Below the pieces are notes generated by a model, which was not told where the DNA came from, ran no database searches, and saw nothing but the letters and a program-made list of their open reading frames with translations. DNA of 64,000 nucleotides, from positions 62,001 through 126,000 of the forward strand of contig JAREWP010000101.1 in the NCBI GenBank assembly GCA_029001845.1. Direction: 5' to 3'. Position 1 is the first letter of the stretch, and the number at the start of each line of letters is the position of its first letter. The translations under genes were made by a program, and so were the position numbers. This DNA is from Candidatus Magnetocorallium paracelense. Lineage in GTDB: Bacteria; Nitrospirota; Thermodesulfovibrionia; Thermodesulfovibrionales; Magnetobacteriaceae. Positions 1 to 64,000 of the stretch are shown here, piece after piece.

Positions 1-2
1 TA

Positions 3-284
3 TCAAGAAATACTCTGATTTTTCAAAATTCTTCAGGTTCTCTGAACTACTATTCATCCAATGGTGGATTGATCGCAGATAAGGGTTATGTAGAAGAAAT
101 GAATATTGAATCAGGCAATCTTTCAATTACGAATTATAACGGCACTAAACAAATAAAAACTGTGGCTGTTAATTTTACACTCAATGATCCTGATTACGAT
201 ATTCGTACTGATTCAAATAACTTAAAAGAGGAATTTTGGAGCCTTTTTACGTTTAACTTAGGAAAAAGGGTAGGAGTTCAATAG
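3..284 (+). CDS. C-terminal end of an unidentified protein (5' end outside window)
   Basis: An open frame runs from the first bases of the window to a TAG at 282-284, giving about 93 residues with no stop, so this is the 3' part of a gene that begins upstream. A TTG at 69 could serve as a start, but coding-like sequence continues 5' of it. The segment is rich in Asn, Ser, Thr and Tyr, has no transmembrane stretch, and looks like alternating beta strands of an exported protein. The tail of a minor pilin or pseudopilin is one possibility, resting on composition only. No family is recognised. It is followed by a structured non-coding stretch and then pyrB. Confidence 0.5.
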   Translation, partial: SRNTLIFQNSSGSLNYYSSNGGLIADKGYVEEMNIESGNLSITNYNGTKQIKTVAVNFTLNDPDYDIRTDSNNLKEEFWSLFTFNLGKRVGVQ

Positions 285-500
285 GTAATCCCTTAAGGGA
301 AATCAGTAACAATGTCCTTAAAGGACTAATCAAGCTACCGGCTTTGCTGGTAGTAATGACTTGATTGGATAGGATTTTTATTAAAAAAACATTTCCTGCA
401 ACAGCTTGATTTAATAATCCGTTTATTGAAAAATCCTCTTTGAATATGCTTAAATAACCATTATTTATGTTAAGCCTGACAATGCTTTCTCTTGGAAATA
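285..500. other. Gene-free gap with several small hairpins
   Basis: No gene is visible. Three local inverted repeats lie close together: CCCTTAAGGG near 290, GTCCTTAAAGGAC at 313-325, and a two-part hairpin at 328-366 in which AATCAAG pairs with CTTGATT around an inner CTACCGGC/GCTGGTAG stem with a TTT loop. The last could be a terminator for the upstream gene or part of a structured pyrB leader. The sequence does not decide between them. Confidence 0.45.
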
Positions 501-503
501 ATT

Positions 504-546
504 AACAAAAGCCTTCTTTCGATAACAGGGAGAAGGCTTTTGTTTT
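504..546 (+). terminator. Intrinsic-terminator-like hairpin just upstream of pyrB
   Basis: ACAAAAGCCTTCT (505-517) pairs perfectly with AGAAGGCTTTTGT (531-543), extended by one A-T pair at 504/544, around a 13-base loop. It is followed by TTTTA. It ends only a few bases before the pyrB ribosome-binding site AGGGGGTG (552-559). That position fits either a terminator of the preceding gene or an attenuator controlling pyrBC. Confidence 0.65.
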
Positions 547-563
547 AAAAAAGGGGGTGAATT

Positions 564-1775
564 TTGGCGAAGCACCTTATTTCCATTGACAATCTCTCCA
601 AAAAAACGATCGAAGATATCTTCAACCTTGCAGACAGCTTTGACAAACAACTCAACAAAGGCCATCAAAACGATTTGTGCAAGGGAAAGATTATGGCGAC
701 TATGTTCTATGAGCCAAGTACAAGAACAAGAATGTCCTTTGAAAGCGCTATGTACAGACTCGGCGGGAGTGTTATCAGTTCTGCGGATACAGTTACTACA
801 TCGTCTGCGGCAAAAGGCGAATCTCTTGCCGATACAATAAAAGTACTCCAGCACTATGCCGATCTCATTGTTTTACGTCATTTTAAAGATGGTTCCACAT
901 TGCTTGCTGCAGAGAATTCCGATGTCCCCATAATAAGTGGCGGAGACGGTTCCTATGAACACCCGACACAGACTCTCTGCGATCTTTATACACTTCGAAG
1001 AGAAAAGGGAGAAATCAAAAACCTGCAGATTGCTGTTTGCGGAGATCTAAAATACGGCAGAACGGTCCATTCTCTTGTATACGGTCTTGCGAAATTCGGC
1101 GCAACTATTTTTTCCGTTGCTCAAAAAGATTTCGACTTTCCCGAAAACGTAAAGAAGAGGCTTAAATCCAAGTATGGAGTTGTAATAAAAAATTTTACCA
1201 AACTCGATGAAAAAATGAATTCCGAAGATGTGTTATACATGACGAATATTATGCAATCGAAAAAATCGAAATCCGCTAAGAAGATTCTTAAGGAGAGTGA
1301 TGAGCTTTTCCCGCGGATTCCCATCGAGTATTTTGATGCGGTTTATATTACCCGATTACAGATGGAGCGTATGCAGGGAATAAAGAGCAATTATAAAAGT
1401 CTTATGTCATATCTGGTCAACAAGGAGCTCCTTGAAAAGGCCAAAAAGGATACAATTGTAATGCATCCGCTGCCAAGAAGATATGAACTTTCCTATGATG
1501 TGGATCACGATAAAAGAGCTGCCTATTTCAGACAGGCGGCTTATGGTATCCCCATTCGTATGGCGATTATCGCTATGTTTTTGGGGCTTGTCGATTTCGA
1601 TATCAAGTTGGAACCTCATCAACAAAAGGGCATAATAATGAACGAACAATGTGTAAATACCAATTGTATAACTGCCGGCGAGGAAAATGTGCAAAATAAA
1701 TTCCTTAAATCCGATGATGAGGAGAATATGTATAGATGTTTTTATTGCGATTATGAAAAGGTGATACGAGTATGA
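564..1775 (+). CDS. pyrB: Aspartate carbamoyltransferase catalytic chain fused to a PyrI-type zinc module
   Basis: Catalyses carbamoyl phosphate plus aspartate to N-carbamoylaspartate, the committed pyrimidine step. The TTG start follows AGGGGGTG at 6-bp spacing. Visible motifs are STRTR at residues 52-56, Lys84 in AAKGES, HPTQTL from 133 and HPLPR at 301-305. At 403 residues it is much longer than the usual ~310. The extra C-terminal part carries C363-X4-C368-X23-C392-X2-C395, the same spacing as the four zinc-binding cysteines of E. coli PyrI. The PyrI nucleotide-binding allosteric domain is absent, so the fusion may help assembly without allosteric control (inference). The stop overlaps the pyrC start by 4 bp, indicating translational coupling. 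Confidence 0.95.
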   Translation: MAKHLISIDNLSKKTIEDIFNLADSFDKQLNKGHQNDLCKGKIMATMFYEPSTRTRMSFESAMYRLGGSVISSADTVTTSSAAKGESLADTIKVLQHYADLIVLRHFKDGSTLLAAENSDVPIISGGDGSYEHPTQTLCDLYTLRREKGEIKNLQIAVCGDLKYGRTVHSLVYGLAKFGATIFSVAQKDFDFPENVKKRLKSKYGVVIKNFTKLDEKMNSEDVLYMTNIMQSKKSKSAKKILKESDELFPRIPIEYFDAVYITRLQMERMQGIKSNYKSLMSYLVNKELLEKAKKDTIVMHPLPRRYELSYDVDHDKRAAYFRQAAYGIPIRMAIIAMFLGLVDFDIKLEPHQQKGIIMNEQCVNTNCITAGEENVQNKFLKSDDEENMYRCFYCDYEKVIRV

Positions 1776-3100
1776 TGATATTGATAAAAAACGGGATGGT
1801 TATTGATCCGGCGAACAAGAGAGCCGATGTCCTGGATATTTTAATTGAAAATAGCGAAATTAAAGAAATTTCCGGAAAGGTCAATACCTCAAACAGAGAC
1901 ATCCTGACTTTTGATGCAAGGGATATGGTTGTCTCTCCGGGGCTTGTAGACGTTCATGTCCATTTCAGAGAGCCCGGATTCGAACATAAGGAGACTATCA
2001 AAACAGGTTCCAGGGCCGCCGCTATGGGTGGATTCACCACTGTGGTGTGCGAACCCAATACGATGCCGCCAATAGATTCCGCAGATATGGTAAGAAAAGT
2101 TCTCCATATCGCCTCAGAAAATGCGATTATTAATGTCCATACAAAGGCTGCCGTTACCAGAGGTTTGAGAGGAGAGTATCTGACCGATGTCGATACATTG
2201 AAAGAAGCAGGCGCCTCGGCTCTGTCAGATGACGGCAATCCTGTAGGCAACGAAAAGCTCATGAAAGCCGCTTTGATAAATGCAAAGGAAAATATGTTGC
2301 CCCTTAGTCCTCACTGCGAAGACTCGGACTATTATCTCAAAGAGCAGGGAGGCAGGCCGGAAAGGGAGCCTTATACGTCAGAGAGTGAGTTTATAAAGCG
2401 TGATATCGAGCTTAACAGAGAGATTGGCTGTGCTCTTCATTTCTCTCATATTAGTTACAGAGAATCGGTAGAGGTGATAGAGAGAGCGAAGTCCGAGGGG
2501 ATACCGATAACAGCAGAAGCGGCGCCACATCACTTTACTCTGACAAATGCGGTGATCGAAAAAACAGGCAGTAATGGAAAAGTAAATCCTCCCTTACGAA
2601 CTGACAATGACAGAGAGGCATTAGTTCATGGTTTAAAAAGCGGAGTTATCGATGTTATTGCAACTGATCACGCACCTCATACGATCGATGAAAAAAATCA
2701 AGCCTGGGATAAGGCCCCTTTTGGAATTATCGGATTGGAAACTTCTCTGGGTGTTACTCTTACGGCTCTTGTGCATACCGGTGTTATCACTTTTTATGAG
2801 GCCATAGAGAAGATGGCAGTGAACCCGGCAAGAATTTTTGGTCTGAACGCAGGTACTCTCTCTGTCGGTTCCAATGGAGACATTGTAATTATCGACCCTG
2901 ACAAAATTTGGACCGTAAATCCCGATACTTTTGAATCAAAAGGAAGAAACTGCCCTTTCAATAATCAAGAGCTGAAGGGAAAAGCTGTTATGACAATGGT
3001 TAAGGGCAAAATCGTAATGTTGAATGGTTCAATAATTGAAAATCAGGATGAATTGTATAGAAGTATGAAAGAGAGTCCCCCTACCTTGAGTAGAAAATAA
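1772..3100 (+). CDS. pyrC: Dihydroorotase
   Basis: Amidohydrolase that cyclises carbamoyl-aspartate to dihydroorotate in pyrimidine synthesis. The metal-binding motif DVHVHFREPG lies near residues 60-69, and the second metal/catalytic motif ATDHAPHT is near residue 302; both are typical of the class I (PyrC/AllB) type. Its 442 residues match the family. The ATG start overlaps the pyrB stop (ATGA), and GGTGAT lies upstream. The last 20 bp overlap, tail to tail, the end of the convergent motB gene, so there is no room for a terminator between the two operons. The last ~15 residues go slightly beyond the usual end of the family. Confidence 0.96.
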   Translation: MMILIKNGMVIDPANKRADVLDILIENSEIKEISGKVNTSNRDILTFDARDMVVSPGLVDVHVHFREPGFEHKETIKTGSRAAAMGGFTTVVCEPNTMPPIDSADMVRKVLHIASENAIINVHTKAAVTRGLRGEYLTDVDTLKEAGASALSDDGNPVGNEKLMKAALINAKENMLPLSPHCEDSDYYLKEQGGRPEREPYTSESEFIKRDIELNREIGCALHFSHISYRESVEVIERAKSEGIPITAEAAPHHFTLTNAVIEKTGSNGKVNPPLRTDNDREALVHGLKSGVIDVIATDHAPHTIDEKNQAWDKAPFGIIGLETSLGVTLTALVHTGVITFYEAIEKMAVNPARIFGLNAGTLSVGSNGDIVIIDPDKIWTVNPDTFESKGRNCPFNNQELKGKAVMTMVKGKIVMLNGSIIENQDELYRSMKESPPTLSRK

Positions 3101-4079
3101 ATTCTACACGTCTGTTTTTCGATCTTCCCTCTGACGTGGCGTTTGAAGCTACCGGTTTTGTGTCGGCAAAGCCTGTAATGCTGATATTTTTCGCATTTAT
3201 CTTAGAAACGTCTCTCAGATAAGCGAATGTAGAAAAGGCTCTGGCCGTAGAGAGCTCCCAGTTTGATGCATACTTACCGCTCCTAATAGGCAGGTTATCT
3301 GTATGGCCTTCAATGCCGACTCTTCTTTTTGAACCCTTAATGATCTCCGCTACTTTATCAAGAATTTCATTGGACTGCTTTTTCAGGTTCGCTTTGCCCA
3401 GATCAAAGAATATCTTTCCCTTTACTCTCATTACAATTCCCATGCTTGTAGACTCTACTGAGACATCTTCGCCAAGTCCTTTACTGTTGATCATTCTTTC
3501 CAACTCGTCTTTTATGGCTTCATTTGTATCGAGCTTCTTTTGCTTGTCCAGCTCTGCTTTCAATTGTTCCAATCTGCTCGGTGCAGGTTGTTTTTGCTTG
3601 GCGTAATACTTTTCCACAGCCTTTTCAATTTCCTCCATCATGGCTTGTACGTCGGCAGAGGCTTGTGACGTTCCCGGATCGGAATCGGAAAGCGATTCGT
3701 CTTTCATTTGACTGGTTTCTATATAATTCTTCACTACCTCGCTTATCTGGCTTTTTAATTGCAAATCCTCAGATTCTTTTGCCATTCCCTTTTCGCCTTC
3801 TCCTTTCCTGTCTGTACCTCTAAAAGAGGAAATCGGTATGGGCTCCAGAGTAAACTCCAGAGGATTCATTGTATGAGCGAAAAATCCGGGCCCTGTAGGG
3901 AGAATACCCAAAACCGTTTGAACGGAACCGAGGGAGTCTTTGAATTTGGTCTCATCCATTTCGGCAAATGAGAGTAAGAGGATAAAAAATGTAAGAAGGA
4001 TAGACATAAGGTCTCCAAAGGTGGCCATCCACGCCGGAGCACCCTCTTCTGCTTGTTGTTCTTCTTCTTCGTCAGCCAT
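3081..4079 (-). CDS. motB: Flagellar motor stator protein MotB
   Basis: Stator subunit that couples ion flow to flagellar rotation and anchors MotA to peptidoglycan. The acidic N-terminus is followed by the single transmembrane segment starting at W17-M-A-T-F-G-D23; Asp23 is the expected ion-carrying residue. A charged linker (about 60-200) precedes an OmpA/MotB peptidoglycan-binding domain with GHTDNLPI and WELSTARA-type motifs. The length, 332 residues, is normal to long because of the linker. The ATG start has AAGGAG just upstream. It lies 17 bp downstream of motA on the same strand, so they form an operon. Its 3' end overlaps pyrC. Confidence 0.93.
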   Translation of the reverse strand: MADEEEEQQAEEGAPAWMATFGDLMSILLTFFILLLSFAEMDETKFKDSLGSVQTVLGILPTGPGFFAHTMNPLEFTLEPIPISSFRGTDRKGEGEKGMAKESEDLQLKSQISEVVKNYIETSQMKDESLSDSDPGTSQASADVQAMMEEIEKAVEKYYAKQKQPAPSRLEQLKAELDKQKKLDTNEAIKDELERMINSKGLGEDVSVESTSMGIVMRVKGKIFFDLGKANLKKQSNEILDKVAEIIKGSKRRVGIEGHTDNLPIRSGKYASNWELSTARAFSTFAYLRDVSKINAKNISITGFADTKPVASNATSEGRSKNRRVEFIFYSR

Positions 4080-4096
4080 CGTCTACTCCTTACCAA

Positions 4097-4852
4097 TTAA
4101 TCCTTAGGTTTTCTCAGGGTGGGAGCAAGAAAGGAATTAAGTTTTTCTTCCAAAGTGATTATACTCTGTCCTTTAATCATGAGGTCTACGCCGTCTCTTA
4201 TTATAGTCATTACGATTTTTTCCGCAGACGTTCTCTCTTCCAGTTTAGCGGCAATAGGCCCGCAAACAAAAAAAGCTACGATTGCACCATAAAATGTCGT
4301 AAGCAGGGCGACAGCCATGGCAGGGCCGATCGCAGAAGGATCATCAAGAGAACGCAGCATTGTAACAAGACCTATCATCGTACCTATCATTCCCATCGAC
4401 GGCGCCGTAGAGGCCATGAATTTAAAGACTTTCTGCCCCACTTCATGGCGCTTGACAATAGACATGGTCTCTCTGTCGATTGTATGAACAATCTCTTCAC
4501 CGGGTATGCCGTCAACTACCATTCTGATATATCTCTTAAGGTACTCGTTTTCTATCTCCATATTTTCAAGAGCCAGAACGCCTTCTTTTTTCAGTACTTT
4601 CGATATATTCAGTATTTTGTCGATTAAATCCACAGGATCTGTCTCTTTTAGAAAAAAAGCATTCATCGCTACTTTTATAGAGCCCAGAACAACATTCAAT
4701 TTCTGCATGATCAGAGTCGCCATAACAGTACCGCCCAGAACGATTGTAATCGATGGAACATCGATAAAGGCGCTGAGCGGACTGTTCATCACTATGGTCG
4801 CAATAATCAAGCCGAATCCGCCGACTAAACCTATGATTGTTGCAATATCCAA
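4097..4852 (-). CDS. motA: Flagellar motor stator protein MotA
   Basis: Membrane subunit of the flagellar stator that contacts the rotor protein FliG. The 251 residues show four hydrophobic segments (about 1-25, 29-50, 148-170, 180-200), the IIGLVGGFGLI N-terminus and the MGMIGTMIGLVTML stretch typical of PomA/MotA proteins. The start is TTG at 4852, chosen because GGAGG (4862-4866) sits at correct spacing; no ATG is better placed. An extended -10 promoter (TGCTATAAT) lies about 50 bp upstream. Together with motB and the two PilZ proteins upstream it forms a motor-control neighbourhood. Confidence 0.93.
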   Translation of the reverse strand: MDIATIIGLVGGFGLIIATIVMNSPLSAFIDVPSITIVLGGTVMATLIMQKLNVVLGSIKVAMNAFFLKETDPVDLIDKILNISKVLKKEGVLALENMEIENEYLKRYIRMVVDGIPGEEIVHTIDRETMSIVKRHEVGQKVFKFMASTAPSMGMIGTMIGLVTMLRSLDDPSAIGPAMAVALLTTFYGAIVAFFVCGPIAAKLEERTSAEKIVMTIIRDGVDLMIKGQSIITLEEKLNSFLAPTLRKPKD

Positions 4853-4900
4853 GTAAATTAATCCTCCATTACGTATTGATTATGTTGTGTTATAAAGTGA

Positions 4901-4909
4901 ATTATAGCA
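4901..4909 (-). promoter_or_regulatory. Extended -10 promoter for motAB
   Basis: On the minus strand the sequence reads TGCTATAAT, a perfect -10 hexamer with the TGN extension. A weak -35 (TTATGA) lies 17 bp upstream. It would give a leader of about 40 nt ahead of the motA TTG start. The same nonamer recurs at three other places in this window. Confidence 0.6.
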
Positions 4910-5049
4910 AAATTCTTTAATTTTCATAAAGTACGGTAAATGTCATAGATATGTAATTAAACGCATCTCTCTCTTCCTCCGATTCATAACACTATTTAAA
5001 TCGGCTAATTATTATTTGACTTTAAATTTTGTAAAAAAAATGTTTCAAC

Positions 5050-5240
5050 AGGATAAACGTCCATGATCCTCCGGGTCGCCAGAAAGCATGAAAATAATTC
5101 ATGATGATTCGTAGGGACGAACCTGTGTGTTCGCCCAGGCCGCGTGTCGTTACTCCGGTGCGTTTGCTCGTTAGCCGGCGCCGGGGCAGACACGCAGGTC
5201 TGCCCCTACATTCTTTGTGGTTGCCTGTTTTCGGGATAAA
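5050..5240. repeat. Composite intergenic repeat with two palindromic cores
   Basis: The ~450 bp between motA and the next gene holds no credible gene. It contains a repeat unit beginning GATAAACGTCCATGATCC and AGAAAGCATGAAAAT. A core at 5111-5216 has two imperfect palindromes, ACGAACCTGTGTGTTCGCCC and GGGGCAGACACGCAGGTCTG. The unit closes with TTTTCGGGATAAA. A close copy of core and flanks is at 25117-25300, and the flank alone recurs at 25291, 28470 and 47551. The element is non-coding and its function is unknown. Confidence 0.75.
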
Positions 5241-5302
5241 GCATGAAAGAGAATTTTCAAAGGAGTCTTTATGGAGAGCCGGGGAAGTATTTTGTCTCGG
5301 GG

Positions 5303-5953
5303 TTAGTTCAAAGCCGTTTCGATAAAACTGTACAACATATCCTTTGTCTCTGTTTCAAAGTTATCAAACTGAATGCCGATACGTATAATATCGTCTTTTT
5401 TGTTAATGCTTTTGGCGCTGCCTTTAAGAATCAACTCCTCTTCCATTCCGGGAAGGTGTAATTTTAAATTTACCGAACTCATTTCATTAAGCATTTTCAT
5501 GCTGATTACTTTGTCGGCTTTTAATGTATAAAGACATCCGCCCTTACTAAGATCTATTATAGAGCCATTTAGAAATGTGTAACCTATCGATATTTTTGCA
5601 GGGAGATGGCAATCGACTCTCTCGAATTTTCTGAAATTATGTTCTTCTATATTTTCGGGATATTTAAAAAAAGCCAGCCATACCGGTTTGGAGATATAAT
5701 TTAAAACCTCTGTTTCAAAGCCATATATGTGGCCGGAGTGAATGTATCTTGCTATTACGGAAGCATTCTTAACAAGAGCATTTTCCAATCCGTTTATATG
5801 AATTTTGTTTAAACTACCCAGAATCAGGTATTTACCGGGCTCTATACCTACCAGCAGGCATTTCAATCTGATCTTGTCTTTCCCGACTTCGATATCGACA
5901 TGCGTACCCGTCTCTGCGGACAGTTTATTACCGGCTTTCTTCGTATCAATCAT
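5303..5953 (-). CDS. YcgR-like PilZ-domain protein (copy 1)
   Basis: Likely cytoplasmic c-di-GMP receptor of the flagellar-brake type. The N-terminal half (about 1-105) resembles the YcgR N-domain. The C-terminal PilZ domain has the ligand motifs RKFER near residue 110 and DLSKGG near 135. Its 216 residues match YcgR-family proteins. It is a clear paralogue of the gene just upstream: both carry LPAK(I/L)SI and DLSKGGC. Lying beside motAB on the same strand, it probably slows or modifies motor function when c-di-GMP is high; that role is inferred from family and context. Confidence 0.82.
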   Translation of the reverse strand: MIDTKKAGNKLSAETGTHVDIEVGKDKIRLKCLLVGIEPGKYLILGSLNKIHINGLENALVKNASVIARYIHSGHIYGFETEVLNYISKPVWLAFFKYPENIEEHNFRKFERVDCHLPAKISIGYTFLNGSIIDLSKGGCLYTLKADKVISMKMLNEMSSVNLKLHLPGMEEELILKGSAKSINKKDDIIRIGIQFDNFETETKDMLYSFIETALN

Positions 5954-5968
5954 GACTGTAAAACCTTA

Positions 5969-6646
5969 TCAATCCTCATAGCTCTCTATAAATTCCGATA
6001 TCATCTCCTCAATGTCAGGCGGAACATCCATAAACTGTATTCCAAACTCAACCATCTCTTTATCTCTTGTAATTTTCTTTATATCTCCATAAATAGAAAC
6101 TCCGCTGCTTATTCCGGGCATGAGAAAGCTGAGTTTAATACTCTCCAGGTCAAGAACAACACCGGATTTCAGCAGTTTATCCGTCCTTAAAGAGTATTTA
6201 CATCCGCCTTTGCTCAAATCTGTTATGTGACCGTCCATTATTGCTTTTGCAATACTGAGTTTCGCAGGGAGGAAACACTCTACCCGTTGATGGGCTCTGA
6301 GTTTTTTTTCTTTGACATCAAAGGGGTAAGAGAGAATTAAAAGAATATCAGGCTCTGTAACAGAACCCATTACAATGGATGTAAAGCCGAAGATTGTTCC
6401 GCTGTTTGTAAACTTACCAATAAAACTGTTACCGTCAGGAGGGGCCTGTTGGAAATTTTTAACAAAAATTTGTTTTGGGATTTTTATAATTATATAGTCA
6501 TCGAGTTTCATCCCTACTACATGGCATTTAAGAATTATATCATAACCTTGTATCCTGCCTTCCAGGGAAGTGCCCATTTCTAAAGCTATTCTGGTCTTTT
6601 TTTTGTCGAAATCTACATAATTTTTCAGAATTCTTCCCATAATCAA
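5969..6646 (-). CDS. YcgR-like PilZ-domain protein (copy 2)
   Basis: Second PilZ protein, 225 residues, 15 bp upstream of copy 1 and co-oriented, so the pair looks like a tandem duplication. The N-terminal YcgR-like domain is followed by a PilZ domain with RAHQR near residue 118 and DLSKGGC near 143, which are the c-di-GMP contact motifs. Copy 1 and copy 2 have diverged well beyond recent duplication. The two may differ in affinity or partner (inference). The start could be the first Met or the third residue, also Met. Confidence 0.82.
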   Translation of the reverse strand: MIMGRILKNYVDFDKKKTRIALEMGTSLEGRIQGYDIILKCHVVGMKLDDYIIIKIPKQIFVKNFQQAPPDGNSFIGKFTNSGTIFGFTSIVMGSVTEPDILLILSYPFDVKEKKLRAHQRVECFLPAKLSIAKAIMDGHITDLSKGGCKYSLRTDKLLKSGVVLDLESIKLSFLMPGISSGVSIYGDIKKITRDKEMVEFGIQFMDVPPDIEEMISEFIESYED

Positions 6647-6754
6647 ATATGTGGTAATCTATGATTTTTGAAAATAACACAAAATCATTATAAAATGCAA
6701 CTAAATTTAATGTATAACTTTAGGTTTTTTATGAGAATGAATTTTGACCGACCC

Positions 6755-7987
6755 TTATGTGCAGATTGGGAGTTCGATTGAAAAGCAGACCCCGTTGTCT
6801 TGATTTTTCGCATATAGTTTTCCCTTCATATTCCTCTCGATAATGATTTTTGAAATATAAAGCCCTATACCGGTTCCGCCATATTCCTTTGTCGTAAAAT
6901 AAGGATCAAATATATTATCTATAGCATTGTCGGGTATACCGCCTCCGTTGTCATTTATCTCTATGAGGATAATATTGTTTTTTTTTGAAAGTACAATAGT
7001 GACCTCTCCCTTTTCATTGTTTTTTAACAGGCCCTTTTTTATTCTCTCTTCAATGGCGTCCCTTGAGTTATTCAGGATATTAAGGACTGTCTGCTTAAAT
7101 TCGTTGGGGTGTCCGATTACAGGAATGTCAGGTTCGCAAATACAGACTTCCGGTAAATAGTCCTCAGGATGCTTCTTTGCAACTGTTTCATAATTACAGT
7201 AGAGGCTTACTTTTATTCCTGATTTCTTTAGTTGCTTATTTACGAGAGATAATGTCTTTCTTATGGCCGTATTCACACCAAAAGTTATTTTCTCTTTACC
7301 CGGTGTAAAGAAATTTCGAAAATCCTCGATAGTGTCAGACATGTAGTGTATTTGATCGCCGATACGTTTAGCAGACAGCTCAATATACTCTTTATTAAGT
7401 TCGCCGAAATTAAAAGCATCCTTTAAGTCGTGTACAAACAGGCTGATTGCATGTAATGGTTGACGCCACTGATGAGCGATAAGAGCAATCATCTCTCCCA
7501 TTGTCGCCATCTTTGATTGCTGTATCAACATTTGTTCCTGCATAAGAGTAAGCTTTTTCATCTCCTTTCTGGACCTCGTCAATTCCAGATGAGTTTTAAC
7601 GCGTGCTGTCAGTTCAACGGTGTTAAAGGGTTTTGTAACATAATCCACGGCGCCTGTTGCAAAACCTTTTATTATACTCTCTGCATCTGTCATTGCTGTA
7701 ATGAAAATTATGGGAATATCCTGGGTGATGGTGTTTTCTTTCAAGCGTTTACAAGCTTCGAAACCATTCATTTCAGGCATCATTACATCAAGCAGTATGA
7801 TATCGGGACGTACGTTTTCAGCTATTCTAATTGCCTGGACACCGTTTTTGGCTATATGAACATTATAATTTTCTTTCTTGAATATAGTGCCGAGAATATG
7901 TAAATTTTGAGTGTTGTCATCTACTATGAGTATACGTATACTTTCATCGGAAGCTCTGTCCATAATATTTTTCAATCCCGGTTTCAA
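6755..7987 (-). CDS. Hybrid sensor histidine kinase, REC-HisKA-HATPase
   Basis: Cytoplasmic signalling protein of 410 residues. An N-terminal receiver (20-135) carries phosphoacceptor Asp67 in LLDVMMPEMNG. A short coil leads to the dimerisation helix with AHQWRQPLH (phospho-His172), then a GHKL ATPase domain with [16 protein letters not shown] and GGTGIGLYISK. There is no transmembrane or periplasmic part, so input must arrive through the receiver. The kinase class matches the one at 55389. The start is uncertain: TTG at 7987 lacks a clear ribosome site, and ATG at 7963 is an alternative. No cognate regulator is adjacent; the nearest genes are PilZ/Mot. Confidence 0.9.
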   Translation of the reverse strand: MKPGLKNIMDRASDESIRILIVDDNTQNLHILGTIFKKENYNVHIAKNGVQAIRIAENVRPDIILLDVMMPEMNGFEACKRLKENTITQDIPIIFITAMTDAESIIKGFATGAVDYVTKPFNTVELTARVKTHLELTRSRKEMKKLTLMQEQMLIQQSKMATMGEMIALIAHQWRQPLHAISLFVHDLKDAFNFGELNKEYIELSAKRIGDQIHYMSDTIEDFRNFFTPGKEKITFGVNTAIRKTLSLVNKQLKKSGIKVSLYCNYETVAKKHPEDYLPEVCICEPDIPVIGHPNEFKQTVLNILNNSRDAIEERIKKGLLKNNEKGEVTIVLSKKNNIILIEINDNGGGIPDNAIDNIFDPYFTTKEYGGTGIGLYISKIIIERNMKGKLYAKNQDNGVCFSIELPICT

Positions 7988-8034
7988 AGAAGGGCTATGA
8001 TTTCCAATATAATTTTGGAGATAAAAAGATTTAG

Positions 8035-8202
8035 TAACTATTTAAGTGTATAGACTGAAGGCTGAAGATTATCAGGTAAAACATGCTATCGATAATCTAA
8101 GTATTTTATTGGCCGATACCCCCAAGCCGTCAGATTTTTTGCTTCAGCCTTCAGCCTTCAGTCTACAGCCTTCAGTCTACAGCCTAAAAACCTAAGTAGT
8201 TA
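8035..8202. repeat. MITE-like inverted-repeat element, family TAACTACTTAG (full copy)
   Basis: Bounded by TAACTATTTAAG (8035-8046) and CCTAAGTAGTTA (8191-8202), which are inverted copies of each other (10 of 12). Inside are subterminal inverted repeats built from GGCTGAAG/CTTCAGCC units, and nothing coding. A second full copy lies at 9890-10046, with partial copies at 16475, 23752, 45895, 46149 and 52849. No transposase is present, so it would be a non-autonomous element. Confidence 0.75.
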
Positions 8203-8289
8203 TGTTATTGTAGCAAAATATGATTAAGAAGGGGTAAACTAATAAGGAAAATGCAGTCAAATTAAAAGTTTAAAAGAAAGGAGACAGCA

Positions 8290-9885
8290 ATGTTTAGTTT
8301 TTTTAATAATCTTAAAATAGGCGCTAAGATACAAATAGCGATTTTTACCAATGTCATTTTAGCAATACTTATAGGAGAGTATTTGGTAACAAGAGGCCTG
8401 AACCTTACAGGTGGATCGGGAATAGTCGTTAATTTGCTGATTAACGGTATAATTGCAACTATCTATGGCTTCTTTGCATCTAAAACAATTACAAGACCAT
8501 TACTTAATATCGTTGATATATTAAAAATTATCGCACGCGGTGAAGGAGACCTGACCAGGCGTCTGCCAATCGTGAGTAAAGACGAAACAGGAGAGTTATC
8601 TATAGAATTCAATGCTTTTTTAGAAAAACTTCATGATCTTATTGTGAAGGTAAAGCAGGCAGGAACCAGAGTGGCTTCCGGCAGCAAGGAGTTAAGTGTT
8701 TATTCCGAACAAATCTTGAGCGGCATCACGATGCAAAGTGAAAAAACGGCGCAAGTCGCAGCGTCTGCAACTGAGATGTCCGGTTCTATTGCTGATATAG
8801 CCGCCAATGCTTCGAGTATAGCCGATTCTTCTTCCGTCACTCTTGTCACTGCTCAGGACAGCGCCGGAGTTGTCGATAAAACCGTCAACGAAGTGAATAT
8901 CATATCCGATTCTGTTTCAGCCTCATCCATGATCATAAAGACATTGGGAGAACGTTCCGCCCAGATCGGAGAGATCGTCAATGTAATAAACGATATTGCA
9001 GACCAGACAAATCTGCTGGCTCTCAATGCAGCGATAGAGGCTGCAAGAGCAGGAGAGCAAGGCAGGGGATTTGCCGTTGTAGCTGATGAAGTGAGAAAGC
9101 TTGCAGAAAAGACGGCAGTTGCAACGACAGAAATAACAGATATGATAAAGGCCATACAAAATGAATCGGAAAAGGCTATAAAGTCGATGAGCGAAAGCCG
9201 TGAGAGTGTGAATTCCGGTGTTGAATTTTCTGTTCAGGCAGGGGAAGCATTACAGAAGATTGTAAGCACTATCAATGAATTTCAAACAATGGTCAATCAG
9301 ATAGCCACATCTACCGAGGAAATGACAAACGTATCGGAACAGATACATAGCGATATTGAAGGCATCGCAACAGTGTCTAATGATAACTCCTCAAAAATAG
9401 ATCAAATGTCTCACTCTCTCTCAGACCTCGCTGTTTATTCGGAAAATCTGCTTCATCTTGTCGATCAATTCAAATTGAATGAAGGCTTCTTGCAGTGGAA
9501 TGAAGAATTAAGTGTAAACATAGGTAAAATAGATTCACAACATAAGACAATCGTGGGAATGATAAATGATTTATATCGCTTAATGGAGACAAATGACGAT
9601 AAAGGCAAAGTCAGGATAATCAACGGTATGGTCGAATATGTCGCCAATCACTTTCGTACGGAAGAGGCATTAATGAAGACACATTCATATCCGGAATATG
9701 AAATGCACAAAAAAGAGCATGATCAATTGACAAAGGAAGTATTAGGTTTTCAAAAAGATCTAAATGAAGGAAAAACCATTCTATCCTATGACCTTTTGGA
9801 TTTCCTGAAGAATTGGTTGTCTGAGCATATTCTGGGCACAGACAAAAAATACGGACCTTTTTTAAACGAGAGAAATGTTTATTAA
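8290..9885 (+). CDS. Methyl-accepting chemotaxis protein with C-terminal hemerythrin domain
   Basis: A 531-residue chemoreceptor. Two membrane segments (about 10-32 and 46-66) enclose only ~13 periplasmic residues, so the sensor is not periplasmic. HAMP follows (about 67-120), then the MCP signalling domain with the hairpin tip near [20 protein letters not shown] complete bacteriohemerythrin domain (401-531) has ligands H418, H454-X3-E458, H473-X3-H477 and H513-X4-D518, a full diiron set that binds O2 (or NO) in the cytoplasm. The architecture is like Desulfovibrio DcrH without its periplasmic domain. AAGGAG precedes the ATG. Likely role: oxygen taxis. Confidence 0.93.
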
Positions 9886-9889
9886 TATC

Positions 9890-10046
9890 TAACCACTCAG
9901 TTATTAGGCTGAAGACTGAAGGCTGAAGCAAAAAAACAAATGACTTGTGAGTATTAGGCAATAAAAAACTCGATGTTTTATCGATAACGCTTGTTTTACC
10001 TAATAGTCTTCAGCCTTCAGTCTATACACCTATAACTGAGTAGTTA
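9890..10046. repeat. MITE-like inverted-repeat element, family TAACTACTTAG (full copy)
   Basis: The ends TAACCACTCAG (9890-9900) and CTGAGTAGTTA (10036-10046) are inverted copies (10 of 11). Inner arms carry GGCTGAAGACTGAAGG and its complement. It begins 4 bp after the chemoreceptor stop and ends about 28 bp before the ribosome site of the selenoprotein gene, so it may act as the transcription terminator between them. Confidence 0.75.
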
Positions 10047-10087
10047 CCATATGCGTTTACCGTAAACTGCTATAGGAGGTATTTGTG

Positions 10088-10294
10088 ATGAGAAAAAAAG
10101 TGCTTATTTTCGGGAAATCGGGTTGACCTTATACAACAAAGGCCAGGTTGGCTTATAAAGAGAACGGGCAATATATCGATGTAACTTTGACTGCCAAAAA
10201 TATGGATGAGATGCTCAGGTACTCTGAAGGAGCGAGGCAGGTTCCTGTCATTGTAGAAGACAATAAAGTGACTATCGGTTACGGCGGTACATGA
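10088..10294 (+). CDS. UXX-star-type glutaredoxin-like selenoprotein (in-frame UGA = Sec13)
   Basis: A 68-codon frame starts at ATG 10088 with AGGAGGT (10074-10080) at ideal spacing. It contains one TGA at 10124-10126 and ends at TGA 10292. Read with selenocysteine it gives MRKKVLIFGKSG-U-PYTTKARLAY, then a thioredoxin-fold-like strand ending IDV, a VPVIV motif and a final GYGGT. This is the layout of small UXX-star (seleno)proteins: Sec-Pro-Tyr-Thr redox motif near the N-terminus and a cis-Pro VPV. A SECIS-like hairpin follows the UGA. Coding constraint clearly continues across the TGA. The family function is a probable thiol/selenol oxidoreductase, unproven. It lies 36 bp upstream of a hybrid kinase. 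Confidence 0.85.
10124..10158 (+). promoter_or_regulatory. Candidate bacterial SECIS element
   Basis: Immediately after the UGA, TTATA (10129-10133) can pair with TATAA (10154-10158). Near the top, GCC (10142-10144) pairs with GGC (10150-10152) around the apical loop AGGTT. The apical stem starts 15 nt after UGA, and the loop contains the GG/GU feature used by SelB, close to the AGGUCU loop of E. coli fdhF. The match is by eye only. Confidence 0.65.
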
Positions 10295-10330
10295 GGCGTA
10301 TAAAAACCGGCGGTCAGCCGGAACGTAACG

Positions 10331-12763
10331 ATGCATGATATTGGAATATTAATAGTCGAGGACAATGCAGTAATCGCTCTTGATCTGGAAACCCTGCTTG
10401 AAAGAATGGGTTTCCAGGTGCTCGGTACTGCGGAGTCAGGCGAAGATGCTCTTGAAATAGCTGATGAGAAAAGGCCCGGGCTGATTCTTATGGATATTAA
10501 TCTGTCCGGTGAAATGAGTGGTATAGAAGCTGCAGGCAGGATCCGTAACTTTCTGAATGTTCCTGTTATTTTTATTACTGCCTATACAGATGACGACACA
10601 TTCAAAAAAGCAAAAGAAACTGCTCCTTACGGCTATTTATTTAAGCCTTATAATGAGAAAGATTTATATAACACCATAGAGCTGGCTCTGTACAGACATA
10701 AGAATGAGGTCGAAACAAAAAGAAGTTACCACGTGGAAAAGGCGATTAATTCACTTCTATTAAGCTCATTGGAAGATATTCCATTAACTGAACATCTGAC
10801 TCGATTCTTGGATGTTGTGTTTAATATTCCATTCCTTCGGTCTATACGTCAGGCATCTGTATTTCTTCTAGAAAGAAATTCGGATAAGCTTCTGTTAAAG
10901 GCGATGCGTCACAGAGATCATCCGTTGGTAGAGTTGTGTCATTCAATAGTGCATAAGATACGACAGCAATGGGAAATTTCGGAAGTCCGTGAGGTGAGTT
11001 ATATGAAACATGAGAAATCCGAGGAATCGGTTTTCTGCGGAATCTACTCCTATTACAATATACCAATATCATCGAGAAAGGGCTCACTTGGCGTGTTTGT
11101 TGTTTGTCTTGATAATCAATATAACAGGGACAATAGAGACGAAGATTTTTTTCTTGCACTCTCTTATACGCTTGCCGGTATTATTGAACGTGTCAGAGCC
11201 GATGAGTCGATAAAGGAGGCAATGGCGGTTGCCGAAGCTGCAAATCTGGCGAAGAGCGAGTTTATCGCCAATATGAGCCACGAGTTTCGAACGCCTGTAA
11301 ATGCGGTTATTGGCCTGACTGAACTCCTTCTTCTCTCTACCGAAACCTCTGAGAAGCAGAGAAGATATCTTACTATGATCATGGAGTCGGCGACTCAGTT
11401 CACTGAACTTATAAATGACGTACTGGACATTACGAAATTGGAATCCGGTGTAATTAAAGCAGAGAAGACAGATTTCCCCTTTCGAGAGATCATGGAGGAA
11501 ATACTTTCGCCCTTTGAAATCCAGGCCCAAAAAAAATACTTGGATTTCAAGCTTCATATTGACTCCGGCATACCTCTTTTTTTGAGAGGAGATCATAGGT
11601 TTCTTCGACATATTTTAATCAACCTTTTATCGAATGCAATTAAATTTACAGAATGCGGCTCTATTTGCATTGATGTTGAACAAAAACGATCGAAAGGGAA
11701 AAACAGCGAAATTCAACTGCTTTTTTTCGTATCCGATACAGGTATCGGTATCCCTGAAGAGAAAATAGAGACGGTTTTCGAAAGATTTACTCAGGCTGAC
11801 GGCTCTCACTCCAGAAAATACGGAGGAACGGGGCTGGGGCTTGCCATTGCAAAAAAATTTACAGAGCTCATGGAAGGGGATATTGAAATCAAGAGTGAGG
11901 AAGGAAAGGGGACAGCTGTTTTTTTTACAGCTACATTTGATGCTGCGCTTCGAGAGACGGAACAACATACAGCAAAGGCCGGGTCATCAGATTGTCCCGT
12001 CGGCATCGGTGAGATAAGTAAGATACCAAAGAGTATCCTCCTTGTAGAGGATATGCCGATGAATCTTGAAATAGCAAAGGAAATGCTCCAAATAGAGAAT
12101 CATTTCGTTGAAACAGCCTCAAGCGGACCTGAAGCATTAAAGCATCTTGAGAACGGTGATTTCGATCTTGTATTAATGGATATTCAAATGCCCGGAATGG
12201 ATGGTTTTGAAACAACGAGAATTATTCGTAACAGCTCTGACAGTACCTATAAAATAAGAAATCGTAAAATCCCGATTATTGCCATGACTGCCCATGCCAT
12301 GAAAGGGGATATGGAGAAATGCATAGAAGCTGGTATGAACGGATATTTATCAAAGCCAATTAGTTTTAAAAAGCTTTCCTCTGCGATTCACGGACATATA
12401 CGAGCAGAACAGGAAGAGAATAATGAGGTCGGTGATCTGATTTTAGACAGAGAGGGCGCCCTTATGAGACTGGCGGGGAGGGAGAATTTACTTTTTGATC
12501 TCTACGATTTTTTTATAACAGGCGTTCCGTCAAATATTGAGGCTTTAAAATCAGCGATAGAAAATGATGATGCAGTCACTGCAGAGCGCGAAGCACATAG
12601 TCTTAAGGGCGCTGCCGCTAACATAGGCGCCATTTTAATGAGAAAGGCAGCGGCAGAGACGGAAGCTGCCGCTAAAAGCGGCAACCTGTCGGAAACGCGA
12701 CAAAGGTATGAAGGTCTGAAAAAGGAACTTGAAAAAGTGTTGAAAGAAATAAGAATACGATAA
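10331..12763 (+). CDS. Hybrid histidine kinase, REC-GAF-like-HisKA-HATPase-REC-Hpt
   Basis: Soluble 810-residue phosphorelay protein. It runs: N-terminal receiver (5-120, Asp55); a region of about 135-290 that looks like a GAF fold; a coil; HisKA with ANMSHEFRTP (phospho-His317); an ATPase domain with DTGIGIPEEK and GGTGLGLAIAKK; a second receiver (about 572-695) with LMDIQMPGMDG; and a C-terminal Hpt domain with AHSLKGAAANIGA. It contains every step of a multistep relay except the final output. The stop codon TAA lies inside a perfect hairpin, and a lone receiver follows 105 bp downstream, a plausible phosphate acceptor. It is preceded by the selenoprotein gene, and redox input is possible but unproven. 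Confidence 0.92.
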   Translation: MHDIGILIVEDNAVIALDLETLLERMGFQVLGTAESGEDALEIADEKRPGLILMDINLSGEMSGIEAAGRIRNFLNVPVIFITAYTDDDTFKKAKETAPYGYLFKPYNEKDLYNTIELALYRHKNEVETKRSYHVEKAINSLLLSSLEDIPLTEHLTRFLDVVFNIPFLRSIRQASVFLLERNSDKLLLKAMRHRDHPLVELCHSIVHKIRQQWEISEVREVSYMKHEKSEESVFCGIYSYYNIPISSRKGSLGVFVVCLDNQYNRDNRDEDFFLALSYTLAGIIERVRADESIKEAMAVAEAANLAKSEFIANMSHEFRTPVNAVIGLTELLLLSTETSEKQRRYLTMIMESATQFTELINDVLDITKLESGVIKAEKTDFPFREIMEEILSPFEIQAQKKYLDFKLHIDSGIPLFLRGDHRFLRHILINLLSNAIKFTECGSICIDVEQKRSKGKNSEIQLLFFVSDTGIGIPEEKIETVFERFTQADGSHSRKYGGTGLGLAIAKKFTELMEGDIEIKSEEGKGTAVFFTATFDAALRETEQHTAKAGSSDCPVGIGEISKIPKSILLVEDMPMNLEIAKEMLQIENHFVETASSGPEALKHLENGDFDLVLMDIQMPGMDGFETTRIIRNSSDSTYKIRNRKIPIIAMTAHAMKGDMEKCIEAGMNGYLSKPISFKKLSSAIHGHIRAEQEENNEVGDLILDREGALMRLAGRENLLFDLYDFFITGVPSNIEALKSAIENDDAVTAEREAHSLKGAAANIGAILMRKAAAETEAAAKSGNLSETRQRYEGLKKELEKVLKEIRIR

Positions 12764-12820
12764 AATTCAGGTAACACCTGAGCTATGCCCCAAAATAGCT
12801 CAGGTGTTACCTGAATTTTA
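12761..12820. terminator. Perfect 24-25 bp inverted repeat after the hybrid kinase
   Basis: Bases 12762-12785 and 12796-12819 are exact reverse complements around the loop TGCCCCAAAA, and one more T-A pair (12761/12820) extends the stem to 25. The TAA stop of the kinase is within the left arm. With A/T-rich outer ends it could act as a bidirectional terminator or an mRNA-stabilising hairpin between kinase and receiver. Confidence 0.7.
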
Positions 12821-12868
12821 TCGACCTTTAGTAATCTGAACTCTGTGAATTGTTCTATAGGAGGTAAC

Positions 12869-13270
12869 ATGAAAGTCTTGGTTGTGGAAGATGAATTTAC
12901 AAGTCGCCGGTTGTTAAATGTCATTCTCTCCGAATACGGCACATGTCATGTTGCAGTCAATGGAAAGGAGGCTGTAGAGGCGTTTTCCCTTGCCCATGCT
13001 CAAAACGATCGATACGATCTGATTACACTGGATATTAAAATGCCTGAAATGGATGGAATCGAAGCGTTGCGGCTTATTCGTGAAAAAGAGCGAGCAATGG
13101 GAATTAAACAGCAGGACGAGGTAAAAGTCATCATTACGACAGTTGTCGATACACCAAAAGAGGTGATGGATCTTTATTATAAAGGGGGCTGTACGGATTA
13201 TCTTTTAAAACCGATCGATATAAAAGAGCTCCTCAAACTTCTAAAGCAATATGAGCCGTTTAGCGACTGA
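12869..13270 (+). CDS. Single-domain response regulator (CheY-like)
   Basis: A 133-residue receiver with acidic pocket VEDE, phosphoacceptor Asp in LITLDIKMPEMDG (near residue 57), a TTV segment and the conserved Lys in YLLKPID. There is no output domain. The start is set at ATG 12869 because AGGAGGT (12859-12865) precedes it; an earlier in-frame TTG at 12845 has none. The LDIKMPEMDGIEAL signature and the GCTDYLLKP motif resemble stand-alone receivers that pair with chemotaxis or hybrid kinases. It follows the REC-HK-REC-Hpt kinase, so phosphotransfer from that Hpt is the simplest hypothesis. Confidence 0.9.
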   Translation: MKVLVVEDEFTSRRLLNVILSEYGTCHVAVNGKEAVEAFSLAHAQNDRYDLITLDIKMPEMDGIEALRLIREKERAMGIKQQDEVKVIITTVVDTPKEVMDLYYKGGCTDYLLKPIDIKELLKLLKQYEPFSD

Positions 13271-13330
13271 TGAAAACAGAACAGGGCAAGGCGGCAAACT
13301 TTTTCTTCTGTTAAAAAAGACGATGCAGTA

Positions 13331-14170
13331 TTAAGTGACATAACTGTTATATTCTATCTCTATGCCGCATTCGATACAGGTAACGGATTCTTCTCCTTCG
13401 CATTTGACATAGATGGTCAGGCCGCAACTGCCGCATACGACACGCATACCTTCATTGTCTTTTACAACTGCCGATGTGACACTGTTGCCTCTGATCGGCG
13501 TAATGGCAAGAGGGTAACGATGTATGATAATTTCATTACTGCAATTGGCGCAGGTACCGTGCGTGCTGTCGGGAGTTATTTCGTTATTGGCGGAGCAGTT
13601 ACTGCAAAGAATACGATATCGACCATCTAAACAGTATTTGATATAATTCTTTTTTAATATTCCCACCTCCGATTTGTTACGAGTCTCTCTATGACTGCCA
13701 TGTTGTTCGCACAAGGATTCTATAAAAGATTGAAGCTCCTTTGGCGGCAGAAATTCTTTCGGCGGCTCAATATCAGGAAGGCATACGGACATAATTTTTT
13801 TTAAAAGAGTTGTTACCGAAAAAATAACTAATTGACCGGCAAAGGATTCGGAAATGTTTTGTAATAAAAGAGATTCAGTAGACCATGCCTGCGATGTTGG
13901 TGAAAGACCGGAGCAGTCACCGGCTTTAAGTATTTTTACATCGGCGCCATTGTTTCTCGCCAATGCGGTAACTTCGTGGTTTGTTAGTTGTAATCCCCTG
14001 AATGCCGGATTCGACGCCTGACCGTGTTTCCCTGATGTCAACGGTATAAAACGACTGATGTTAACGCCGGAACAAAATAAGAATGTACTGTCACCCCTTG
14101 TTTCATCGGGCTTAATTACAGAATACAAAAAATCGTTTATATACTCAAAAGGTAATCTATCATTTTTCAT
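13331..14170 (-). CDS. Uncharacterised protein with C-terminal zinc ribbons
   Basis: 279 residues, family not recognised. The N-terminal ~185 residues form a mixed alpha/beta region with no motif I can name. The C-terminal third carries four CxxC knuckles in two pairs, CSNC...CANC (about 196-219) and CGSC...CIEC (about 248-268), consistent with two zinc ribbons. It stands alone, convergent with the receiver at 12869 and divergent from gspG. The N-terminal FSVTTLLKKIMSV stretch is amphipathic, not a membrane anchor. A regulatory or adaptor protein is conceivable, but nothing in the sequence proves it. Confidence 0.7.
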   Translation of the reverse strand: MKNDRLPFEYINDFLYSVIKPDETRGDSTFLFCSGVNISRFIPLTSGKHGQASNPAFRGLQLTNHEVTALARNNGADVKILKAGDCSGLSPTSQAWSTESLLLQNISESFAGQLVIFSVTTLLKKIMSVCLPDIEPPKEFLPPKELQSFIESLCEQHGSHRETRNKSEVGILKKNYIKYCLDGRYRILCSNCSANNEITPDSTHGTCANCSNEIIIHRYPLAITPIRGNSVTSAVVKDNEGMRVVCGSCGLTIYVKCEGEESVTCIECGIEIEYNSYVT

Positions 14171-14255
14171 AAACTAAGAATAACAGAATATCAAGAGAAT
14201 AGTAAATAATGAAAAGAGGATACTCTTTTGGATAAATACCAGAGAATAAAAATTA

Positions 14256-14264
14256 TGCTATAAT
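14256..14264 (+). promoter_or_regulatory. Extended -10 promoter upstream of gspGH
   Basis: TGCTATAAT, identical to the motA box, about 190 bp before gspG. No good -35 is seen. The box lies just before a dispersed repeat, so the transcript leader would consist mostly of that repeat. Confidence 0.45.
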
Positions 14265-14266
14265 AG

Positions 14267-14447
14267 ACCCTTAGGGAGCCTGAATCGACAATTTCGTGTT
14301 GGTCCTGCATATATATAAGGTTTATAGAACGCAGTAGCGCAAAGAAAAACATCAGGTTAATAATTATTAATTGATAATTAATGGTATTGAATTGATAATC
14401 CTTAAATCGTCAATCATCAATCGAAAATCGTCAATTTTTTTTAAAAT
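14267..14447. repeat. Dispersed repeat, family CCCTTAGGGAGCCTG (copy 1)
   Basis: This non-coding 180 bp begins CCCTTAGGGAGCCTGAATCG and contains AAGGTTTATAGAACG and AGCGCAAAGAAAAA. It ends in tandem ATCGTCAATC-type words. The same order of blocks recurs at 31200-31362 with scattered substitutions and a deletion. It occupies the whole leader of gspG. Confidence 0.7.
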
Positions 14448-14456
14448 CGGGATTTA

Positions 14457-14909
14457 ATGAAAATAAGCTGCTATAGCAGACAGAGGTCAGGCGGATTTAC
14501 CCTTCTTGAAGTGATTGTCGTAGTCTTTATTCTCAGTCTTCTTGCCGCCATTGTGGCCCCTAAAATAATAGGAAGAACCGATGACGCCAGAATTACGGAG
14601 ACACAGATACAGATCAAAAACATTGAAACCGCACTGAAATTATTTAAACTGGATAACGGTTTTTATCCCTCTACTGATCAGGGTATCCTCTCTTTAATCG
14701 AAGAGCCTGCAACGGGCAGGGTTCCTGCAAAATACAGAGACGGCGGTTATATGGAACAAAACAGAATTCCCAAAGACGGCTGGGGCAACGAGTTTCTTTA
14801 TATTTCTCCCGGCTTTAGCGGCGATTACGACCTCATTTCCCTTGGCGCCGACGGTGAAGAGGGCGGCGAAGGAATCGATTCGGATATAAGCAATTGGAAT
14901 CTTGAATGA
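14457..14909 (+). CDS. gspG: Type II secretion major pseudopilin GspG
   Basis: Structural subunit of the secretion pseudopilus. After a short basic leader the prepilin peptidase site is G-FTLLEV at residues 13-18, followed by a hydrophobic helix. Downstream are the GspG signatures LDNGFYPSTDQG and the calcium-site loop GADGEEGGEGIDSDI near the C-terminus. The length, 150 residues, is typical. It overlaps the next pseudopilin gene by 8 bp. Other gsp genes are not in the window, so this is a detached pseudopilin pair or the edge of a dispersed system. Confidence 0.93.
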   Translation: MKISCYSRQRSGGFTLLEVIVVVFILSLLAAIVAPKIIGRTDDARITETQIQIKNIETALKLFKLDNGFYPSTDQGILSLIEEPATGRVPAKYRDGGYMEQNRIPKDGWGNEFLYISPGFSGDYDLISLGADGEEGGEGIDSDISNWNLE

Positions 14910-15348
14910 AAAAACTTCAAACAGAGGCTTTACTCTAACAGAGATAATTGTCGTTATCTTTATATTATCCATCTTTGCTTCTTTTGTATTCCCCTCATTC
15001 TCGCTTTTTACAAAAAAAAGAACAGACCAAGCAACAAAGCTGGCATCGATTATCGGGTTTTTAAATGATACGGCAATAAACAGAAAGAAGACTTATTCTC
15101 TGACGATTGATTTTGACGGTAAATATGTAATTTGGCAAACACCTGATGGAGATAAAAGTATGTCGGCGCCCTCATTAGACAGGTGTATTACAGAGGAAAA
15201 AGGCGAAATTAGAGAGGGGAGGGTGGTTTTGCTTTTTGGACCTCAAGGGCTTAACAGTATATTTAAGGCCTATTTTAAAGACTCCGACTCTTCTATAGGA
15301 ATCGATTACAATCCTTACACCAGACGCGTCAGAATAGAGTCCCGGTAG
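14902..15348 (+). CDS. GspH-like minor pseudopilin
   Basis: A 148-residue prepilin-like protein with the cleavage site RG-FTLTEI at residues 8-14, a hydrophobic helix (to about 32), and a beta-rich globular part compatible with GspH/FimT. The glutamate at mature position 5 is present. The start is TTG at 14902, inside the end of gspG. A nearer ATG at 14906 is out of frame and quickly meets a stop, so TTG is favoured together with translational coupling. It likely caps or primes the pseudopilus formed by GspG. Confidence 0.8.
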   Translation: MNEKTSNRGFTLTEIIVVIFILSIFASFVFPSFSLFTKKRTDQATKLASIIGFLNDTAINRKKTYSLTIDFDGKYVIWQTPDGDKSMSAPSLDRCITEEKGEIREGRVVLLFGPQGLNSIFKAYFKDSDSSIGIDYNPYTRRVRIESR

Positions 15349-15407
15349 TTTCCTTTACGTCGCAGACACCGGTATTATGCTGTTCAGGGAGCAAAAGTAT
15401 AAACTCC

Positions 15408-15872
15408 TCAGCTGTCAAGACATATCTCAACAAAAAAGTCACCGTCCTCTGTCTCGAAGGGGAGGACAATAACCGCGTTCTTTGCGGAATGGACAATTGT
15501 ATGATTTTTGCCCATTATTGTCGATGGTAATGCCATTTCGAACTTGTTCCCCTGTTCGGCAAGCAATTTTCTCGCGCCGCCTGAAACCATATTGGTTATC
15601 TCTCCCACGACATCTACAATCTGACCGTCAAGGGTGTCCATTTTCTCGCCGAGCATTTTTGACGCTATGCTTAAAATAGAGGACTCCGTAAATGTAATGG
15701 AAAAGGAGCCCTTCACGTTTTCACCGGTCAGTCCGATCACTCCTGTTACATCGCCAAAAGCAGAGCTGCCTTCTTTAACGGACGGTTTACCCGGTTTGGC
15801 CTCTGTCTGGGCCATCGTTGAAAGGATATTGATTATAGTAACGAGAAAAGGATTTATATAGTCTACATTCAT
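15408..15872 (-). CDS. cheX: CheX-like chemotaxis phosphatase
   Basis: A 154-residue single-domain protein of the CheC/CheX/FliY phosphatase family, which dephosphorylates CheY-P. The catalytic helix motif E-X2-N is visible in VGEITNMVSGGARKLL (about residues 87-102), and the FSITFTESSIL and MALPSTIMG strands match CheX. It is monocistronic, on the strand opposite to gspGH, with no other che genes near. It may act on the lone receiver at 12869 or other receiver domains here (inference). Confidence 0.85.
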   Translation of the reverse strand: MNVDYINPFLVTIINILSTMAQTEAKPGKPSVKEGSSAFGDVTGVIGLTGENVKGSFSITFTESSILSIASKMLGEKMDTLDGQIVDVVGEITNMVSGGARKLLAEQGNKFEMALPSTIMGKNHTIVHSAKNAVIVLPFETEDGDFFVEICLDS

Positions 15873-16087
15873 GATTAAAAAACCTGACCCGGTAAGTGGT
15901 CACATAAGATGGTTTGAGGCAACGGGCATAAGAAAAGAAACATCGATTCTTTTCGTACGATTCACTGCATAGAAAAGCGTAATGGATCGTTGAGGTACTA
16001 AAAGCACCTATTATTGTATAATTGTCAGTGCTATTTAAACAAGTTATTTTTATCTTCAGTTCCGTAAAAATGACATAACGATATCTG

Positions 16088-16477
16088 ATGAGCTTTTATT
16101 CTGTTATATCTCTTTGGGGGCCTGTGGCGGGATGGGCCGGGCTGATTTTCCTGATATCTTCCATTGCGCAATACGATCTGCCCGGCGCCCCGGATTTTGC
16201 GAGCACCGCTGCCCATGTTATTGAATACGGTATACTCGGTTTCTTAATTAAAAGGGGGATACACGGCACATACAACGAGCCCGGCAGCATAAGGGAAGAG
16301 AGACTCTATTTTATTGCAGCTCTTACAGCCTGCTGTTTGTACGCTCTGTCCGATGAGGTTCATCAATTATTCGTACCTGGCAGACACTTTCAGGTTTCCG
16401 ATCTGATTGCAGATAGTGCAGGCGGAGTGATCGGTATTGTATTGTATAGCAGAATTGCTGTAGTAAAGTCCGGGTAA
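16088..16477 (+). CDS. VanZ-family membrane protein
   Basis: 129 residues with four hydrophobic segments. Family signatures are HVIEYGILGFLIKR (about 43-56) and ALSDEVHQLFVPGR (about 86-99), then DLIADSAGGVIG. VanZ-like proteins are small membrane proteins; the namesake affects teicoplanin resistance, but most homologues have no known role. The TAA stop (16475-16477) is the first triplet of a truncated repeat element whose end motif is TAACTACTCAG, so an insertion may have supplied or trimmed the C-terminus. Confidence 0.85.
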   Translation: MSFYSVISLWGPVAGWAGLIFLISSIAQYDLPGAPDFASTAAHVIEYGILGFLIKRGIHGTYNEPGSIREERLYFIAALTACCLYALSDEVHQLFVPGRHFQVSDLIADSAGGVIGIVLYSRIAVVKSG

Positions 16478-16535
16478 CTACTCAGGGACTAAAGGCTGAA
16501 GCAAAAGATCAAACTACCTGCCTGTGAGTTACAGC
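16475..16535. repeat. Truncated TAACTACTTAG-family element
   Basis: It begins TAACTACTCAG and continues AAGGCTGAAGCAAAA, matching the left half of the full copy at 9890. The right half is missing. It sits in the 62-bp gap between the convergent vanZ-like and cupin genes. Confidence 0.6.
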
Positions 16536-16539
16536 CGGG

Positions 16540-16812
16540 TTAATCTTTAAAGCGATAGTGTTTTCTTACCGGCTCCTTGATGTCCCATGTACATGACAGT
16601 CCCTGCTGAAATGTTACAAAATCGCCTTTCCCAAACTCTACTTTGTCGCCGTCCTTGGTTTCGACAGTTACCTTTCCTTCAAGGAGGTAACACTCCTCTG
16701 TGCTGTCATAGTGCCAGTCGAATCTGGATACCTCTTTCTCCCATACAGGCCATGACGACGTACCTTTACTGTTGAGTTCATCCTCTGTCGGCTTAGTCAC
16801 ATCGATTTCCAT
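16540..16812 (-). CDS. Small cupin-domain protein (DUF861/EutQ-like)
   Basis: A 90-residue single cupin. Recognisable features are WPVWEKEVSRFDWHYDS, then ECYLLEGKVTVE and GKGDFVTFQQGLSCTW. These are the usual two cupin motifs of the Cupin_3 type, with His34 and Glu39 as possible metal ligands. Relatives are generally annotated as cupins without known substrate. AGGAGG precedes the ATG. It lies 71 bp downstream of the YjbQ gene on the same strand. Confidence 0.85.
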   Translation of the reverse strand: MEIDVTKPTEDELNSKGTSSWPVWEKEVSRFDWHYDSTEECYLLEGKVTVETKDGDKVEFGKGDFVTFQQGLSCTWDIKEPVRKHYRFKD

Positions 16813-16883
16813 AGAATCCTCCTAAATACTATTGATTAAAATGATGAGTGAGTTTACGGTTCTAAAGTGAAAACGGCTTTATG

Positions 16884-17303
16884 CTATTCACCAATCATAT
16901 TCACAACGACCGTTCTGCTCCTTGGTTGGTTGTCGAAATTGGTAAGTACGACCTGCTGCCAGGTGCCAAGAGTTAATGCCCCTTTATCGAATGGGATTGT
17001 TAGTGAAGGGCCCTGAAAAGCGGCCCGTACATGGCTGAATCCGTTGGCGTCCCCCCATGTTTCGTCATGATGATAGCGTTTTTTTACAGGTGCTATCTGT
17101 TCATAGAACTCTTTCATATCTTGATTGAGCCCCGGTTCATATTCAAAAGTTGTTATCGCACCGGTAGAACCAACGACAAAGACCGTTAAGATTCCCCTTT
17201 GCAGGTTACTTTGAGAGAGAATTTTCGATATATGTCCGGTAATGTTTATCAAATCACAATATCCCTTTGTACTGACTCTGAACTCCTCATTAATTACTTT
17301 CAT
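16884..17303 (-). CDS. yjbQ: YjbQ/UPF0047 family protein
   Basis: 139 residues covering the whole UPF0047 fold: GYCDLINITGHI near the N-terminus, VGSTGAITTFEYEPG, the histidine cluster RYHHDETWGDANGFSHVRA, and GTWQQVVLTNFDNQPR. The family is named secondary thiamine-phosphate synthase because E. coli YjbQ has that side activity; the true role is unclear. The conserved His/Asp/Asn pocket is intact. It probably shares a transcript with the downstream cupin. Confidence 0.92.
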   Translation of the reverse strand: MKVINEEFRVSTKGYCDLINITGHISKILSQSNLQRGILTVFVVGSTGAITTFEYEPGLNQDMKEFYEQIAPVKKRYHHDETWGDANGFSHVRAAFQGPSLTIPFDKGALTLGTWQQVVLTNFDNQPRSRTVVVNMIGE

Positions 17304-17442
17304 ATTATCTGATTACCTTTATATAAGATTAAATTTATTATTTATCTGTGTCTGATTATTTTATCACAGAGACAGTAAAGAACATATTATCCATTTCTGA
17401 ACTAATTGACGATAAACGCTAATATTACAAAGAAATTACTGT

Positions 17443-18111
17443 TTAAGTCAAACTCAATGTCATGGCCAGTTCGTTAATAGGAAGGATGCGTATATGTTCT
17501 TTGTAATAGACGGAAGCTGTGGCTGAGTTGTTTTTTATGTCGTTTATAATATTTTCGTCTACATGGAGGTTCAGTCGCCGCGATGCGATCAAAGATGCTG
17601 CGACCCATTCGGGAAAATTGCTTTTCAATGCTCCGTCAATTATCGCCAACACTCCGCCACTTAAATACTTATTGTGCTTTTCAATAATTCTGCTCAAAGC
17701 ATGAATGATACCGGCGAGAAAGATGTTTTCTCCCGTATCTGAACGTGAAAAGGCAATTAAAATCGGTATATATTCTTCAAAATGCTCGGGGTTCTCCCTA
17801 ACAGCCTCTCCGATAATCTCAGGTGATGACCATGATACAACATAACTGCGTTTATTCATTCCCATGACAAGTCTGTCCAAACGCTCTTTCGCCCTTTTCA
17901 GGTCATATGTCCCAATATAGGCTATGAGTTTTCCTGCAAGATTAATGGCGGTCCAACAAAGGTCCGTGGATTTATCGTAAGTATATGTAATAATAATACT
18001 CAAAACACGTGTATCTCTTTTAGACAATGCAATGATTCCCTCAAAATCGTTGTTTTTTATACAAGTCAGAGTAAGTTTTTTTATCTCTTTACGTGTAAGT
18101 TCGGGTCTCAT
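17443..18111 (-). CDS. DVU0298-family HEAT-like protein
   Basis: 222 residues, all-helical repeats. MRPELTRKEIKKLTL, a central NKRSYVVSWSSPEIIGEAV stretch and FLAGIIHALSRI match what I recall of the DVU0298 family of sulfate reducers and relatives, whose function is unknown. The start is placed at ATG 18111 with AGGA 9 bp upstream; a TTG at 18168 is in frame but adds 19 non-conserved residues and lacks a ribosome site. It lies 128 bp downstream of the HD-GYP gene on the same strand. Confidence 0.72.
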   Translation of the reverse strand: MRPELTRKEIKKLTLTCIKNNDFEGIIALSKRDTRVLSIIITYTYDKSTDLCWTAINLAGKLIAYIGTYDLKRAKERLDRLVMGMNKRSYVVSWSSPEIIGEAVRENPEHFEEYIPILIAFSRSDTGENIFLAGIIHALSRIIEKHNKYLSGGVLAIIDGALKSNFPEWVAASLIASRRLNLHVDENIINDIKNNSATASVYYKEHIRILPINELAMTLSLT

Positions 18112-18239
18112 ATTTTTTGTCCTGATAATTTTAAGGTTTACCCTAAAATAGACGAATGCTTCTGACAATTTTCATGCTTTGTGACAGCCCGGAGGACCAT
18201 AGTCATTTGCTCTTTAATCATTCTGATTTCAAATTCTGA

Positions 18240-19622
18240 CTACTGATTCGTTACAAGGTCCCTTTCCTTTGCCCATTGCATGAACAACTCAACTGACTTG
18301 GGGCAAAGCTGAATGCCTTCGAGCTTTTTGATAATCTCTATGGCTTTATCCGACGATCTCGATTTTTGATAGGGTCTGTCCGATGTCAGTGCATCGAATG
18401 TGTCTACCACACTGACAACTCTGGCCCAAAAAGGTATCTCTTCTCCCTTCAGTCCGTCGGGATAACCGCTGCCGTCCCATCTTTCATGATGATATTTAAC
18501 AATATCAACGGCTTCGGAAAGACTTTTTATCGGTTGGATTATTTTTGCGCCTATGACGGGGTGCTCTTTGATTTTGAGAAGTTCTTCCGGTGTAAAATCG
18601 TCGTCATTAAACAGAATATCGTCGCGAATGCCGATTTTACCGATATCGTGCAAACGTGCGCCGGTTACTACCTTTTCCAGCTTATCCGGCGGGAGGGAAG
18701 CCATTTTGGCAATTTCCTCTACCATGGAGGATACATTTTCCGAATGACCCTTTGTATAAGCGTCTCGAGCTTCCAAGGCTGTAATCAGGCTTGTAATCGC
18801 TGAAATAAGCAATTGTTGTTCCCTTTTTAAACGTTCTTTATCGTGAAACATTGCGAGAAAGACATCTGAGAGGAGTTTGTTAATAAGAACGATAAGTTGT
18901 TCCATATTAAAGGGCTTCATGATAAATGTTGTTGCTCCATAATAAAGAATGCGTTGTATGGACTCTTTGTCCCTGTGAGTACTCATGGCTACAAAGGGAA
19001 TTTTATTCCACTCGGGATTTCTCCGCACTTTTGCGCACAATTGAAAACCATCCATATTCGGCATGCTGATGTCGCTTAAGATGATACTGGTTTTTGTTGT
19101 AAGGGAATTAAGTATTTCAAGGGCTTCGTATCCGTCGCAGGCTGTTGTAACGTGGAAATTATTCTTTTCCAGAGAATCGCGCAGCATGTTCAAAATCGCC
19201 TGTGAATCGTCAACAACCAGTATATTCCGCTTCTCCTCGACAGATATTTGAGAGAGAACGCGCTCCACGGTCTCGGTTAAGGTAGATTGTATTTCACTTT
19301 TCGGTATATAAGCGGATGCGCCCGCATCAAACCCTTTTTCAATATCCCTGTCAGTCTCCAGGGCGCTTATAATAATAATCGGTATATCCTGCGTCTCAAT
19401 ATGGGAGTGCAGGTGCCTGCACAGCTCTATGCCGTTTTTACGGGGCATCTCTATATCGGTTATTATAAGGTCCGGTCTATCTGTTGTAATTTGCTCTATT
19501 GCATCAAGTCCGTCCGATGCTTCGATTACATCTATCTGCAACTGTTCAAGTTCGTCTCTCACAAACTTTCTGACAGACTGGCTGTCATCTACAACCAGAA
19601 CATTGAATCTCTTTGTTTTCAT
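18240..19622 (-). CDS. Response regulator REC-REC-HD-GYP (c-di-GMP phosphodiesterase)
   Basis: 460 residues. Receiver 1 (8-125) has Asp in IITDIEMPRKNG but a degenerate C-terminus (YIPKSEI). Receiver 2 (132-250) has IILSDISMPNMDG and FIMKPFN. The HD-GYP domain (about 270-450) has GHSENV, HDIGKIGIRDDIL and HHERWDGSGYPDGLKGEEIP, the full metal and GYP motifs expected for hydrolysis of c-di-GMP. Two receivers in tandem suggest integration of two phosphosignals. No histidine kinase is adjacent. A second HD-GYP regulator lies at 31434. Confidence 0.93.
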   Translation of the reverse strand: MKTKRFNVLVVDDSQSVRKFVRDELEQLQIDVIEASDGLDAIEQITTDRPDLIITDIEMPRKNGIELCRHLHSHIETQDIPIIIISALETDRDIEKGFDAGASAYIPKSEIQSTLTETVERVLSQISVEEKRNILVVDDSQAILNMLRDSLEKNNFHVTTACDGYEALEILNSLTTKTSIILSDISMPNMDGFQLCAKVRRNPEWNKIPFVAMSTHRDKESIQRILYYGATTFIMKPFNMEQLIVLINKLLSDVFLAMFHDKERLKREQQLLISAITSLITALEARDAYTKGHSENVSSMVEEIAKMASLPPDKLEKVVTGARLHDIGKIGIRDDILFNDDDFTPEELLKIKEHPVIGAKIIQPIKSLSEAVDIVKYHHERWDGSGYPDGLKGEEIPFWARVVSVVDTFDALTSDRPYQKSRSSDKAIEIIKKLEGIQLCPKSVELFMQWAKERDLVTNQ

Positions 19623-19851
19623 AATCTCATTATGCAGCGGGAATGTAAACTTTTTTTATATTTTCGCTCAATACCATTCACTTAAGGCGCTGTTACTGAC
19701 AGTGAATATTCACTATTTTCAATAGTTGTAATAAAGAAGTAAGAATAAAACGAATGATATCATATCGCAACTGCCGGTGGCAATCGATCATTTTAAATTT
19801 TATCGGTTATTTAATTACTGTATTGCCTGTACACCCGTATGAAACCTCCTG

Positions 19852-19881
19852 TTGCCATTTTTTATTTCTCTGTGATATAAT
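19852..19881 (+). promoter_or_regulatory. Promoter of the small gene at 19918
   Basis: -35 TTGCCA (19852-19857), an 18-bp spacer and an extended -10, TGATATAAT (19873-19881). Transcription would begin about 30 nt before the ATG, with AAGGAG in the leader. This is the best housekeeping-type promoter in the window. Confidence 0.75.
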
Positions 19882-19917
19882 TTTTCTTTTTTGATCATTT
19901 ATTAAGGAGCGATAACT

Positions 19918-20142
19918 ATGAATAACGGCAAGGGAAATATAAAAAACAGAGGTGTCGCCTTCACAATTTCGGAGGACCTTCATCAACTCTGGCAGTCTGC
20001 TTCGGAAAATCTCATAGAGCAGAGAATATTTCGTAATAAAACAGAGATTTTCGAGAGGCTTGTCCTGTTTCTCCACTCCTCTGTCGTAGAAAATGTAGTA
20101 GAAAAAATCGAAACCTTCAGAGACAGTGTAAAGAGGAACTGA
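19918..20142 (+). CDS. Small uncharacterised helical protein
   Basis: A 74-residue charged protein, unrecognised. It is predicted mostly helical, without signal or membrane segment; GVAFTISEDLHQLW then a long amphipathic helix with EIFERLVLFLHSSVVENVVEKI. It has its own strong promoter, AAGGAG ribosome site and downstream hairpin terminator, so it is a true free-standing transcription unit. The N-terminal beta-like strand followed by helices loosely recalls ribbon-helix-helix regulators, but this is a guess. Confidence 0.7.
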   Translation: MNNGKGNIKNRGVAFTISEDLHQLWQSASENLIEQRIFRNKTEIFERLVLFLHSSVVENVVEKIETFRDSVKRN

Positions 20143-20169
20143 ACCTTATTAGCCGGTTCCTTTTTACAC
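20126..20169 (+). terminator. Terminator of the small gene at 19918
   Basis: GTGTAAAGAGGAAC pairs with GTTCCTTTTTACAC with one G-T wobble. The hairpin spans the stop codon TGA and contains the T5 run in its right arm. Confidence 0.65.
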
Positions 20170-20776
20170 TCATTCCTTTTTAATGCAATCATATTCCATT
20201 CAGTTAGTTGCCAAAAAAACCGTTAAAAATCACAGATAGACTTTACAACAAAAACACCTCAGTATAGCCTGGACAGCCTAGTCCGAGAAACAAACCGGAA
20301 AGCTCGAATATGTTCCGGAAAGCTGTCTTTCATGGTAATAATACGGAGTTCCTGTATTCAATCTATTTTCTCTCCAGTTGGTTTTTCTCTCCTGAATTCA
20401 TATGATATTCCAAAGGACGTCCTCTTTTGAGAAAGAAGATCATGTTTCGTTGATTTTCTAATTAATTCTATATTTTACACGCTATTTTTTAAAAATCTCT
20501 GCAAACCCTCATGAATACAGCTTTTGCTCCTATGCCCGTGTCTACTAATCGAAAACCCAAATTTAAATACTTCCCCCACTGATTTCTGTGACCTAATTAT
20601 TATTCCTTTTCATGCTGTGCAATTCCTGCACACGAAAGTAAATCTGTGAGTAATTACTTTACACGAAAAACAGGTTTTATATACAGAAATTGCTTTTAAC
20701 GGTCCGAAAATCACCTGGTGTAAAAATATCGACTGTGAGAAATGATTAAAGAAGATTTGTCGTAAATACACCTTAA
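20170..20776. other. 600-bp gene-free stretch
   Basis: All frames are broken and no coding or RNA signature is recognised. A 10-bp direct repeat, CCGGAAAGCT, occurs at about 20309 and 20330, separated by 11 bp. The stretch ends at the TAA that opens the truncated gene at 20777, so it may be a remnant or junction of a deletion or rearrangement. Confidence 0.5.
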
Positions 20777-23059
20777 ATTGTAAAGTTATATATAGACGGA
20801 GAACTCGACAGCACAGATATACTTGCTACAGACACTCTGTCTATTGACGATAGCGGTTTTTGGCTCGGAAGAGAACAGGACTGTCCGGGCGGTTGTTGGG
20901 ATTTGGATCAGGACTTCGAAGGCGCTATAGATGAAGTGAGAATATACGATTACGCTCTGGTGCCTGATGAGATACTTCTCGATATGGCCGGCTGTACGCC
21001 TTCTGCAATTGAAGGAGGAATAGAGATATCCCCCGTTTCTTACGATTTTGGAGAGGTTTATCCGGGAGAAAGCACGGCATACCGTGAATTTACAATAATA
21101 AACAGAGGCAGTGAGAGTCATATAGTGAGCTCGCTCTATCTGGACGGCGACGACAGGAGGGATTTTGTCGTACTGAATAATACATGTTCCATGCTAACAA
21201 TCGGACCTTCCGAGAGCTGTACGATAGATATCGCTTTTTCTCCTCGTTCCACAGGACAAAAGAGTGTTTCTCTTTTCTATGTTGTTGCAGGGGTTATGAA
21301 AGATACATCTGACGGGCTTGATGATCCATATATTCAACAGCTCTTTGTAACGGATGGCAGTGTTACTGTGGAGTGGACAATACAAATAGATGAGTCCGAT
21401 AGTCAGGATATAACCTCTATCGTCGAGACCGGCGATGGAGATTTTATTGTCGCAGGAAACACAAGCACAGACGCCGAATCGTCCGATATCTTTCTCGCAA
21501 AAATCGATCCCGAACGGTCAACTGTTGAAGAGCAAATCCTTTGGACAAAAATAATAACAAATGAAAAAGGTGCGACTTCCACATCGACTATAAGCCCGAC
21601 ATCTGACAAGGGATATATTTTGAGCGGGAGTTTGAATTATAGCGATACCGATAATGATCTCTATTTATTAAAAATTGATAGCGATGGGAATAAGCTCTGG
21701 GATCAAACCTTTGGAAGCAGTCGTATTGAATCAGCAAATGCCGCCCAAGAGACAGCAGATGGAGGCATTGTGATTGGAGGAGACATTTTTCCTGCTGACG
21801 CTGATTATAAAAATATTTATATTGTAAAAACGGACAGCCTTGGTAATATGGTTTGGGATAAAGAAATAGTTGAAGCCGGCAACAGCTCGGTACACTTTAT
21901 CGAACAAACCAAAGACAAAGGATATATCTTTTGTGGAGATCATCAAGACCCAAAGGGTGATGCCATGTCCTTTATTGAGAAGCTCGACGATGACAGTGCT
22001 TTGCCTAAATTTTCCCTTTCTGATGATTCCATAAACTTTGGCGATGTCAATTCCGGTACAACGGAGAATAGAGTGGTGACCCTTACTAACGACGGTACTG
22101 TGGATTTGATTATTGACTCTTTGGAAATTACAGGTGACAATTCATCTTGGTTCTTAATCGAGAGTATAAGCCCCCGTTGTTCAGGTGACAAAGACAATCC
22201 CCTTCCTGCGGGCGATTCTTGCACCTTTACAATAAATTTTAGTCCCACAGACGGTCCAATAAATGACGCCTCTCTGTCTATAAAAACCAACTATATCGGA
22301 ACCTCGGATACTATAGCTCTTAACGGCAGAGGAACCGGGGCCGGCGAATTCACTCTCACTCTTAATATGGACGGCGGCGACGGTACTGGGATTGTCTCTA
22401 ATAGTTTCACCGGAGGGGAATGCACAGGTTCTGATCCATGCACTGACTCGATTCCTTCCTATACAACTTTGACTCTTACGGCAACACCGGATATGGGAAG
22501 CTTTTTTGACGGTTGGTCGATGGAGGGGTGCGCCTTTATTACGATCGATAATGAATGTGTCATCGATATGACCGAAGATATCGCAGTGACCGCCACTTTT
22601 ACTAAAGATCTGGTCACGGCGAGCGACATTGCGCCTGAAATTTATATAAACGGATATGCCGCAGATTTCGACATATTGATTAAGAAGGACAGAGCCCTGG
22701 AGATTGCCGTTACTCTGGATCTCGGTTCTGCCGAAGGAGAGTTTGGAGAACTCTGGATAATGTATGAGGGGCCCTTTGGCTGGTACTCTTTTGATATGGA
22801 ATATGAAGAAATCGCTGAAGAGTGGTCAGGCTTTTGGTACAACGATTACTATCCGTCGTGGCAGGGAAATCTTATTCCTATAGAAACGCCTTATACAGTA
22901 CTTAGTAACGCTGCTGACGGTACGCATCCCGATGGTCTGGATGTGGGAGTGTACACCTTCTATTTTATAGTGGATTTAATAATGAACGGAATGATGGACG
23001 ATGACGGTGAAGAGGGAATTTTCTTTACGGACTCCATTACCATCGACGTTGTGAATTAA
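20777..23059 (+). pseudogene. 5'-truncated secreted multidomain protein (LamG-ASH-propeller-ASH)
   Basis: A frame starts right after a TAA (20774-20776) and is coding-like from its first codons, with KLYIDGELDS, GFWLGREQD and GAIDEVRIYDYAL: the second half of a LamG/concanavalin-like domain. No ATG/GTG, ribosome site or signal peptide exists. The only start, TTG 20903, cuts the domain, so the 5' end appears lost. Then follow an ASH-type beta domain (GEVYPGEST), repeats of the type DGDFIVAGN/SDKGYILSG forming a propeller, a second ASH domain (FGDVNSGTTE), a FxGW-type repeat and a C-terminal domain shared with the protein at 46665. The rest of the frame is intact, implying recent loss or an expressed fragment. 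Confidence 0.72.
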
Positions 23060-23242
23060 TCTTTTCCTCCATGCTCGGTGTATGATACCGGGCATGGGCC
23101 GGATCATGCAGACTTTTTTAGCGAGGATTACGGGAACGGCGCTAATTTTTATTATATTTATATGTCAAAAATTCAGTAATTTGGCTAAAAACAGCTAAAT
23201 CAATTGCAAGATTAATTTGGTGTATATCGAATTATCTATACA

Positions 23243-23261
23243 AAGGAGGTGTTTTATGTAG
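23243..23261 (+). other. Strong ribosome site followed by ATG-TAG
   Basis: AAGGAGGT (23243-23250) and ATG (23256-23258) have ideal spacing, but the second codon is TAG. The downstream frame is short and unlike any protein. It is either the start of a dead gene or a minimal start-stop ORF. Confidence 0.4.
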
Positions 23262-23405
23262 TTTAAAAAGTGCAGGGTTGGTATGTTCTCAATAAGAAGA
23301 GGTAATAAAATAAATTCTTTTTTTATTCACCCTTAGAAAAGGGGGTGCAGGTTTGAAGCCTGCGGAGAAAGACTGCTGAGCTCATCAAATATTGTATAAG
23401 GTTAT

Positions 23406-23576
23406 GACGACGTCTTCGGTAGATAAGAAGGCGAAGAATTTCTCATCATCCTTCACGGGACCAACCTGGAAAAATCAAAAATAGTGGTGGAATTTGATCA
23501 TTCTTTTGTCTCCGGCGACTTAAAGGGCAAGATTCCTCTGGCATATCAAACTATTCGCCGTCTTTACTCATTATAG
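23406..23576 (+). pseudogene. Remnant of a diguanylate cyclase (GGDEF) domain
   Basis: One frame reads DDVFGR, a TAA stop, then EGEEFLIILHGTNLE and onward to TAG at 23574. DxxGRxGGEEFLIILPGT is the hallmark of the GGDEF active site, so this looks like a short decayed piece with the RxGG part damaged. Sequence beyond about residue 25 no longer resembles the domain. Nothing upstream in any frame is coding-like. Confidence 0.5.
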
Positions 23577-23751
23577 CAAATCTGTGTAATACGACTACCT
23601 GAAATGTTATTATCATTCATGTATAGTAATACATTAAGTGACAGTTGTCAACATTTCGGTTCAATTGCAAGTTTTTTTACATTAGTCAAATATAAGGTAG
23701 GAAATCAATATAGAACGCCCAATTTATGAGAGATTAATATTAAGTAAATTT

Positions 23752-23795
23752 GTAGCTACTTAGGTTTTACAAGGCTGAAGACTGAAATAAATAAT
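23752..23795. repeat. Partial TAACTACTTAG-family element
   Basis: TAGCTACTTAGG followed by AAGGCTGAAGACTGAA matches the left end of the full elements at 8035 and 9890. The right half is absent. It is part of an ~890-bp gap (23060-23951) without an intact gene. Confidence 0.5.
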
Positions 23796-23848
23796 GAATA
23801 CTTACGGCTCTCCGGCGAATTATTCGTTCAAAGACGGCGTGAAGATGA

Positions 23849-23894
23849 GATGATAGAATGTTCGGAATCCCTTCCACTCTATCATCTGTTTTTT
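23849..23894 (+). terminator. Hairpin with T-run before the rhodanese gene
   Basis: GATGATAGA (23849-23857) pairs with TCTATCATC (23878-23886), followed by TGTTTTTTC. It reads as an intrinsic terminator for whatever once occupied the decayed region upstream. Confidence 0.55.
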
Positions 23895-23951
23895 CAGCAT
23901 TAAGAGGTGAATCATTTGTTTTTTCATTGAAAATTGTGTTATTTTCCTGCT

Positions 23952-25118
23952 ATGAATATCAAAGAAGAGCGCCGGTCAACAATATTTTGTATATTCCTGA
24001 TTATTGTTTTTTCTCTTTTTTCTGTTGATCTTTTCGCTTTGACAGATAACGACTTTTTCCCTTTGCGGGAAAAATATCCTGAAGTACGACCCATAACAAC
24101 CAAAGCTCTTGATGAACAATTTGACAATGTTTTAATTGTCGATGTCAGATCGAAATTCGAATACAATGTGGCCCATGTTAACGGCGCTTTTTTACTGCCC
24201 TTTGACAAGAAAACGTTTGGTGTAAAATTAACGTCACTTAGAGACAAAAGAGACAAAATGCCCCTTGTTTTTTATTGTAACGGTCATACCTGTGCAAAAA
24301 GTTACAAAGCCTCTCAACTCTCTTTATCTCTCGGTTTTGAAAATGTTTTCGTCTATGACAGCGGAATTTTCGATTGGATGAACGCACATCCTCAAAGGGC
24401 GACACTTATGGGAATCACTCCTGCGATTAAAGATAACATCCTTCCTAATAAAGAGTTTGCTGAGCGTCTTGTAAATTTCGATACTTTTGTTAAAGAAAGC
24501 AGGAAGGACAACAGTTTTGTTATCGATATTCGAGATCCCTTTCAGAGAACATTGGTCCCCGACATCCCTGAAATTAAAAATATCCCCCTTGACCCCCTGT
24601 TAAAACTTATTAACTCAGGAGTCTGGATTGAAAAAAAGCTTCTTTTTTTTGATGCCGTAGGTAAGCAGATTCGGTGGCTTCAGTACTATCTCGAGCATAA
24701 CGGATATTACAATTATGCTTTTCTTAACAAAGGAGTACTCTCTATCTCATCAAATAAAGGATTAATCAAAGAAGTAAAAGAAAGATCGGACAGGGTCACA
24801 TCATCTCAGACATTGTTGCTTGAACTCTCCCAAAACAGTGATATTACTGCTTTAGATAAGAGAATACTGCTTTTTGCAGTGAGCAAAATCAAATTCAATA
24901 ACTATGCAACAACAGATTCAAAGGAGCTTATAAGCAGTTTTAATATTACCTATGAGAGACTTGAATCATCATTAAAAAGTCTGGTGCGCAATAAGTATCT
25001 AAAGTATAATATTGTTGATCCGACGATTGTATTTTTTATCAATCCTGCTCTTTCATGGAAGGGAGAGATAGAAAAAAGTTTACTTAAAGATAAAATCGAC
25101 TCTTTTTTAAGCAAATGA
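23952..25118 (+). CDS. Exported two-rhodanese-domain protein
   Basis: 388 residues from ATG 23952; an in-frame TTG at 23934 would lengthen a signal peptide that already starts well at M-N-I-K. The hydrophobic export signal ends near LFALTDND. Rhodanese domain 1 (about 45-150) has VDVRSKFEYNVAHVNGA and the active loop FYCNGHTCAKS, with a catalytic-type Cys. Domain 2 (about 175-270) has IDIRDPFQRTLVPD but no obvious active Cys. The C-terminal ~100 residues are helical and unrecognised. A periplasmic sulfur-transfer or redox-sensing role is possible. It precedes a binding-protein/phosphatase pair, with repeats in between. Confidence 0.82.
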   Translation: MNIKEERRSTIFCIFLIIVFSLFSVDLFALTDNDFFPLREKYPEVRPITTKALDEQFDNVLIVDVRSKFEYNVAHVNGAFLLPFDKKTFGVKLTSLRDKRDKMPLVFYCNGHTCAKSYKASQLSLSLGFENVFVYDSGIFDWMNAHPQRATLMGITPAIKDNILPNKEFAERLVNFDTFVKESRKDNSFVIDIRDPFQRTLVPDIPEIKNIPLDPLLKLINSGVWIEKKLLFFDAVGKQIRWLQYYLEHNGYYNYAFLNKGVLSISSNKGLIKEVKERSDRVTSSQTLLLELSQNSDITALDKRILLFAVSKIKFNNYATTDSKELISSFNITYERLESSLKSLVRNKYLKYNIVDPTIVFFINPALSWKGEIEKSLLKDKIDSFLSK

Positions 25119-25300
25119 CCATGAACCTTCGGTTCTCCACAAAGCATGAAAATATTAAACAATATTGGTAAGGGCGAACCTGTGTGTTCGCCCAGGCTGC
25201 GTGCCGGTACTCCAGTGCGTTTGTTCGTTAACCTCTGCCGGGGCAGACACGCAGGTATGACCCTACATTCTTTGTGGTTGTCCATTGTCGGGACAAACAT
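25117..25300. repeat. Composite intergenic repeat (second copy of the 5050 element)
   Basis: It starts CATGAACCTTCGG and AAAGCATGAAAAT and contains GGGCGAACCTGTGTGTTCGC and GGGGCAGACACGCAGG. It ends TGTCGGGACAAACATCCATG, which begins the next unit. Order and spacing of blocks equal those at 5050-5240. Confidence 0.75.
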
Positions 25301-25342
25301 CCATGGCCCTCCGGGGCACTACAAAGCTTGAAAATGGTTAAG

Positions 25343-25426
25343 AAGTAGCAGTGATGTCCTGCCAGAACAAGGTGGTGTTTGAGTTTACGAGTTTCAGCTT
25401 GTTCTGGCAGGACATTGCTGCTACTT
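25343..25426. repeat. Long hairpin element with conserved loop (copy 1)
   Basis: A 29-nt left arm (25343-25371) and right arm (25398-25426) pair at 27 of 29 positions around a loop containing GTGTTTGAG and CGAGTTTCAG. A second copy at 28528-28611 has the identical loop and compensated stem changes. The gap 25119-25470 otherwise contains only repeats. Confidence 0.8.
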
Positions 25427-25470
25427 CCGGTGCGCATCAGTTTATTTTCGGGATAAAAAGGTTTAATATA

Positions 25471-26457
25471 ATGATTCATGGAATAATTGTCAGGTTTATT
25501 GTACTTCTTTTCTTCTGCCTAATCAGCACTAATGCTCTGTTTTCACAAGAGCGGAAAGAGGTATCCGTAACTCTCAATATGAGTCCGCAGGCTCGATTTG
25601 CAGGATTCTATGTCGCCCGAGAGCTGGGAATATATGAGAAGCATGCTCTTCAAACCAGGATCGTACATACTTCTTCAGACACCATGTCAACGGACTCTAT
25701 CGTATCGGGAAAAGCAGATTTTTCCATTGTCTCTTTGCCCTCTGCAATACAATTAAGGGCGAATGGGGTGAAGTTGATCAATTTGTCTCAAATTGCTCAG
25801 AGTTCAGCTTTAATGATTGTTGCCGGGAAAAGCTCCGGTATTTCAAGAATTACTGATTTACATAACAGAACGTTAGGGATATATGCCGATAAAATCCACT
25901 ATTTGCCTCGGTTACTTTCCGAAAAATATAATATTAACATTACAGTCCTTCCTCACTCTCGCTCGCCGGCGCTTTTCCTCAGAGACGGCGTTGATTCGAT
26001 AATGGCGACATTATATAATACCTATCATTTGCTTCTATCATCCGGTCTTGACTCTGAAGATATAAATATCTTTTTTATGGATGAATCGGATTTGGATTTC
26101 CCCGGCGACGGTATTTATATAATGGAATCCAAACAAAAGGTTGATCGTAATGTTTGTATAAACTTCATTACCGCTACCTTGGAAGGATGGAGGTATGCCT
26201 TTGATCATCCTGAGGAGTCAATAAAAATTGTTATAAAGGAAATGCTTTTGCATAATATGCCTGCCGGTGTCGTTCATCAGGAGTGGATGCTAAAACATTA
26301 TAAGGATATTGTGTTTCCCAAAATTTCAAACAGCACCCCGGGACATTTGAAAAAAGATGATTATACAAGACTTGCAGATGCACTTCATAAAGCCAAAATA
26401 ATCAGGAGAATTCCTGACTATACTAAGTTTTATGTGGAGGTTGCCCATGAAGAGTAA
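25471..26457 (+). CDS. NMT1/THI5-like periplasmic substrate-binding protein
   Basis: 328 residues from ATG 25471. An upstream in-frame ATG at 25351 falls inside a repeat hairpin, and only from 25471 does a proper signal peptide (MIHGIIVRFIVLLFF..., cleavage near LFSQE) begin. The mature part has VTLNMSPQARFAGFYVARELGIYEKH and GKADFSIVSLPSAIQLRANG, typical of NMT1/SsuA-type binding proteins for small organic ligands. No permease or ATPase accompanies it. Its 3' end overlaps by 11 bp the gene for a Cache-HAMP-PP2C phosphatase, suggesting that it presents ligand to that sensor rather than to a transporter (inference). Confidence 0.87.
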   Translation: MIHGIIVRFIVLLFFCLISTNALFSQERKEVSVTLNMSPQARFAGFYVARELGIYEKHALQTRIVHTSSDTMSTDSIVSGKADFSIVSLPSAIQLRANGVKLINLSQIAQSSALMIVAGKSSGISRITDLHNRTLGIYADKIHYLPRLLSEKYNINITVLPHSRSPALFLRDGVDSIMATLYNTYHLLLSSGLDSEDINIFFMDESDLDFPGDGIYIMESKQKVDRNVCINFITATLEGWRYAFDHPEESIKIVIKEMLLHNMPAGVVHQEWMLKHYKDIVFPKISNSTPGHLKKDDYTRLADALHKAKIIRRIPDYTKFYVEVAHEE

Positions 26458-28372
26458 GCATGGCGTGGCTTTTAAGTTGGCGCTCATTACAACGCTCTGT
26501 GTGCTGGGTATTTTCGCGATCCTTTTTGCTTACAATTATAAGGTGTCGAAAAGTATGATCTATGCAAGTACTGAGCAAAATGCAAGATATCTGGCGCTTG
26601 CCGTAACAAAGGAGATCGAGTCTCTTCTTTCCACTGTAGGCAAAGTATCCGAAAATATAGCGTATTCTCTTGAGGAATCCCCAATGGAAAAAGAAAAGAT
26701 CATCGATCTTACAGGACAGATAGTGAAAAAAAATGAAGAAATTCTTGGTGTCGCCATTGCTTTCGAACCTTTTAAGCAGGAACCCGATAAGCTATATTTT
26801 GCACCTTACAGTTTTCGATACGACAATAAGATTAAGTTTACATTCCCTGGAAGCGAATCGTACAGATATTTTTATGAGGATTGGTATCAGTTACCAAAAG
26901 AGCTTAGTCGTCCCGTATGGACGGAACCCTATTTTGATAAGGAAGGCGCTCGACTTCCTGTGATAACCTATTCAGTACCTTTTTTTCGTGAAATCGATGG
27001 TGCTAAAAAATTCTTCGGCGTTGTCGCTGCGAATATATCTTTGAATAAGCTGACCGATCTTGTCTCCTCTCACACGATTTTCGAAAGCGGCTTCGTTTTC
27101 GTTCTGTCAAGGGGCGGAACATTTCTGAGCCATACAGATAATAAGTTAATTATGAATGAAAGTATATTTACAATGGCGGAAGCGGAGGAGTCGACTGAAT
27201 TGAGAAGCATTGGAAAGAAGATGCTCAGAGGGGACAGTGGTTTTATTCCCACTAAGTGCCATAACAGAGAAAGCGACTGTTTTCTTTATTATGCTCCCCT
27301 TCCTTCCAGCGGATGGTCCGTAGGGGTTATGTTTCCCAAAAAAGAATTTATGGCCGATATTACACAATTAAACAGAAAAATGCTGCTTATAGGCATTTTG
27401 GGAGTTTTCTTCCTCGTAGCTGCCGTTGTGTTTATTTCCAACTCCATAATAAAACCGATCAGACTTCTTTCTGCTTCAGCCGGTGAAATCGCATCGGGAA
27501 ATCTGGATACAACTTTGCCTGAGATCAAATCGGGAGATGAAATTGGTGAACTGACGGAGTCCTTTAAACATATGACTCTGTCGCTTAAGGAGTATATCAA
27601 AGATCTTACCGATACCACTGCCGCTAAAGAGCGTATAGAAAGCGAACTGAGCATTGCAAGGGATATTCAGATGGGAATTCTTCCTAAAATATTTCCACCT
27701 TTCCCCCTACGATCGGAGTTCGATATTTCTGCGATTATGGAACCTGCCAGAGAGGTTGGAGGTGATTTTTACGATTTCTTTTTTATGGACCAACAGCATC
27801 TTTTCTTTATCATTGCAGATGTCTCCGGTAAAGGCGTTCCTGCTTCTCTTTATATGGCTATTACGAGAACACTAATCAGGGCCAAAGTTGGAAAGATTTT
27901 AAAAACAGGGGAGATTCTTCGACGTGTCAACGAAGACCTTAGTCATGATAACGATTCAGGTATGTTTGTGACCGTTTTTTGCGGAATTTTGAATACGGAC
28001 ACCGGTTTGGTTACATATTCTAACGGCGGCCATAATCCGCCGTTTCTATACAATAAAAAGAACGACACGATCCATGCATTGGAATCGGAAGGTATTGCTC
28101 TCGGAGTGATTGAAGATGATTATATTATAGAGGAAGAGAGTATAACAATGGGAAGCGGAGATTTGCTGGTTATGTATACAGACGGCGTAACCGAAGCATT
28201 TAACGAAGATGAAGAGGAGTTCGGGGAAGAGAGGCTGAAGAGTCTGATTAAAAAGCACAACAGTGAGAGCGTCGGCGCGTTGCTTCAATTATTACATCAG
28301 GAAATAACGGCATTTTCCGGAAACAGAGAGCAACACGACGACATCACGATGCTGACGATAAAAATTACGTAA
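26447..28372 (+). CDS. Membrane sensor phosphatase: Cache-HAMP-PP2C (RsbU/SpoIIE type)
   Basis: 641 residues from ATG 26447, preceded by GTGGAGG at 6-bp spacing (the in-frame ATG at 26432 has none). TM1 (about 9-30), a periplasmic dCache-like sensor (about 35-300), TM2 (about 310-332), HAMP, a coil (IESELSIARDIQMGILP), then a PP2C-type phosphatase with REVGGDFYDFFFM, IADVSGKGVPASLYMA and MYTDGVTEAFN carrying the metal-binding Asp residues. Enzymes of this type dephosphorylate anti-anti-sigma factors (STAS); no STAS protein or anti-sigma kinase is in the window. Start and overlap show coupling to the binding protein upstream. Confidence 0.92.
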   Translation: MKSKHGVAFKLALITTLCVLGIFAILFAYNYKVSKSMIYASTEQNARYLALAVTKEIESLLSTVGKVSENIAYSLEESPMEKEKIIDLTGQIVKKNEEILGVAIAFEPFKQEPDKLYFAPYSFRYDNKIKFTFPGSESYRYFYEDWYQLPKELSRPVWTEPYFDKEGARLPVITYSVPFFREIDGAKKFFGVVAANISLNKLTDLVSSHTIFESGFVFVLSRGGTFLSHTDNKLIMNESIFTMAEAEESTELRSIGKKMLRGDSGFIPTKCHNRESDCFLYYAPLPSSGWSVGVMFPKKEFMADITQLNRKMLLIGILGVFFLVAAVVFISNSIIKPIRLLSASAGEIASGNLDTTLPEIKSGDEIGELTESFKHMTLSLKEYIKDLTDTTAAKERIESELSIARDIQMGILPKIFPPFPLRSEFDISAIMEPAREVGGDFYDFFFMDQQHLFFIIADVSGKGVPASLYMAITRTLIRAKVGKILKTGEILRRVNEDLSHDNDSGMFVTVFCGILNTDTGLVTYSNGGHNPPFLYNKKNDTIHALESEGIALGVIEDDYIIEEESITMGSGDLLVMYTDGVTEAFNEDEEEFGEERLKSLIKKHNSESVGALLQLLHQEITAFSGNREQHDDITMLTIKIT

Positions 28373-28378
28373 TATTTT

Positions 28379-28443
28379 GACCACGAAGGTCGCGAAAAGA
28401 ACGAAGTTTTTTCTTCGTGCTCACCTTCGCGACCTTCGTGGTT
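28379..28443. repeat. Inverted repeat ACCACGAAGGTCGCGAA
   Basis: A 17-bp perfect inverted repeat closes a loop with a nested ACGAAG/CTTCGT hairpin, directly after the phosphatase stop. It may serve as a transcription terminator. A shorter ACCACAAAGGGCACGAAG-like word recurs near 47621. Confidence 0.65.
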
Positions 28444-28527
28444 ATTTAAATAAAGTCCTTTTGGGGCTTATTTTCGGGATAAACGTCCATGACTCTCCCA
28501 GTCACCACAAAGCATGAAAATCGTTAG

Positions 28528-28611
28528 AAGCAGCTGTGATGTCCCGCAAAAACAAGGTGGTGTTTGAGTTTACGAGTTTCAGCTTGTTTTGGCGGGACAT
28601 TACTGCTGCTT
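28528..28611. repeat. Long hairpin element with conserved loop (copy 2)
   Basis: Arms 28528-28556 and 28583-28611 pair at 26 of 29 positions, and the loop is identical to that at 25343-25426. Three stem pairs differ between copies by changes on both sides (T-A to C-G twice, G-C to A-T once). It is flanked by the GATAAACGTCCATGAC / AAAGCATGAAAAT unit also seen at 5050 and 25117. Confidence 0.8.
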
Positions 28612-28710
28612 CCGGTTCGCATGAGTCTATTTACGGAAAACGTCCATGACCTTTGAAAGAGAAACTGTAAAGCATTGACAGAAATGACAAAAAAAAGATA
28701 ATTTAAAAGG

Positions 28711-28932
28711 ATGAGTACAATGATCACAGAGGTTTATGAGGCATTCATCGCAGCCGGAGCACCGGATGACAAAGCCAAGGCTGCGGCTCAATCCATTGCG
28801 GATTATGAGAATCGCTTTGACCGGATAGACAGTGACTTAAAAGTAGTCAAAGCTGAGTTGGCAATGGTTAAGTGGATAGTGAGCGGTATTGGTTTTGGTG
28901 TTTTACTGCTTACTATTAAATCCTTCCTGTAA
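28711..28932 (+). CDS. Small coiled-coil protein with C-terminal membrane anchor
   Basis: 73 residues: MITEVYEAFIAAGAPDDKAKAAAQSIADYE, a short coiled coil (RIDSDLKVVKAELAMVK) and a C-terminal hydrophobic helix (IVSGIGFGVLLLTI). Such small anchored coiled-coil proteins, loosely like DUF1640, are widespread and uncharacterised. The start may be ATG 28720 rather than 28711, since AAAGG lies directly against the first and 9 bp from the second. It is a free-standing gene. Confidence 0.65.
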   Translation: MSTMITEVYEAFIAAGAPDDKAKAAAQSIADYENRFDRIDSDLKVVKAELAMVKWIVSGIGFGVLLLTIKSFL

Positions 28933-29054
28933 TAATTTTGCTTTGTCATATTTACAATTAAAGATATTTTCAGAAAAATTCCCTTCTCATTCAAAAGTGT
29001 TATTTCTTCTTACAGGAGGCTAAAAATCCCGACAGAGCCGTTTCTATTTAAAAC

Positions 29055-29549
29055 ATGCAAAAGCCATTACAAATAAAAGGAAAGGTCTCGAATTACATTA
29101 CACCTGAAGGGTACGAGATTTTAAGCAAAGAACTCGCTTATCTCTGGAAGTCAAAACGACCGCAGATCGTACGGGCTGTTTCCGAGGCTGCCGCTATGGG
29201 CGACCGCTCTGAGAACGCGGAGTATATCTATGGTAAAAAGATGTTGCGACAGATCGATTCCCGTATGCGTTTTCTACAGAAGAGACTGAACGTTTTGACC
29301 GTGGTTGACAGGAAACCCGGCGATACTTCGAAAGTTTTTTTCGGGGCATGGGTTGAGATTGAGGATGAATACGGAAATACCTCCCAATTCCGCATAGTAG
29401 GGCCTGATGAGACAGCCCCCGAGAAAGAGTACATCAGTATTGATTCACCAATGGCAAAGGCGGTTTTGGGAAAGAGCGAAGACGATGAGGTTGTTGTCAA
29501 GAGGCCAAAGGGAGTAAATGAATTCGTTATAAAGACAGTCAGATATTGA
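29055..29549 (+). CDS. greB: Transcript cleavage factor GreB
   Basis: A 164-residue Gre factor that rescues backtracked RNA polymerase by stimulating transcript cleavage. The N-terminal coiled coil carries GDRSENAEYIYGKKMLRQID, where Asp and Glu at the tip are the catalytic acids; YIYGKK is the GreB-type variant, as opposed to YxAAKE of GreA. The C-terminal FKBP-like domain has IVGPDETAPEKEYISIDSPMAKA. No clear ribosome site is seen. It stands alone between unrelated genes. Confidence 0.92.
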   Translation: MQKPLQIKGKVSNYITPEGYEILSKELAYLWKSKRPQIVRAVSEAAAMGDRSENAEYIYGKKMLRQIDSRMRFLQKRLNVLTVVDRKPGDTSKVFFGAWVEIEDEYGNTSQFRIVGPDETAPEKEYISIDSPMAKAVLGKSEDDEVVVKRPKGVNEFVIKTVRY

Positions 29550-29648
29550 TGTAATCTGATTGTGAGCCTCGTCATGGGTGAATGTGATTGTGTTTTTTTG
29601 GGTTAGTCACGAGATGTGTTGACAGATTGTGACGATCCCACTGTACGA

Positions 29649-31181
29649 TCAGGTAAAAACCTTTTCTATCTTCTTCATCAAAACATCCGATGAGAAGGGT
29701 TTCACGATGTAATCGTTTACCTTTAGTTGTAATGCGGACTGAACGGTTTTTTTGTCTGACTCTCCTGTCACCAGAATGAGGGGAACCTCTTTTTGCGTCG
29801 ATTTCTCTCTTACATACCGTAAAAGATCGATACCGCTCATTTCAGGCATATTCACATCCGATATAATGAGATTTACCTGCTCGGTTCTCACAATTTCAGC
29901 GGCCTTTTTTCCGTTTTCAGCACTAAAAAAACGGCTGAATCCCATTTGTCTTAAAATACCCATAATGGTTGTGCGCATTATCTTATAATCGTCTGCAATC
30001 AATATGGTGATCGTTTTATTTAAAAAGGCGTTTTTGACTTTCTCCGGTGAATCGGTTGGCTTTTCCTTTGCAACTTCGCTTATTGTCTTTAGTTTAACGG
30101 TAACGATCGTACCCTTTTCAGGAGATGACTGGAAACTTATAGTACCTCCCAATGTTTCCGTTATCAGTTTCGCAGAGTATGTACCAAGGCCGGTGCCTCC
30201 CTTTTTTCCGGCAGTTACATATTTTTCAAAAAACCGATCTTGAATTTCATCGGGTACGACTCCCTGGTTGTGTATCTGAATAACAGGGTCGGGTTGTTTT
30301 TTTAAAAGTATATTTATTTTATTGCCGGGTGGAGATGCTTCCATGGCGTTTTTAATCAGATTGGCAAGCATAGAATAACAGAGCATTTCCTCCCCGCTGA
30401 CTACAAAGCTATCTTCCTGCCCGGCTTCTTTTCCTCCTGACAGAACGTGTAGAGAGAGGTTCCTGGCGTTTTGCATATCTCTGGTTTCACCTTGAATCTG
30501 AAATATAATAGGTATAATATTAACGGATACAGGGGTAAGCTCATATTTACCGCTCTCCATTTTGTATAGATCCAAAGAGCTGTTGATAATATCCAGCATA
30601 CGATAACCGGAAGTCTCGAGCATTTTCAGCATATCCGATTGCTCGGGATTTAAATTTCCTTCCTTTAGCAGCAAATCCGGTATGGTAATCACAGCGTTAA
30701 GAGGGGTTTTGAGATCGTGACGGGCGATTCGATCGACATCCTCTCTGAGTCTGATATTCTCGTTTAATATTTCGTTTTGCTTTTTCAGTTCGTCTCCCGC
30801 TTTTTTTAACTGCAAATGGTTGTGTACTCTCGCTTTGACAATAGGGGGGCTTAAAGGTTTGGTAATGTAATCGACTGCGCCGATGTCGAGTCCCTTGGTT
30901 TCGTTTTCTATCTCGCCCATTGCCGTTACAAAGATAACAGGTATATCTTTGGTGTCTTCCCGGGACTTCAATTTTTTGCACACTTCATATCCGTCCAGGT
31001 CTGGCATCATGATATCGAGAAGTATTAAATCCGGCGGCTCTTCAGAAACCGCTTCCAATGCGCCGAATCCGTCGGTTGCGACTCTGACGTCATAATCATC
31101 TCCCAGTATTTCCACGAGGATGTCTATATTTGTATCTGTATCGTCGACTACTAAAATTTTACTGTCAGAAAGCTCGCCCAT
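29649..31181 (-). CDS. Hybrid histidine kinase REC-HisKA-HATPase-REC
   Basis: 510 soluble residues. The N-terminal receiver (7-125) has LILLDIMMPDLDG; a coil leads to a HisKA helix with RIARHDLKTPLNAV (phospho-His in RHDLKTP), then an ATPase domain with NLIKNAMEA and GGTGLGTYSAK. A C-terminal receiver (about 392-510) has LIISDVNMPEMSG and YIVKPFS. It resembles receiver-linked cytoplasmic kinases. The N-terminal receiver is closely similar to that of the HD-GYP protein upstream (31434): VDDTxxNxDILVExLGDxYDVxVAxDG in both, so these neighbours share a duplicated receiver and perhaps a common phosphodonor. Confidence 0.92.
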   Translation of the reverse strand: MGELSDSKILVVDDTDTNIDILVEILGDDYDVRVATDGFGALEAVSEEPPDLILLDIMMPDLDGYEVCKKLKSREDTKDIPVIFVTAMGEIENETKGLDIGAVDYITKPLSPPIVKARVHNHLQLKKAGDELKKQNEILNENIRLREDVDRIARHDLKTPLNAVITIPDLLLKEGNLNPEQSDMLKMLETSGYRMLDIINSSLDLYKMESGKYELTPVSVNIIPIIFQIQGETRDMQNARNLSLHVLSGGKEAGQEDSFVVSGEEMLCYSMLANLIKNAMEASPPGNKINILLKKQPDPVIQIHNQGVVPDEIQDRFFEKYVTAGKKGGTGLGTYSAKLITETLGGTISFQSSPEKGTIVTVKLKTISEVAKEKPTDSPEKVKNAFLNKTITILIADDYKIMRTTIMGILRQMGFSRFFSAENGKKAAEIVRTEQVNLIISDVNMPEMSGIDLLRYVREKSTQKEVPLILVTGESDKKTVQSALQLKVNDYIVKPFSSDVLMKKIEKVFT

Positions 31182-31199
31182 AAAACTTTCTCCTGTTTA

Positions 31200-31362
31200 G
31201 GCCCTTAGGGAGCCTGCATCGACAATTTCCTGTCGATCTTACATATATACAAGGTTTATAGAACGTAATAGCGCAAAGAAAAACGTCAGGATCAAAAATT
31301 ATTAATTAACAATCCTTAAATCGTCAATCGTCAATCGAAAATCGTCAATTAAAACAGGCCCT
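31200..31362. repeat. Dispersed repeat, family CCCTTAGGGAGCCTG (copy 2)
   Basis: Same block order as 14267-14447: GCCCTTAGGGAGCCTGCATC, AAGGTTTATAGAACG, AGCGCAAAGAAAAA and a tail of ATCGTCAATC words. It fills the gap between two minus-strand signalling genes. Confidence 0.7.
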
Positions 31363-31433
31363 TATAAATGAAATTGTGTGTAAAAAAAGCAACAATTTTC
31401 TTAACTTATGCCTGTTACCTTGTGCCTGTTACT

Positions 31434-32528
31434 TTATGTCTTTCCCTCCAGCATCAGACGTTCCTCTTCAAAATCACAAAACTCCAAAGCAATGCTTCTG
31501 AATCTTTCTTTGAGCTCTTCAAAGGCCGTTACGATGTCAGGATCGAAGTGTTTGCCCTTACCCTCGACGATTATGCTTACAGCTTTCTCATGTGCAAATG
31601 GAGGCTTGTATGCACGTTTGCTGATAAGTGCATCGTAAACGTCGGCCAGGGCCATGAGTCTGCCGGAAATCGGTATTTCCTCTTCCTTTAATCCCTGTGG
31701 ATAGCCGGAACCGTCCCACTTCTCCTGATGTGTGTAGGCGATTTCGCGGGCTATGCTCAGGAAAGAATTTTCTCCCAATTTCTTTTCAGCCGATATGATG
31801 GCGTCATGTCCGTATTGAGTGTGTTTCTTCATTTCCTCGAATTCTTCATCTGTCAGTTTACCGGGCTTTAGCAGGATATTGTCGCGAACGCCAACTTTAC
31901 CTATATCATGAAGAGGTGCCGATATATAGAGGAGATCGATGATGTTTAGCGTCAGATAATCTCTAAATTTCGGGTGGTCTTTCAGATGTTCGGCAAGGAG
32001 TTTTACATAATGCTGAGTGCGTTTAATATGGCCGCCTGTTTCGGGATCCCTGTATTCGGCAAGGGTTCCCATACTTTCGATAGTAACTTCCTGAGTTAAT
32101 TGCAGCTCTCTGGTTCTCTTTTTTACCAGCTCTTCCAGATGGTCTCTGTGATGCTTCAGATCGAGATGATTATGCACTCTGGTTTTGACCAGCTCAGGAT
32201 TAAAGGGCTTGGTTATGTAGTCTACAGCCCCAAGTTTCAGTCCTTTTTCTTCATTATGCTCCTCAGTTAAGGCAGTCAAAAAAATTACCGGTATGTTTTT
32301 GGTTTTTTCATCCTCTTTAAGTCTTTTACAGACTTCATATCCGTCCATTCCGGGCATCATTATATCAAGAAGAATCAGATCGGGATTGTTTTCCGAGATG
32401 TCTTCCAGGGCCGTTATCCCGTCCAGAGCAACACTCACATCATAGGTATCTCCAAGTGTCTCGACCAGAATATCTACATTCGCTTCTGTATCGTCCACAA
32501 CCATTATCGTTGAATTGGTAATGCCCAT
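31434..32528 (-). CDS. RpfG-like response regulator REC-HD-GYP
   Basis: 364 residues. Receiver 6-125 has LILLDIMMPGMDGYEVCKRL and YITKPFN. A coil (EELVKKRTREL) joins it to an HD-GYP domain with GGHIKRTQHYV, APLHDIGKVGVRDNIL, HTQYGHD, YTHQEKWDGSGYPQGLKEEEIP and ADVYDAL, a complete set of metal-binding and GYP motifs. It probably degrades c-di-GMP when phosphorylated. The upstream 32529-32653 stretch holds no gene. The adjacent hybrid kinase at 29649, with a near-duplicate receiver, is a likely partner. Confidence 0.93.
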   Translation of the reverse strand: MGITNSTIMVVDDTEANVDILVETLGDTYDVSVALDGITALEDISENNPDLILLDIMMPGMDGYEVCKRLKEDEKTKNIPVIFLTALTEEHNEEKGLKLGAVDYITKPFNPELVKTRVHNHLDLKHHRDHLEELVKKRTRELQLTQEVTIESMGTLAEYRDPETGGHIKRTQHYVKLLAEHLKDHPKFRDYLTLNIIDLLYISAPLHDIGKVGVRDNILLKPGKLTDEEFEEMKKHTQYGHDAIISAEKKLGENSFLSIAREIAYTHQEKWDGSGYPQGLKEEEIPISGRLMALADVYDALISKRAYKPPFAHEKAVSIIVEGKGKHFDPDIVTAFEELKERFRSIALEFCDFEEERLMLEGKT

Positions 32529-32653
32529 ATTTAATTCTCCTTCAGATTCACATGTAAACGGAATTTGTACTGTATAAGATAATGTAATTGCATAAATATT
32601 AATTTTTGTCGCAGATTTATGCAGATAAGCGCTGATTATATAGTATGTTATTT

Positions 32654-32914
32654 TTATTTAAGAAATATCAATGATCGTACTTCACGACCTTGTCTCAGTT
32701 TATCGATAAAACTATATACATCTTTACTTTCTTCGTGATTTTTCCATATTCCTTTCATAGGATTCTTTGAAACTTCTTCTTCTACTGCAAAGTTAAAGAG
32801 GACAAGTTTCGCATAGGAGTCCCTCGATAGATAATGATAGCCTCCTCACCTCTGGAAAACACTTTCCAAAAGCTCCTTTTTATGAAATTTTAAATCCCTG
32901 GCTGTTGGTTTTAT
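32654..32914 (-). pseudogene. Broken Phd/YefM-family antitoxin
   Basis: Minus-strand reading gives KPTARDLKFHKKELLESVFQ, a TGA, and later SYAKLV and a C-terminal EEEVSKNPMKGIWK segment ending at TAA. Between them the family-typical GEEAIIIYRGTP is encoded in a neighbouring frame, so two compensating 1-base indels have broken the gene. The expected ATG before KPTARDLK is ATA. These are the features of a Phd-type antitoxin. No PIN or Doc toxin gene follows. It lies in the 508-bp gap 32529-33036. Confidence 0.72.
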
Positions 32915-32936
32915 AGAATCACCTTAAAAAGGTTCT

Positions 32937-32958
32937 GTTTATACTATAAAGTATAAAC
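32937..32958. promoter_or_regulatory. Palindrome upstream of the broken antitoxin
   Basis: GTTTATACT and AGTATAAAC are perfect inverted arms around ATAA, 23-44 bp ahead of the former start codon. The position and symmetry match an autoregulatory operator of Phd-type antitoxins. Confidence 0.5.
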
Positions 32959-33036
32959 TAAAGGAGAATCCAGGTCAATTTATAAACAGGATAATCTCTT
33001 GTAAGCGCTTATGTTCCTTGTCACCTGGTAACGTTT

Positions 33037-34173
33037 TTATTCTTCATAATAATCATATGTACCCATTTTCCATTCATAAAAGACATAACCCGGGGCTGCA
33101 ACGTCTCCTGTTTTGTTAAACCTTATCCTGCCCAGTACTGTATCAAAAGTATATTTATGGAGTGCAGCCGTAACTCTATCGACATGAAGGGTTCCTGCTT
33201 TTTCAACAGCCTGTTTCCACGCCTGAACCGCGCCGTAGGAATAGAGTATATACCCCTCAGGTTCGATATTCTTTTCACGAAACTTTTTTACAACCGGCAG
33301 GGCAGCCGGATTTTTTCTCGGATCCGGACTGAATGTCATTAATGTTCCTTCACCTGTATCTCCGGTAATCGCCCAATATTCATCAGTAACCAGGGCATCG
33401 CCTGAAACAAGTATTGCTTTCACTCCCTGATCTCTCATTTGGCGTACAATCAGACCTGCTTCCGTGTGGTACCCCCCTAAATATACGATATCGGTTTTAT
33501 AGCGTTTCAATTTAGAGACCACTGCGGAATAGTCTTTTTCTCCTGCAGTAATCGCTTCATATAATACCTCCTGTTTATTGTTTTTGTGCAGCACTTTTCT
33601 TGTTTCATCGGCCAGTCCTTTTCCATAGGCAGTTTTATCGTGGAGAATAGCTATGTTTTTATCTCTGAATTTTTTTGACAGCAATTCTCCGGCAATCTTT
33701 CCCTGGTGATCGTCTCTTCCGCAAACTCTGAAAATATTGTCTGCACCTTCATCGGTCAACTTCGGATTGGTTGAACCGGGAGATATTTGAATGATTCCTT
33801 CTTCTTCATAAACCTTGGAAGCCGGTATAGAAGACCCCGAGCAAAAATGACCGTCAACAAAAATAACGCCTTTGTTAACCATTTGATTGGCTATGGCCAC
33901 AGCCTGTTTTGGATCGCAGGCATCGTCTCCGATTTCAAGGCGTATCTTTTTCCCCAGTACGCCGCCTGCCGCATTCATATCGTCCACTGCCATGATGGCG
34001 CCTTCCCTTAACTGGCGACCGAATGCGGCATACTGTCCGGTCATCGGTCCAAGAACGGCAATCGTAATATCCTTACCATAACTTTTCTCCACTTGAAAGA
34101 TAAAAAAGAAAAGTAATACACCAATAAAATGTAACCCAAAAGAAATAATTCTGTTACTGAAAATATTTGTCAT
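33037..34173 (-). CDS. livK: Branched-chain amino acid (LIV) binding protein
   Basis: Periplasmic binding protein of 378 residues with a signal peptide (hydrophobic 11-28, cleavage near KSYGKDI). It has DITIAVLGPMTGQYAAFGRQ, the disulphide-linked loop with CDPKQAV and HFCSGSSIPAS, and PGSTNPKLTD, all typical of LivK/LivJ. AGGAGGTGATTC precedes the ATG. It is the last gene of the minus-strand liv operon (livH-livM-livG-livF-livK) and delivers ligand to that transporter. Specificity for Leu/Ile/Val is by family; other amino or organic acids are possible. Confidence 0.92.
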   Translation of the reverse strand: MTNIFSNRIISFGLHFIGVLLFFFIFQVEKSYGKDITIAVLGPMTGQYAAFGRQLREGAIMAVDDMNAAGGVLGKKIRLEIGDDACDPKQAVAIANQMVNKGVIFVDGHFCSGSSIPASKVYEEEGIIQISPGSTNPKLTDEGADNIFRVCGRDDHQGKIAGELLSKKFRDKNIAILHDKTAYGKGLADETRKVLHKNNKQEVLYEAITAGEKDYSAVVSKLKRYKTDIVYLGGYHTEAGLIVRQMRDQGVKAILVSGDALVTDEYWAITGDTGEGTLMTFSPDPRKNPAALPVVKKFREKNIEPEGYILYSYGAVQAWKQAVEKAGTLHVDRVTAALHKYTFDTVLGRIRFNKTGDVAAPGYVFYEWKMGTYDYYEE

Positions 34174-34217
34174 GAATCACCTCCTGTATATTATAAATAA
34201 AAATATTCATCCTAAAT

Positions 34218-34357
34218 TCAGCTATCAGCATTCAGCTATCTGTTTCCAAAGTATTGCATAATAACTCACTCTTAGTTTTTGGGTGAATGCTGTTTTAAAC
34301 CATAGGTTTTCATCTTTCTAAGCTGACTGCTGATAGCTGATTGCTAACTGCTTTTTT
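34218..34357. repeat. Inverted-repeat filler between livF and livK
   Basis: Left ATTCAGCTATCAGCATTCAG and right CTGATAGCTGATTGC words pair imperfectly, and the 188-bp gap holds no gene. Similar AGTCAGC/GCTGAC words build the elements at 35090, 47646 and 63031. Confidence 0.6.
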
Positions 34358-34361
34358 AGAT

Positions 34362-35072
34362 TCATCTTCCCCCTTCCAGATAAGCGGCCCTGATTTCCGG
34401 GTTATTCAGCAGTTCCTCTCCCGTACCGGTAAGAGTAATAATTCCATTGACCAAAACGAATCCCCTGTGAGCAAGATGCAGTGCATGGTAAGCATTTTGC
34501 TCGACCAATAGGATTGAAATTTTTTCGGTTTCATTAATCTCTCTGATCGCCTTAAAAATCTGCTTAACAAGTAAAGGCGCAAGACCTAGTGAAGGTTCAT
34601 CCAGTAACAGGAGGCGAGGGCGACTTATTAAGGCCCTTGCAAGGGCAAGCATCTGCTGTTCTCCTCCTGACATGGTGCCTCCCTGTTGATGCATCCTCTC
34701 TTTTAAACGAGGGAAAAGAGTAAAAATTCTGTCAACCTCTCTATTAAAGCACTCTTTGTCTCTGGCTCCGATTTGTAAATTCTCTAAAACCGTCATATGA
34801 GGGAAGATTCGCCTGCCTTCCGGTGCATGGGAAATTCCTGACCGAATGATCTCATAGGTCGAAAGACGGGTAATATCTCTATTATTATAAAGTATCTCTC
34901 CTGCTTTGGCATGGGGATTACCGCAAATCGTCATTAAGAGAGTAGATTTACCTGCGCCGTTAGAGCCGATAAGAGCAACAATTTCACCTTCCATCACCTC
35001 CAGACTCACACCGTGAAGAACGGGAATGCGACCGTAATAGGTATGGACTCCTGAAAGAGAAAGTATATTTAT
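34362..35072 (-). CDS. livF: LIV transporter ATPase LivF (probable AUA start)
   Basis: ABC ATPase with Walker A GSNGAGKST, signature TMSGGEQQMLALARAL, Walker B RLLLLDEPSLGL and switch EQN. The normal LivF N-terminus (INILSLSGVHTYYGRIPVLHG) is encoded upstream of the first regular start, GTG at 35009. Directly before it stands AAGGAG (35079-35084), 6 nt, then ATA at 35070-35072. There is no ATG, GTG or TTG at that point, so either AUA initiates or an ATG was mutated and a shortened protein starts at 35009. From AUA the protein is 236 residues, the usual LivF length. A repeat abuts the ribosome site. Confidence 0.87.
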   Translation of the reverse strand: MNILSLSGVHTYYGRIPVLHGVSLEVMEGEIVALIGSNGAGKSTLLMTICGNPHAKAGEILYNNRDITRLSTYEIIRSGISHAPEGRRIFPHMTVLENLQIGARDKECFNREVDRIFTLFPRLKERMHQQGGTMSGGEQQMLALARALISRPRLLLLDEPSLGLAPLLVKQIFKAIREINETEKISILLVEQNAYHALHLAHRGFVLVNGIITLTGTGEELLNNPEIRAAYLEGGR

Positions 35073-35089
35073 TTTCTTCTCCTTAAAAA

Positions 35090-35182
35090 AACATTCATCT
35101 GTCAGCCATCAGCCTTTTAATTTTTTAAAAAAGCATTCAGCAGCTGAAGGCTGACCGCTGATAGCTGACTGCTGTTTTTAGT
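35090..35182. repeat. Inverted-repeat filler between livG and livF
   Basis: The words CATTCATCTGTCAGCCATCAG and GCTGATAGCTGACTGCTG form an imperfect inverted repeat in the gap just upstream of the livF ribosome site. It is of the same make-up as the elements at 34218 and 47646. Confidence 0.55.
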
Positions 35183-35986
35183 TCATTCCTCTTCACCAAG
35201 ATAGGCAGCTATAACGGCAGGATTTTCTCTTATGCTTTCAGGAGGGCCCTCTGCTATTTTTTTGCCGTAATCCAGAACAACGATATAATCGGAGATACCC
35301 ATTACAACACTCATATCGTGTTCAATCAATAATATCCCAACTCTGTGATTCTCTTTGATAAACAATAAAAGCTCACAGAGATCCGATGATTCCGCCGGAT
35401 TAAGTCCCGCTGCCGGTTCATCGAGACAGAGAAGAACCGGTTCCATGCACATCGCCCTTGTAATTTCCAGTTTCCGCTGCGCTCCATATGAGAGATTCCC
35501 GGCCGGCAGATCAGCATATTCAACAAGATCAGTTCTGGTGAGCCAGTATTTCGCCAGCTCGATGACTTCTTTCTCCTTGTTTTTATAACTTCTAAATCCC
35601 ATCAGTCCGCCCACTGTGAACCATGAGGCCCTCATTAAAGCATTGTGCTGCGCGACAACAAGATTTTCAAGTACGGACATATTTGGAAAGAGTCTGATAT
35701 TCTGGAATGTTCTTGCAACTTTTGCTTTTTGAGCGATTCTGAAATCTTTCATACGCTGAAGATCAAAACGCTTCTCTCCATGGTATAGCAGCATGATACC
35801 TGAGAGAGGCCGATAAAAACCTGTCAGGCAGTTAAAAACAGTTGTTTTCCCGGCGCCATTAGGGCCGATAATGGCGGTTATGTTTTTGTTGTAGGCATTA
35901 AAAGATACATCATCAACAGCCAGTAATCCGCTAAATGCCATTGATAATCGGTCGACTTTAAGTAACAACGGTTCTGTATTCGCCAT
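35183..35986 (-). CDS. livG: LIV transporter ATPase LivG
   Basis: 267-residue ABC ATPase. LSMAFSGLLAVDDVSF, Walker A GPNGAGKTT, the family insertion with ARTFQNIRLFPNMSV, signature NLSYGAQRKLEITRA, Walker B VLLCLDEPAAGLNP, EHDM switch. It pairs with LivF as the second nucleotide-binding subunit of the branched-chain amino acid importer. The ATG start is clear. A 266-bp gap with an inverted-repeat element separates it from livM upstream. Confidence 0.95.
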   Translation of the reverse strand: MANTEPLLLKVDRLSMAFSGLLAVDDVSFNAYNKNITAIIGPNGAGKTTVFNCLTGFYRPLSGIMLLYHGEKRFDLQRMKDFRIAQKAKVARTFQNIRLFPNMSVLENLVVAQHNALMRASWFTVGGLMGFRSYKNKEKEVIELAKYWLTRTDLVEYADLPAGNLSYGAQRKLEITRAMCMEPVLLCLDEPAAGLNPAESSDLCELLLFIKENHRVGILLIEHDMSVVMGISDYIVVLDYGKKIAEGPPESIRENPAVIAAYLGEEE

Positions 35987-36132
35987 CTTTTAATAATCGA
36001 TTTTGGTCGGCGGCATGGACAAACTCGTTCAGTGCTGCTTTCCTCGCTTGCAAGATACAGCAGCCGTGGCGCGGACAAACAAGTTTATTCATGCCACCCA
36101 ATCCGATTTAAACAGTTTTTATGTCAAAACCA

Positions 36133-36240
36133 TTAACTTAAGGGGTGAAGCGCCTTCCGACGGAAGCGGGGTATGTTTGAGAAAGCGCAGCCTTCGAGTT
36201 TAGCCGCTGAAGGCGGGAGGTGCTTCACCCCTTAAGTTAA
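36133..36240. repeat. 108-bp element with perfect 19-bp terminal inverted repeats
   Basis: TTAACTTAAGGGGTGAAGC (36133-36151) is exactly inverted at 36222-36240. Inside are two smaller hairpins (CTTCC/GGAAG and GCCTTC/GAAGGC) and a GTTTGAG...CGAGTTT core, also found in the loops at 25343 and 28528. No ORF or transposase is present: a MITE- or REP-like element between livM and livG. Confidence 0.8.
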
Positions 36241-36252
36241 CGACATTGGCTC

Positions 36253-37527
36253 TTATGTATGAAGCCTTACTGTGGGGGCTCGATGGGAAATAAGCCCCTT
36301 TGGTTTCCATATCATGATAGCTACCATTAAAGCGCCAAAGACTAACATACGAAATTCTTCAAGTTCACGAAAAAACTCAGTCGCTCCGATTAACACGATC
36401 GAGGCTATGACAACACCGATCTGACTCCCCATTCCTCCAAGTACGACAATTGCCAAAATGATTGCAGATTCGGTAAATGTAAAGCTTTCCGGGCTGATGA
36501 AGCCCTGACGGGAAGCAAAAAAAGAACCGGCGAATCCGGCGAACATCGCCCCTAAAGCAAAGGCTGTAAGCTTTGTATTCGTTGGATTGATACCAATCGA
36601 TCGACAGGCTGTTTCATCCTCTCTCAAAGCCTCCCATGCTCTTCCTATTGGCAGTTTTCTTAATCTGATAACAAAGAGATTGGTGATGAACGCCATAAGA
36701 AGAATCAGATAGTAAAGAAAGATAATACGATGAAGGGAAGAGTATTCAATAGAGAAGAAGGTATGAAACGATGCTGTTCCTTCCGGCGGAATTCTCTTAA
36801 ATTCAAGGCCAAAAAAAGCGGGTCGCGGTATTCCCGATATCCCGTCCGGTCCTCCTGTAAACTGATACCAGTTCAAAAGTATCACTCTGATAATTTCACC
36901 GAACCCCAGAGTAACGATAGCCAGATAATCACCCCTGAGACGTAGTACCGGAAATCCCAGAATTACCCCGAACATGGCGGCAAACAAACCGGCGAAAGGC
37001 AGACATACCCAAAATGAGAGATCATGATAATGGGCAAGTAATGCAAAGGAATAGGAACCTACTGCATAGAAAGCGACATAACCGAGATCCAGTAAACCGG
37101 CAAGACCGACTACGATATTCAAACCCCATCCCAACATTATATATGTTAAGACAAGAGTGGCGATGTCAATAACATAGCGATCTGAAAAAGGTAAAAGAGG
37201 TAATAGAATGGCTGTTAATACAAGGATTACTGTTGTGAGAATCTTTACTGTACCACCGATTTTTGTAATGTTGTCCGCCACACCTTGGAAATAACTCCCT
37301 TTGTTATTGATGAGGCCTGTGCAAAAAACAAAGAAGAGACGCCCGAAAAAAGCAGCGATTACAGATAGAATGACCCATGACCAACGGGTCTCGATCCCGA
37401 GTTTTCCGGGTTGCTGAACAGTGCGAACACCAAATAAAAGAACTGTAAGTGCAAACGTAATCAGTGCTGTTAACAGAGCATCTTTCAATTCCTTATTGAA
37501 GTTGTTTTGTTTTTGCCGTTGAATCAC
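36253..37527 (-). CDS. livM: LIV transporter permease LivM
   Basis: 424 residues with about ten hydrophobic segments. The core has LGWGLNIVVGLAGLLDLGYVAFYAVGSY-type signature parts (about 150-177), GFPVLRLRGDYLAIVTLGFGEI, and GRAWEALREDETACRSIGIN (the EAA-like ATPase contact). The N-terminal ~130 residues form extra membrane helices, as in longer LivM proteins. It lies 8 bp from livH, so they are co-translated partners of the transmembrane dimer. Confidence 0.94.
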   Translation of the reverse strand: MIQRQKQNNFNKELKDALLTALITFALTVLLFGVRTVQQPGKLGIETRWSWVILSVIAAFFGRLFFVFCTGLINNKGSYFQGVADNITKIGGTVKILTTVILVLTAILLPLLPFSDRYVIDIATLVLTYIMLGWGLNIVVGLAGLLDLGYVAFYAVGSYSFALLAHYHDLSFWVCLPFAGLFAAMFGVILGFPVLRLRGDYLAIVTLGFGEIIRVILLNWYQFTGGPDGISGIPRPAFFGLEFKRIPPEGTASFHTFFSIEYSSLHRIIFLYYLILLMAFITNLFVIRLRKLPIGRAWEALREDETACRSIGINPTNTKLTAFALGAMFAGFAGSFFASRQGFISPESFTFTESAIILAIVVLGGMGSQIGVVIASIVLIGATEFFRELEEFRMLVFGALMVAIMIWKPKGLISHRAPTVRLHT

Positions 37528-37535
37528 CTGCTTCC

Positions 37536-38450
37536 TTACACTTTCTCTATCTCAGGTCTGCCCAAAAGGCCTGTGGGACGAAAAATAAGAACCAGCACAA
37601 GAATTGAAAATGCTGCGACATCTTTGTATTCGATAGAGAAGTATGCCGACCAAAAAACTTCTATAAGGCCGATTAATAAACCACCCAGTAAAGCCCCGGG
37701 TAATGAACCGATTCCCCCCAGGACAGCAGCTGTAAAGGCTTTAATGCCGACCAGAAAGCCAATAAAGAAGTCTACGACGCCATAATACAAAAGATATAAG
37801 AAACCCGCCACAGAAGCTAAGGCCGCTCCGATAATAAATGTAACCGATATTGTGGTGTCAACATTTATTCCGACCAGTTCGGCCATAACTCTATCCTGCG
37901 CACAGGCGCGTTGTTCCCGTCCCAATTGAGTTTTATATATAATAAAAGAAAAGAGGATCACAATAATTGTCGTCGTTATGATAATGATGATCTGCAGAAA
38001 ACTCAAAACAACAGTGTAGTCTCCGTCATCTATTAGTGTAAAACCTCCGGTAATCATCGGTTGAAGGGGCTTCACTCTGGCTCCTTGAAGTAATTGCATA
38101 TAATTTTGTAAAAATATGGACATTCCGATCGCTGATATGAGAGGCGCCAGTCGAAATGATTTTCTTAACGGTCTGTATGCGATACGTTCGATCGCCAATC
38201 CGTAAAGGGAAGTGAAGACCATAGCCATAACCAGGACAATTATCAGAACAGCAGGCAGCCATGAAAGACCGAAACTATTCAATAGTAAAACTACAATGAG
38301 TGAAATAAAGGCCCCTATCATAAAAATTTCGCCATGAGCGAAGTTTATCATGCCGATAATGCCGTAAACCATTGAATATCCAATAGCAATAAGACCATAG
38401 ATCGCACCAAGTGTCAGACCGTTAATTAATTGTTGAATAAAATATTCCAT
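37536..38450 (-). CDS. livH: LIV transporter permease LivH
   Basis: 304 residues from ATG 38450: MEYFIQQLINGLTLGAIYGLIAIG, MVYGIIGMINFAHGEIFMIGAF and REQRACAQDRVMAELVGIN are LivH hallmarks. A TTG 42 bp upstream is in frame but overlaps the promoter (TGGTATAAT at 38469-38477), so the internal ATG is chosen although no strong ribosome site precedes it. It is the first gene of the minus-strand livHMGFK operon. Confidence 0.93.
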   Translation of the reverse strand: MEYFIQQLINGLTLGAIYGLIAIGYSMVYGIIGMINFAHGEIFMIGAFISLIVVLLLNSFGLSWLPAVLIIVLVMAMVFTSLYGLAIERIAYRPLRKSFRLAPLISAIGMSIFLQNYMQLLQGARVKPLQPMITGGFTLIDDGDYTVVLSFLQIIIIITTTIIVILFSFIIYKTQLGREQRACAQDRVMAELVGINVDTTISVTFIIGAALASVAGFLYLLYYGVVDFFIGFLVGIKAFTAAVLGGIGSLPGALLGGLLIGLIEVFWSAYFSIEYKDVAAFSILVLVLIFRPTGLLGRPEIEKV

Positions 38451-38468
38451 TTTTAATAAATTGTGGTT

Positions 38469-38477
38469 ATTATACCA
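38469..38477 (-). promoter_or_regulatory. Extended -10 promoter of the liv operon
   Basis: TGGTATAAT on the minus strand, about 19 bp before the livH ATG. Transcription would start very close to the coding region, giving a leader of about 10-12 nt. No convincing -35. Confidence 0.5.
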
Positions 38478-38551
38478 TATAGATCGCCTCAACAGACAGG
38501 GACGGAGACGTCTGAAAATCTGACTTTTTGTCGTTGATCGGAATCAGGTTA

Positions 38552-38560
38552 TGCTATAAT
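38552..38560 (+). promoter_or_regulatory. Extended -10 promoter toward 38827
   Basis: TGCTATAAT on the plus strand, with TTGATC upstream at 15-bp spacing. It would drive the HAMP-GAF-hemerythrin gene with a leader of about 260 nt that includes the repeat at 38660-38765. Confidence 0.5.
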
Positions 38561-38659
38561 GTTACGTAAATATCCGGTGATTTGAGTCTTGTTTTTCTTT
38601 TTCACCTATATCGGTAGAAAGCTGTGACCCTTTGTAAGGAAATCTATTATAAGGAACCC

Positions 38660-38765
38660 TAGGACAGGCGTCTCGCCTGTTCTTTCTGCAAGCGGAATCG
38701 CAAACTGCCGCTAATGGAGCCGCGTTCGTTGTACTGAAACGGACAGGCGGGACGCCTGTCCTACA
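38660..38765. repeat. GGACAGGCG double-hairpin repeat
   Basis: It begins with GACAGGCG-TCT-CGCCTGTT and ends with GACAGGCG-GGA-CGCCTGTC, two tight hairpins in the same orientation about 90 bp apart. There is no coding potential. Words of this type are common intergenic repeats in many genomes. Confidence 0.7.
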
Positions 38766-38826
38766 TACCGAAATTTCTCTATGGTGATCTGAAAGAGAAA
38801 AGTCCGTCTAAAGAACATTAATTATT

Positions 38827-40506
38827 ATGAGTAACGATAGTATAAGCAGGCGTTTTAATCGCTCTATTATCAGGATAGTTATCGGCTTATTGCTGCTCTT
38901 TTCCGTTAGTGTCGTTATTTATGGCGTTAAGAAGATGAATTTGCAGTTGAATAACAAAATGAATTACGCCTTAAAGCTTGCTCAAACGAGTCTGCCCAGA
39001 GCTCTTTGGAATATGGACACCAAATCTGTAGATGAAATACTGAGCGCCCTTTTCCTGGATATGGATGTCGTTTACCTTTCTCTTAGCGTAGAGGGAGAAA
39101 TTACTTATGAAAAAGTACGTCAGGGCTTCGGGGAGAGTAACTTCGCCTTTTTTCAAAGCTCATCCGATTTTTTGTGGGCTGAGGATCGGATACTTCACCG
39201 TAACAAAGAAATTGGCAATGTGAGGATCGTTCTTTCTAAGGATTCCTTTAAGAGTGAGCTGAATAACCAACTTATGGCCGTTATTGTAATGGCCCTCATT
39301 CTTATTGGAGTTATCACTGTACGATCCATGACAATTTCTCGAAAATTAATCTTTCACCCCCTTGCAGGGCTGGAACGTTCGGCTTCGTCTATTGCAGGTG
39401 GAAATCTGGATGCCCAAATTATTTGTGAGGGTGATGATGAAATAGGAAAGCTGGGGCGTTCGTTCAATACGATGCGAGAATCTGTTAAAAAGTTGGTTAC
39501 CGATCTAAATTCAGTTAACGAAGAGCTGGAGCAACGAGTCGAAATGCGTACTGCCGAGCTCTTAAAATCGACGGAGGAGTTAAAAAGGGCGAAAGAGGAA
39601 GCAGAGACCTCAGGTCGATATAAAACCGCATTGAACGAACTTTCCGATATCCTACACAGCGGTAATGAGATACAGGAAATGGCAGGGAATTTATCGAGAT
39701 ATATAGCCGAGTTTTTGAAATTGCCTTTAATCGGCTTTTTCGTAAAAACCAGCGGCAAATCCTTTAGTCGAGCAGCCGATTTCGGATATTATAAAAAAGA
39801 GGGTCTGCCGGATTCTTTTGAATTCGGCTCAGGCATGATAGGGCAGGTTGCTAAAGAGAGGAAGCCTATTATGCTAAAAGATATACCTGAGTACGCCAGA
39901 ATTTCATTTGGTTTCGGAGAAGTTAGCCCCCGTGTTATATATATATATCCACTTGTATACGACGATCAAACGATCGCTGTCCTTGAACTGGGTAACTTTA
40001 ATGATTTTTCGGAAACGGAGCTTGAGTGGATAAAGGAGGCTGCTAAAAATGTGACACTGGCTTTGCAGACGATTTTGTCTATATCGGAACTTAAGGAGAT
40101 AATGCAGTTGGAGTGGGACGAAAGCTATGATGTGGGAATTTCGGAGTTCAATGCTCAGCATAAAAGACTTATTATCTATGTAAATTCTTTGTTCGATGCA
40201 ATCAACCAAAAAGAAAACGATCAGGCAATCGGCGCCGTTCTTAATGGCCTTACGGAGTATACGAAAACACATTTCGCAGCCGAGGAAAATCTCATGGAAA
40301 AATATGGCTATCCCGATTATGAATCCCATAAAGAGGAGCACAACACTCTGGCTTCTGAGGTGATTGAGATATATAACAGGTTTGATTCCGGCGAGAAAAT
40401 TAATCTTGCCACATTGCTTATTTTTTTGGTTAACTGGCTTAAGGAACATATAAAAAAAACGGATAAAAGGTATGGACCCTATTTAAATCGAAAAGGAATC
40501 ACTTAA
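38827..40506 (+). CDS. Membrane sensor: TM-periplasmic-TM-HAMP-GAF-hemerythrin, no known output domain
   Basis: 559 residues. TM1 (about 14-34), a short periplasmic domain (35-145), TM2 (about 150-170), HAMP (to about 225), a coil (EELEQRVEMRTAELLKSTEEL), a GAF domain (about 265-420) and a complete bacteriohemerythrin domain (428-559) with H445, H482-X3-E486, H501-X3-H505 and H541-X4-D546. No kinase, methyl-accepting, GGDEF or phosphatase module follows. It could modulate a partner through the coil or GAF, or buffer O2/NO. It is divergent from the liv operon and upstream of two binding-protein genes and a diguanylate cyclase. Confidence 0.9.
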   Translation: MSNDSISRRFNRSIIRIVIGLLLLFSVSVVIYGVKKMNLQLNNKMNYALKLAQTSLPRALWNMDTKSVDEILSALFLDMDVVYLSLSVEGEITYEKVRQGFGESNFAFFQSSSDFLWAEDRILHRNKEIGNVRIVLSKDSFKSELNNQLMAVIVMALILIGVITVRSMTISRKLIFHPLAGLERSASSIAGGNLDAQIICEGDDEIGKLGRSFNTMRESVKKLVTDLNSVNEELEQRVEMRTAELLKSTEELKRAKEEAETSGRYKTALNELSDILHSGNEIQEMAGNLSRYIAEFLKLPLIGFFVKTSGKSFSRAADFGYYKKEGLPDSFEFGSGMIGQVAKERKPIMLKDIPEYARISFGFGEVSPRVIYIYPLVYDDQTIAVLELGNFNDFSETELEWIKEAAKNVTLALQTILSISELKEIMQLEWDESYDVGISEFNAQHKRLIIYVNSLFDAINQKENDQAIGAVLNGLTEYTKTHFAAEENLMEKYGYPDYESHKEEHNTLASEVIEIYNRFDSGEKINLATLLIFLVNWLKEHIKKTDKRYGPYLNRKGIT

Positions 40507-40591
40507 TTCTGAGTGAGAATTATACATTACGTTGCATTCAGCAGCGGAAAATTTCTATTATTCATCATAATAGTCTAAAAGGAGTCGTTTT

Positions 40592-41746
40592 ATGAAAAAT
40601 TATTTTTTGTTTTTTCTTGTTTTTCTTTTATCTGTCAGTGTAGCGGAATCCAAAGAAATCAGAGTGGGAATGACAACGGCCTTAAGCGGTCCTGCCGGGG
40701 CATTGGGGCAGGGGATGAAACAGGGGATAGAGGCTTACTTTCATAAAATTAATCAAGCAGGAGGGGTTAATAATAAGACATTGAGTCTTATTGCACTTGA
40801 TGATGGTTATGAACCTTCTCTTGCTGCACCGAATATGAGACAGTTAATCGACAAAGAGGATGTGATTGCAGTTATCGGGAATGTGGGTACGCCGACGGCC
40901 ATTGTCACAGTACCCATTGCCAACGAGAAAAAAACTCTTTTTTTCGGAGCATTTACCGGCGCCGGAGTTTTAAGAAATCAACCGCCTGACAGATATATCG
41001 TCAATTACCGTGCAAGCTATTCCGAAGAAACGGCTGCGATGATTAACGGTTTGCTGAATGCAGGTATCAAGCCTGATGAAATTGCTTTTTTTACACAAAA
41101 CGACGGTTATGGTGACGCGGGCTATGAAGGCGCTTTGGCCGCTCTGAAAGCAAGGGGATTCGATAATGCAGAGAAACTGGCTCATGGCAGGTACACTCGT
41201 AATACTCTTAATGTGGAGGATGGTCTGGCTTCTGTTTTGGACGCCGCTGTTGAGCCAAAGGCGATTATTTTGGTAGGCGCCTATGGCCCGTGCGCTAAAT
41301 TTATAAAAATGGCTAAAGAAGATTTTCCCGATGCTTTCTTTCTCAATGTTTCTTTTGTGGGCAGCCTGGCCCTTGCCAAAGAGCTTGGACCGGCAGGTGA
41401 AAGTGTCATCGTAACACAGGTGGTACCCCATTTTAACTCTGACCTGCCCGGCGTGAGTGAGTACAGAGAAGCACTTTCCAATTTTCAGGTGTCCGTCGAA
41501 CCTGGTTTTGTATCGTTGGAAGGATATCTTGTGGCAAAGATTTTCGTAACAGCATTGAATAAGGTTGGTTCGAATCTTACAAGAGAGAGCATTGTCGATG
41601 CTTTGGAAAGTCTTAAGAATCTTGATATAGGCATTAACAATCCGGTACGTTTTAGTAAAACAGAACATCAGGGAAGCCATAAGGTGTGGCCGACTATAAT
41701 TAAAAACGGGAAATATGAAACTCTGAAATGGTCGGATTTGAAATAA
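40592..41746 (+). CDS. Type I periplasmic binding protein (LivK-like, orphan)
   Basis: 384 residues, cleavable signal (MKNYFLFFLVFLLSVSVAES). IRVGMTTALSGPAGALGQGM and the fold match ABC branched-chain-type binding proteins, but YRASYSEETAAMINGLL and GVLRNQPPDRYIVNYR place it nearer the sensory subclass that often stands beside GGDEF or kinase genes (from memory of the family). AAGGAG precedes the ATG. No permease genes adjoin; the next two genes are another binding protein and a periplasmic-sensing diguanylate cyclase. Confidence 0.87.
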   Translation: MKNYFLFFLVFLLSVSVAESKEIRVGMTTALSGPAGALGQGMKQGIEAYFHKINQAGGVNNKTLSLIALDDGYEPSLAAPNMRQLIDKEDVIAVIGNVGTPTAIVTVPIANEKKTLFFGAFTGAGVLRNQPPDRYIVNYRASYSEETAAMINGLLNAGIKPDEIAFFTQNDGYGDAGYEGALAALKARGFDNAEKLAHGRYTRNTLNVEDGLASVLDAAVEPKAIILVGAYGPCAKFIKMAKEDFPDAFFLNVSFVGSLALAKELGPAGESVIVTQVVPHFNSDLPGVSEYREALSNFQVSVEPGFVSLEGYLVAKIFVTALNKVGSNLTRESIVDALESLKNLDIGINNPVRFSKTEHQGSHKVWPTIIKNGKYETLKWSDLK

Positions 41747-41821
41747 TACGAGATTTGTTTTGACTGTTTTGTCTCGATAACAGACAACAGCGCATCTGTT
41801 GCCGTAGGTTATTCAAATAGT

Positions 41822-42814
41822 ATGTTTAGACTGTATTCGATTCTAATTAAAAAACTAACTCCACATTATCTTTTTATTTGTATTTCTTTTTTATCTCTCT
41901 TTATCTGCGGCTGTTCAAAAACCCCTGATAATCCTTTAAAAATAGGAAGCAATATCTGGATCGGTTATGAGGGGTTTTATCTGGCCAGTGACTTAAATCT
42001 TTTTGAAGACATCTCTGTAAACCTGATAACTTATCCTTCCAATACAGAAGTGATGCGAGCATACAGGCAGGGAGGCATCGATTTAGCCTGTCTTACCATG
42101 GATGAAGCGCTGCTACTTGCGCAGCATGAAATGAGCTTTAAAGTTGTTCTAATCCTGGATTTTTCCCATGGAGGCGATGTGATCCTCGGCAGAGGGAATA
42201 TTAAAAGAATGACTGACTTAAAGGGAAAACCTGTTGGTGTCGAAAATACAGCCCTCGGTGCTTTAATGCTTGCACGCGCTTTGGAAATATATGAAATGAA
42301 AAATGATGAAATAACAGTCATTCCTCTTGGTGTGAATGACCATGAAAGTGCTTTTAATGATAATATTATTGACGGTGTCGTTACTTTTGAACCTGTTTTG
42401 TCTAAACTTCTTTCCAAGGGAGCAAATGTTCTGTTTGACAGTACACAAATTCCCGGAGAGATTATCGATGTGCTCATTGTAAGAACAGAAGTTCTAAATC
42501 ACAGGTACGATGAGTTGAGAAAACTACTGGATGGTTGGTTTAAAGCGCTCGACTATCTGTTAATCGATAACCCTCAAAAAGCTGCTACCCTTGCATCAGA
42601 GAGGAAGGGCATCGATTCGGAGCAGTTTTTATCTTCTCTTGAGGGCATCCACCTGCCTGATGCGAATGAGAATCTTCTTTTTTTTGCCGGCAAAAAAGCG
42701 TTGTTTGTGCAACGAATTTCTAAGTTGCAGTCCATAATGATGAAAAACGATCTTTTACAAAAGCAGATCGATCCGCTTTCAATTTTGGATTCCAGGTTGT
42801 TAAAGCCCAGGTAG
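41822..42814 (+). CDS. NMT1/SsuA-like substrate-binding lipoprotein (orphan)
   Basis: 330 residues with a lipoprotein signal ending in the lipobox LFIC-GC, so the mature protein is anchored by Cys. IGSNIWIGYEGFYLASDLNLF, SNTEVMRAYRQGGIDLACLTMDEA and DLKGKPVGVENTALGALML are typical of nitrate/sulfonate/thiamine-precursor binding proteins. No transporter subunits accompany it. Only 6 bp separate it from the large diguanylate cyclase, implying one transcript and a ligand-presenting role (inference). Confidence 0.88.
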   Translation: MFRLYSILIKKLTPHYLFICISFLSLFICGCSKTPDNPLKIGSNIWIGYEGFYLASDLNLFEDISVNLITYPSNTEVMRAYRQGGIDLACLTMDEALLLAQHEMSFKVVLILDFSHGGDVILGRGNIKRMTDLKGKPVGVENTALGALMLARALEIYEMKNDEITVIPLGVNDHESAFNDNIIDGVVTFEPVLSKLLSKGANVLFDSTQIPGEIIDVLIVRTEVLNHRYDELRKLLDGWFKALDYLLIDNPQKAATLASERKGIDSEQFLSSLEGIHLPDANENLLFFAGKKALFVQRISKLQSIMMKNDLLQKQIDPLSILDSRLLKPR

Positions 42815-42820
42815 CAAGCA

Positions 42821-45800
42821 GTGAGATCAAAACAAATACCCCTCTTTGCCCGTTTAAATGTCAGAATTACACTTTTTTTATTCTTTATTGTTGCTGCGCC
42901 CTTATCGTTTACTCTTTTTTTGCTTGGAACCAACCTCAAAGACCATTACAGAAATTCTGTTCTTGACAAGTATTACCATGAACTGGAGTTGAAGACTGAA
43001 AAGTGTAATGAGCTTCTCGGTCTTGCGAAAAGTGAAATAATGGCTCTTGTAAAAGTCATTGAAAGCGATCTGTTAAAAAACGAAAAACATGATGTCAACT
43101 TATCATTATCGGATAATTTAAAGCAATTTAGCAGCTCGGAATTATACAAAGTAATGGCCAATGATTTAAAACATTCGATCCTTAAAAACAGCAACTATCT
43201 GATCATCAGGTTTATCAGCGCCGGAGGGCAGGAAATAATAAGATTTAACCGTACCTCTTCAGGTGTTGTCACGGTGCCCCTTGATGAATTGCAGAATAAA
43301 AGAATGAGGGAATATTTCAGGCTTTTTATTGAAGCTAAAACGGAAGATGTTCATGCTTTTCCAATTTCACTGAATAAAGAGGAAGGAAGAATAGAGAAGC
43401 CCCATACGCCGGTGCTGCGTCTTGGCAAACGTCTCTTTCTGGAGAGCGGGAAACTCTTTGGTGTAATCGTTATCAACGTACATGCGAAGATGTTTTTCGG
43501 AGCATTACCAAAAGATATTAAATCGGGATTTCAGATTATAGACAATGAAGGAAACTATTTACGCCACTGGAACAGGAATATTCTCTACGGAAAGGATTTG
43601 GGCCACAGTGCGAATCTTTTCGAAGAAGAGCCTGAGTTAAAGGAAAACGTTGAAAAATTTGACTCCAAAATCCATTACGATCCTGAACTTAAGGAGTTCA
43701 GAGTGTGGAAGAAATTCTTTTACGATCTCGGAGACTCCAGATATTGGATATTTATGGAACGGCACTCCGAAGAATCGATTGTGGCGTCGTGGTTTTCAAT
43801 GGTGCAAAGCGGCCTGATTCGAATTGGAATTACCATGACTATTTGTTTTTTACTCTTTCTGATTATTACACATAGGGCTTTTTTACCTCTTATAAAGCTA
43901 AGCGACACAATAAGAACCTTTGGTGAAGGCAATTTTGGCAAGCGAATCAATATTAAATCCAAAACAGAGGTCGGATCTATTGCAGGCTCCTTTAATGATA
44001 TGGCAGAGAAACTGGAGATTGCAGACTATGAACTTAGAAAAAGAATTGCTTTGCAAACGTCCATTTCCGAGATTGCACCGAATGCGCATATCATCACCGA
44101 TATAAATGGTTGTATTATAACGGTCAACCCTTCGGCTGAAAAGATATTTGGTTATGAAGTCAGGGAGCTTACAGGAGAAAACGTTAAAATACTCATGCCT
44201 TCTCCGCACAGAGAGTTACACGATGACTATATAAACAGCTATCTCAGTACCGGTATACAAAAGACGCTTTACAGAAGCACCAAAGTAAAGGCAATCAAAA
44301 AGAGCGGTATTAAGTTTGACTGCATGATTTATGTGGGGGAAGCAAAGGTTGATGATAACAGGGTTTTTGTGGGAATTATTGAGGATATCACAGAACGACA
44401 ACATCTGGAAAGGGCCTTACATTCACTTACCGAGTGCAGCCAAACGCTGTTACTTTCAACGGACTCTCAGAAAATGTTTGAAGATATTTGCACTATTATA
44501 ACAAGACCGGGCGGATACCATATGGCCTGGATCGGCGTCGTTGAAAAAGAAAACAAAGAGAAAGTCAGGACTCTGGCATACAGTGGAGTTGAAGAGGGAT
44601 ATCCTGAAGGTTTCGAGCTTAATCAAATTGACCGGGAAAACAACGCCGAACCTGCCGGAACTGCAATGAGAACCGGCAAACCTGTGTCCTGTCAGAACAT
44701 TCATAATGATCCTAAATTCGATCAGTGGAGGGACCAGGCATTGAAAAGAGGTTATGACTCTTGCATTGCACTGCCCCTATGTAACAGTGCGGCCTGTTAT
44801 GGTGTTCTGAATATTTACTCAGCCGAATCTCATGCTTTTTCAGACAGCGAGACAGAGCTTTTACAGAAGCTGGCAGAGAATCTGTCCTATCGCCACATCA
44901 TGCTTTTGGAGTTTGAGAAACGTCAGAGGGCCGAGGTATCACTGCGAGAGAACGAGGAAAAATTTCGACTCCTTGCAGAGCATATTGAAGACGTGTTTTG
45001 GATGAGCACGCCCGGCGTCACAGAGATGCTTTACATCAGCCCTGCCTATGAGAAGTTATGGGGCAAGACAAGGCAGAGCCTTTATAATTCTCCAAAATCT
45101 TTTATAGACAGCGTTCATCCTGATGATAAAGATAAGTTGTCAGAAGGGTTGAAAGAGCATGCAGACGGTAAGTGGGATTTTGATTATCGCATCCTGCGAC
45201 CTGATGGCAGTGTCCGCTGGATTAGAGACAGAGGATTTCCCATAACGAATGAAGATGGCGCATTAATTAAGATGACAGGCATCGCAACGGATATTACAGA
45301 GATTAAGGAAGCCGAGGAGACGTTAAAAAAGCATTCCATGACAGATGGGTTGACCGGACTTTTTAATCGCCGTACTTTTGACAATGCATTGGAGAACGAG
45401 TGGGCCAGAAGTATCAGAACCAAAACGCCGCTGTCATTAATAATGCTCGATATCGATTTTTTTAAAAAGTTTAACGACGGCTACGGGCATCTAAAGGGGG
45501 ACGAATGCCTGAAAGAGGTTGCCTGTAAACTACAGGAGTTCGTACAAAGACCTGGAGATTTGCCGGCTCGTTATGGTGGTGAAGAGTTTGCCATCATACT
45601 GCCTGTTACGGATAAAGACGGCGTCCTCTCAGTTGCAGAAAAGATACGAAATGGAATAGAATCTTTGTCTATACCTCATAAGTTTTCCGAATCAGGAAAT
45701 TATGTAACTGCCAGTGTGGGGGCAGGCACAATAATCCCGACTTCGGAAACATTGCCGGACATGCTTATAACACTTGCTGACAGAGCCTTATATAAGGCAA

Positions 45801-45835
45801 AGCAGGCAGGAAAAAATTGCGTAAGATCAGATTAA
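42821..45835 (+). CDS. Membrane diguanylate cyclase: Cache-like-HAMP-PAS-GAF-PAS-GGDEF
   Basis: 1004 residues. TM1 (about 14-36), an extended periplasmic sensor (about 40-320), TM2 (about 330-352), HAMP, PAS1 (about 415-530, ending IIEDITERQ), GAF (about 540-700), PAS2 (about 715-835, ATDITEIKE), and GGDEF (about 845-1004) with MTDGLTGLFNRR and active site ARYGGEEF. An I-site RxxD is not evident before it. It synthesises c-di-GMP. The start is GTG 42821 with only a weak AGG ahead. It follows two orphan binding proteins, which may feed its periplasmic domain. Confidence 0.92.
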   Translation: MRSKQIPLFARLNVRITLFLFFIVAAPLSFTLFLLGTNLKDHYRNSVLDKYYHELELKTEKCNELLGLAKSEIMALVKVIESDLLKNEKHDVNLSLSDNLKQFSSSELYKVMANDLKHSILKNSNYLIIRFISAGGQEIIRFNRTSSGVVTVPLDELQNKRMREYFRLFIEAKTEDVHAFPISLNKEEGRIEKPHTPVLRLGKRLFLESGKLFGVIVINVHAKMFFGALPKDIKSGFQIIDNEGNYLRHWNRNILYGKDLGHSANLFEEEPELKENVEKFDSKIHYDPELKEFRVWKKFFYDLGDSRYWIFMERHSEESIVASWFSMVQSGLIRIGITMTICFLLFLIITHRAFLPLIKLSDTIRTFGEGNFGKRINIKSKTEVGSIAGSFNDMAEKLEIADYELRKRIALQTSISEIAPNAHIITDINGCIITVNPSAEKIFGYEVRELTGENVKILMPSPHRELHDDYINSYLSTGIQKTLYRSTKVKAIKKSGIKFDCMIYVGEAKVDDNRVFVGIIEDITERQHLERALHSLTECSQTLLLSTDSQKMFEDICTIITRPGGYHMAWIGVVEKENKEKVRTLAYSGVEEGYPEGFELNQIDRENNAEPAGTAMRTGKPVSCQNIHNDPKFDQWRDQALKRGYDSCIALPLCNSAACYGVLNIYSAESHAFSDSETELLQKLAENLSYRHIMLLEFEKRQRAEVSLRENEEKFRLLAEHIEDVFWMSTPGVTEMLYISPAYEKLWGKTRQSLYNSPKSFIDSVHPDDKDKLSEGLKEHADGKWDFDYRILRPDGSVRWIRDRGFPITNEDGALIKMTGIATDITEIKEAEETLKKHSMTDGLTGLFNRRTFDNALENEWARSIRTKTPLSLIMLDIDFFKKFNDGYGHLKGDECLKEVACKLQEFVQRPGDLPARYGGEEFAIILPVTDKDGVLSVAEKIRNGIESLSIPHKFSESGNYVTASVGAGTIIPTSETLPDMLITLADRALYKAKQAGKNCVRSD

Positions 45836-45857
45836 GGCATAAGGCATAAGAAAGAAA

Positions 45858-46160
45858 AATATTGTGACCCTTTTACGCACGATTTTATTTATAAGGGCCT
45901 AATAGTCTTCAGCTTTCAGTCTATACACCTAACCTGGCAAAGCCAGTACAAAAAAGATTTCCTGCTACCTATTAATGACAAATGACAAAAACCAAATGTC
46001 AAATCAAATCCAAATGACTAAATGTCAAAGCCTGCTCAATTCTCTTTTTTTGACATTTGAGCTTTGACATTGATTTGGCTTTTGAGCTTTGGAATTTGAC
46101 ATTCATAAATATTGTTGCTTTTTTGCGCACGATTTAACTTATAAGCGACTAAGTAGTTAC
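45858..46160. repeat. Repeat-filled gap with flanking direct repeats
   Basis: The 407-bp gap 45836-46242 has no gene. A ~45-bp direct repeat (AATATTGTGACCCTTTTACG... and AATATTGTTGCTTTTTTGCG..., both followed by CACGATTT and CTTATAAG-like words) flanks an imperfect inverted repeat made of ATGTCAAA/TTTGACAT words (about 45980-46100). Fragments of the TAACTACTTAG family lie at 45895-45935 and 46149-46159. Confidence 0.6.
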
Positions 46161-46242
46161 GAAATAACGTGCCGGTTTAACCATAAAGACAGAAAGAAAA
46201 AATATTTACCAAGATGATGAAACCAATGAAAAGGAGAGTAAT

Positions 46243-46611
46243 ATGATCGATTCACTATACGAGAGACTTGGGGGCGCGGCAGCTATTGATAAGGCTGTCG
46301 ATATATTTTATGAAAAGGTGTTGGCCGATTTGCGTATTAACCATTTTTTTAAAGATCTGGATATGAAGAGGCAGTCAGCCATGCAGAAGTCTTTTCTCAC
46401 ATTTGCTTTTGGCGGCTCAACTAAGTACGATGGCAAAACCATGAGAGCAGCCCATGCATCGCCTGTTGAAAAGGGTCTTAATGACAGCCATTTCGATGCT
46501 GTTATGGAACATCTTGCGTCGACCCTGGAAGAGCTGAGCGTGCCTCCCGAGGTAATAAAAGAGGCTGCCAATATAGCCGAAAGTGTGCGAAACGACGTGC
46601 TGGGACGATAA
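46243..46611 (+). CDS. glbN: Group I truncated hemoglobin
   Basis: 122 residues. LYERLGGAAAIDKAVDIFYEKVLAD, the B10/E-helix region HFFKDLDMKRQSAMQKSFLTFAFGG, and the proximal His in HASPVEKGLNDSHFD match trHbN/GlbN. The protein binds O2 or NO; many relatives detoxify NO or act as electron-transfer partners. AAGGAG lies before the ATG. It is near two hemerythrin proteins in the window, underlining O2/NO handling. The following gene starts 54 bp after its stop. Confidence 0.94.
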   Translation: MIDSLYERLGGAAAIDKAVDIFYEKVLADLRINHFFKDLDMKRQSAMQKSFLTFAFGGSTKYDGKTMRAAHASPVEKGLNDSHFDAVMEHLASTLEELSVPPEVIKEAANIAESVRNDVLGR

Positions 46612-46664
46612 AATCCTTGTATAGTAATAACAATTTTATGATATTAACAAAGGAGGTCTTAATT

Positions 46665-47549
46665 ATGAGTTATTCAAGCAAGTTATCATGTGTTTTAATG
46701 GTGTTCCTGTCATTATTCTTAATTGCAGGTGTTTCTATTGCTTCTGACGATGAAGTATGTCCTGAAACCGTAACGATTTCCTGTGATGGAGAAAAAACGT
46801 TGGAGCCTTACCGCTATAACTATTACGACAGGTGTGAATGGCACAATACATTTCAATACGATTGGGGTTCTGAGGAGTTCTACCTCTATTGGTGTGAAAG
46901 CGGAGGCTGTGGAAATGTGGCATACGATTATGACGGTAATTTCGAAGCGCCTTATTGGGTGCTTGTTATGGCGAGATATGATAATACGGAAGGTAACAGA
47001 TACGCTTCATATGTAGGCGAGCATTATGATGTGGAAGGTACATTTGAGCTTGACCAGGGCTGCACTCATATTTGTGACGGATATTGGGAGTGGACGACTG
47101 ACGAATGCTATGGGGAATGGGTTGAACGGTGCTACGGCGATCCTATATGCGGCGAGTCTCTGGAAGCAACGGTACCGCCTTCCGACGCGATTCCCGATAT
47201 TAAGGCGAATGGAGAGGACGGCCCCTTAAAGATTTCCGCCGGCAACGCTCTTGTTATTGAAGTGAGCTTGGAACCGATGGATTTATCAGATCAGAATGCA
47301 GATTGGTGGATATGGGCTCAAACGCCTTTCGGACAGTACTATTATGATGCCATAGGGACCCCTAAAAGCTGGAAACAGGGAACCTCTGTAACGTATCAGT
47401 CCAGTCTCTATAATTTACAGCCCACTAAAATTTTAGATCGTAATTTACCAAAAGGCCTCTATACATTCTATTTTGAAGTGGATATGAATATGGACGGCAT
47501 AAAAGATATGGAGATAATTACGGATAGTGTAGAAGTTATTGTAGAGTAA
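46665..47549 (+). CDS. Secreted cysteine-rich protein with a shared C-terminal domain
   Basis: 294 residues from ATG 46665, placed by AAGGAGG 8 bp upstream (an in-frame TTG at 46617 lacks one). A signal peptide ends at SIASDDEV. The middle is rich in Cys, Trp and Tyr (CEWHNTFQYDWG, CTHICDGYWEW), suggesting disulphides. The C-terminal ~115 residues (from PPSDAIPDIKANG to the end) match the C-terminal domain of the truncated protein at 20777: both have an N-terminal DI/EI..NG strand, GP/TPFG..Y..D, and GLYTFYFEVDMNMDG / GVYTFYFIVDLIMNG. The family is otherwise unknown. Confidence 0.75.
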   Translation: MSYSSKLSCVLMVFLSLFLIAGVSIASDDEVCPETVTISCDGEKTLEPYRYNYYDRCEWHNTFQYDWGSEEFYLYWCESGGCGNVAYDYDGNFEAPYWVLVMARYDNTEGNRYASYVGEHYDVEGTFELDQGCTHICDGYWEWTTDECYGEWVERCYGDPICGESLEATVPPSDAIPDIKANGEDGPLKISAGNALVIEVSLEPMDLSDQNADWWIWAQTPFGQYYYDAIGTPKSWKQGTSVTYQSSLYNLQPTKILDRNLPKGLYTFYFEVDMNMDGIKDMEIITDSVEVIVE

Positions 47550-47645
47550 CGTCCATAACCTCCGGTTCACAATAAAGCACGAAAACTTAAAGCAAAAAGA
47601 AGAACATGGGATATTTTAACCACAAAGGGCACGAAGTTTTTAACT

Positions 47646-47808
47646 AAAAACGGCAGTCAGCTCTCAGCAATCAGCAATCAGCAAAAGAAATTTCTGACAC
47701 TACACTTATAATAAGCATCACCTCAGGGGTGAGTTAAAATAAAGCTGTAAGCTGTTGTAATTAAAAAGCTGACAGATGATGGCTGACTGCTAAATGCTGT
47801 TTTTTTTC
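47646..47808. repeat. Dispersed element AAAAACGGCAGTCAGC (copy 1)
   Basis: From AAAAACGGCAGTCAGCT to GACTGCTAAATGCTGTTTTTTTT, about 163 bp, with imperfect terminal inversion. A close copy, including the internal CATCA(CC)TCAGGGGTGAGTTA-like block, lies at 63031-63182. It is non-coding, at the 3' side of the REC-GGDEF gene. Confidence 0.72.
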
Positions 47809-47815
47809 AATCCTG

Positions 47816-48733
47816 TCATTGGCCGACTATCTCTATTTCCGTACGATTACGGCCGTTGTTTTTTGCTTTATAGAGCGCCAGGTCAGCTGTTTTAATCAGA
47901 TCGTTCATGTCCGAATCCGTAAGATTTTTCGCAAGACATACGCCGGTGCTGATAGAGACCACTATCACTCCCTCTGAGGTAGTGATAGATGACTGACATA
48001 TCGTTTTTCTTAGTCGTTCCACTTTGTTTAATGTTGTTTCGATGTCGTAGTCAGGCATCAGCAAAAGGAATTCCTCGCCTCCATATCTGCCGACGACATC
48101 ATAAGGTCTGGAATCGGCGAGAAGCATTTTAGAGACTTTACGGAGCACCTGATCGCCTGCAAGATGGCCATAGGTGTCGTTTACTTTTTTGAAGTGGTCA
48201 ATGTCTATCATTGCCAGACATAGTGGCGATCCCTTTCTCTTTGCTCTTTCCAACTCCTTATCCAGCACTTCTTCGATTTTTCCTCGGTTCGCCAATCCGG
48301 TGAGCGCATCGTGAGCCGCCTTTTCTTTTAACAAATTCCGTGAATCGACAACTTCTCTGTTGAGCTCAACAATGCGACGGCCGGCGCGTAATCTGACTCT
48401 CAGTTCTTCTTTATTAAACGGTTTTGTTATATAGTCGTCAGCTCCGGCTTCCATGCCTTCGATAATGTCTTCAGGCTCGCTTCTGGATGAAAGGAGCAAA
48501 ATATAAGTGTAATATTCGCTGTTAAGTTTCCTTGTTTCACGGCAAATTACAAGACCGTCCATGCCGGGCATTTCCCAATCCAATATTAGGAGGTCAGGCG
48601 AACTTGGCGATTGTATCAGTTCCCATGCAGCTTCGCCATTGCTGACTGAAAGAACTTCGTAGCCGAAGTCCTGCAGGAATTTTTCAAGGCGGAAGCGTAC
48701 TATGTTTTCGTCATCTGCAATTAGTACTTTCAT
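47816..48733 (-). CDS. Response regulator diguanylate cyclase REC-GGDEF
   Basis: 305 residues. Receiver (2-122) has ADDE, Asp in LLILDWEMPGMDG and YITKPFN. The GGDEF domain (about 138-302) starts HDALTGLANRGKIEEVL and has the active site VGRYGGEEFLLL. An RxxD-type inhibitory site five residues before GGEEF is replaced by SRPYDVVG-, so product inhibition may be absent or reduced. It overlaps the 1240-residue hybrid kinase by 4 bp (ATGA), so that kinase is the evident cognate partner. Confidence 0.94.
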   Translation of the reverse strand: MKVLIADDENIVRFRLEKFLQDFGYEVLSVSNGEAAWELIQSPSSPDLLILDWEMPGMDGLVICRETRKLNSEYYTYILLLSSRSEPEDIIEGMEAGADDYITKPFNKEELRVRLRAGRRIVELNREVVDSRNLLKEKAAHDALTGLANRGKIEEVLDKELERAKRKGSPLCLAMIDIDHFKKVNDTYGHLAGDQVLRKVSKMLLADSRPYDVVGRYGGEEFLLLMPDYDIETTLNKVERLRKTICQSSITTSEGVIVVSISTGVCLAKNLTDSDMNDLIKTADLALYKAKNNGRNRTEIEIVGQ

Positions 48734-51700
48734 TCAACATTCTCATCCAGATAGCTTCTCAGAGAGCATACCATGAAATCGAGGTTCTCTACCATTGCAT
48801 CATAGGTCTCCCGAGCTTCTTCCACTTTCTCTTTTCTGCCTATCTTTTCGAGTTTGAGGGCGTATTCCCATGCAGAGTTTTGTTCGAAGTTGGAAATAGC
48901 ACCTTTTAACTTGTGAGCGGATTTTGCAAGGTCTTCATTATTTTTCCTTGACATAGCGTTGTTTACTTTTTCTACATAACCTGGGATGTCATTAATGAAC
49001 ATGGCGGCCATTTTTCTGAAAAACCCTTCGTCATTGTCAAATTTTTTAATCATTCTATCTATGTCAGGCCTGTTCTTTGTGTCATTGACGCTTGATACTT
49101 GCAGGAGGTTGTTGATGGTTTTAAAAAGATCTTTTTTCCGTACCGGTTTTGAAAGGTAATAATCCATACCGGCGTTTAAACATTTGTCTCTGTCATCCTC
49201 AAAGGCCAGGGCAGTTAAGGCGATTATGGGGATATGAGTTGAATCGGCTTTTTGCTTCTCCCATGTCCTGATTTCTTCCGTTGCTTTCAAACCGTCCATA
49301 ACAGGCATGTTCACATCCATCAACACCAGATCGAACGTCTCTCTTTTAACTGTGTTTACAGCTTCCAGGCCGTTTTCTACAATCTTGTAACGCAAATCAA
49401 GCTGTTTGCACAAGTTAGCGATTACATGGCGATTCATGTCGTCATCTTCTGCAACGAGGACGTAGAGATTATGAGATTTAAAAGTTGAGGTGTCGTCGTC
49501 TTCATCTTTGGTGTCGCAAATCACATTGTTACTGTGCAGGGCGATTTTTCTGCTCATGATTTTCATGATTGTGTTATAGAGGTATGACTTTTTGACAGGT
49601 TTCACCATTGTGGCTTCTATGCCTGCTTCCTTTGCTTTGGAGAGACCTAAATTTTCAGAGGCCAGCATTATTATAGATGTAATTGCCATGATTTGGTCTT
49701 GTTTTATTTCATTTGCCAGGGACATGCCGTCCATACCGGGCATATGCCAGTCCAGTATGGCGATCTCGAAGGGGCTGTTCTCGGCGATGGATTTATTCAT
49801 CTCATCAAGGGCCGCTCTTCCGTTGGAAGCTTCAGTTACTTTGACACCCCATGTTGTGAGGATTTCCCTCAAAATTAATCGGTTTGTGGCATTATCGTCA
49901 ACAACAAGCATTCTGAATCCCGATATGGCGACCAACTGCTCCTTCATGGCTCTCATCTCTTCTCTTTCTCCCTGCTTCTGCAACTTAATATTGAAAAAGA
50001 AGGTGCTGCCCTGTCCCTGTTTGCTTTCCACCCAAATCGTACCGGACATCTTTTCAACCAGCTCTTTGCATATTGATAATCCCAGCCCGGTTCCGCCATA
50101 CTCCCTTGTTGTAGAGATATCGGCCTGAGTAAAGGAGTCGAATATTCGTTTGATTTTCTCTTCAGGAATTCCAATGCCTGTATCACGGACTTTAAAAAGT
50201 ACAGTGCATTCGTCATTCAGGTCATCCGTTTTTTCGACATCCACTACAATCTCTCCATGATCTGTAAACTTAATGGCATTAGAAATTAGGTTAATAAGTA
50301 CCTGCTGCAATCTGTTGGGATCGCCTGTTACAAGTTCAGGTACATCGGGTTTCATATGAACCAAAAGTTCCAGTCCTTTCCCTGCCGCCCTGGGAGAGAG
50401 GATGTCTCCTGTATTGTCAAGTACTTCACGAAGATTGAAACCGGTATTATCCAGCTCCAGCCTTCCGGATTCTATTTTGGAAAAATCAAGTACATCGTTT
50501 ATTAAGTTCAGAAGGTTCTCTCCTGCTGTTTGTGATATCCTTACGTAATCTTTCTGTTCGTCGTTCAACTCGGTGTCGCTTAACAGGTCCGCCATGCCGA
50601 TAATTGCGTTTAAAGGCGTTCTGATTTCGTGACTCATTGACGCCAGAAAAAAGGATTTGTACTTGCTTGCCTGAGTGAGCTCGACTGCTTTTTCCTCCAA
50701 AGACTCTCTGTACCGCAGCGATTCGTTCAGGAGTTCCTCTATTCTTGTTGTAAACTGAACTTTATTAATAAATATCGCCGCCTGATTCGCCATCTGATTA
50801 ATCAATGTCATCTGAGTATCCGAAAATTCAGTATAAGAAGCAATTTCGATCACCCCTGTCAGATCCTGCTCAAAGATGACCGGAGAAAGAGCAATATTCA
50901 GTGGATCGCTTTCTCCTGTCCCTGTTGTCACTCTGAGGTGTCCGGCCGGCACATCTGTAATATAAAGCGGCTTCATATCGAGAGCACACTGCCCTACCGG
51001 GCCCTGGCCTATATCAAATGTCACAGTCTTTTCTACAGCAGAGCTGAAACCGTAAGAGCTGTTCAATGCCAGCACAGGCTCGTTGTTTTTTAACTCCACC
51101 AGATAGAAAACGCCGCATACGCCCTTTGTCAATCTGGTAAGTTCCATAATGACAGGTTCCGTTATCTCACTGATCTTGTTTGCTCCCTGGAGCATACCCG
51201 ATATATTTGCAATATTGGTCTTTAGCAGGTTTTGATTTTCCAGCTTGGTTTTTGACGTATTGAGGCTGTCTATCATTTGTTCAAAAGTCCTTGCCAGAAT
51301 GCCGGTCTCATCGGAGGAGGTAATCTCCACTTTTACGGAGAGATCCCCTTTGGCTACAGCTTCCGCTGTTTCCGTTAATAACGAAAGAGAATCATTAATG
51401 GATGTTGCAGAGAAAAGACCGACAAGAATTATTATTGAGGTGGCCAGTAAAACACCGAATACAATTAGGAGAATGTAGTTTTCGGCGGACTCCTTAGAAT
51501 TCATTCGACGGCCGTCGACAAGGTCATTTTCAACGGTAATGAATTTTCCGATAATCTCCCTCATCTCGTCCATAAGGTTCTTGCCGACTTTGCTTTCTAT
51601 AATCGAGATTACCCCTTCAAAGGATAATTTGTGCCTGTCTATCTCCCTTTTTATGGAAATTTCAGGCTCCGCGGCCTCTTCTTTCCACTCTTTCGCCAGG

Positions 51701-52452
51701 CTGTCGAGCTCCTCTGCTTTCTCCATAATAACGGCGGGATAAGAAGGGGCATTAAGCAATCCAATGAGCTTACCCATGTTGTTTTGAAGAGATTCCTCTC
51801 CGATTCTATATGATTCCAGGAATTCCTCTTTCCCTGTGATTAAAAAACCTCTTTGCCCGTTTTCCCGATCTGCTATGTTTTTTGCAATAGCCAGCGTCAG
51901 GTATCTGCCCTGAGGCGCATTGTGTGTTAAAAAGAAATTGTCTAATTGAGCAATGAGATTCCTAATATTGTCTAAAATGGCTTTCCCCTTGCCTCTGTCT
52001 ACTATATTCTGAAGCAGTTCCAGGTCAAAGGAGCCTTCTTGTATATCCTTGCGCATTTTAATTGTATCGGAAGCGTATCTCTGCCATTTCACAACAACAG
52101 TCTCAAGTTCATTTATTCTTTGTATCTGACCGGGGTTGTCGTGAACAAGGTGTTTGGCTTCACTTATCATGTTACCCACCGCTGCCATACTCGCGTCATA
52201 GGGCTCCAGAAATTCGGCATTACCTGTAAGGAGAAAGCCTCTCAAACCTGTCTCCATATTAATCAACTGCTCCAGAAGTACATGTCCTGAAGCTTTTGCT
52301 TTTTCAGTATGTGCGACCCAGTCGGTCGTCTTAAGAAGAGATTTGACATTTGTATAGATAGTAGCGGCAAATAGTGCTAAAAGCAGTATGGCGACAAAAT
52401 TGCCAAGGAGTATTTTATTTCTTATTTTAAGATTTAAAAACCAACGTTTCAT
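48730..52452 (-). CDS. Hybrid histidine kinase: CHASE3 x2-HAMP-GAF-HisKA-HATPase-REC-REC-Hpt
   Basis: 1240 residues. TM1 (about 13-33), two tandem CHASE3-like helical sensors (MxTGLRGFLLTG and REN-GQRGFLITG motifs), TM2 (about 328-350), HAMP, GAF (about 425-570), HisKA with ASMSHEIRTPLNAIIGM (phospho-His), ATPase with NLISNAIKF, DTGIGIPEEK and GGTGLGLSICK. Receiver 1 has AILDWHMPGMDG, receiver 2 has LVLMDVNMPVMDG, and the Hpt domain has AKSAHKLKGAISNF. It is a complete BarA/TorS-like relay. Its stop overlaps the start of REC-GGDEF, which probably receives the phosphate and raises c-di-GMP. Confidence 0.94.
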   Translation of the reverse strand: MKRWFLNLKIRNKILLGNFVAILLLALFAATIYTNVKSLLKTTDWVAHTEKAKASGHVLLEQLINMETGLRGFLLTGNAEFLEPYDASMAAVGNMISEAKHLVHDNPGQIQRINELETVVVKWQRYASDTIKMRKDIQEGSFDLELLQNIVDRGKGKAILDNIRNLIAQLDNFFLTHNAPQGRYLTLAIAKNIADRENGQRGFLITGKEEFLESYRIGEESLQNNMGKLIGLLNAPSYPAVIMEKAEELDSLAKEWKEEAAEPEISIKREIDRHKLSFEGVISIIESKVGKNLMDEMREIIGKFITVENDLVDGRRMNSKESAENYILLIVFGVLLATSIIILVGLFSATSINDSLSLLTETAEAVAKGDLSVKVEITSSDETGILARTFEQMIDSLNTSKTKLENQNLLKTNIANISGMLQGANKISEITEPVIMELTRLTKGVCGVFYLVELKNNEPVLALNSSYGFSSAVEKTVTFDIGQGPVGQCALDMKPLYITDVPAGHLRVTTGTGESDPLNIALSPVIFEQDLTGVIEIASYTEFSDTQMTLINQMANQAAIFINKVQFTTRIEELLNESLRYRESLEEKAVELTQASKYKSFFLASMSHEIRTPLNAIIGMADLLSDTELNDEQKDYVRISQTAGENLLNLINDVLDFSKIESGRLELDNTGFNLREVLDNTGDILSPRAAGKGLELLVHMKPDVPELVTGDPNRLQQVLINLISNAIKFTDHGEIVVDVEKTDDLNDECTVLFKVRDTGIGIPEEKIKRIFDSFTQADISTTREYGGTGLGLSICKELVEKMSGTIWVESKQGQGSTFFFNIKLQKQGEREEMRAMKEQLVAISGFRMLVVDDNATNRLILREILTTWGVKVTEASNGRAALDEMNKSIAENSPFEIAILDWHMPGMDGMSLANEIKQDQIMAITSIIMLASENLGLSKAKEAGIEATMVKPVKKSYLYNTIMKIMSRKIALHSNNVICDTKDEDDDTSTFKSHNLYVLVAEDDDMNRHVIANLCKQLDLRYKIVENGLEAVNTVKRETFDLVLMDVNMPVMDGLKATEEIRTWEKQKADSTHIPIIALTALAFEDDRDKCLNAGMDYYLSKPVRKKDLFKTINNLLQVSSVNDTKNRPDIDRMIKKFDNDEGFFRKMAAMFINDIPGYVEKVNNAMSRKNNEDLAKSAHKLKGAISNFEQNSAWEYALKLEKIGRKEKVEEARETYDAMVENLDFMVCSLRSYLDENVE

Positions 52453-52688
52453 CTCTAATCTCTTTATCTGTAAACAAAATCGCAGAGCGACGATGCCGCC
52501 TGCATGATTGTAATTATATCAGTATAGCACAGATTAATTTTATTACAAAAGTAGTTATAGTGATAGGATTCGGGTTTTTTTTGGTGTGGAATCGGTAACT
52601 CTGATTATATTAATTGCAATTCCGCTGAAGAGACCATGGATGTTATAAGAAATTGGATGGCTTAAAAAAGGACTTTATTAAGGTAAAG

Positions 52689-52814
52689 ATGATGAAGGAG
52701 AAAATCTCTTTAACCAAAAAGTCTGGAGCTAAGTTGCCTGACAGTCTGAAGTCTGAATTTACTGCTATAGCGGGCGCTGTTATTTCGGAGGACAGTCAAC
52801 TTGAATTATTTTAA
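52689..52814 (+). CDS. Possible 41-residue small protein
   Basis: In the 467-bp gap 52453-52919, an ATG-ATG pair with AAGG 6 bp upstream opens a 41-codon frame (MMKEKISLTKKSGAKLPDSL..., ending QLELF) to TAA at 52812-52814. No family is recognised. It may be a true small gene or a remnant. The preceding bases encode another short open tail ending in RNWMA-stop, which hints at decay of a larger gene. The partial repeat end CCTAAGTAGTTA follows at 52849-52860. Confidence 0.3.
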   Translation: MMKEKISLTKKSGAKLPDSLKSEFTAIAGAVISEDSQLELF

Positions 52815-52881
52815 GAAATAATCAGGAGGATATATCGTGCCTTGTATACCTAAGTAGTTAGAAAAAATCTTACTATCTATT

Positions 52882-52911
52882 TTATCATTTTCCTAATATA
52901 TATGCTATAAT
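52882..52911 (+). promoter_or_regulatory. Promoter for a probably leaderless vorB-like mRNA
   Basis: -35 TTATCA (52882-52887), an 18-bp spacer and an extended -10 TGCTATAAT (52903-52911). The expected start of transcription is within a few bases of the ATG at 52920, and no ribosome site exists. Confidence 0.6.
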
Positions 52912-52919
52912 TGTAGTCT

Positions 52920-54011
52920 ATGGCTGAGAGGAGTCGTAAAAACAGAAACCTAATGAAAGGTAATGAGGCGATTGCCGAGGCTGCCATACGTGCAGGATGC
53001 CGTTTTTATGCCGGTTATCCTATTACGCCTCAAAATGAAATTCCTGAGTATATGTCAGTCAGAATGCCTGAGGCGAATGGCGTTTTTATTCAGGCCGAGA
53101 GTGAAATCGCATCTATCAATATGGTCTACGGCGCCGCTGCCGCAGGCGTCAGAGCAATGACGTCATCCAGTTCGCCGGGAATCAGCCTGAAGCAGGAGGG
53201 TATTTCCTTTCTTGCCGGGACGGAACTCCCTTCCGTCATCGTAAACATGCAAAGGGGAGGTCCCGGGCTTGGTAATATTGCAGGTTCCCAATCCGACTAT
53301 TTTCAGGCCGTAAAAGGCGGTGGTCACGGTGATTATAAACTGATCGTTTACGCTCCTTACAATCTCCAGGAGATGTGGGATATCACAATGCTTTCCTTTG
53401 ATAAAGCCGATGAATACAGGACACCTGTAATGATTCTCTGCGATGGTATTCTGGGGCAGATGATGGAACCTTTTTATCCTACACCATATGTCGCCCCCCC
53501 CCTTCCGGATAAATCATGGGCCCTGACAGGAATCGGAGCAAGAAGGGGCAGTAAAAACAAGAATAACGTAAAAGCCAATGTTGTCAAGTCCCTTTATATG
53601 GGAGACGGAGAGCTTGAAGAGAGAAACAAAATATTGCAGCGCAAGTATAGGGAGATCGAACAGAAAGAGGTGTGTTTCGAGCGCCTGAATACGGAAGACG
53701 CCGAGCTGATTATCGTTGCATACGGTATAGCAGCCAGAATTGCCCTGACAGCTATGAAAATGCTTCGAAACAATGGATTCAAAGCAGGTATTTTCAGACC
53801 TGTCACTCTCTACCCCTTTCCAAATGCAGAAATTTTGAATCTCGCTACCGATAAAAGGAAATTTTTAACCTTTGAGCTTAATTGCGGACAGATGGTGGAA
53901 GATGTCAAACTGGCGGTTAATGGCAAAAGTGAAGTTTTCTTTCGCGGAAGAGCAGGTGGTTCGGTAATGACTCCAAGGGAACTTTACGAAGAAGCAAAAG
54001 GCCTTTTTTAG
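52920..54011 (+). CDS. vorB: 2-oxoacid:ferredoxin oxidoreductase alpha subunit (VorB/KorA-like)
   Basis: 363 residues. LMKGNEAIAEAAIRAGCRFYAGYPITPQNEI, TSSSSPGISLKQEGISFLAGTELPSVIVNMQRGGPGLG and the C-terminal transketolase-like domain (AELIIVAYGIAARIALTAMKML, GIFRPVTLYPFP) are typical of VorB/KorA alpha subunits that oxidise branched-chain 2-oxoacids or 2-oxoglutarate to acyl-CoA. The beta (TPP), gamma and ferredoxin subunits normally adjacent are absent, and the next gene is unrelated. The protein either works with distant subunits or is a relic. Extra residues around RRGSKNKNN and the QRKYREIEQKE helix match the family. Confidence 0.88.
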   Translation: MAERSRKNRNLMKGNEAIAEAAIRAGCRFYAGYPITPQNEIPEYMSVRMPEANGVFIQAESEIASINMVYGAAAAGVRAMTSSSSPGISLKQEGISFLAGTELPSVIVNMQRGGPGLGNIAGSQSDYFQAVKGGGHGDYKLIVYAPYNLQEMWDITMLSFDKADEYRTPVMILCDGILGQMMEPFYPTPYVAPPLPDKSWALTGIGARRGSKNKNNVKANVVKSLYMGDGELEERNKILQRKYREIEQKEVCFERLNTEDAELIIVAYGIAARIALTAMKMLRNNGFKAGIFRPVTLYPFPNAEILNLATDKRKFLTFELNCGQMVEDVKLAVNGKSEVFFRGRAGGSVMTPRELYEEAKGLF

Positions 54012-54063
54012 AGATTTAACCTCATTATTCTGTGTTCTGAATTCTATATATCGGGATCCTTTT

Positions 54064-54210
54064 TTTTACTTCATCCTTCAAGTCTCCTCTCCCCTTGAGG
54101 GGAGAGGATTAAGCAAGGTGAGGGGTGACGGTGGAGAAGCGTTACCGTATTGAGTATTGTATCGCACCCCCTCACCCCAACCCTCTCCCCCTTCAAAGGG
54201 GGAGAGGGAG
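54064..54210. repeat. CCCTCACCCC-type inverted repeat
   Basis: CTCTCCCCTTGAGGGGAGAGG and the later CCCTCACCCCAACCCTCTCCC and GGGGGAGAGGGAG words form nested inverted repeats in the 259-bp gap between two plus-strand genes. This repeat type is common in bacterial genomes. The left part could serve as a terminator of the vorB transcript. Confidence 0.7.
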
Positions 54211-54270
54211 TAAGAGAAAAATCGCTGCGTTGCCGGCTTTCGCTGAAACGCCAGAGCACATTAGCCGACA

Positions 54271-55344
54271 ATGGAAAACAATTTAAAAAACGCCTGGTTA
54301 AGGCAGTTGAGAAAGGACTGGAAAATGGCGAATTATTACTATTTCAATAACGCTATGATATGTCCTGAGTTTGAATTTACAACTTCTGTAACAATATTGG
54401 GGAAGTGGAGTCATCGGGGACAACGGAAAATATCGATAAGCCTTCCAATGATTAATGAACAGCCATGGAGAGTTGTTAGAGAGGTGCTTCATCATGAAAT
54501 GGCCCATCAATACATAACCGAGGTGCTAGGGATAAGGGAGACAGCCCCTCATGGAGAGTTATTTAAGAAAATTTGCAGTAAAAACGCCTTTGATCAGAGA
54601 GCCTCCGGTATTCCAAAAAAAAGTGCAGACTCCGTAAAAGCGCCTGATGAGAGAGACAACAGGGTAATATTGGAGAAGGTTCAAAAACTTCTTGCCCTTG
54701 CTGCAGGAACGAACAAATATGAAGCCGAGCTTGCCATGACAAAGGCCAGAGAGTTTTTATTACGACACAATCTCTCTCTTCTGGAACTAAACACTATGAA
54801 TGACTATATTTGCAGGGAAGTCGGGGGATTGGGAAAAAGAAATCCAATAAAGAGTATGATTTCATCGATACTGAACAGATTTTTTTTCGTAGAAACATTA
54901 TGGATTTATGGTTACGATCAGCACAACGATAGATCCGGCATGATTCTGGAAATTTACGGTACCGTCGAAAATGTAGACATGGCCGAATATGTCCACGACT
55001 ACCTGCACAATATTTCTGAATTGTTATGGAAACAATACAAAAGTGCAAAAGGAATGAAAGGGAATAAACACAGAAGAACATATGTCTACGGGCTTTTAAC
55101 GGGATTTATGGAAAAGCTTGAAAATCAGAACAAATCGAATCAATCGAAGAGTCTTGTGTGGAAGGGCGATCCCGCTCTTTACTCATTCTTTCGAAAAAGA
55201 AATCCCAAAATAAGATCAAGAGGCGGCGTTTACAGGAAATCCAGTACCGAGATATTTGAATCGGCCCACAGCAGGGGTAAGAATTTGATAATTCATAAGG
55301 GTGTCGGAGGGGGACCAAAAGATAAAGGCGGTCTTCTGGCTTAA
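54271..55344 (+). CDS. SprT-like zinc metallopeptidase with DUF2786 domain
   Basis: 357 residues. The N-terminal SprT-like part has the zinc site HHEMAHQY (about residues 74-81) preceded by PWRVVREVL and followed by GELFKKIC. The centre has a DUF2786 segment (VQKLLALAAG, NKYEAELAMTKAREFLLRHNLS). The C-terminal part (SGMILEIYGTVENVDMAEYVHDYLH...) is the extension usually found with DUF2786. The start fits the family pattern LRQLRKDWKMANYYYFNNAM. No ribosome site. SprT relatives cleave DNA-bound proteins, but this subfamily is uncharacterised. Confidence 0.85.
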   Translation: MENNLKNAWLRQLRKDWKMANYYYFNNAMICPEFEFTTSVTILGKWSHRGQRKISISLPMINEQPWRVVREVLHHEMAHQYITEVLGIRETAPHGELFKKICSKNAFDQRASGIPKKSADSVKAPDERDNRVILEKVQKLLALAAGTNKYEAELAMTKAREFLLRHNLSLLELNTMNDYICREVGGLGKRNPIKSMISSILNRFFFVETLWIYGYDQHNDRSGMILEIYGTVENVDMAEYVHDYLHNISELLWKQYKSAKGMKGNKHRRTYVYGLLTGFMEKLENQNKSNQSKSLVWKGDPALYSFFRKRNPKIRSRGGVYRKSSTEIFESAHSRGKNLIIHKGVGGGPKDKGGLLA

Positions 55345-55388
55345 GTGTAATAGTTAAGAGTTAATCTGTGATAGGCAAGAGTTAATCT

Positions 55389-56975
55389 TCATCTCCCGTG
55401 GAATTCGCCTGGAGCACCCCAACTTACATCACTTCGCAGGGAATGGGGAAGTGCAATTCTGAAAAGAGCTTTACCGTTCATACTTTCGGCAGTTAGTAAT
55501 CCTTTCATGTTTGTCTCAATAATGATTTTCGACATATACAGCCCGATACCTGTGCCATTGTTGTTTGCTTTGGTTGTGAAGTATGGTTCGAAAATTTTAT
55601 CGATGATATCGTTGGGAATGCCGCCCCCATTGTCCTCGATTGTGACGACTGCCATTTCTTTTTCCGAATAAACATTTATACATATCTCTCCATCCGTTGA
55701 TTTGATAACTCCCTTTTCCCTTCCGCTCTGTATCGCATCTCCGGCATTGTTCAGAATATTCAAAATAACCTGCATAAACTCATTCGGGAAACTTTTAACA
55801 GCAAAGCTCCCGTCTATTACGCTATTGAAATCAACATCAATGCCATTATTTTTAAGCATAAACGATAACATTTCCAAAACATTTTTAATTGCTTTTACGA
55901 TATCGAAAGTCTCTTCAGCTTTTACGGGTTTGTAGAAATTTCTAAAGTCATCCACTGTTTGAGACATAAATTGTATATAGTTTAGAGCGTTGTCAGCTGC
56001 ATTATCAATATACTCATCATCGAGTTCTTTGAAATAATAGGCGTCCCTGACATCCTGAATTACAGCTCCCAGTGAGTTCAGCGGCTGTCGCCACTGGTGA
56101 GCGATGACACCGATCATCTCACCCATGGCGGCCATCTTTGACTGCTGCACCAATAATCTTTCATTCTCAATTTTTTTTGTAATCTCCTCATTTACTCTAT
56201 TTTCAAGGTTTCTGTTTAATGCCTCAAGTTGGTCCGCATTTTCTTTAAGTTTTTGTTCCATATTCTTACGTTCGGTGATGTCTCTAAGAGACGCCAGGTA
56301 AGCGGATTCTCCTTCCCAGGATAAATCTACCAATCTTATTTCTACATGCGTTATCTCTTCCCTGGGCCTGAATATCTCTATTTCAGTTTTTTCTTTTAAT
56401 AATACGGGCAGCCCCAGTTCCTCGCCAATAAGGAAATCGGCGCTTTTACCGAATATAATCTCTGCTGCAGGATTGACAAAACGAATGATTCCTTTATTAT
56501 CGAGGATAATAATTCCGTCGGCATTCTTTTCAATAATTTTATAAAACTGATTATTTATCGGGAAAATCCGATTTAGAAAATGTTGACGTTCCAAAGAGTG
56601 GACGATTGAACGAGAGAGTATAGCTGATGTAAGATCCCACTTGTTAAGATAGTCCTGAGCGCCTTCCCTGACAGCTTTTACGGCAGCTTCTTTATCGCTT
56701 GCACCTGTCAGGATAATAAAAGGCAGATATCGTGCATAAGATTTTAAATGTAAAAAAGTATTCAAACCGAGACTGTCAGGGAGTGTAAGGTCCAGAAGTA
56801 CTACATCGAAATTTGGATTCTTGAGTTTTTCAGTTGCATTATTGAGTGTTCCCGCGCTGTCAATGGTGAACTCGTTTTCGATGTCTTCATAAAGAAGTTC
56901 TCCGATAAATTCAATATCATCTTTGTCATCCTCTATTAAGAGGATTTTTATCATGTTTTTTTTAATATTCATCAT
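55389..56975 (-). CDS. Hybrid histidine kinase REC-PAS-HisKA-HATPase of the Kai cluster
   Basis: 528 soluble residues. Receiver (8-130) with Asp62 in [13 protein letters not shown] and [11 protein letters not shown] (about 145-240, ending SLRDITERK); coil; phosphohelix [10 protein letters not shown] (His293); ATPase with [17 protein letters not shown] and [10 protein letters not shown]. Its receiver is strikingly like that of the KaiA-like protein 2.5 kb upstream (LDLxLPDSxG, GAQDYLxK, RSxxxSxER in both), suggesting duplication and a common phosphodonor. It lacks the KaiB-like sensor of cyanobacterial SasA. It is last in the minus-strand cluster, 45 bp after kaiB copy 2. An alternative start is ATG 56954. 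Confidence 0.92.
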
Positions 56976-57020
56976 GAAGAAGGAGAGAAGATACAGAACC
57001 GATGCCGGATTCTATAAACA

Positions 57021-57296
57021 CTATTTCCAATCTATTCCAAGATGTTTCGCCAAAGAAAATTTATCCGATACATCACCTATGAATGTGATTGTAGGAGGCG
57101 GAGATTTTTTTCTTAAACACGGTGTTGCTATAATACCGTCTGTCTCGGCTTTTTCGGGCTCCTTCACGATGTCGATTACTTTTAAGTTAAATGAATCCTG
57201 ATAATTGTCAATACAGAAACGGTTGATGTTTTCAACAGCTTTTAAGGATTTTTCCGACTGTCCTGCAATATAAAGTGTAAAGTTATGTTTACCCAT
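57021..57296 (-). CDS. kaiB: KaiB-like protein (copy 2, divergent)
   Basis: 91-residue thioredoxin-like KaiB domain: FTLYIAGQSEKSLKAVENI, LKVIDIVKEPEKAE, IIATPCLRKKSPPPTITFIGDVSD. The ATP-cisPro segment and GD(V/L)SD box of KaiB are kept, but NPQLAE is altered to EPEKAE and the arginine-rich PVRR contact is lost. GGGAG lies before the ATG. It is placed just after kaiC, 83 bp downstream, and before the cluster kinase. It may bind the kinase or KaiC; divergence from copy 1 implies a different partner (inference). Confidence 0.88.
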   Translation of the reverse strand: MGKHNFTLYIAGQSEKSLKAVENINRFCIDNYQDSFNLKVIDIVKEPEKAETDGIIATPCLRKKSPPPTITFIGDVSDKFSLAKHLGIDWK

Positions 57297-57379
57297 TGTT
57301 TATTTACTCCCTAGTGATTTGGAATTATAATCCTCCCCTGATGTAACGTATGAAAATCAATAGAATGTCTACCCAAAAC

Positions 57380-58906
57380 TTAACTCTCCTCTTCGAAAAG
57401 CGTTTTCATTCGTTCCTTTTCGTCGGGCATGATATGGTGAACTTCGCCTGATACAATACCGGTAACATTTGTAAAGGGCCTTCCAATATGCATTCCTGTT
57501 CCATCAATAGTGAATTCTCTTATTTCCTTATCGTGCATGGAGCCTCTCATTTTCAGAACAATAACGCCTCTGTGCATCTCGCCAAACATTTCGACATAAC
57601 GAAGCAGAATAATGGAATCCGTTATTGTGGAAATATGAGCCTCTGTAATTGAACTGCCGCCCATGAGCGATGTCGTCGTTGCAGTAAAAAGTCCTACGAT
57701 TTCCTGATGTTTTATGAAAGAAGTCAGACCTATGACAAACTCTCGAAAACTCTTTAACGTCGAGACTCTCTCAAGAGCGGACAAACTGTCAACAGCCACT
57801 CTGTTGGGTTTAAACTCCTCTATATCCTCTTTAATACTAATCAGATGGTCTTCCAGATTGGCGACTTCCGGGTATTCGCAAATCACTTTAAGTTTACCCT
57901 CTCTTTCAAGTTTTTCAAAGTCATGTCCCCAGCCCATCGCATTTCTGAACAACTGCTCTCTGCTTTCTTCAAAGGCGAATAAAAGGCACTTCTCTTCATT
58001 GATAACTCCTCCCTCGATAAACTCGGTCGTCATAAGAGTCTTGCCACATCCCGTAGCCCCTGAAATCAGAATGATGGAATCTCTGTAAAAACCTCCTCCA
58101 CACATTTTATCGAGTTTTTTGTTGCCCGAGGAGACTCTGATATTTGACGATGTCTGCTTCAGCTCAATTGCAGATAGCGGAATCACGACAATACCCTGAT
58201 CGGAGATGACTGTAAAGGGGAATTCCCCCTTTTGGTGGGGCGTTCCTCTGAACTTTAATATTTCTATGGTTCTCCGCCGTTTTTCCTCTTCAAGGACATT
58301 GCGAAGGATAATAACATTATCGGTGACAAATTCTTCTACTCCGTATCGTGTTAGACCACCAAAGTCCTCAGTACGTTCTGCCGTGAGAAGGGTTGTCGTT
58401 TTTAACTCCTTTAACGCCGAGGTGAGTCTCAAAATCTCATGACGTATAATTGCCGTTTCGGAAAACTGATTAAAGATGGCGCCAAGGGAATCGAAAGAGA
58501 CTCTCCTGGCGTTACTCTTTTTTACGGCATATTCTATACGAGTTAAAAGGCCTGCCAGATCATATTGTCCGACAACGGTGGTTTTATCCTTCCATTGGGG
58601 GGCTGCATTGACAAAGACCCAGCGATTCTCCTTTTCCCACTCTTCTATGTTCCAGCCGAAATCAATCATATTGTCACGGATGTCCTGCGGCGTTTCTTCA
58701 AAAGTTATAAAAACGCCCGATTCTCCATTCTTCAGTATCCCTTCCGCTAAAAACTGTACGGCAAAGATGGTTTTCGCGCTACCTGCCGTACCGGACACCA
58801 TTGTCGTACGGCCCTCGGGAATTCCTCCCTCGCTAATTATGTCAAGGCCCTGAATTCCTGTTTCTATTTTTTTAATTCTGCCATTTCTTTTTTTATGTAA
58901 AGCCAT
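57380..58906 (-). CDS. kaiC: KaiC circadian-clock ATPase/autokinase homologue
   Basis: 508 residues with two RecA-like domains. CI: Walker A GTAGSAKT (39-46), catalytic Glu70-Glu71 in ITFEETPQD, Asp139. CII: Walker A GATGCGKT (283-290), Glu313-Glu314 in FAFEESREQ. The phosphorylation segment SITEAHISTITD keeps T421, S426 and T427, matching T426, S431 and T432 of the Synechococcus protein. The C-terminus has KMRGSMHDKEIREF and the A-loop-like TGMHIGRPFTNVTG, then a short acidic tail. All residues for ATPase, autokinase and autophosphatase are present. The start has GGAGGTG before it, 6 bp after kaiB copy 1, so the pair is co-translated. Confidence 0.95.
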   Translation of the reverse strand: MALHKKRNGRIKKIETGIQGLDIISEGGIPEGRTTMVSGTAGSAKTIFAVQFLAEGILKNGESGVFITFEETPQDIRDNMIDFGWNIEEWEKENRWVFVNAAPQWKDKTTVVGQYDLAGLLTRIEYAVKKSNARRVSFDSLGAIFNQFSETAIIRHEILRLTSALKELKTTTLLTAERTEDFGGLTRYGVEEFVTDNVIILRNVLEEEKRRRTIEILKFRGTPHQKGEFPFTVISDQGIVVIPLSAIELKQTSSNIRVSSGNKKLDKMCGGGFYRDSIILISGATGCGKTLMTTEFIEGGVINEEKCLLFAFEESREQLFRNAMGWGHDFEKLEREGKLKVICEYPEVANLEDHLISIKEDIEEFKPNRVAVDSLSALERVSTLKSFREFVIGLTSFIKHQEIVGLFTATTTSLMGGSSITEAHISTITDSIILLRYVEMFGEMHRGVIVLKMRGSMHDKEIREFTIDGTGMHIGRPFTNVTGIVSGEVHHIMPDEKERMKTLFEEES

Positions 58907-58912
58907 TTTTTT

Positions 58913-59194
58913 TCACCTCCGGTTTCGCTTTAAATGCAACAGGTCTATAATTTTCTCCCCATCGGATAAATCTCCGATAACTGCCCGCACCGGGGCAGGT
59001 CGTTCCTTTATGAGCATCGGAGTCGCCACGACATTGTTAGCCTCAGCCAGTTGAGGATTCTCCAATATATTGACAACAGTCAGCTCGCATCTATCTTTCA
59101 GCTCGTTATTACACAACTGTTGCATATTGTGTTTCGCTATGGCAGAGTTTTGAGTATCTCCTGTGATGTAAAGTGTAAGTGCTATTTTCGCCAT
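58913..59194 (-). CDS. kaiB: KaiB (copy 1, canonical)
   Basis: 93 residues. LTLYITGDTQNSAIAKHN, NILENPQLAEANNVVATPMLIK and PAPVRAVIGDLSDGEKI follow Synechococcus KaiB almost motif for motif, including NPQLAE, ATPxL and PVRxxIGDLSD, the KaiC-binding and fold-switch region. The acidic C-terminal tail of the cyanobacterial protein is replaced by a basic end (HLKRNRR). GAGGTAAAG precedes the ATG. It lies between the KaiA-like gene (43 bp) and kaiC (6 bp), all on the minus strand. Confidence 0.93.
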   Translation of the reverse strand: MAKIALTLYITGDTQNSAIAKHNMQQLCNNELKDRCELTVVNILENPQLAEANNVVATPMLIKERPAPVRAVIGDLSDGEKIIDLLHLKRNRR

Positions 59195-59237
59195 TTCTTT
59201 ACCTCATTTTTTTTTAGTAATGGAATGATGGATGTCG

Positions 59238-60065
59238 TTATGTTGGATTTCTTCTGTAATACATTGCGAGATAACCCATCAACTGTAAAACAAGGAGCCT
59301 GCCTTCTTCAAAATAGATTTGATTTTTTTCTCTTGTCGTGCTTTGAGTTTTTTTTGCCATTGAAGTGTTGTAAATATCCATTACATCCTTTGGTCCTCCT
59401 TTAAAAAAACCGATTTCATCTGCAATCATATGAAGTTTTTCCGAGATATCTGCTTCGGTCCTGAAAATTCTCTTTTGCATAGACAACTCCAACACCTCTT
59501 CGAAGAGGTTCACAGCTTCACTGAATGTTTCCGGAAGGCTGTCTTTAAATGATTTGATTCCTACAAATTCAGTGGTTACCGTGTTTAGCTTAGAGTCAAA
59601 GGACTGTTTATAGGATTGTAGTTCTTTCTCAAGGCTTTTAATTCGTTTACTGTTTTCGTTGTCTTTATTCACTTCTGCACGTTTTCGTTCGACAGAGTAC
59701 CATAATGACCTCATTAAAATGTCTGTGTTAATGTTACTTTTTACAAGATAATCCTGCGCCCCGACTTTAACGGCCTCGATCGCTGTTTTCTCGTCAGATA
59801 ATTCCGTTACAACAATAATGGGAATCTGAAGGGTTTTATTAATTAATGCTTTGAGCGTATCGATTCCTTTGCTGTCAGGAAGATAGAGATCGAGCAACAC
59901 GCCATCTATGTCGCCGACACCTATTCTGTCCATTCCCATGGAAAGACGTTTGACGCATTCTATTTCAAAAATCGGGAAATGTCCACGATACTCCTGTAGT
60001 AATTCTCTTAAGTAATAATTGAAGCTCTCATCGTCTTCGATAAGTAAAATTTTTAGAGTTTTCAT
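59238..60065 (-). CDS. Receiver protein with KaiA/RsbU-like C-terminal helical domain (candidate KaiA)
   Basis: 275 residues. Receiver (5-125) with acidic ILLIEDDE, Asp59 in LLDLYLPDSKG and K109 in YLVKSN. A coiled coil (126-160) joins it to a helical domain (about 176-275) with FF at 220-221, DVMDIY (227-232) and a final RLLVLQLMGYLAMYYRRNPT. The KaiA C-terminal domain, as I recall it, has FF, QVLEIH and RLTLIDVIAHLCEMYRRSIP at nearly the same spacing; the structurally related RsbU N-terminal domain is the alternative. In KaiA this bundle pulls the KaiC A-loops to stimulate phosphorylation. The gene directly precedes kaiB-kaiC and overlaps the GGDEF-EAL gene by 4 bp. Confidence 0.8.
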   Translation of the reverse strand: MKTLKILLIEDDESFNYYLRELLQEYRGHFPIFEIECVKRLSMGMDRIGVGDIDGVLLDLYLPDSKGIDTLKALINKTLQIPIIVVTELSDEKTAIEAVKVGAQDYLVKSNINTDILMRSLWYSVERKRAEVNKDNENSKRIKSLEKELQSYKQSFDSKLNTVTTEFVGIKSFKDSLPETFSEAVNLFEEVLELSMQKRIFRTEADISEKLHMIADEIGFFKGGPKDVMDIYNTSMAKKTQSTTREKNQIYFEEGRLLVLQLMGYLAMYYRRNPT

Positions 60066-63004
60066 GATTTTTCTTTCATTTCAGGACAAATAATCGAATA
60101 CCCCTTCTCAAGAAATTGCAATGTTTCTTTGAAATGGAGGGGTCTGCTGATATAAAATCCCTGGATTGAACTGCATCCTTTGTAACAGAAGAAATCGAGC
60201 TGCTCTTTTGTCTCTACCCCTTCGGCTGTCACCTCTACGCCAAGGCTCCGGGCAATGGCAATAATGGCATCCACAACAGCGGCTTTGTCACTGTTTGTAA
60301 TGATATCACGGACCAGTAATCTGTCAATTTTGATTTTCTCTATTGGCAGTAATTTAAGACTGCTTAAAGAAGAGTAGCCTGTACCGAAATCGTCAATAGT
60401 AAGACGAACTCCTATTTTGTGAAGTTCATTAAGCATGCTTATAGAAATGTCCATATTTTGCATTACTAATTCCTCTGTCAGTTCAAGTTCAAGGTATTCG
60501 GGGTTTAAGCCTGTTTTATCAATAACATTCGTTATGGTCTCGATTAAAAATTTTTGATTGAACTGCTTTCCCGTTATATTTACGGCAACAGGTAAACAAT
60601 GAAATCCGGCTGTTTGCCACAACTTGTTTTGTTCGCAGGCAGTGTTGAGCGCCCATTCGCCTATGGGGACAATGATTTCGGACTCTTTTATTGTATGTAT
60701 GAAGTTGTCGGCTTCGATAACACCCCTTTCAGGGTGCATCCATCTGAGTAAAGCTTCTGTCCCTGTAATCTCTCCTGTGAGTATATTAACCTGAGGCTGA
60801 TAGTATAAAAGTAGTTCATTGCACTGTATGGCATGTCGGAGTTCCTTCTCTATCCTGTGTTTTTCTATAGTCATATAATTTAAGTCAGTTGTAAAATATC
60901 GATATTTATTCCTCCCGCTCCTCTTTGCCGAATACATGGCTGTGTCTGCATTGGTTAGCAGAATTTCGGCCTCTTCACCATTAACGGGATACATACTTAT
61001 ACCTATACTTGCACCGATGGAACATTCCAGTCCGTCAAGAAAAAAAATCGATGACATCGCTTTTATGATTTTATTGGCAATGCTTCCCGCATCGTTAGGT
61101 TTTTTGATTTTAGAGAGTATAATGGCGAATTCATCTCCTCCCATTCTTGCTACTGTATCCATTTTTCTTACGCAATTGACAAGCCTTGAAGATGCCTCTT
61201 TAAGCAGTTTATCTCCAATACTGTGACCATAGGTATCGTTTATAAACTTGAATCTGTCCAGGTCAACAAAAAGAAGTGCAAGCTTTCTATTGTTTCTGCT
61301 TGCCTCTTTTATGGATTGCTTCAGGCGATCAAAAAACAAAACTCTGTTAGGGAGATCTGTCAGCGCGTCAAAATTTGCCATATATTCTAACCGTTGCCTT
61401 GCAAGCTTTCTCTCCGTTACATCCATATAAACATTGAAATGCTGTGTATCTCCCTTGTCGTTCTTCTGAGATATGGAACTGACGGAAGCCCAAAATATGT
61501 TTCCGTCTTTACGCTTGAGCCGTACATCGTAATTATGAACAGGCCCGTTGTTTGCCAAACTAAGATACTTATCAAAATCTCCTGAGTCATAGAAGTTTGA
61601 AAACAGAGGGTATTGCAGAAACTCTTCCTTTGAATCAAAGCCGAACATATCTATCATCGATGGATTAACATCGATAAAAAAGCCTTGTCTCCCCGGCGTA
61701 CTCAGAGATATGCCTACAGGCAGGAGCTCTATCATATCGCGATATCTCTTTTCAGAGACCTTTAAAGCCTCTTCCATTCTCTTCTGGTCGGTGATATCTT
61801 TTGAAATATGGACGTATTTATCAATTTCATTCATCTCGTTTCTGATCGGATAAACCGTGACTTCAACAAACTGTTTATGCAATTCTCTGTTAAAATGTGT
61901 GTGAAAAACGGTTGTCGGTTTGCCCGTCGATAACAATTCATGAACAGGGCAGGGGTCATTCGGCGGCTTACAGGGTGTGTCTCGAAGGTGCGTTACGTTA
62001 TGGCAACAATGACCGATAATGTCGTTCGGTTCAATACCGGTCAACTCCAGCGCCGCCTTATTGGCCCACAGGATTTTAAGGTCCTTATCAAGGAGAAGAA
62101 TATGCTCTGAAATTCCGTGGGTCAGATCCTCGAGCATTTGTGACGTTTCTCTCAGTCGGTTCTCCATGTGTTTTCGTTCGGTTATATCTCTTAATAAAGC
62201 AAGGCAGGCATCTGTACCGTTCCATTCTATTTTCCCGGTCTTCATTTCCGAATAAATGACATGTTCGTTTTTTTGGAGAATATTGATTTCTGTTGTTCCT
62301 TCCATTGGTATGGGATACCCGAAATGCTTGTTTTGCATATCTTCAAAAGTGCGCTGAAGAAGAGTCTCCGCTGTTTGGTTCATGAATTTAACAATTCCAT
62401 AGGTATCGATCACAACAACACCGTCTGTACTCTTTTCTACAATATTGTGGAAATTATCCTTGCTTTCTTCCAACTCCTGTTTATATTGGTTGCATAAAGA
62501 GTTTTCTCTCTTTAAATCCTTTAAAGCCCTTTCCAGTTGCATTGTTCTTTCCTTTACCGTATTCTCCAGATTATTTGCACATGTTTTTAAGTCGGATTTC
62601 GCCAGGTTGGTTAAAAAAAGGTTTTTTACCAACCCTTTCAGTTCATAGAGATTAAAAGGTTTCCTTAGAAAAGAACTCACTCCCAGTTCGAAGCATCTTT
62701 CCATATCTTCATCATTACCATGGCCGGTTAAAACAATTACAGAGTATAATTCGGCGGGAGAGATATCTATCCTCTCCAAAAACTCGAAACCGTCCATCAC
62801 CGGCATTCTCAAGTCCAGCAGTACGAGAGCGGGATGTGTTTCATAGAAAATTTGTAAGCCTTTCTTTCCGTCTTCAGCGGATAAAACACGATACCCTTCC
62901 TTTGACAGATGTCTTGCAATTTCATCGGACACAATCTGTTCGTCTTCAATAATTAAAATGTCGAAATTTTTGTTTATCTGTTGATCCGTCAGCGCCTCGG
63001 ACAT
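60062..63004 (-). CDS. Response regulator REC-PAS3-GGDEF-EAL
   Basis: 980 soluble residues. Receiver (13-130) with LVLLDLRMPVMDG and FLRKPFN; a coil; three PAS domains (about 195-300, 305-430, 440-560; ends [26 protein letters not shown]), the second with a Cys-rich stretch (CCHNVTHLRDTPCKPPNDPC) that could bind a metal or heme; GGDEF (about 570-735) with ARMGGDEFAII; EAL (about 745-975) with EALLRWMHPERG, LELTEELV and DDFGTGYSS. Both active sites look intact, so it may make and break c-di-GMP. Its stop overlaps the KaiA-like gene start (ATGA), coupling c-di-GMP turnover to the Kai genes. Confidence 0.93.
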   Translation of the reverse strand: MSEALTDQQINKNFDILIIEDEQIVSDEIARHLSKEGYRVLSAEDGKKGLQIFYETHPALVLLDLRMPVMDGFEFLERIDISPAELYSVIVLTGHGNDEDMERCFELGVSSFLRKPFNLYELKGLVKNLFLTNLAKSDLKTCANNLENTVKERTMQLERALKDLKRENSLCNQYKQELEESKDNFHNIVEKSTDGVVVIDTYGIVKFMNQTAETLLQRTFEDMQNKHFGYPIPMEGTTEINILQKNEHVIYSEMKTGKIEWNGTDACLALLRDITERKHMENRLRETSQMLEDLTHGISEHILLLDKDLKILWANKAALELTGIEPNDIIGHCCHNVTHLRDTPCKPPNDPCPVHELLSTGKPTTVFHTHFNRELHKQFVEVTVYPIRNEMNEIDKYVHISKDITDQKRMEEALKVSEKRYRDMIELLPVGISLSTPGRQGFFIDVNPSMIDMFGFDSKEEFLQYPLFSNFYDSGDFDKYLSLANNGPVHNYDVRLKRKDGNIFWASVSSISQKNDKGDTQHFNVYMDVTERKLARQRLEYMANFDALTDLPNRVLFFDRLKQSIKEASRNNRKLALLFVDLDRFKFINDTYGHSIGDKLLKEASSRLVNCVRKMDTVARMGGDEFAIILSKIKKPNDAGSIANKIIKAMSSIFFLDGLECSIGASIGISMYPVNGEEAEILLTNADTAMYSAKRSGRNKYRYFTTDLNYMTIEKHRIEKELRHAIQCNELLLYYQPQVNILTGEITGTEALLRWMHPERGVIEADNFIHTIKESEIIVPIGEWALNTACEQNKLWQTAGFHCLPVAVNITGKQFNQKFLIETITNVIDKTGLNPEYLELELTEELVMQNMDISISMLNELHKIGVRLTIDDFGTGYSSLSSLKLLPIEKIKIDRLLVRDIITNSDKAAVVDAIIAIARSLGVEVTAEGVETKEQLDFFCYKGCSSIQGFYISRPLHFKETLQFLEKGYSIICPEMKEKS

Positions 63005-63030
63005 TTTTTTCTCCTTGTTATAATTATTCT

Positions 63031-63182
63031 AAAAACGGCAGTCAGCTGTCAGCGATCAGCTTTCAGCTAAATAAATTCCTGATATTACACTTAAAATATG
63101 CATCATCATACGGGTGAGTTATAATTAAGCTGTTGTAATTAAAATCCTGACAGATGATGGTTGACTGATAAATGTTTTTTTT
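63031..63182. repeat. Dispersed element AAAAACGGCAGTCAGC (copy 2)
   Basis: AAAAACGGCAGTCAGCTGTC at one end and TTGACTGATAAATGTTTTTTTT at the other enclose the same block order as 47646-47808. It lies in the 263-bp gap between two c-di-GMP genes of the Kai cluster and probably contains no gene. Confidence 0.72.
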
Positions 63183-63267
63183 AGGATCATTGCTCACAGG
63201 GGCCTGTGGTCTGTATAAAGAGATTTGGTTTCATTACTCTATACTCGAGCTTTAAAAAACCGTTTCT

Positions 63268-64000
63268 TTAACCGGCCTCTGATCTCGGAATACTGTGAAC
63301 AGTTTCAAATTTTACTTTGTTTTGCAAAAATCTCATTATCTCCTCAGATGGCGTTGGTTTGCCAAAATAGTACCCCTGGATTTCATTACACCCCGATTGA
63401 TTAAGGAAATCCAGTTGTTCCTTTGTTTCGACTCCTTCTGCAATCACTCCGAGTCTCAGGGTATTCGCCATGGCGATGATTGTTTTTACAATGGCTGCGT
63501 CATCGGCGTCTGTCGTGATATCCGTAACAAATGATCTGTCTATTTTAAGCCTTGTTATTGGAAGCTTTTTCAGATAGCGAAGCGAGGAATAGCCTGTTCC
63601 GAAATCGTCCAAAGAGAGAGCTATACCCATTTCTTTTAATTTTGTTAGTTTTGAGATTGTAGAATCGATGTCATGGAGGACAATATCCTCTGTCAACTCC
63701 AGTTCCAGATGCTCAGGCGCCAGTCTTGATTTTTCAAGAGCATCGGTTACTGTGTCTACAAAGTCTCGCTGTTTTAAAAAGTCGCCTGAAAGGTTGACAG
63801 CGACTGTCATATTTGGAAAACCCGAGTCCTGCCACTCTCTGTTTTGAGTACAGGCGCTGTAAAGCACCCATCTGTCAATAGATGCAAGCAACCCTGTCTC
63901 CTGTGCAATGGGAATAAAATGTATAGGAGAGAGGATGCCTCTAAGAGGATGTCGCCATCTGACTAATGCCTCCACTCCGGTGAGTTCGTTTTTCATTGTA
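63268..64000 (-). CDS. EAL-domain phosphodiesterase (5' end outside window)
   Basis: Partial gene; at least 244 residues remain, covering most of an EAL domain: VEALVRWRHPLRG, AVNLSGDFL, LELTEDIVL, LDDFGTGYSSLRYL, KIDRSFV, EGVET and GYYFGKP, the complete set for Mg-dependent c-di-GMP hydrolysis. The first Met (63996) is within the domain, before GVEAL, and the frame is open to the edge, so an N-terminal sensory or GGDEF part lies outside. It is the upstream neighbour of the Kai cluster on the same strand. Its C-terminal part is close to the EAL domain at 60062. Confidence 0.9.
   Translation of the reverse strand, partial: TMKNELTGVEALVRWRHPLRGILSPIHFIPIAQETGLLASIDRWVLYSACTQNREWQDSGFPNMTVAVNLSGDFLKQRDFVDTVTDALEKSRLAPEHLELELTEDIVLHDIDSTISKLTKLKEMGIALSLDDFGTGYSSLRYLKKLPITRLKIDRSFVTDITTDADDAAIVKTIIAMANTLRLGVIAEGVETKEQLDFLNQSGCNEIQGYYFGKPTPSEEIMRFLQNKVKFETVHSIPRSEAG

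Follow-up and report, generated by a model that had tools for sequence, protein, structure and literature searches.

A glutaredoxin-like gene of UXX-star family 1 with two probable selenocysteine codons in Candidatus Magnetocorallium paracelense

Gene model and family

In the 64,000-nucleotide stretch of Candidatus Magnetocorallium paracelense DNA analyzed here (the window), comparison with profiles and homologues points to a complete gene at positions 10088-10303 of the + strand, encoding a 71-residue glutaredoxin-like protein with two selenocysteine (Sec) residues, each of whose UGA codons is accompanied by a hairpin of its own. We put the probability of this reading at about 0.88. The predicted coding sequence opens with an ATG at 10088, 8 nt downstream of the ribosome-binding site AGGAGG (10074-10079), as the earlier note on this DNA had described; the ribosome-binding sites of homologues are comparably purine-rich. 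Translation through the first TGA (10124-10126) gives MRKKVLIFGKSGUPYTT..., in which the predicted Sec13 lies within a U-P-Y-T motif (codons 10124-10135) at the glutaredoxin nucleophile position. The earlier note had recognized this read-through, a good catch from a single sequence, and both the Sec-Pro-Tyr-Thr motif and the description of a small glutaredoxin-like protein stand (Pfam Glutaredoxin PF00462, 32.5 bits against a gathering cut-off of 22.9). It had also ended the protein at GYGGT, with one Sec, and here it has to be amended. The TGA at 10292-10294 very probably encodes a second residue of this kind, Sec69, and the frame beyond it reads TGA-GGC-GTA-TAA, so that Gly-Val and the probable true stop, TAA 10301-10303, follow (10295-10303) and the C-terminus becomes Sec-Gly-Val-stop. 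This corrected 3' end is our main result.

The protein almost certainly belongs to UXX-star family 1 with two Sec. Read to the second TGA, it scored 101.9 bits with the NCBIfam model NF041114, "UXX-star selenoprotein family 1" (cut-off 72), in agreement with the earlier family assignment, and 75.3 bits with the subfamily model NF041212 (cut-off 66). Where the earlier note had placed the stop, the NF041114 match had reached position 68 in a profile of 70, a hint that the protein continues; when the genome was searched with the same profile, the match (91.4 bits) covered positions 1-70 with 2 TGA codons inside it. Both the motif and the two Sec of this family are already in the literature, as is the family itself, and the window gene is a new member. 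A 2022 review has the entry "Distant Grx-like protein 1" with the motif UxxT (PMC9312934). In a 2026 review (PMC13188914) the family appears under NF041114 as "Distant Grx-like protein 1 (UXX-star selenoprotein family 1)"; the motif given there is UxxT and the number of Sec is two, against one for UXX-star family 2. The name "UXX-star" itself suggests a C-terminal tail of Sec, two residues and a stop. With a score above the curated cut-off, a UxxT motif, two Sec and a C-terminus of the form Sec-X-X-stop, the window protein is an ordinary member of family 1; its N-terminal residues are slightly divergent, and we found no difference that sets it apart. UXX-star family 2 (NF041211), family 3 (NF047338) and the HUGP/GUXX-star fusion (NF045501) have related glutaredoxin-like domains, but the window protein misses their cut-offs by a wide margin (42.4 of 100, 41 of 97 and 45.1 of 325 bits, respectively). 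With classical glutaredoxins (PF00462; E. coli Grx1, PDB 1ego/1grx, is a distant sequence match) it shares the fold at the family level, the N-terminal nucleophile position, and the VP and GG motifs. Unlike them, it lacks the second active-site Cys (UPYT), is shorter, and carries a Sec tail at its end. A standard gene call would leave nothing of this gene, or only a fragment; the claim that ordinary annotation would miss it nevertheless holds only in part, as curated NCBIfam models of the UXX-star family exist.

Conservation of the two UGA sites and of the 3' end

The family was found above the cut-off in 58 of the 230 genomes of the class, nearly always with two in-frame TGAs. We read 62 loci in the class, the window copy included, and a script paired both sites in 59 of them; as the script demanded Sec at the C-terminal site, the 59/59 there is conditional. 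At the first site, 57 of these 59 have TGA and the other two Cys (L023 and L024; TGC, TGT). Among the three loci outside the script's set, L028 and L082 have the C-terminal TGA and L081 is frameshifted before that site, which brings the second-site TGA to 61 of 61 class loci with a readable C-terminus. Outside the class, the phylum contributed 21 further loci, 20 of them readable, and the second-site TGA is present in 20/20, including one (L097) with Cys at the first site. Three relatives thus have Cys in place of the N-terminal Sec, and all three retain the C-terminal TGA. The earlier note had named homologues that consistently stop at the first UGA as evidence against a selenoprotein; what we found there is nearly always TGA or Cys, with reading continuing beyond it. 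No other Cys occurs in 53 of the 59 proteins, and the window protein is among the 53. In L023 and L024, hairpin 1 is altered (a broken pair or a changed loop), which is what one would expect of a hairpin made superfluous by Cys at the first site. L028 has TAA in place of TGA at the first Sec site, and the same genome has a second, divergent copy (L083). L028 and L081 may be damaged copies, whether genuinely decayed or misassembled.

The codons after the second UGA also look like coding sequence. In the 43 genes that share one length, the stretch from one UGA to the other had mean entropies of 0.60, 0.58 and 1.46 bits at the first, second and third codon positions; the two codons after the second UGA gave 0.37, 0.54 and 1.83, then 0.16, 0 and 1.76, and past the true stop this three-base pattern was lost. 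The arrangement TGA-GGN-GTN-stop occurs in 50/59 family genes, compared with 0/107 control open reading frames that end in TGA. The codon that closes the tail in homologues is variously TAA (25), TGA (18) or TAG (14). Consequently, in 18 of the 59 homologues (L030, L040, L041, L043, L045 and others) the Sec TGA and the probable stop TGA are 9 nt apart. In those 18, the hairpin loop would lie about 18 nt from the Sec TGA and about 9 nt from the stop TGA; the published minimum spacing from UGA to loop is 16 nt (PMC13188914). Hairpin spacing alone would decide which UGA is recoded in such relatives.

Hairpins, selenocysteine machinery and competing gene models

A SECIS-like hairpin lies downstream of each UGA. 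Hairpin 1 (10140-10154, + strand) folds as AGGCC-AGGUU-GGCUU, and the hairpin with an AGGUU loop reported in the earlier note was recovered as its core, GGCC-AGGUU-GGCU, with the loop starting 18 nt past the UGA. Hairpin 2 (10307-10321, + strand), CCGGC-GGUCA-GCCGG, lies 3' of the stop, with its loop 17 nt past the second UGA. The published rule for bacterial SECIS elements calls for a loop of 3-9 nt, a stem of 4-16 bp, a G within the first two loop positions, a spacing of 16-37 nt, and a minimum free energy (MFE) of at most -7.5 kcal/mol (PMC13188914), and the window hairpins satisfy it at both sites. However, 111 of 176 control stops pass the same rule minus its energy term, which makes it weak alone. 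The window hairpins are unexceptional by themselves (z -0.3 to -1.5), and a hairpin as good as hairpin 2 follows 11% of control stops. Because the window hairpins alone are of weak significance, support for them as candidate SECIS elements comes from the homologues. At site 1, two stem pairs that link synonymous third positions covary: one is CG, TA or AT in 55/57 sequences, the other GC, AT, GT or TA in 52/57, and either count was matched by 0 of 2000 shuffles, although the shuffles ignore relatedness. At site 2, the homologues have a median hairpin score of 16.1 vs. 6.5 in controls (p about 5e-21) and a median MFE of -10.2 vs. -4.9. A similar, strong hairpin, CCGACAGUUCUGUCGG, follows the UGA of the SelD gene in the same genome.

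We also considered hairpin 2 as a transcription terminator and rejected it: the + strand lacks a T run after the stem, only the - strand was flagged in the scan, and no gene on that strand was seen that the hairpin could serve. An Rfam search of 9900-10500 gave nothing but a RAGATH-25 match that scored far short of the cut-off.

The machinery for Sec insertion is present in the genome. The earlier note had named its absence as evidence against a selenoprotein, and all four components were detected: tRNA-Sec (74.6 bits, UCA anticodon by alignment), SelA (613 bits), SelB (363 bits) and SelD (338 bits). The SelD gene (locus L020) has an in-frame TGA of its own, and with its strong hairpin this implies at least one more selenoprotein gene in the genome. 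Within the class, selA occurs in 203/230 genomes and in 53/58 family-bearing genomes (counted from lists), so that co-occurrence there says little. In the sample of the phylum outside the class, the family and selA occur together in 17 genomes, the family without selA in 4, selA without the family in 3, and neither of them in about 205 (this last figure reckoned from the listing; p about 3e-19). Among the nine family-bearing genomes without selA, tRNA-Sec was found in seven and selB in G217. One 99% complete genome (G107) has the gene and tRNA-Sec, with selA and selB undetected. In another (G248; 96% complete, 430 contigs), the gene has two TGAs, and selA, selB and tRNA-Sec all went undetected. 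These two cases may reflect assembly gaps, contaminating contigs or divergent machinery.

These data bear on two other ways of reading the locus. A protein with a single Sec, in which UGA 10124 is recoded and UGA 10292 is a real stop after GYGGT, would fit a second hairpin that is unexceptional in the window and a kinase gene that begins close downstream. Against it stand the TGA-GGN-GTN-stop arrangement and its absence from control reading frames, the codon-type entropy that persists for exactly two codons past the second UGA, the second TGA, which all readable homologues have, those with Cys at the first site included, and the NF041114 model, which spans the tail positions of a family published with two Sec (PMC13188914). 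We regard a single Sec as very improbable. Less probable again, to the point of being negligible, is a decayed glutaredoxin pseudogene with two nonsense mutations. The locus does contain two in-frame stops in the standard code, and damaged relatives exist (the TAA at the first site of L028 and the frameshift of L081); however, TGA stands at both of these codons in dozens of genomes, codon-position constraint is strong, and the ribosome-binding site is intact. Conservation already refutes the pseudogene reading, and we retain the gene with two Sec codons.

Genomic neighborhood and proposed chemistry

Downstream, in the same direction, a gene for a REC-HK-REC-Hpt histidine kinase begins with an ATG at 10331. 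The domain make-up given in the earlier note was correct, but its distance of 36 bp shrinks to 27 nt once the coding sequence ends at 10303. With a gap this short, the selenoprotein gene and the kinase may be co-transcribed in this genome. The earlier note went further and saw a hint of redox input to the kinase. A redox sensor that feeds the kinase from within one operon would suit the 27 nt gap and the shared direction; the neighbors of homologues, though, vary from genome to genome, and such a kinase is nowhere a regular one. Read by eye from their sequences, they are various and mostly unrelated (nucleotidyltransferases, ComF-like, RecN-like, NagA-like, M16-peptidase-like and GGDEF proteins, among others). 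Because the flanking genes differ in this way, a functional link is not supported, and we consider it a distinctly improbable one. The upstream gene (8290-9885) encodes a chemotaxis receptor with a HAMP domain and a C-terminal hemerythrin domain, likely an oxygen or redox sensor. Just 5' of the selenoprotein gene, the intergenic region holds a large imperfect inverted repeat (9890-10046) with 39-nt arms that are 82% complementary and 79 nt apart. When the protein was compared with a collection of viral contigs, no relative was found; a protein scan of the genome contig collection gave one short match only, and a phage comparison gave only short matches, inside the chemotaxis receptor.

In the mechanism that we propose, SelB and Sec-tRNA-Sec would insert Sec at UGA 10124 and UGA 10292, under the direction of a separate hairpin for each, with the loop 17-18 nt downstream and the second hairpin lying past the TAA. 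The substrate would be attacked by Sec13, the nucleophile in UPYT, and the intermediate resolved by Sec69 from the short tail GGT-U-G-V. As a small reductant, the protein would then shuttle between two states, a reduced diselenol and a diselenide that joins Sec13 and Sec69 within the molecule, with Sec69 standing in for the missing second Cys of CxxC and possibly for glutathione. In the sequence, a Sec occupies the nucleophile position, the motif lacks a second Cys, and the C-terminal Sec is near-invariant. The GG motif, which here stands just before Sec69, lies at the glutathione site in glutaredoxins, and this would place Sec69 near Sec13. A single-sequence AlphaFold2 model of the protein was poor (pLDDT 52). 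From residue content and homology to glutaredoxins, we give an intramolecular Sec13-Sec69 redox couple a little less than an even chance. More tentatively, the Sec tail could be a built-in substitute for glutathione, and the protein a very small, self-contained diselenide oxidoreductase.

The chief rival to the Sec13-Sec69 mechanism is binding of a metal or metalloid (e.g., Hg or As) by the two selenols, in which case the protein would act not in disulfide reduction but as a chaperone or scavenger. The 2026 review raises this for the UXX-star family, whose Sec may be metal ligands or contact unknown substrates (PMC13188914), and the window protein, which has no Cys, offers its two selenols as the sole thiol-type residues. 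However, no metal-resistance gene was seen among the neighbors (ten or so clusters, read by eye), and Sec13 occupies the glutaredoxin nucleophile position. We consider metal binding rather unlikely, and the redox couple remains our preferred mechanism.

What the locus means for the family lies largely in its second UGA, which was taken for a stop even by a careful reader who had caught the first Sec. As the family illustrates, a terminal UGA can be a coding one where two codons, a stop codon and a SECIS-like hairpin come after it. The relatives in which a Sec UGA and a stop UGA lie so close together are a ready-made natural experiment on the spacing rule for UGA recoding, and a protein of 71 residues with two selenols in place of any thiol would be a clean system for diselenide chemistry.
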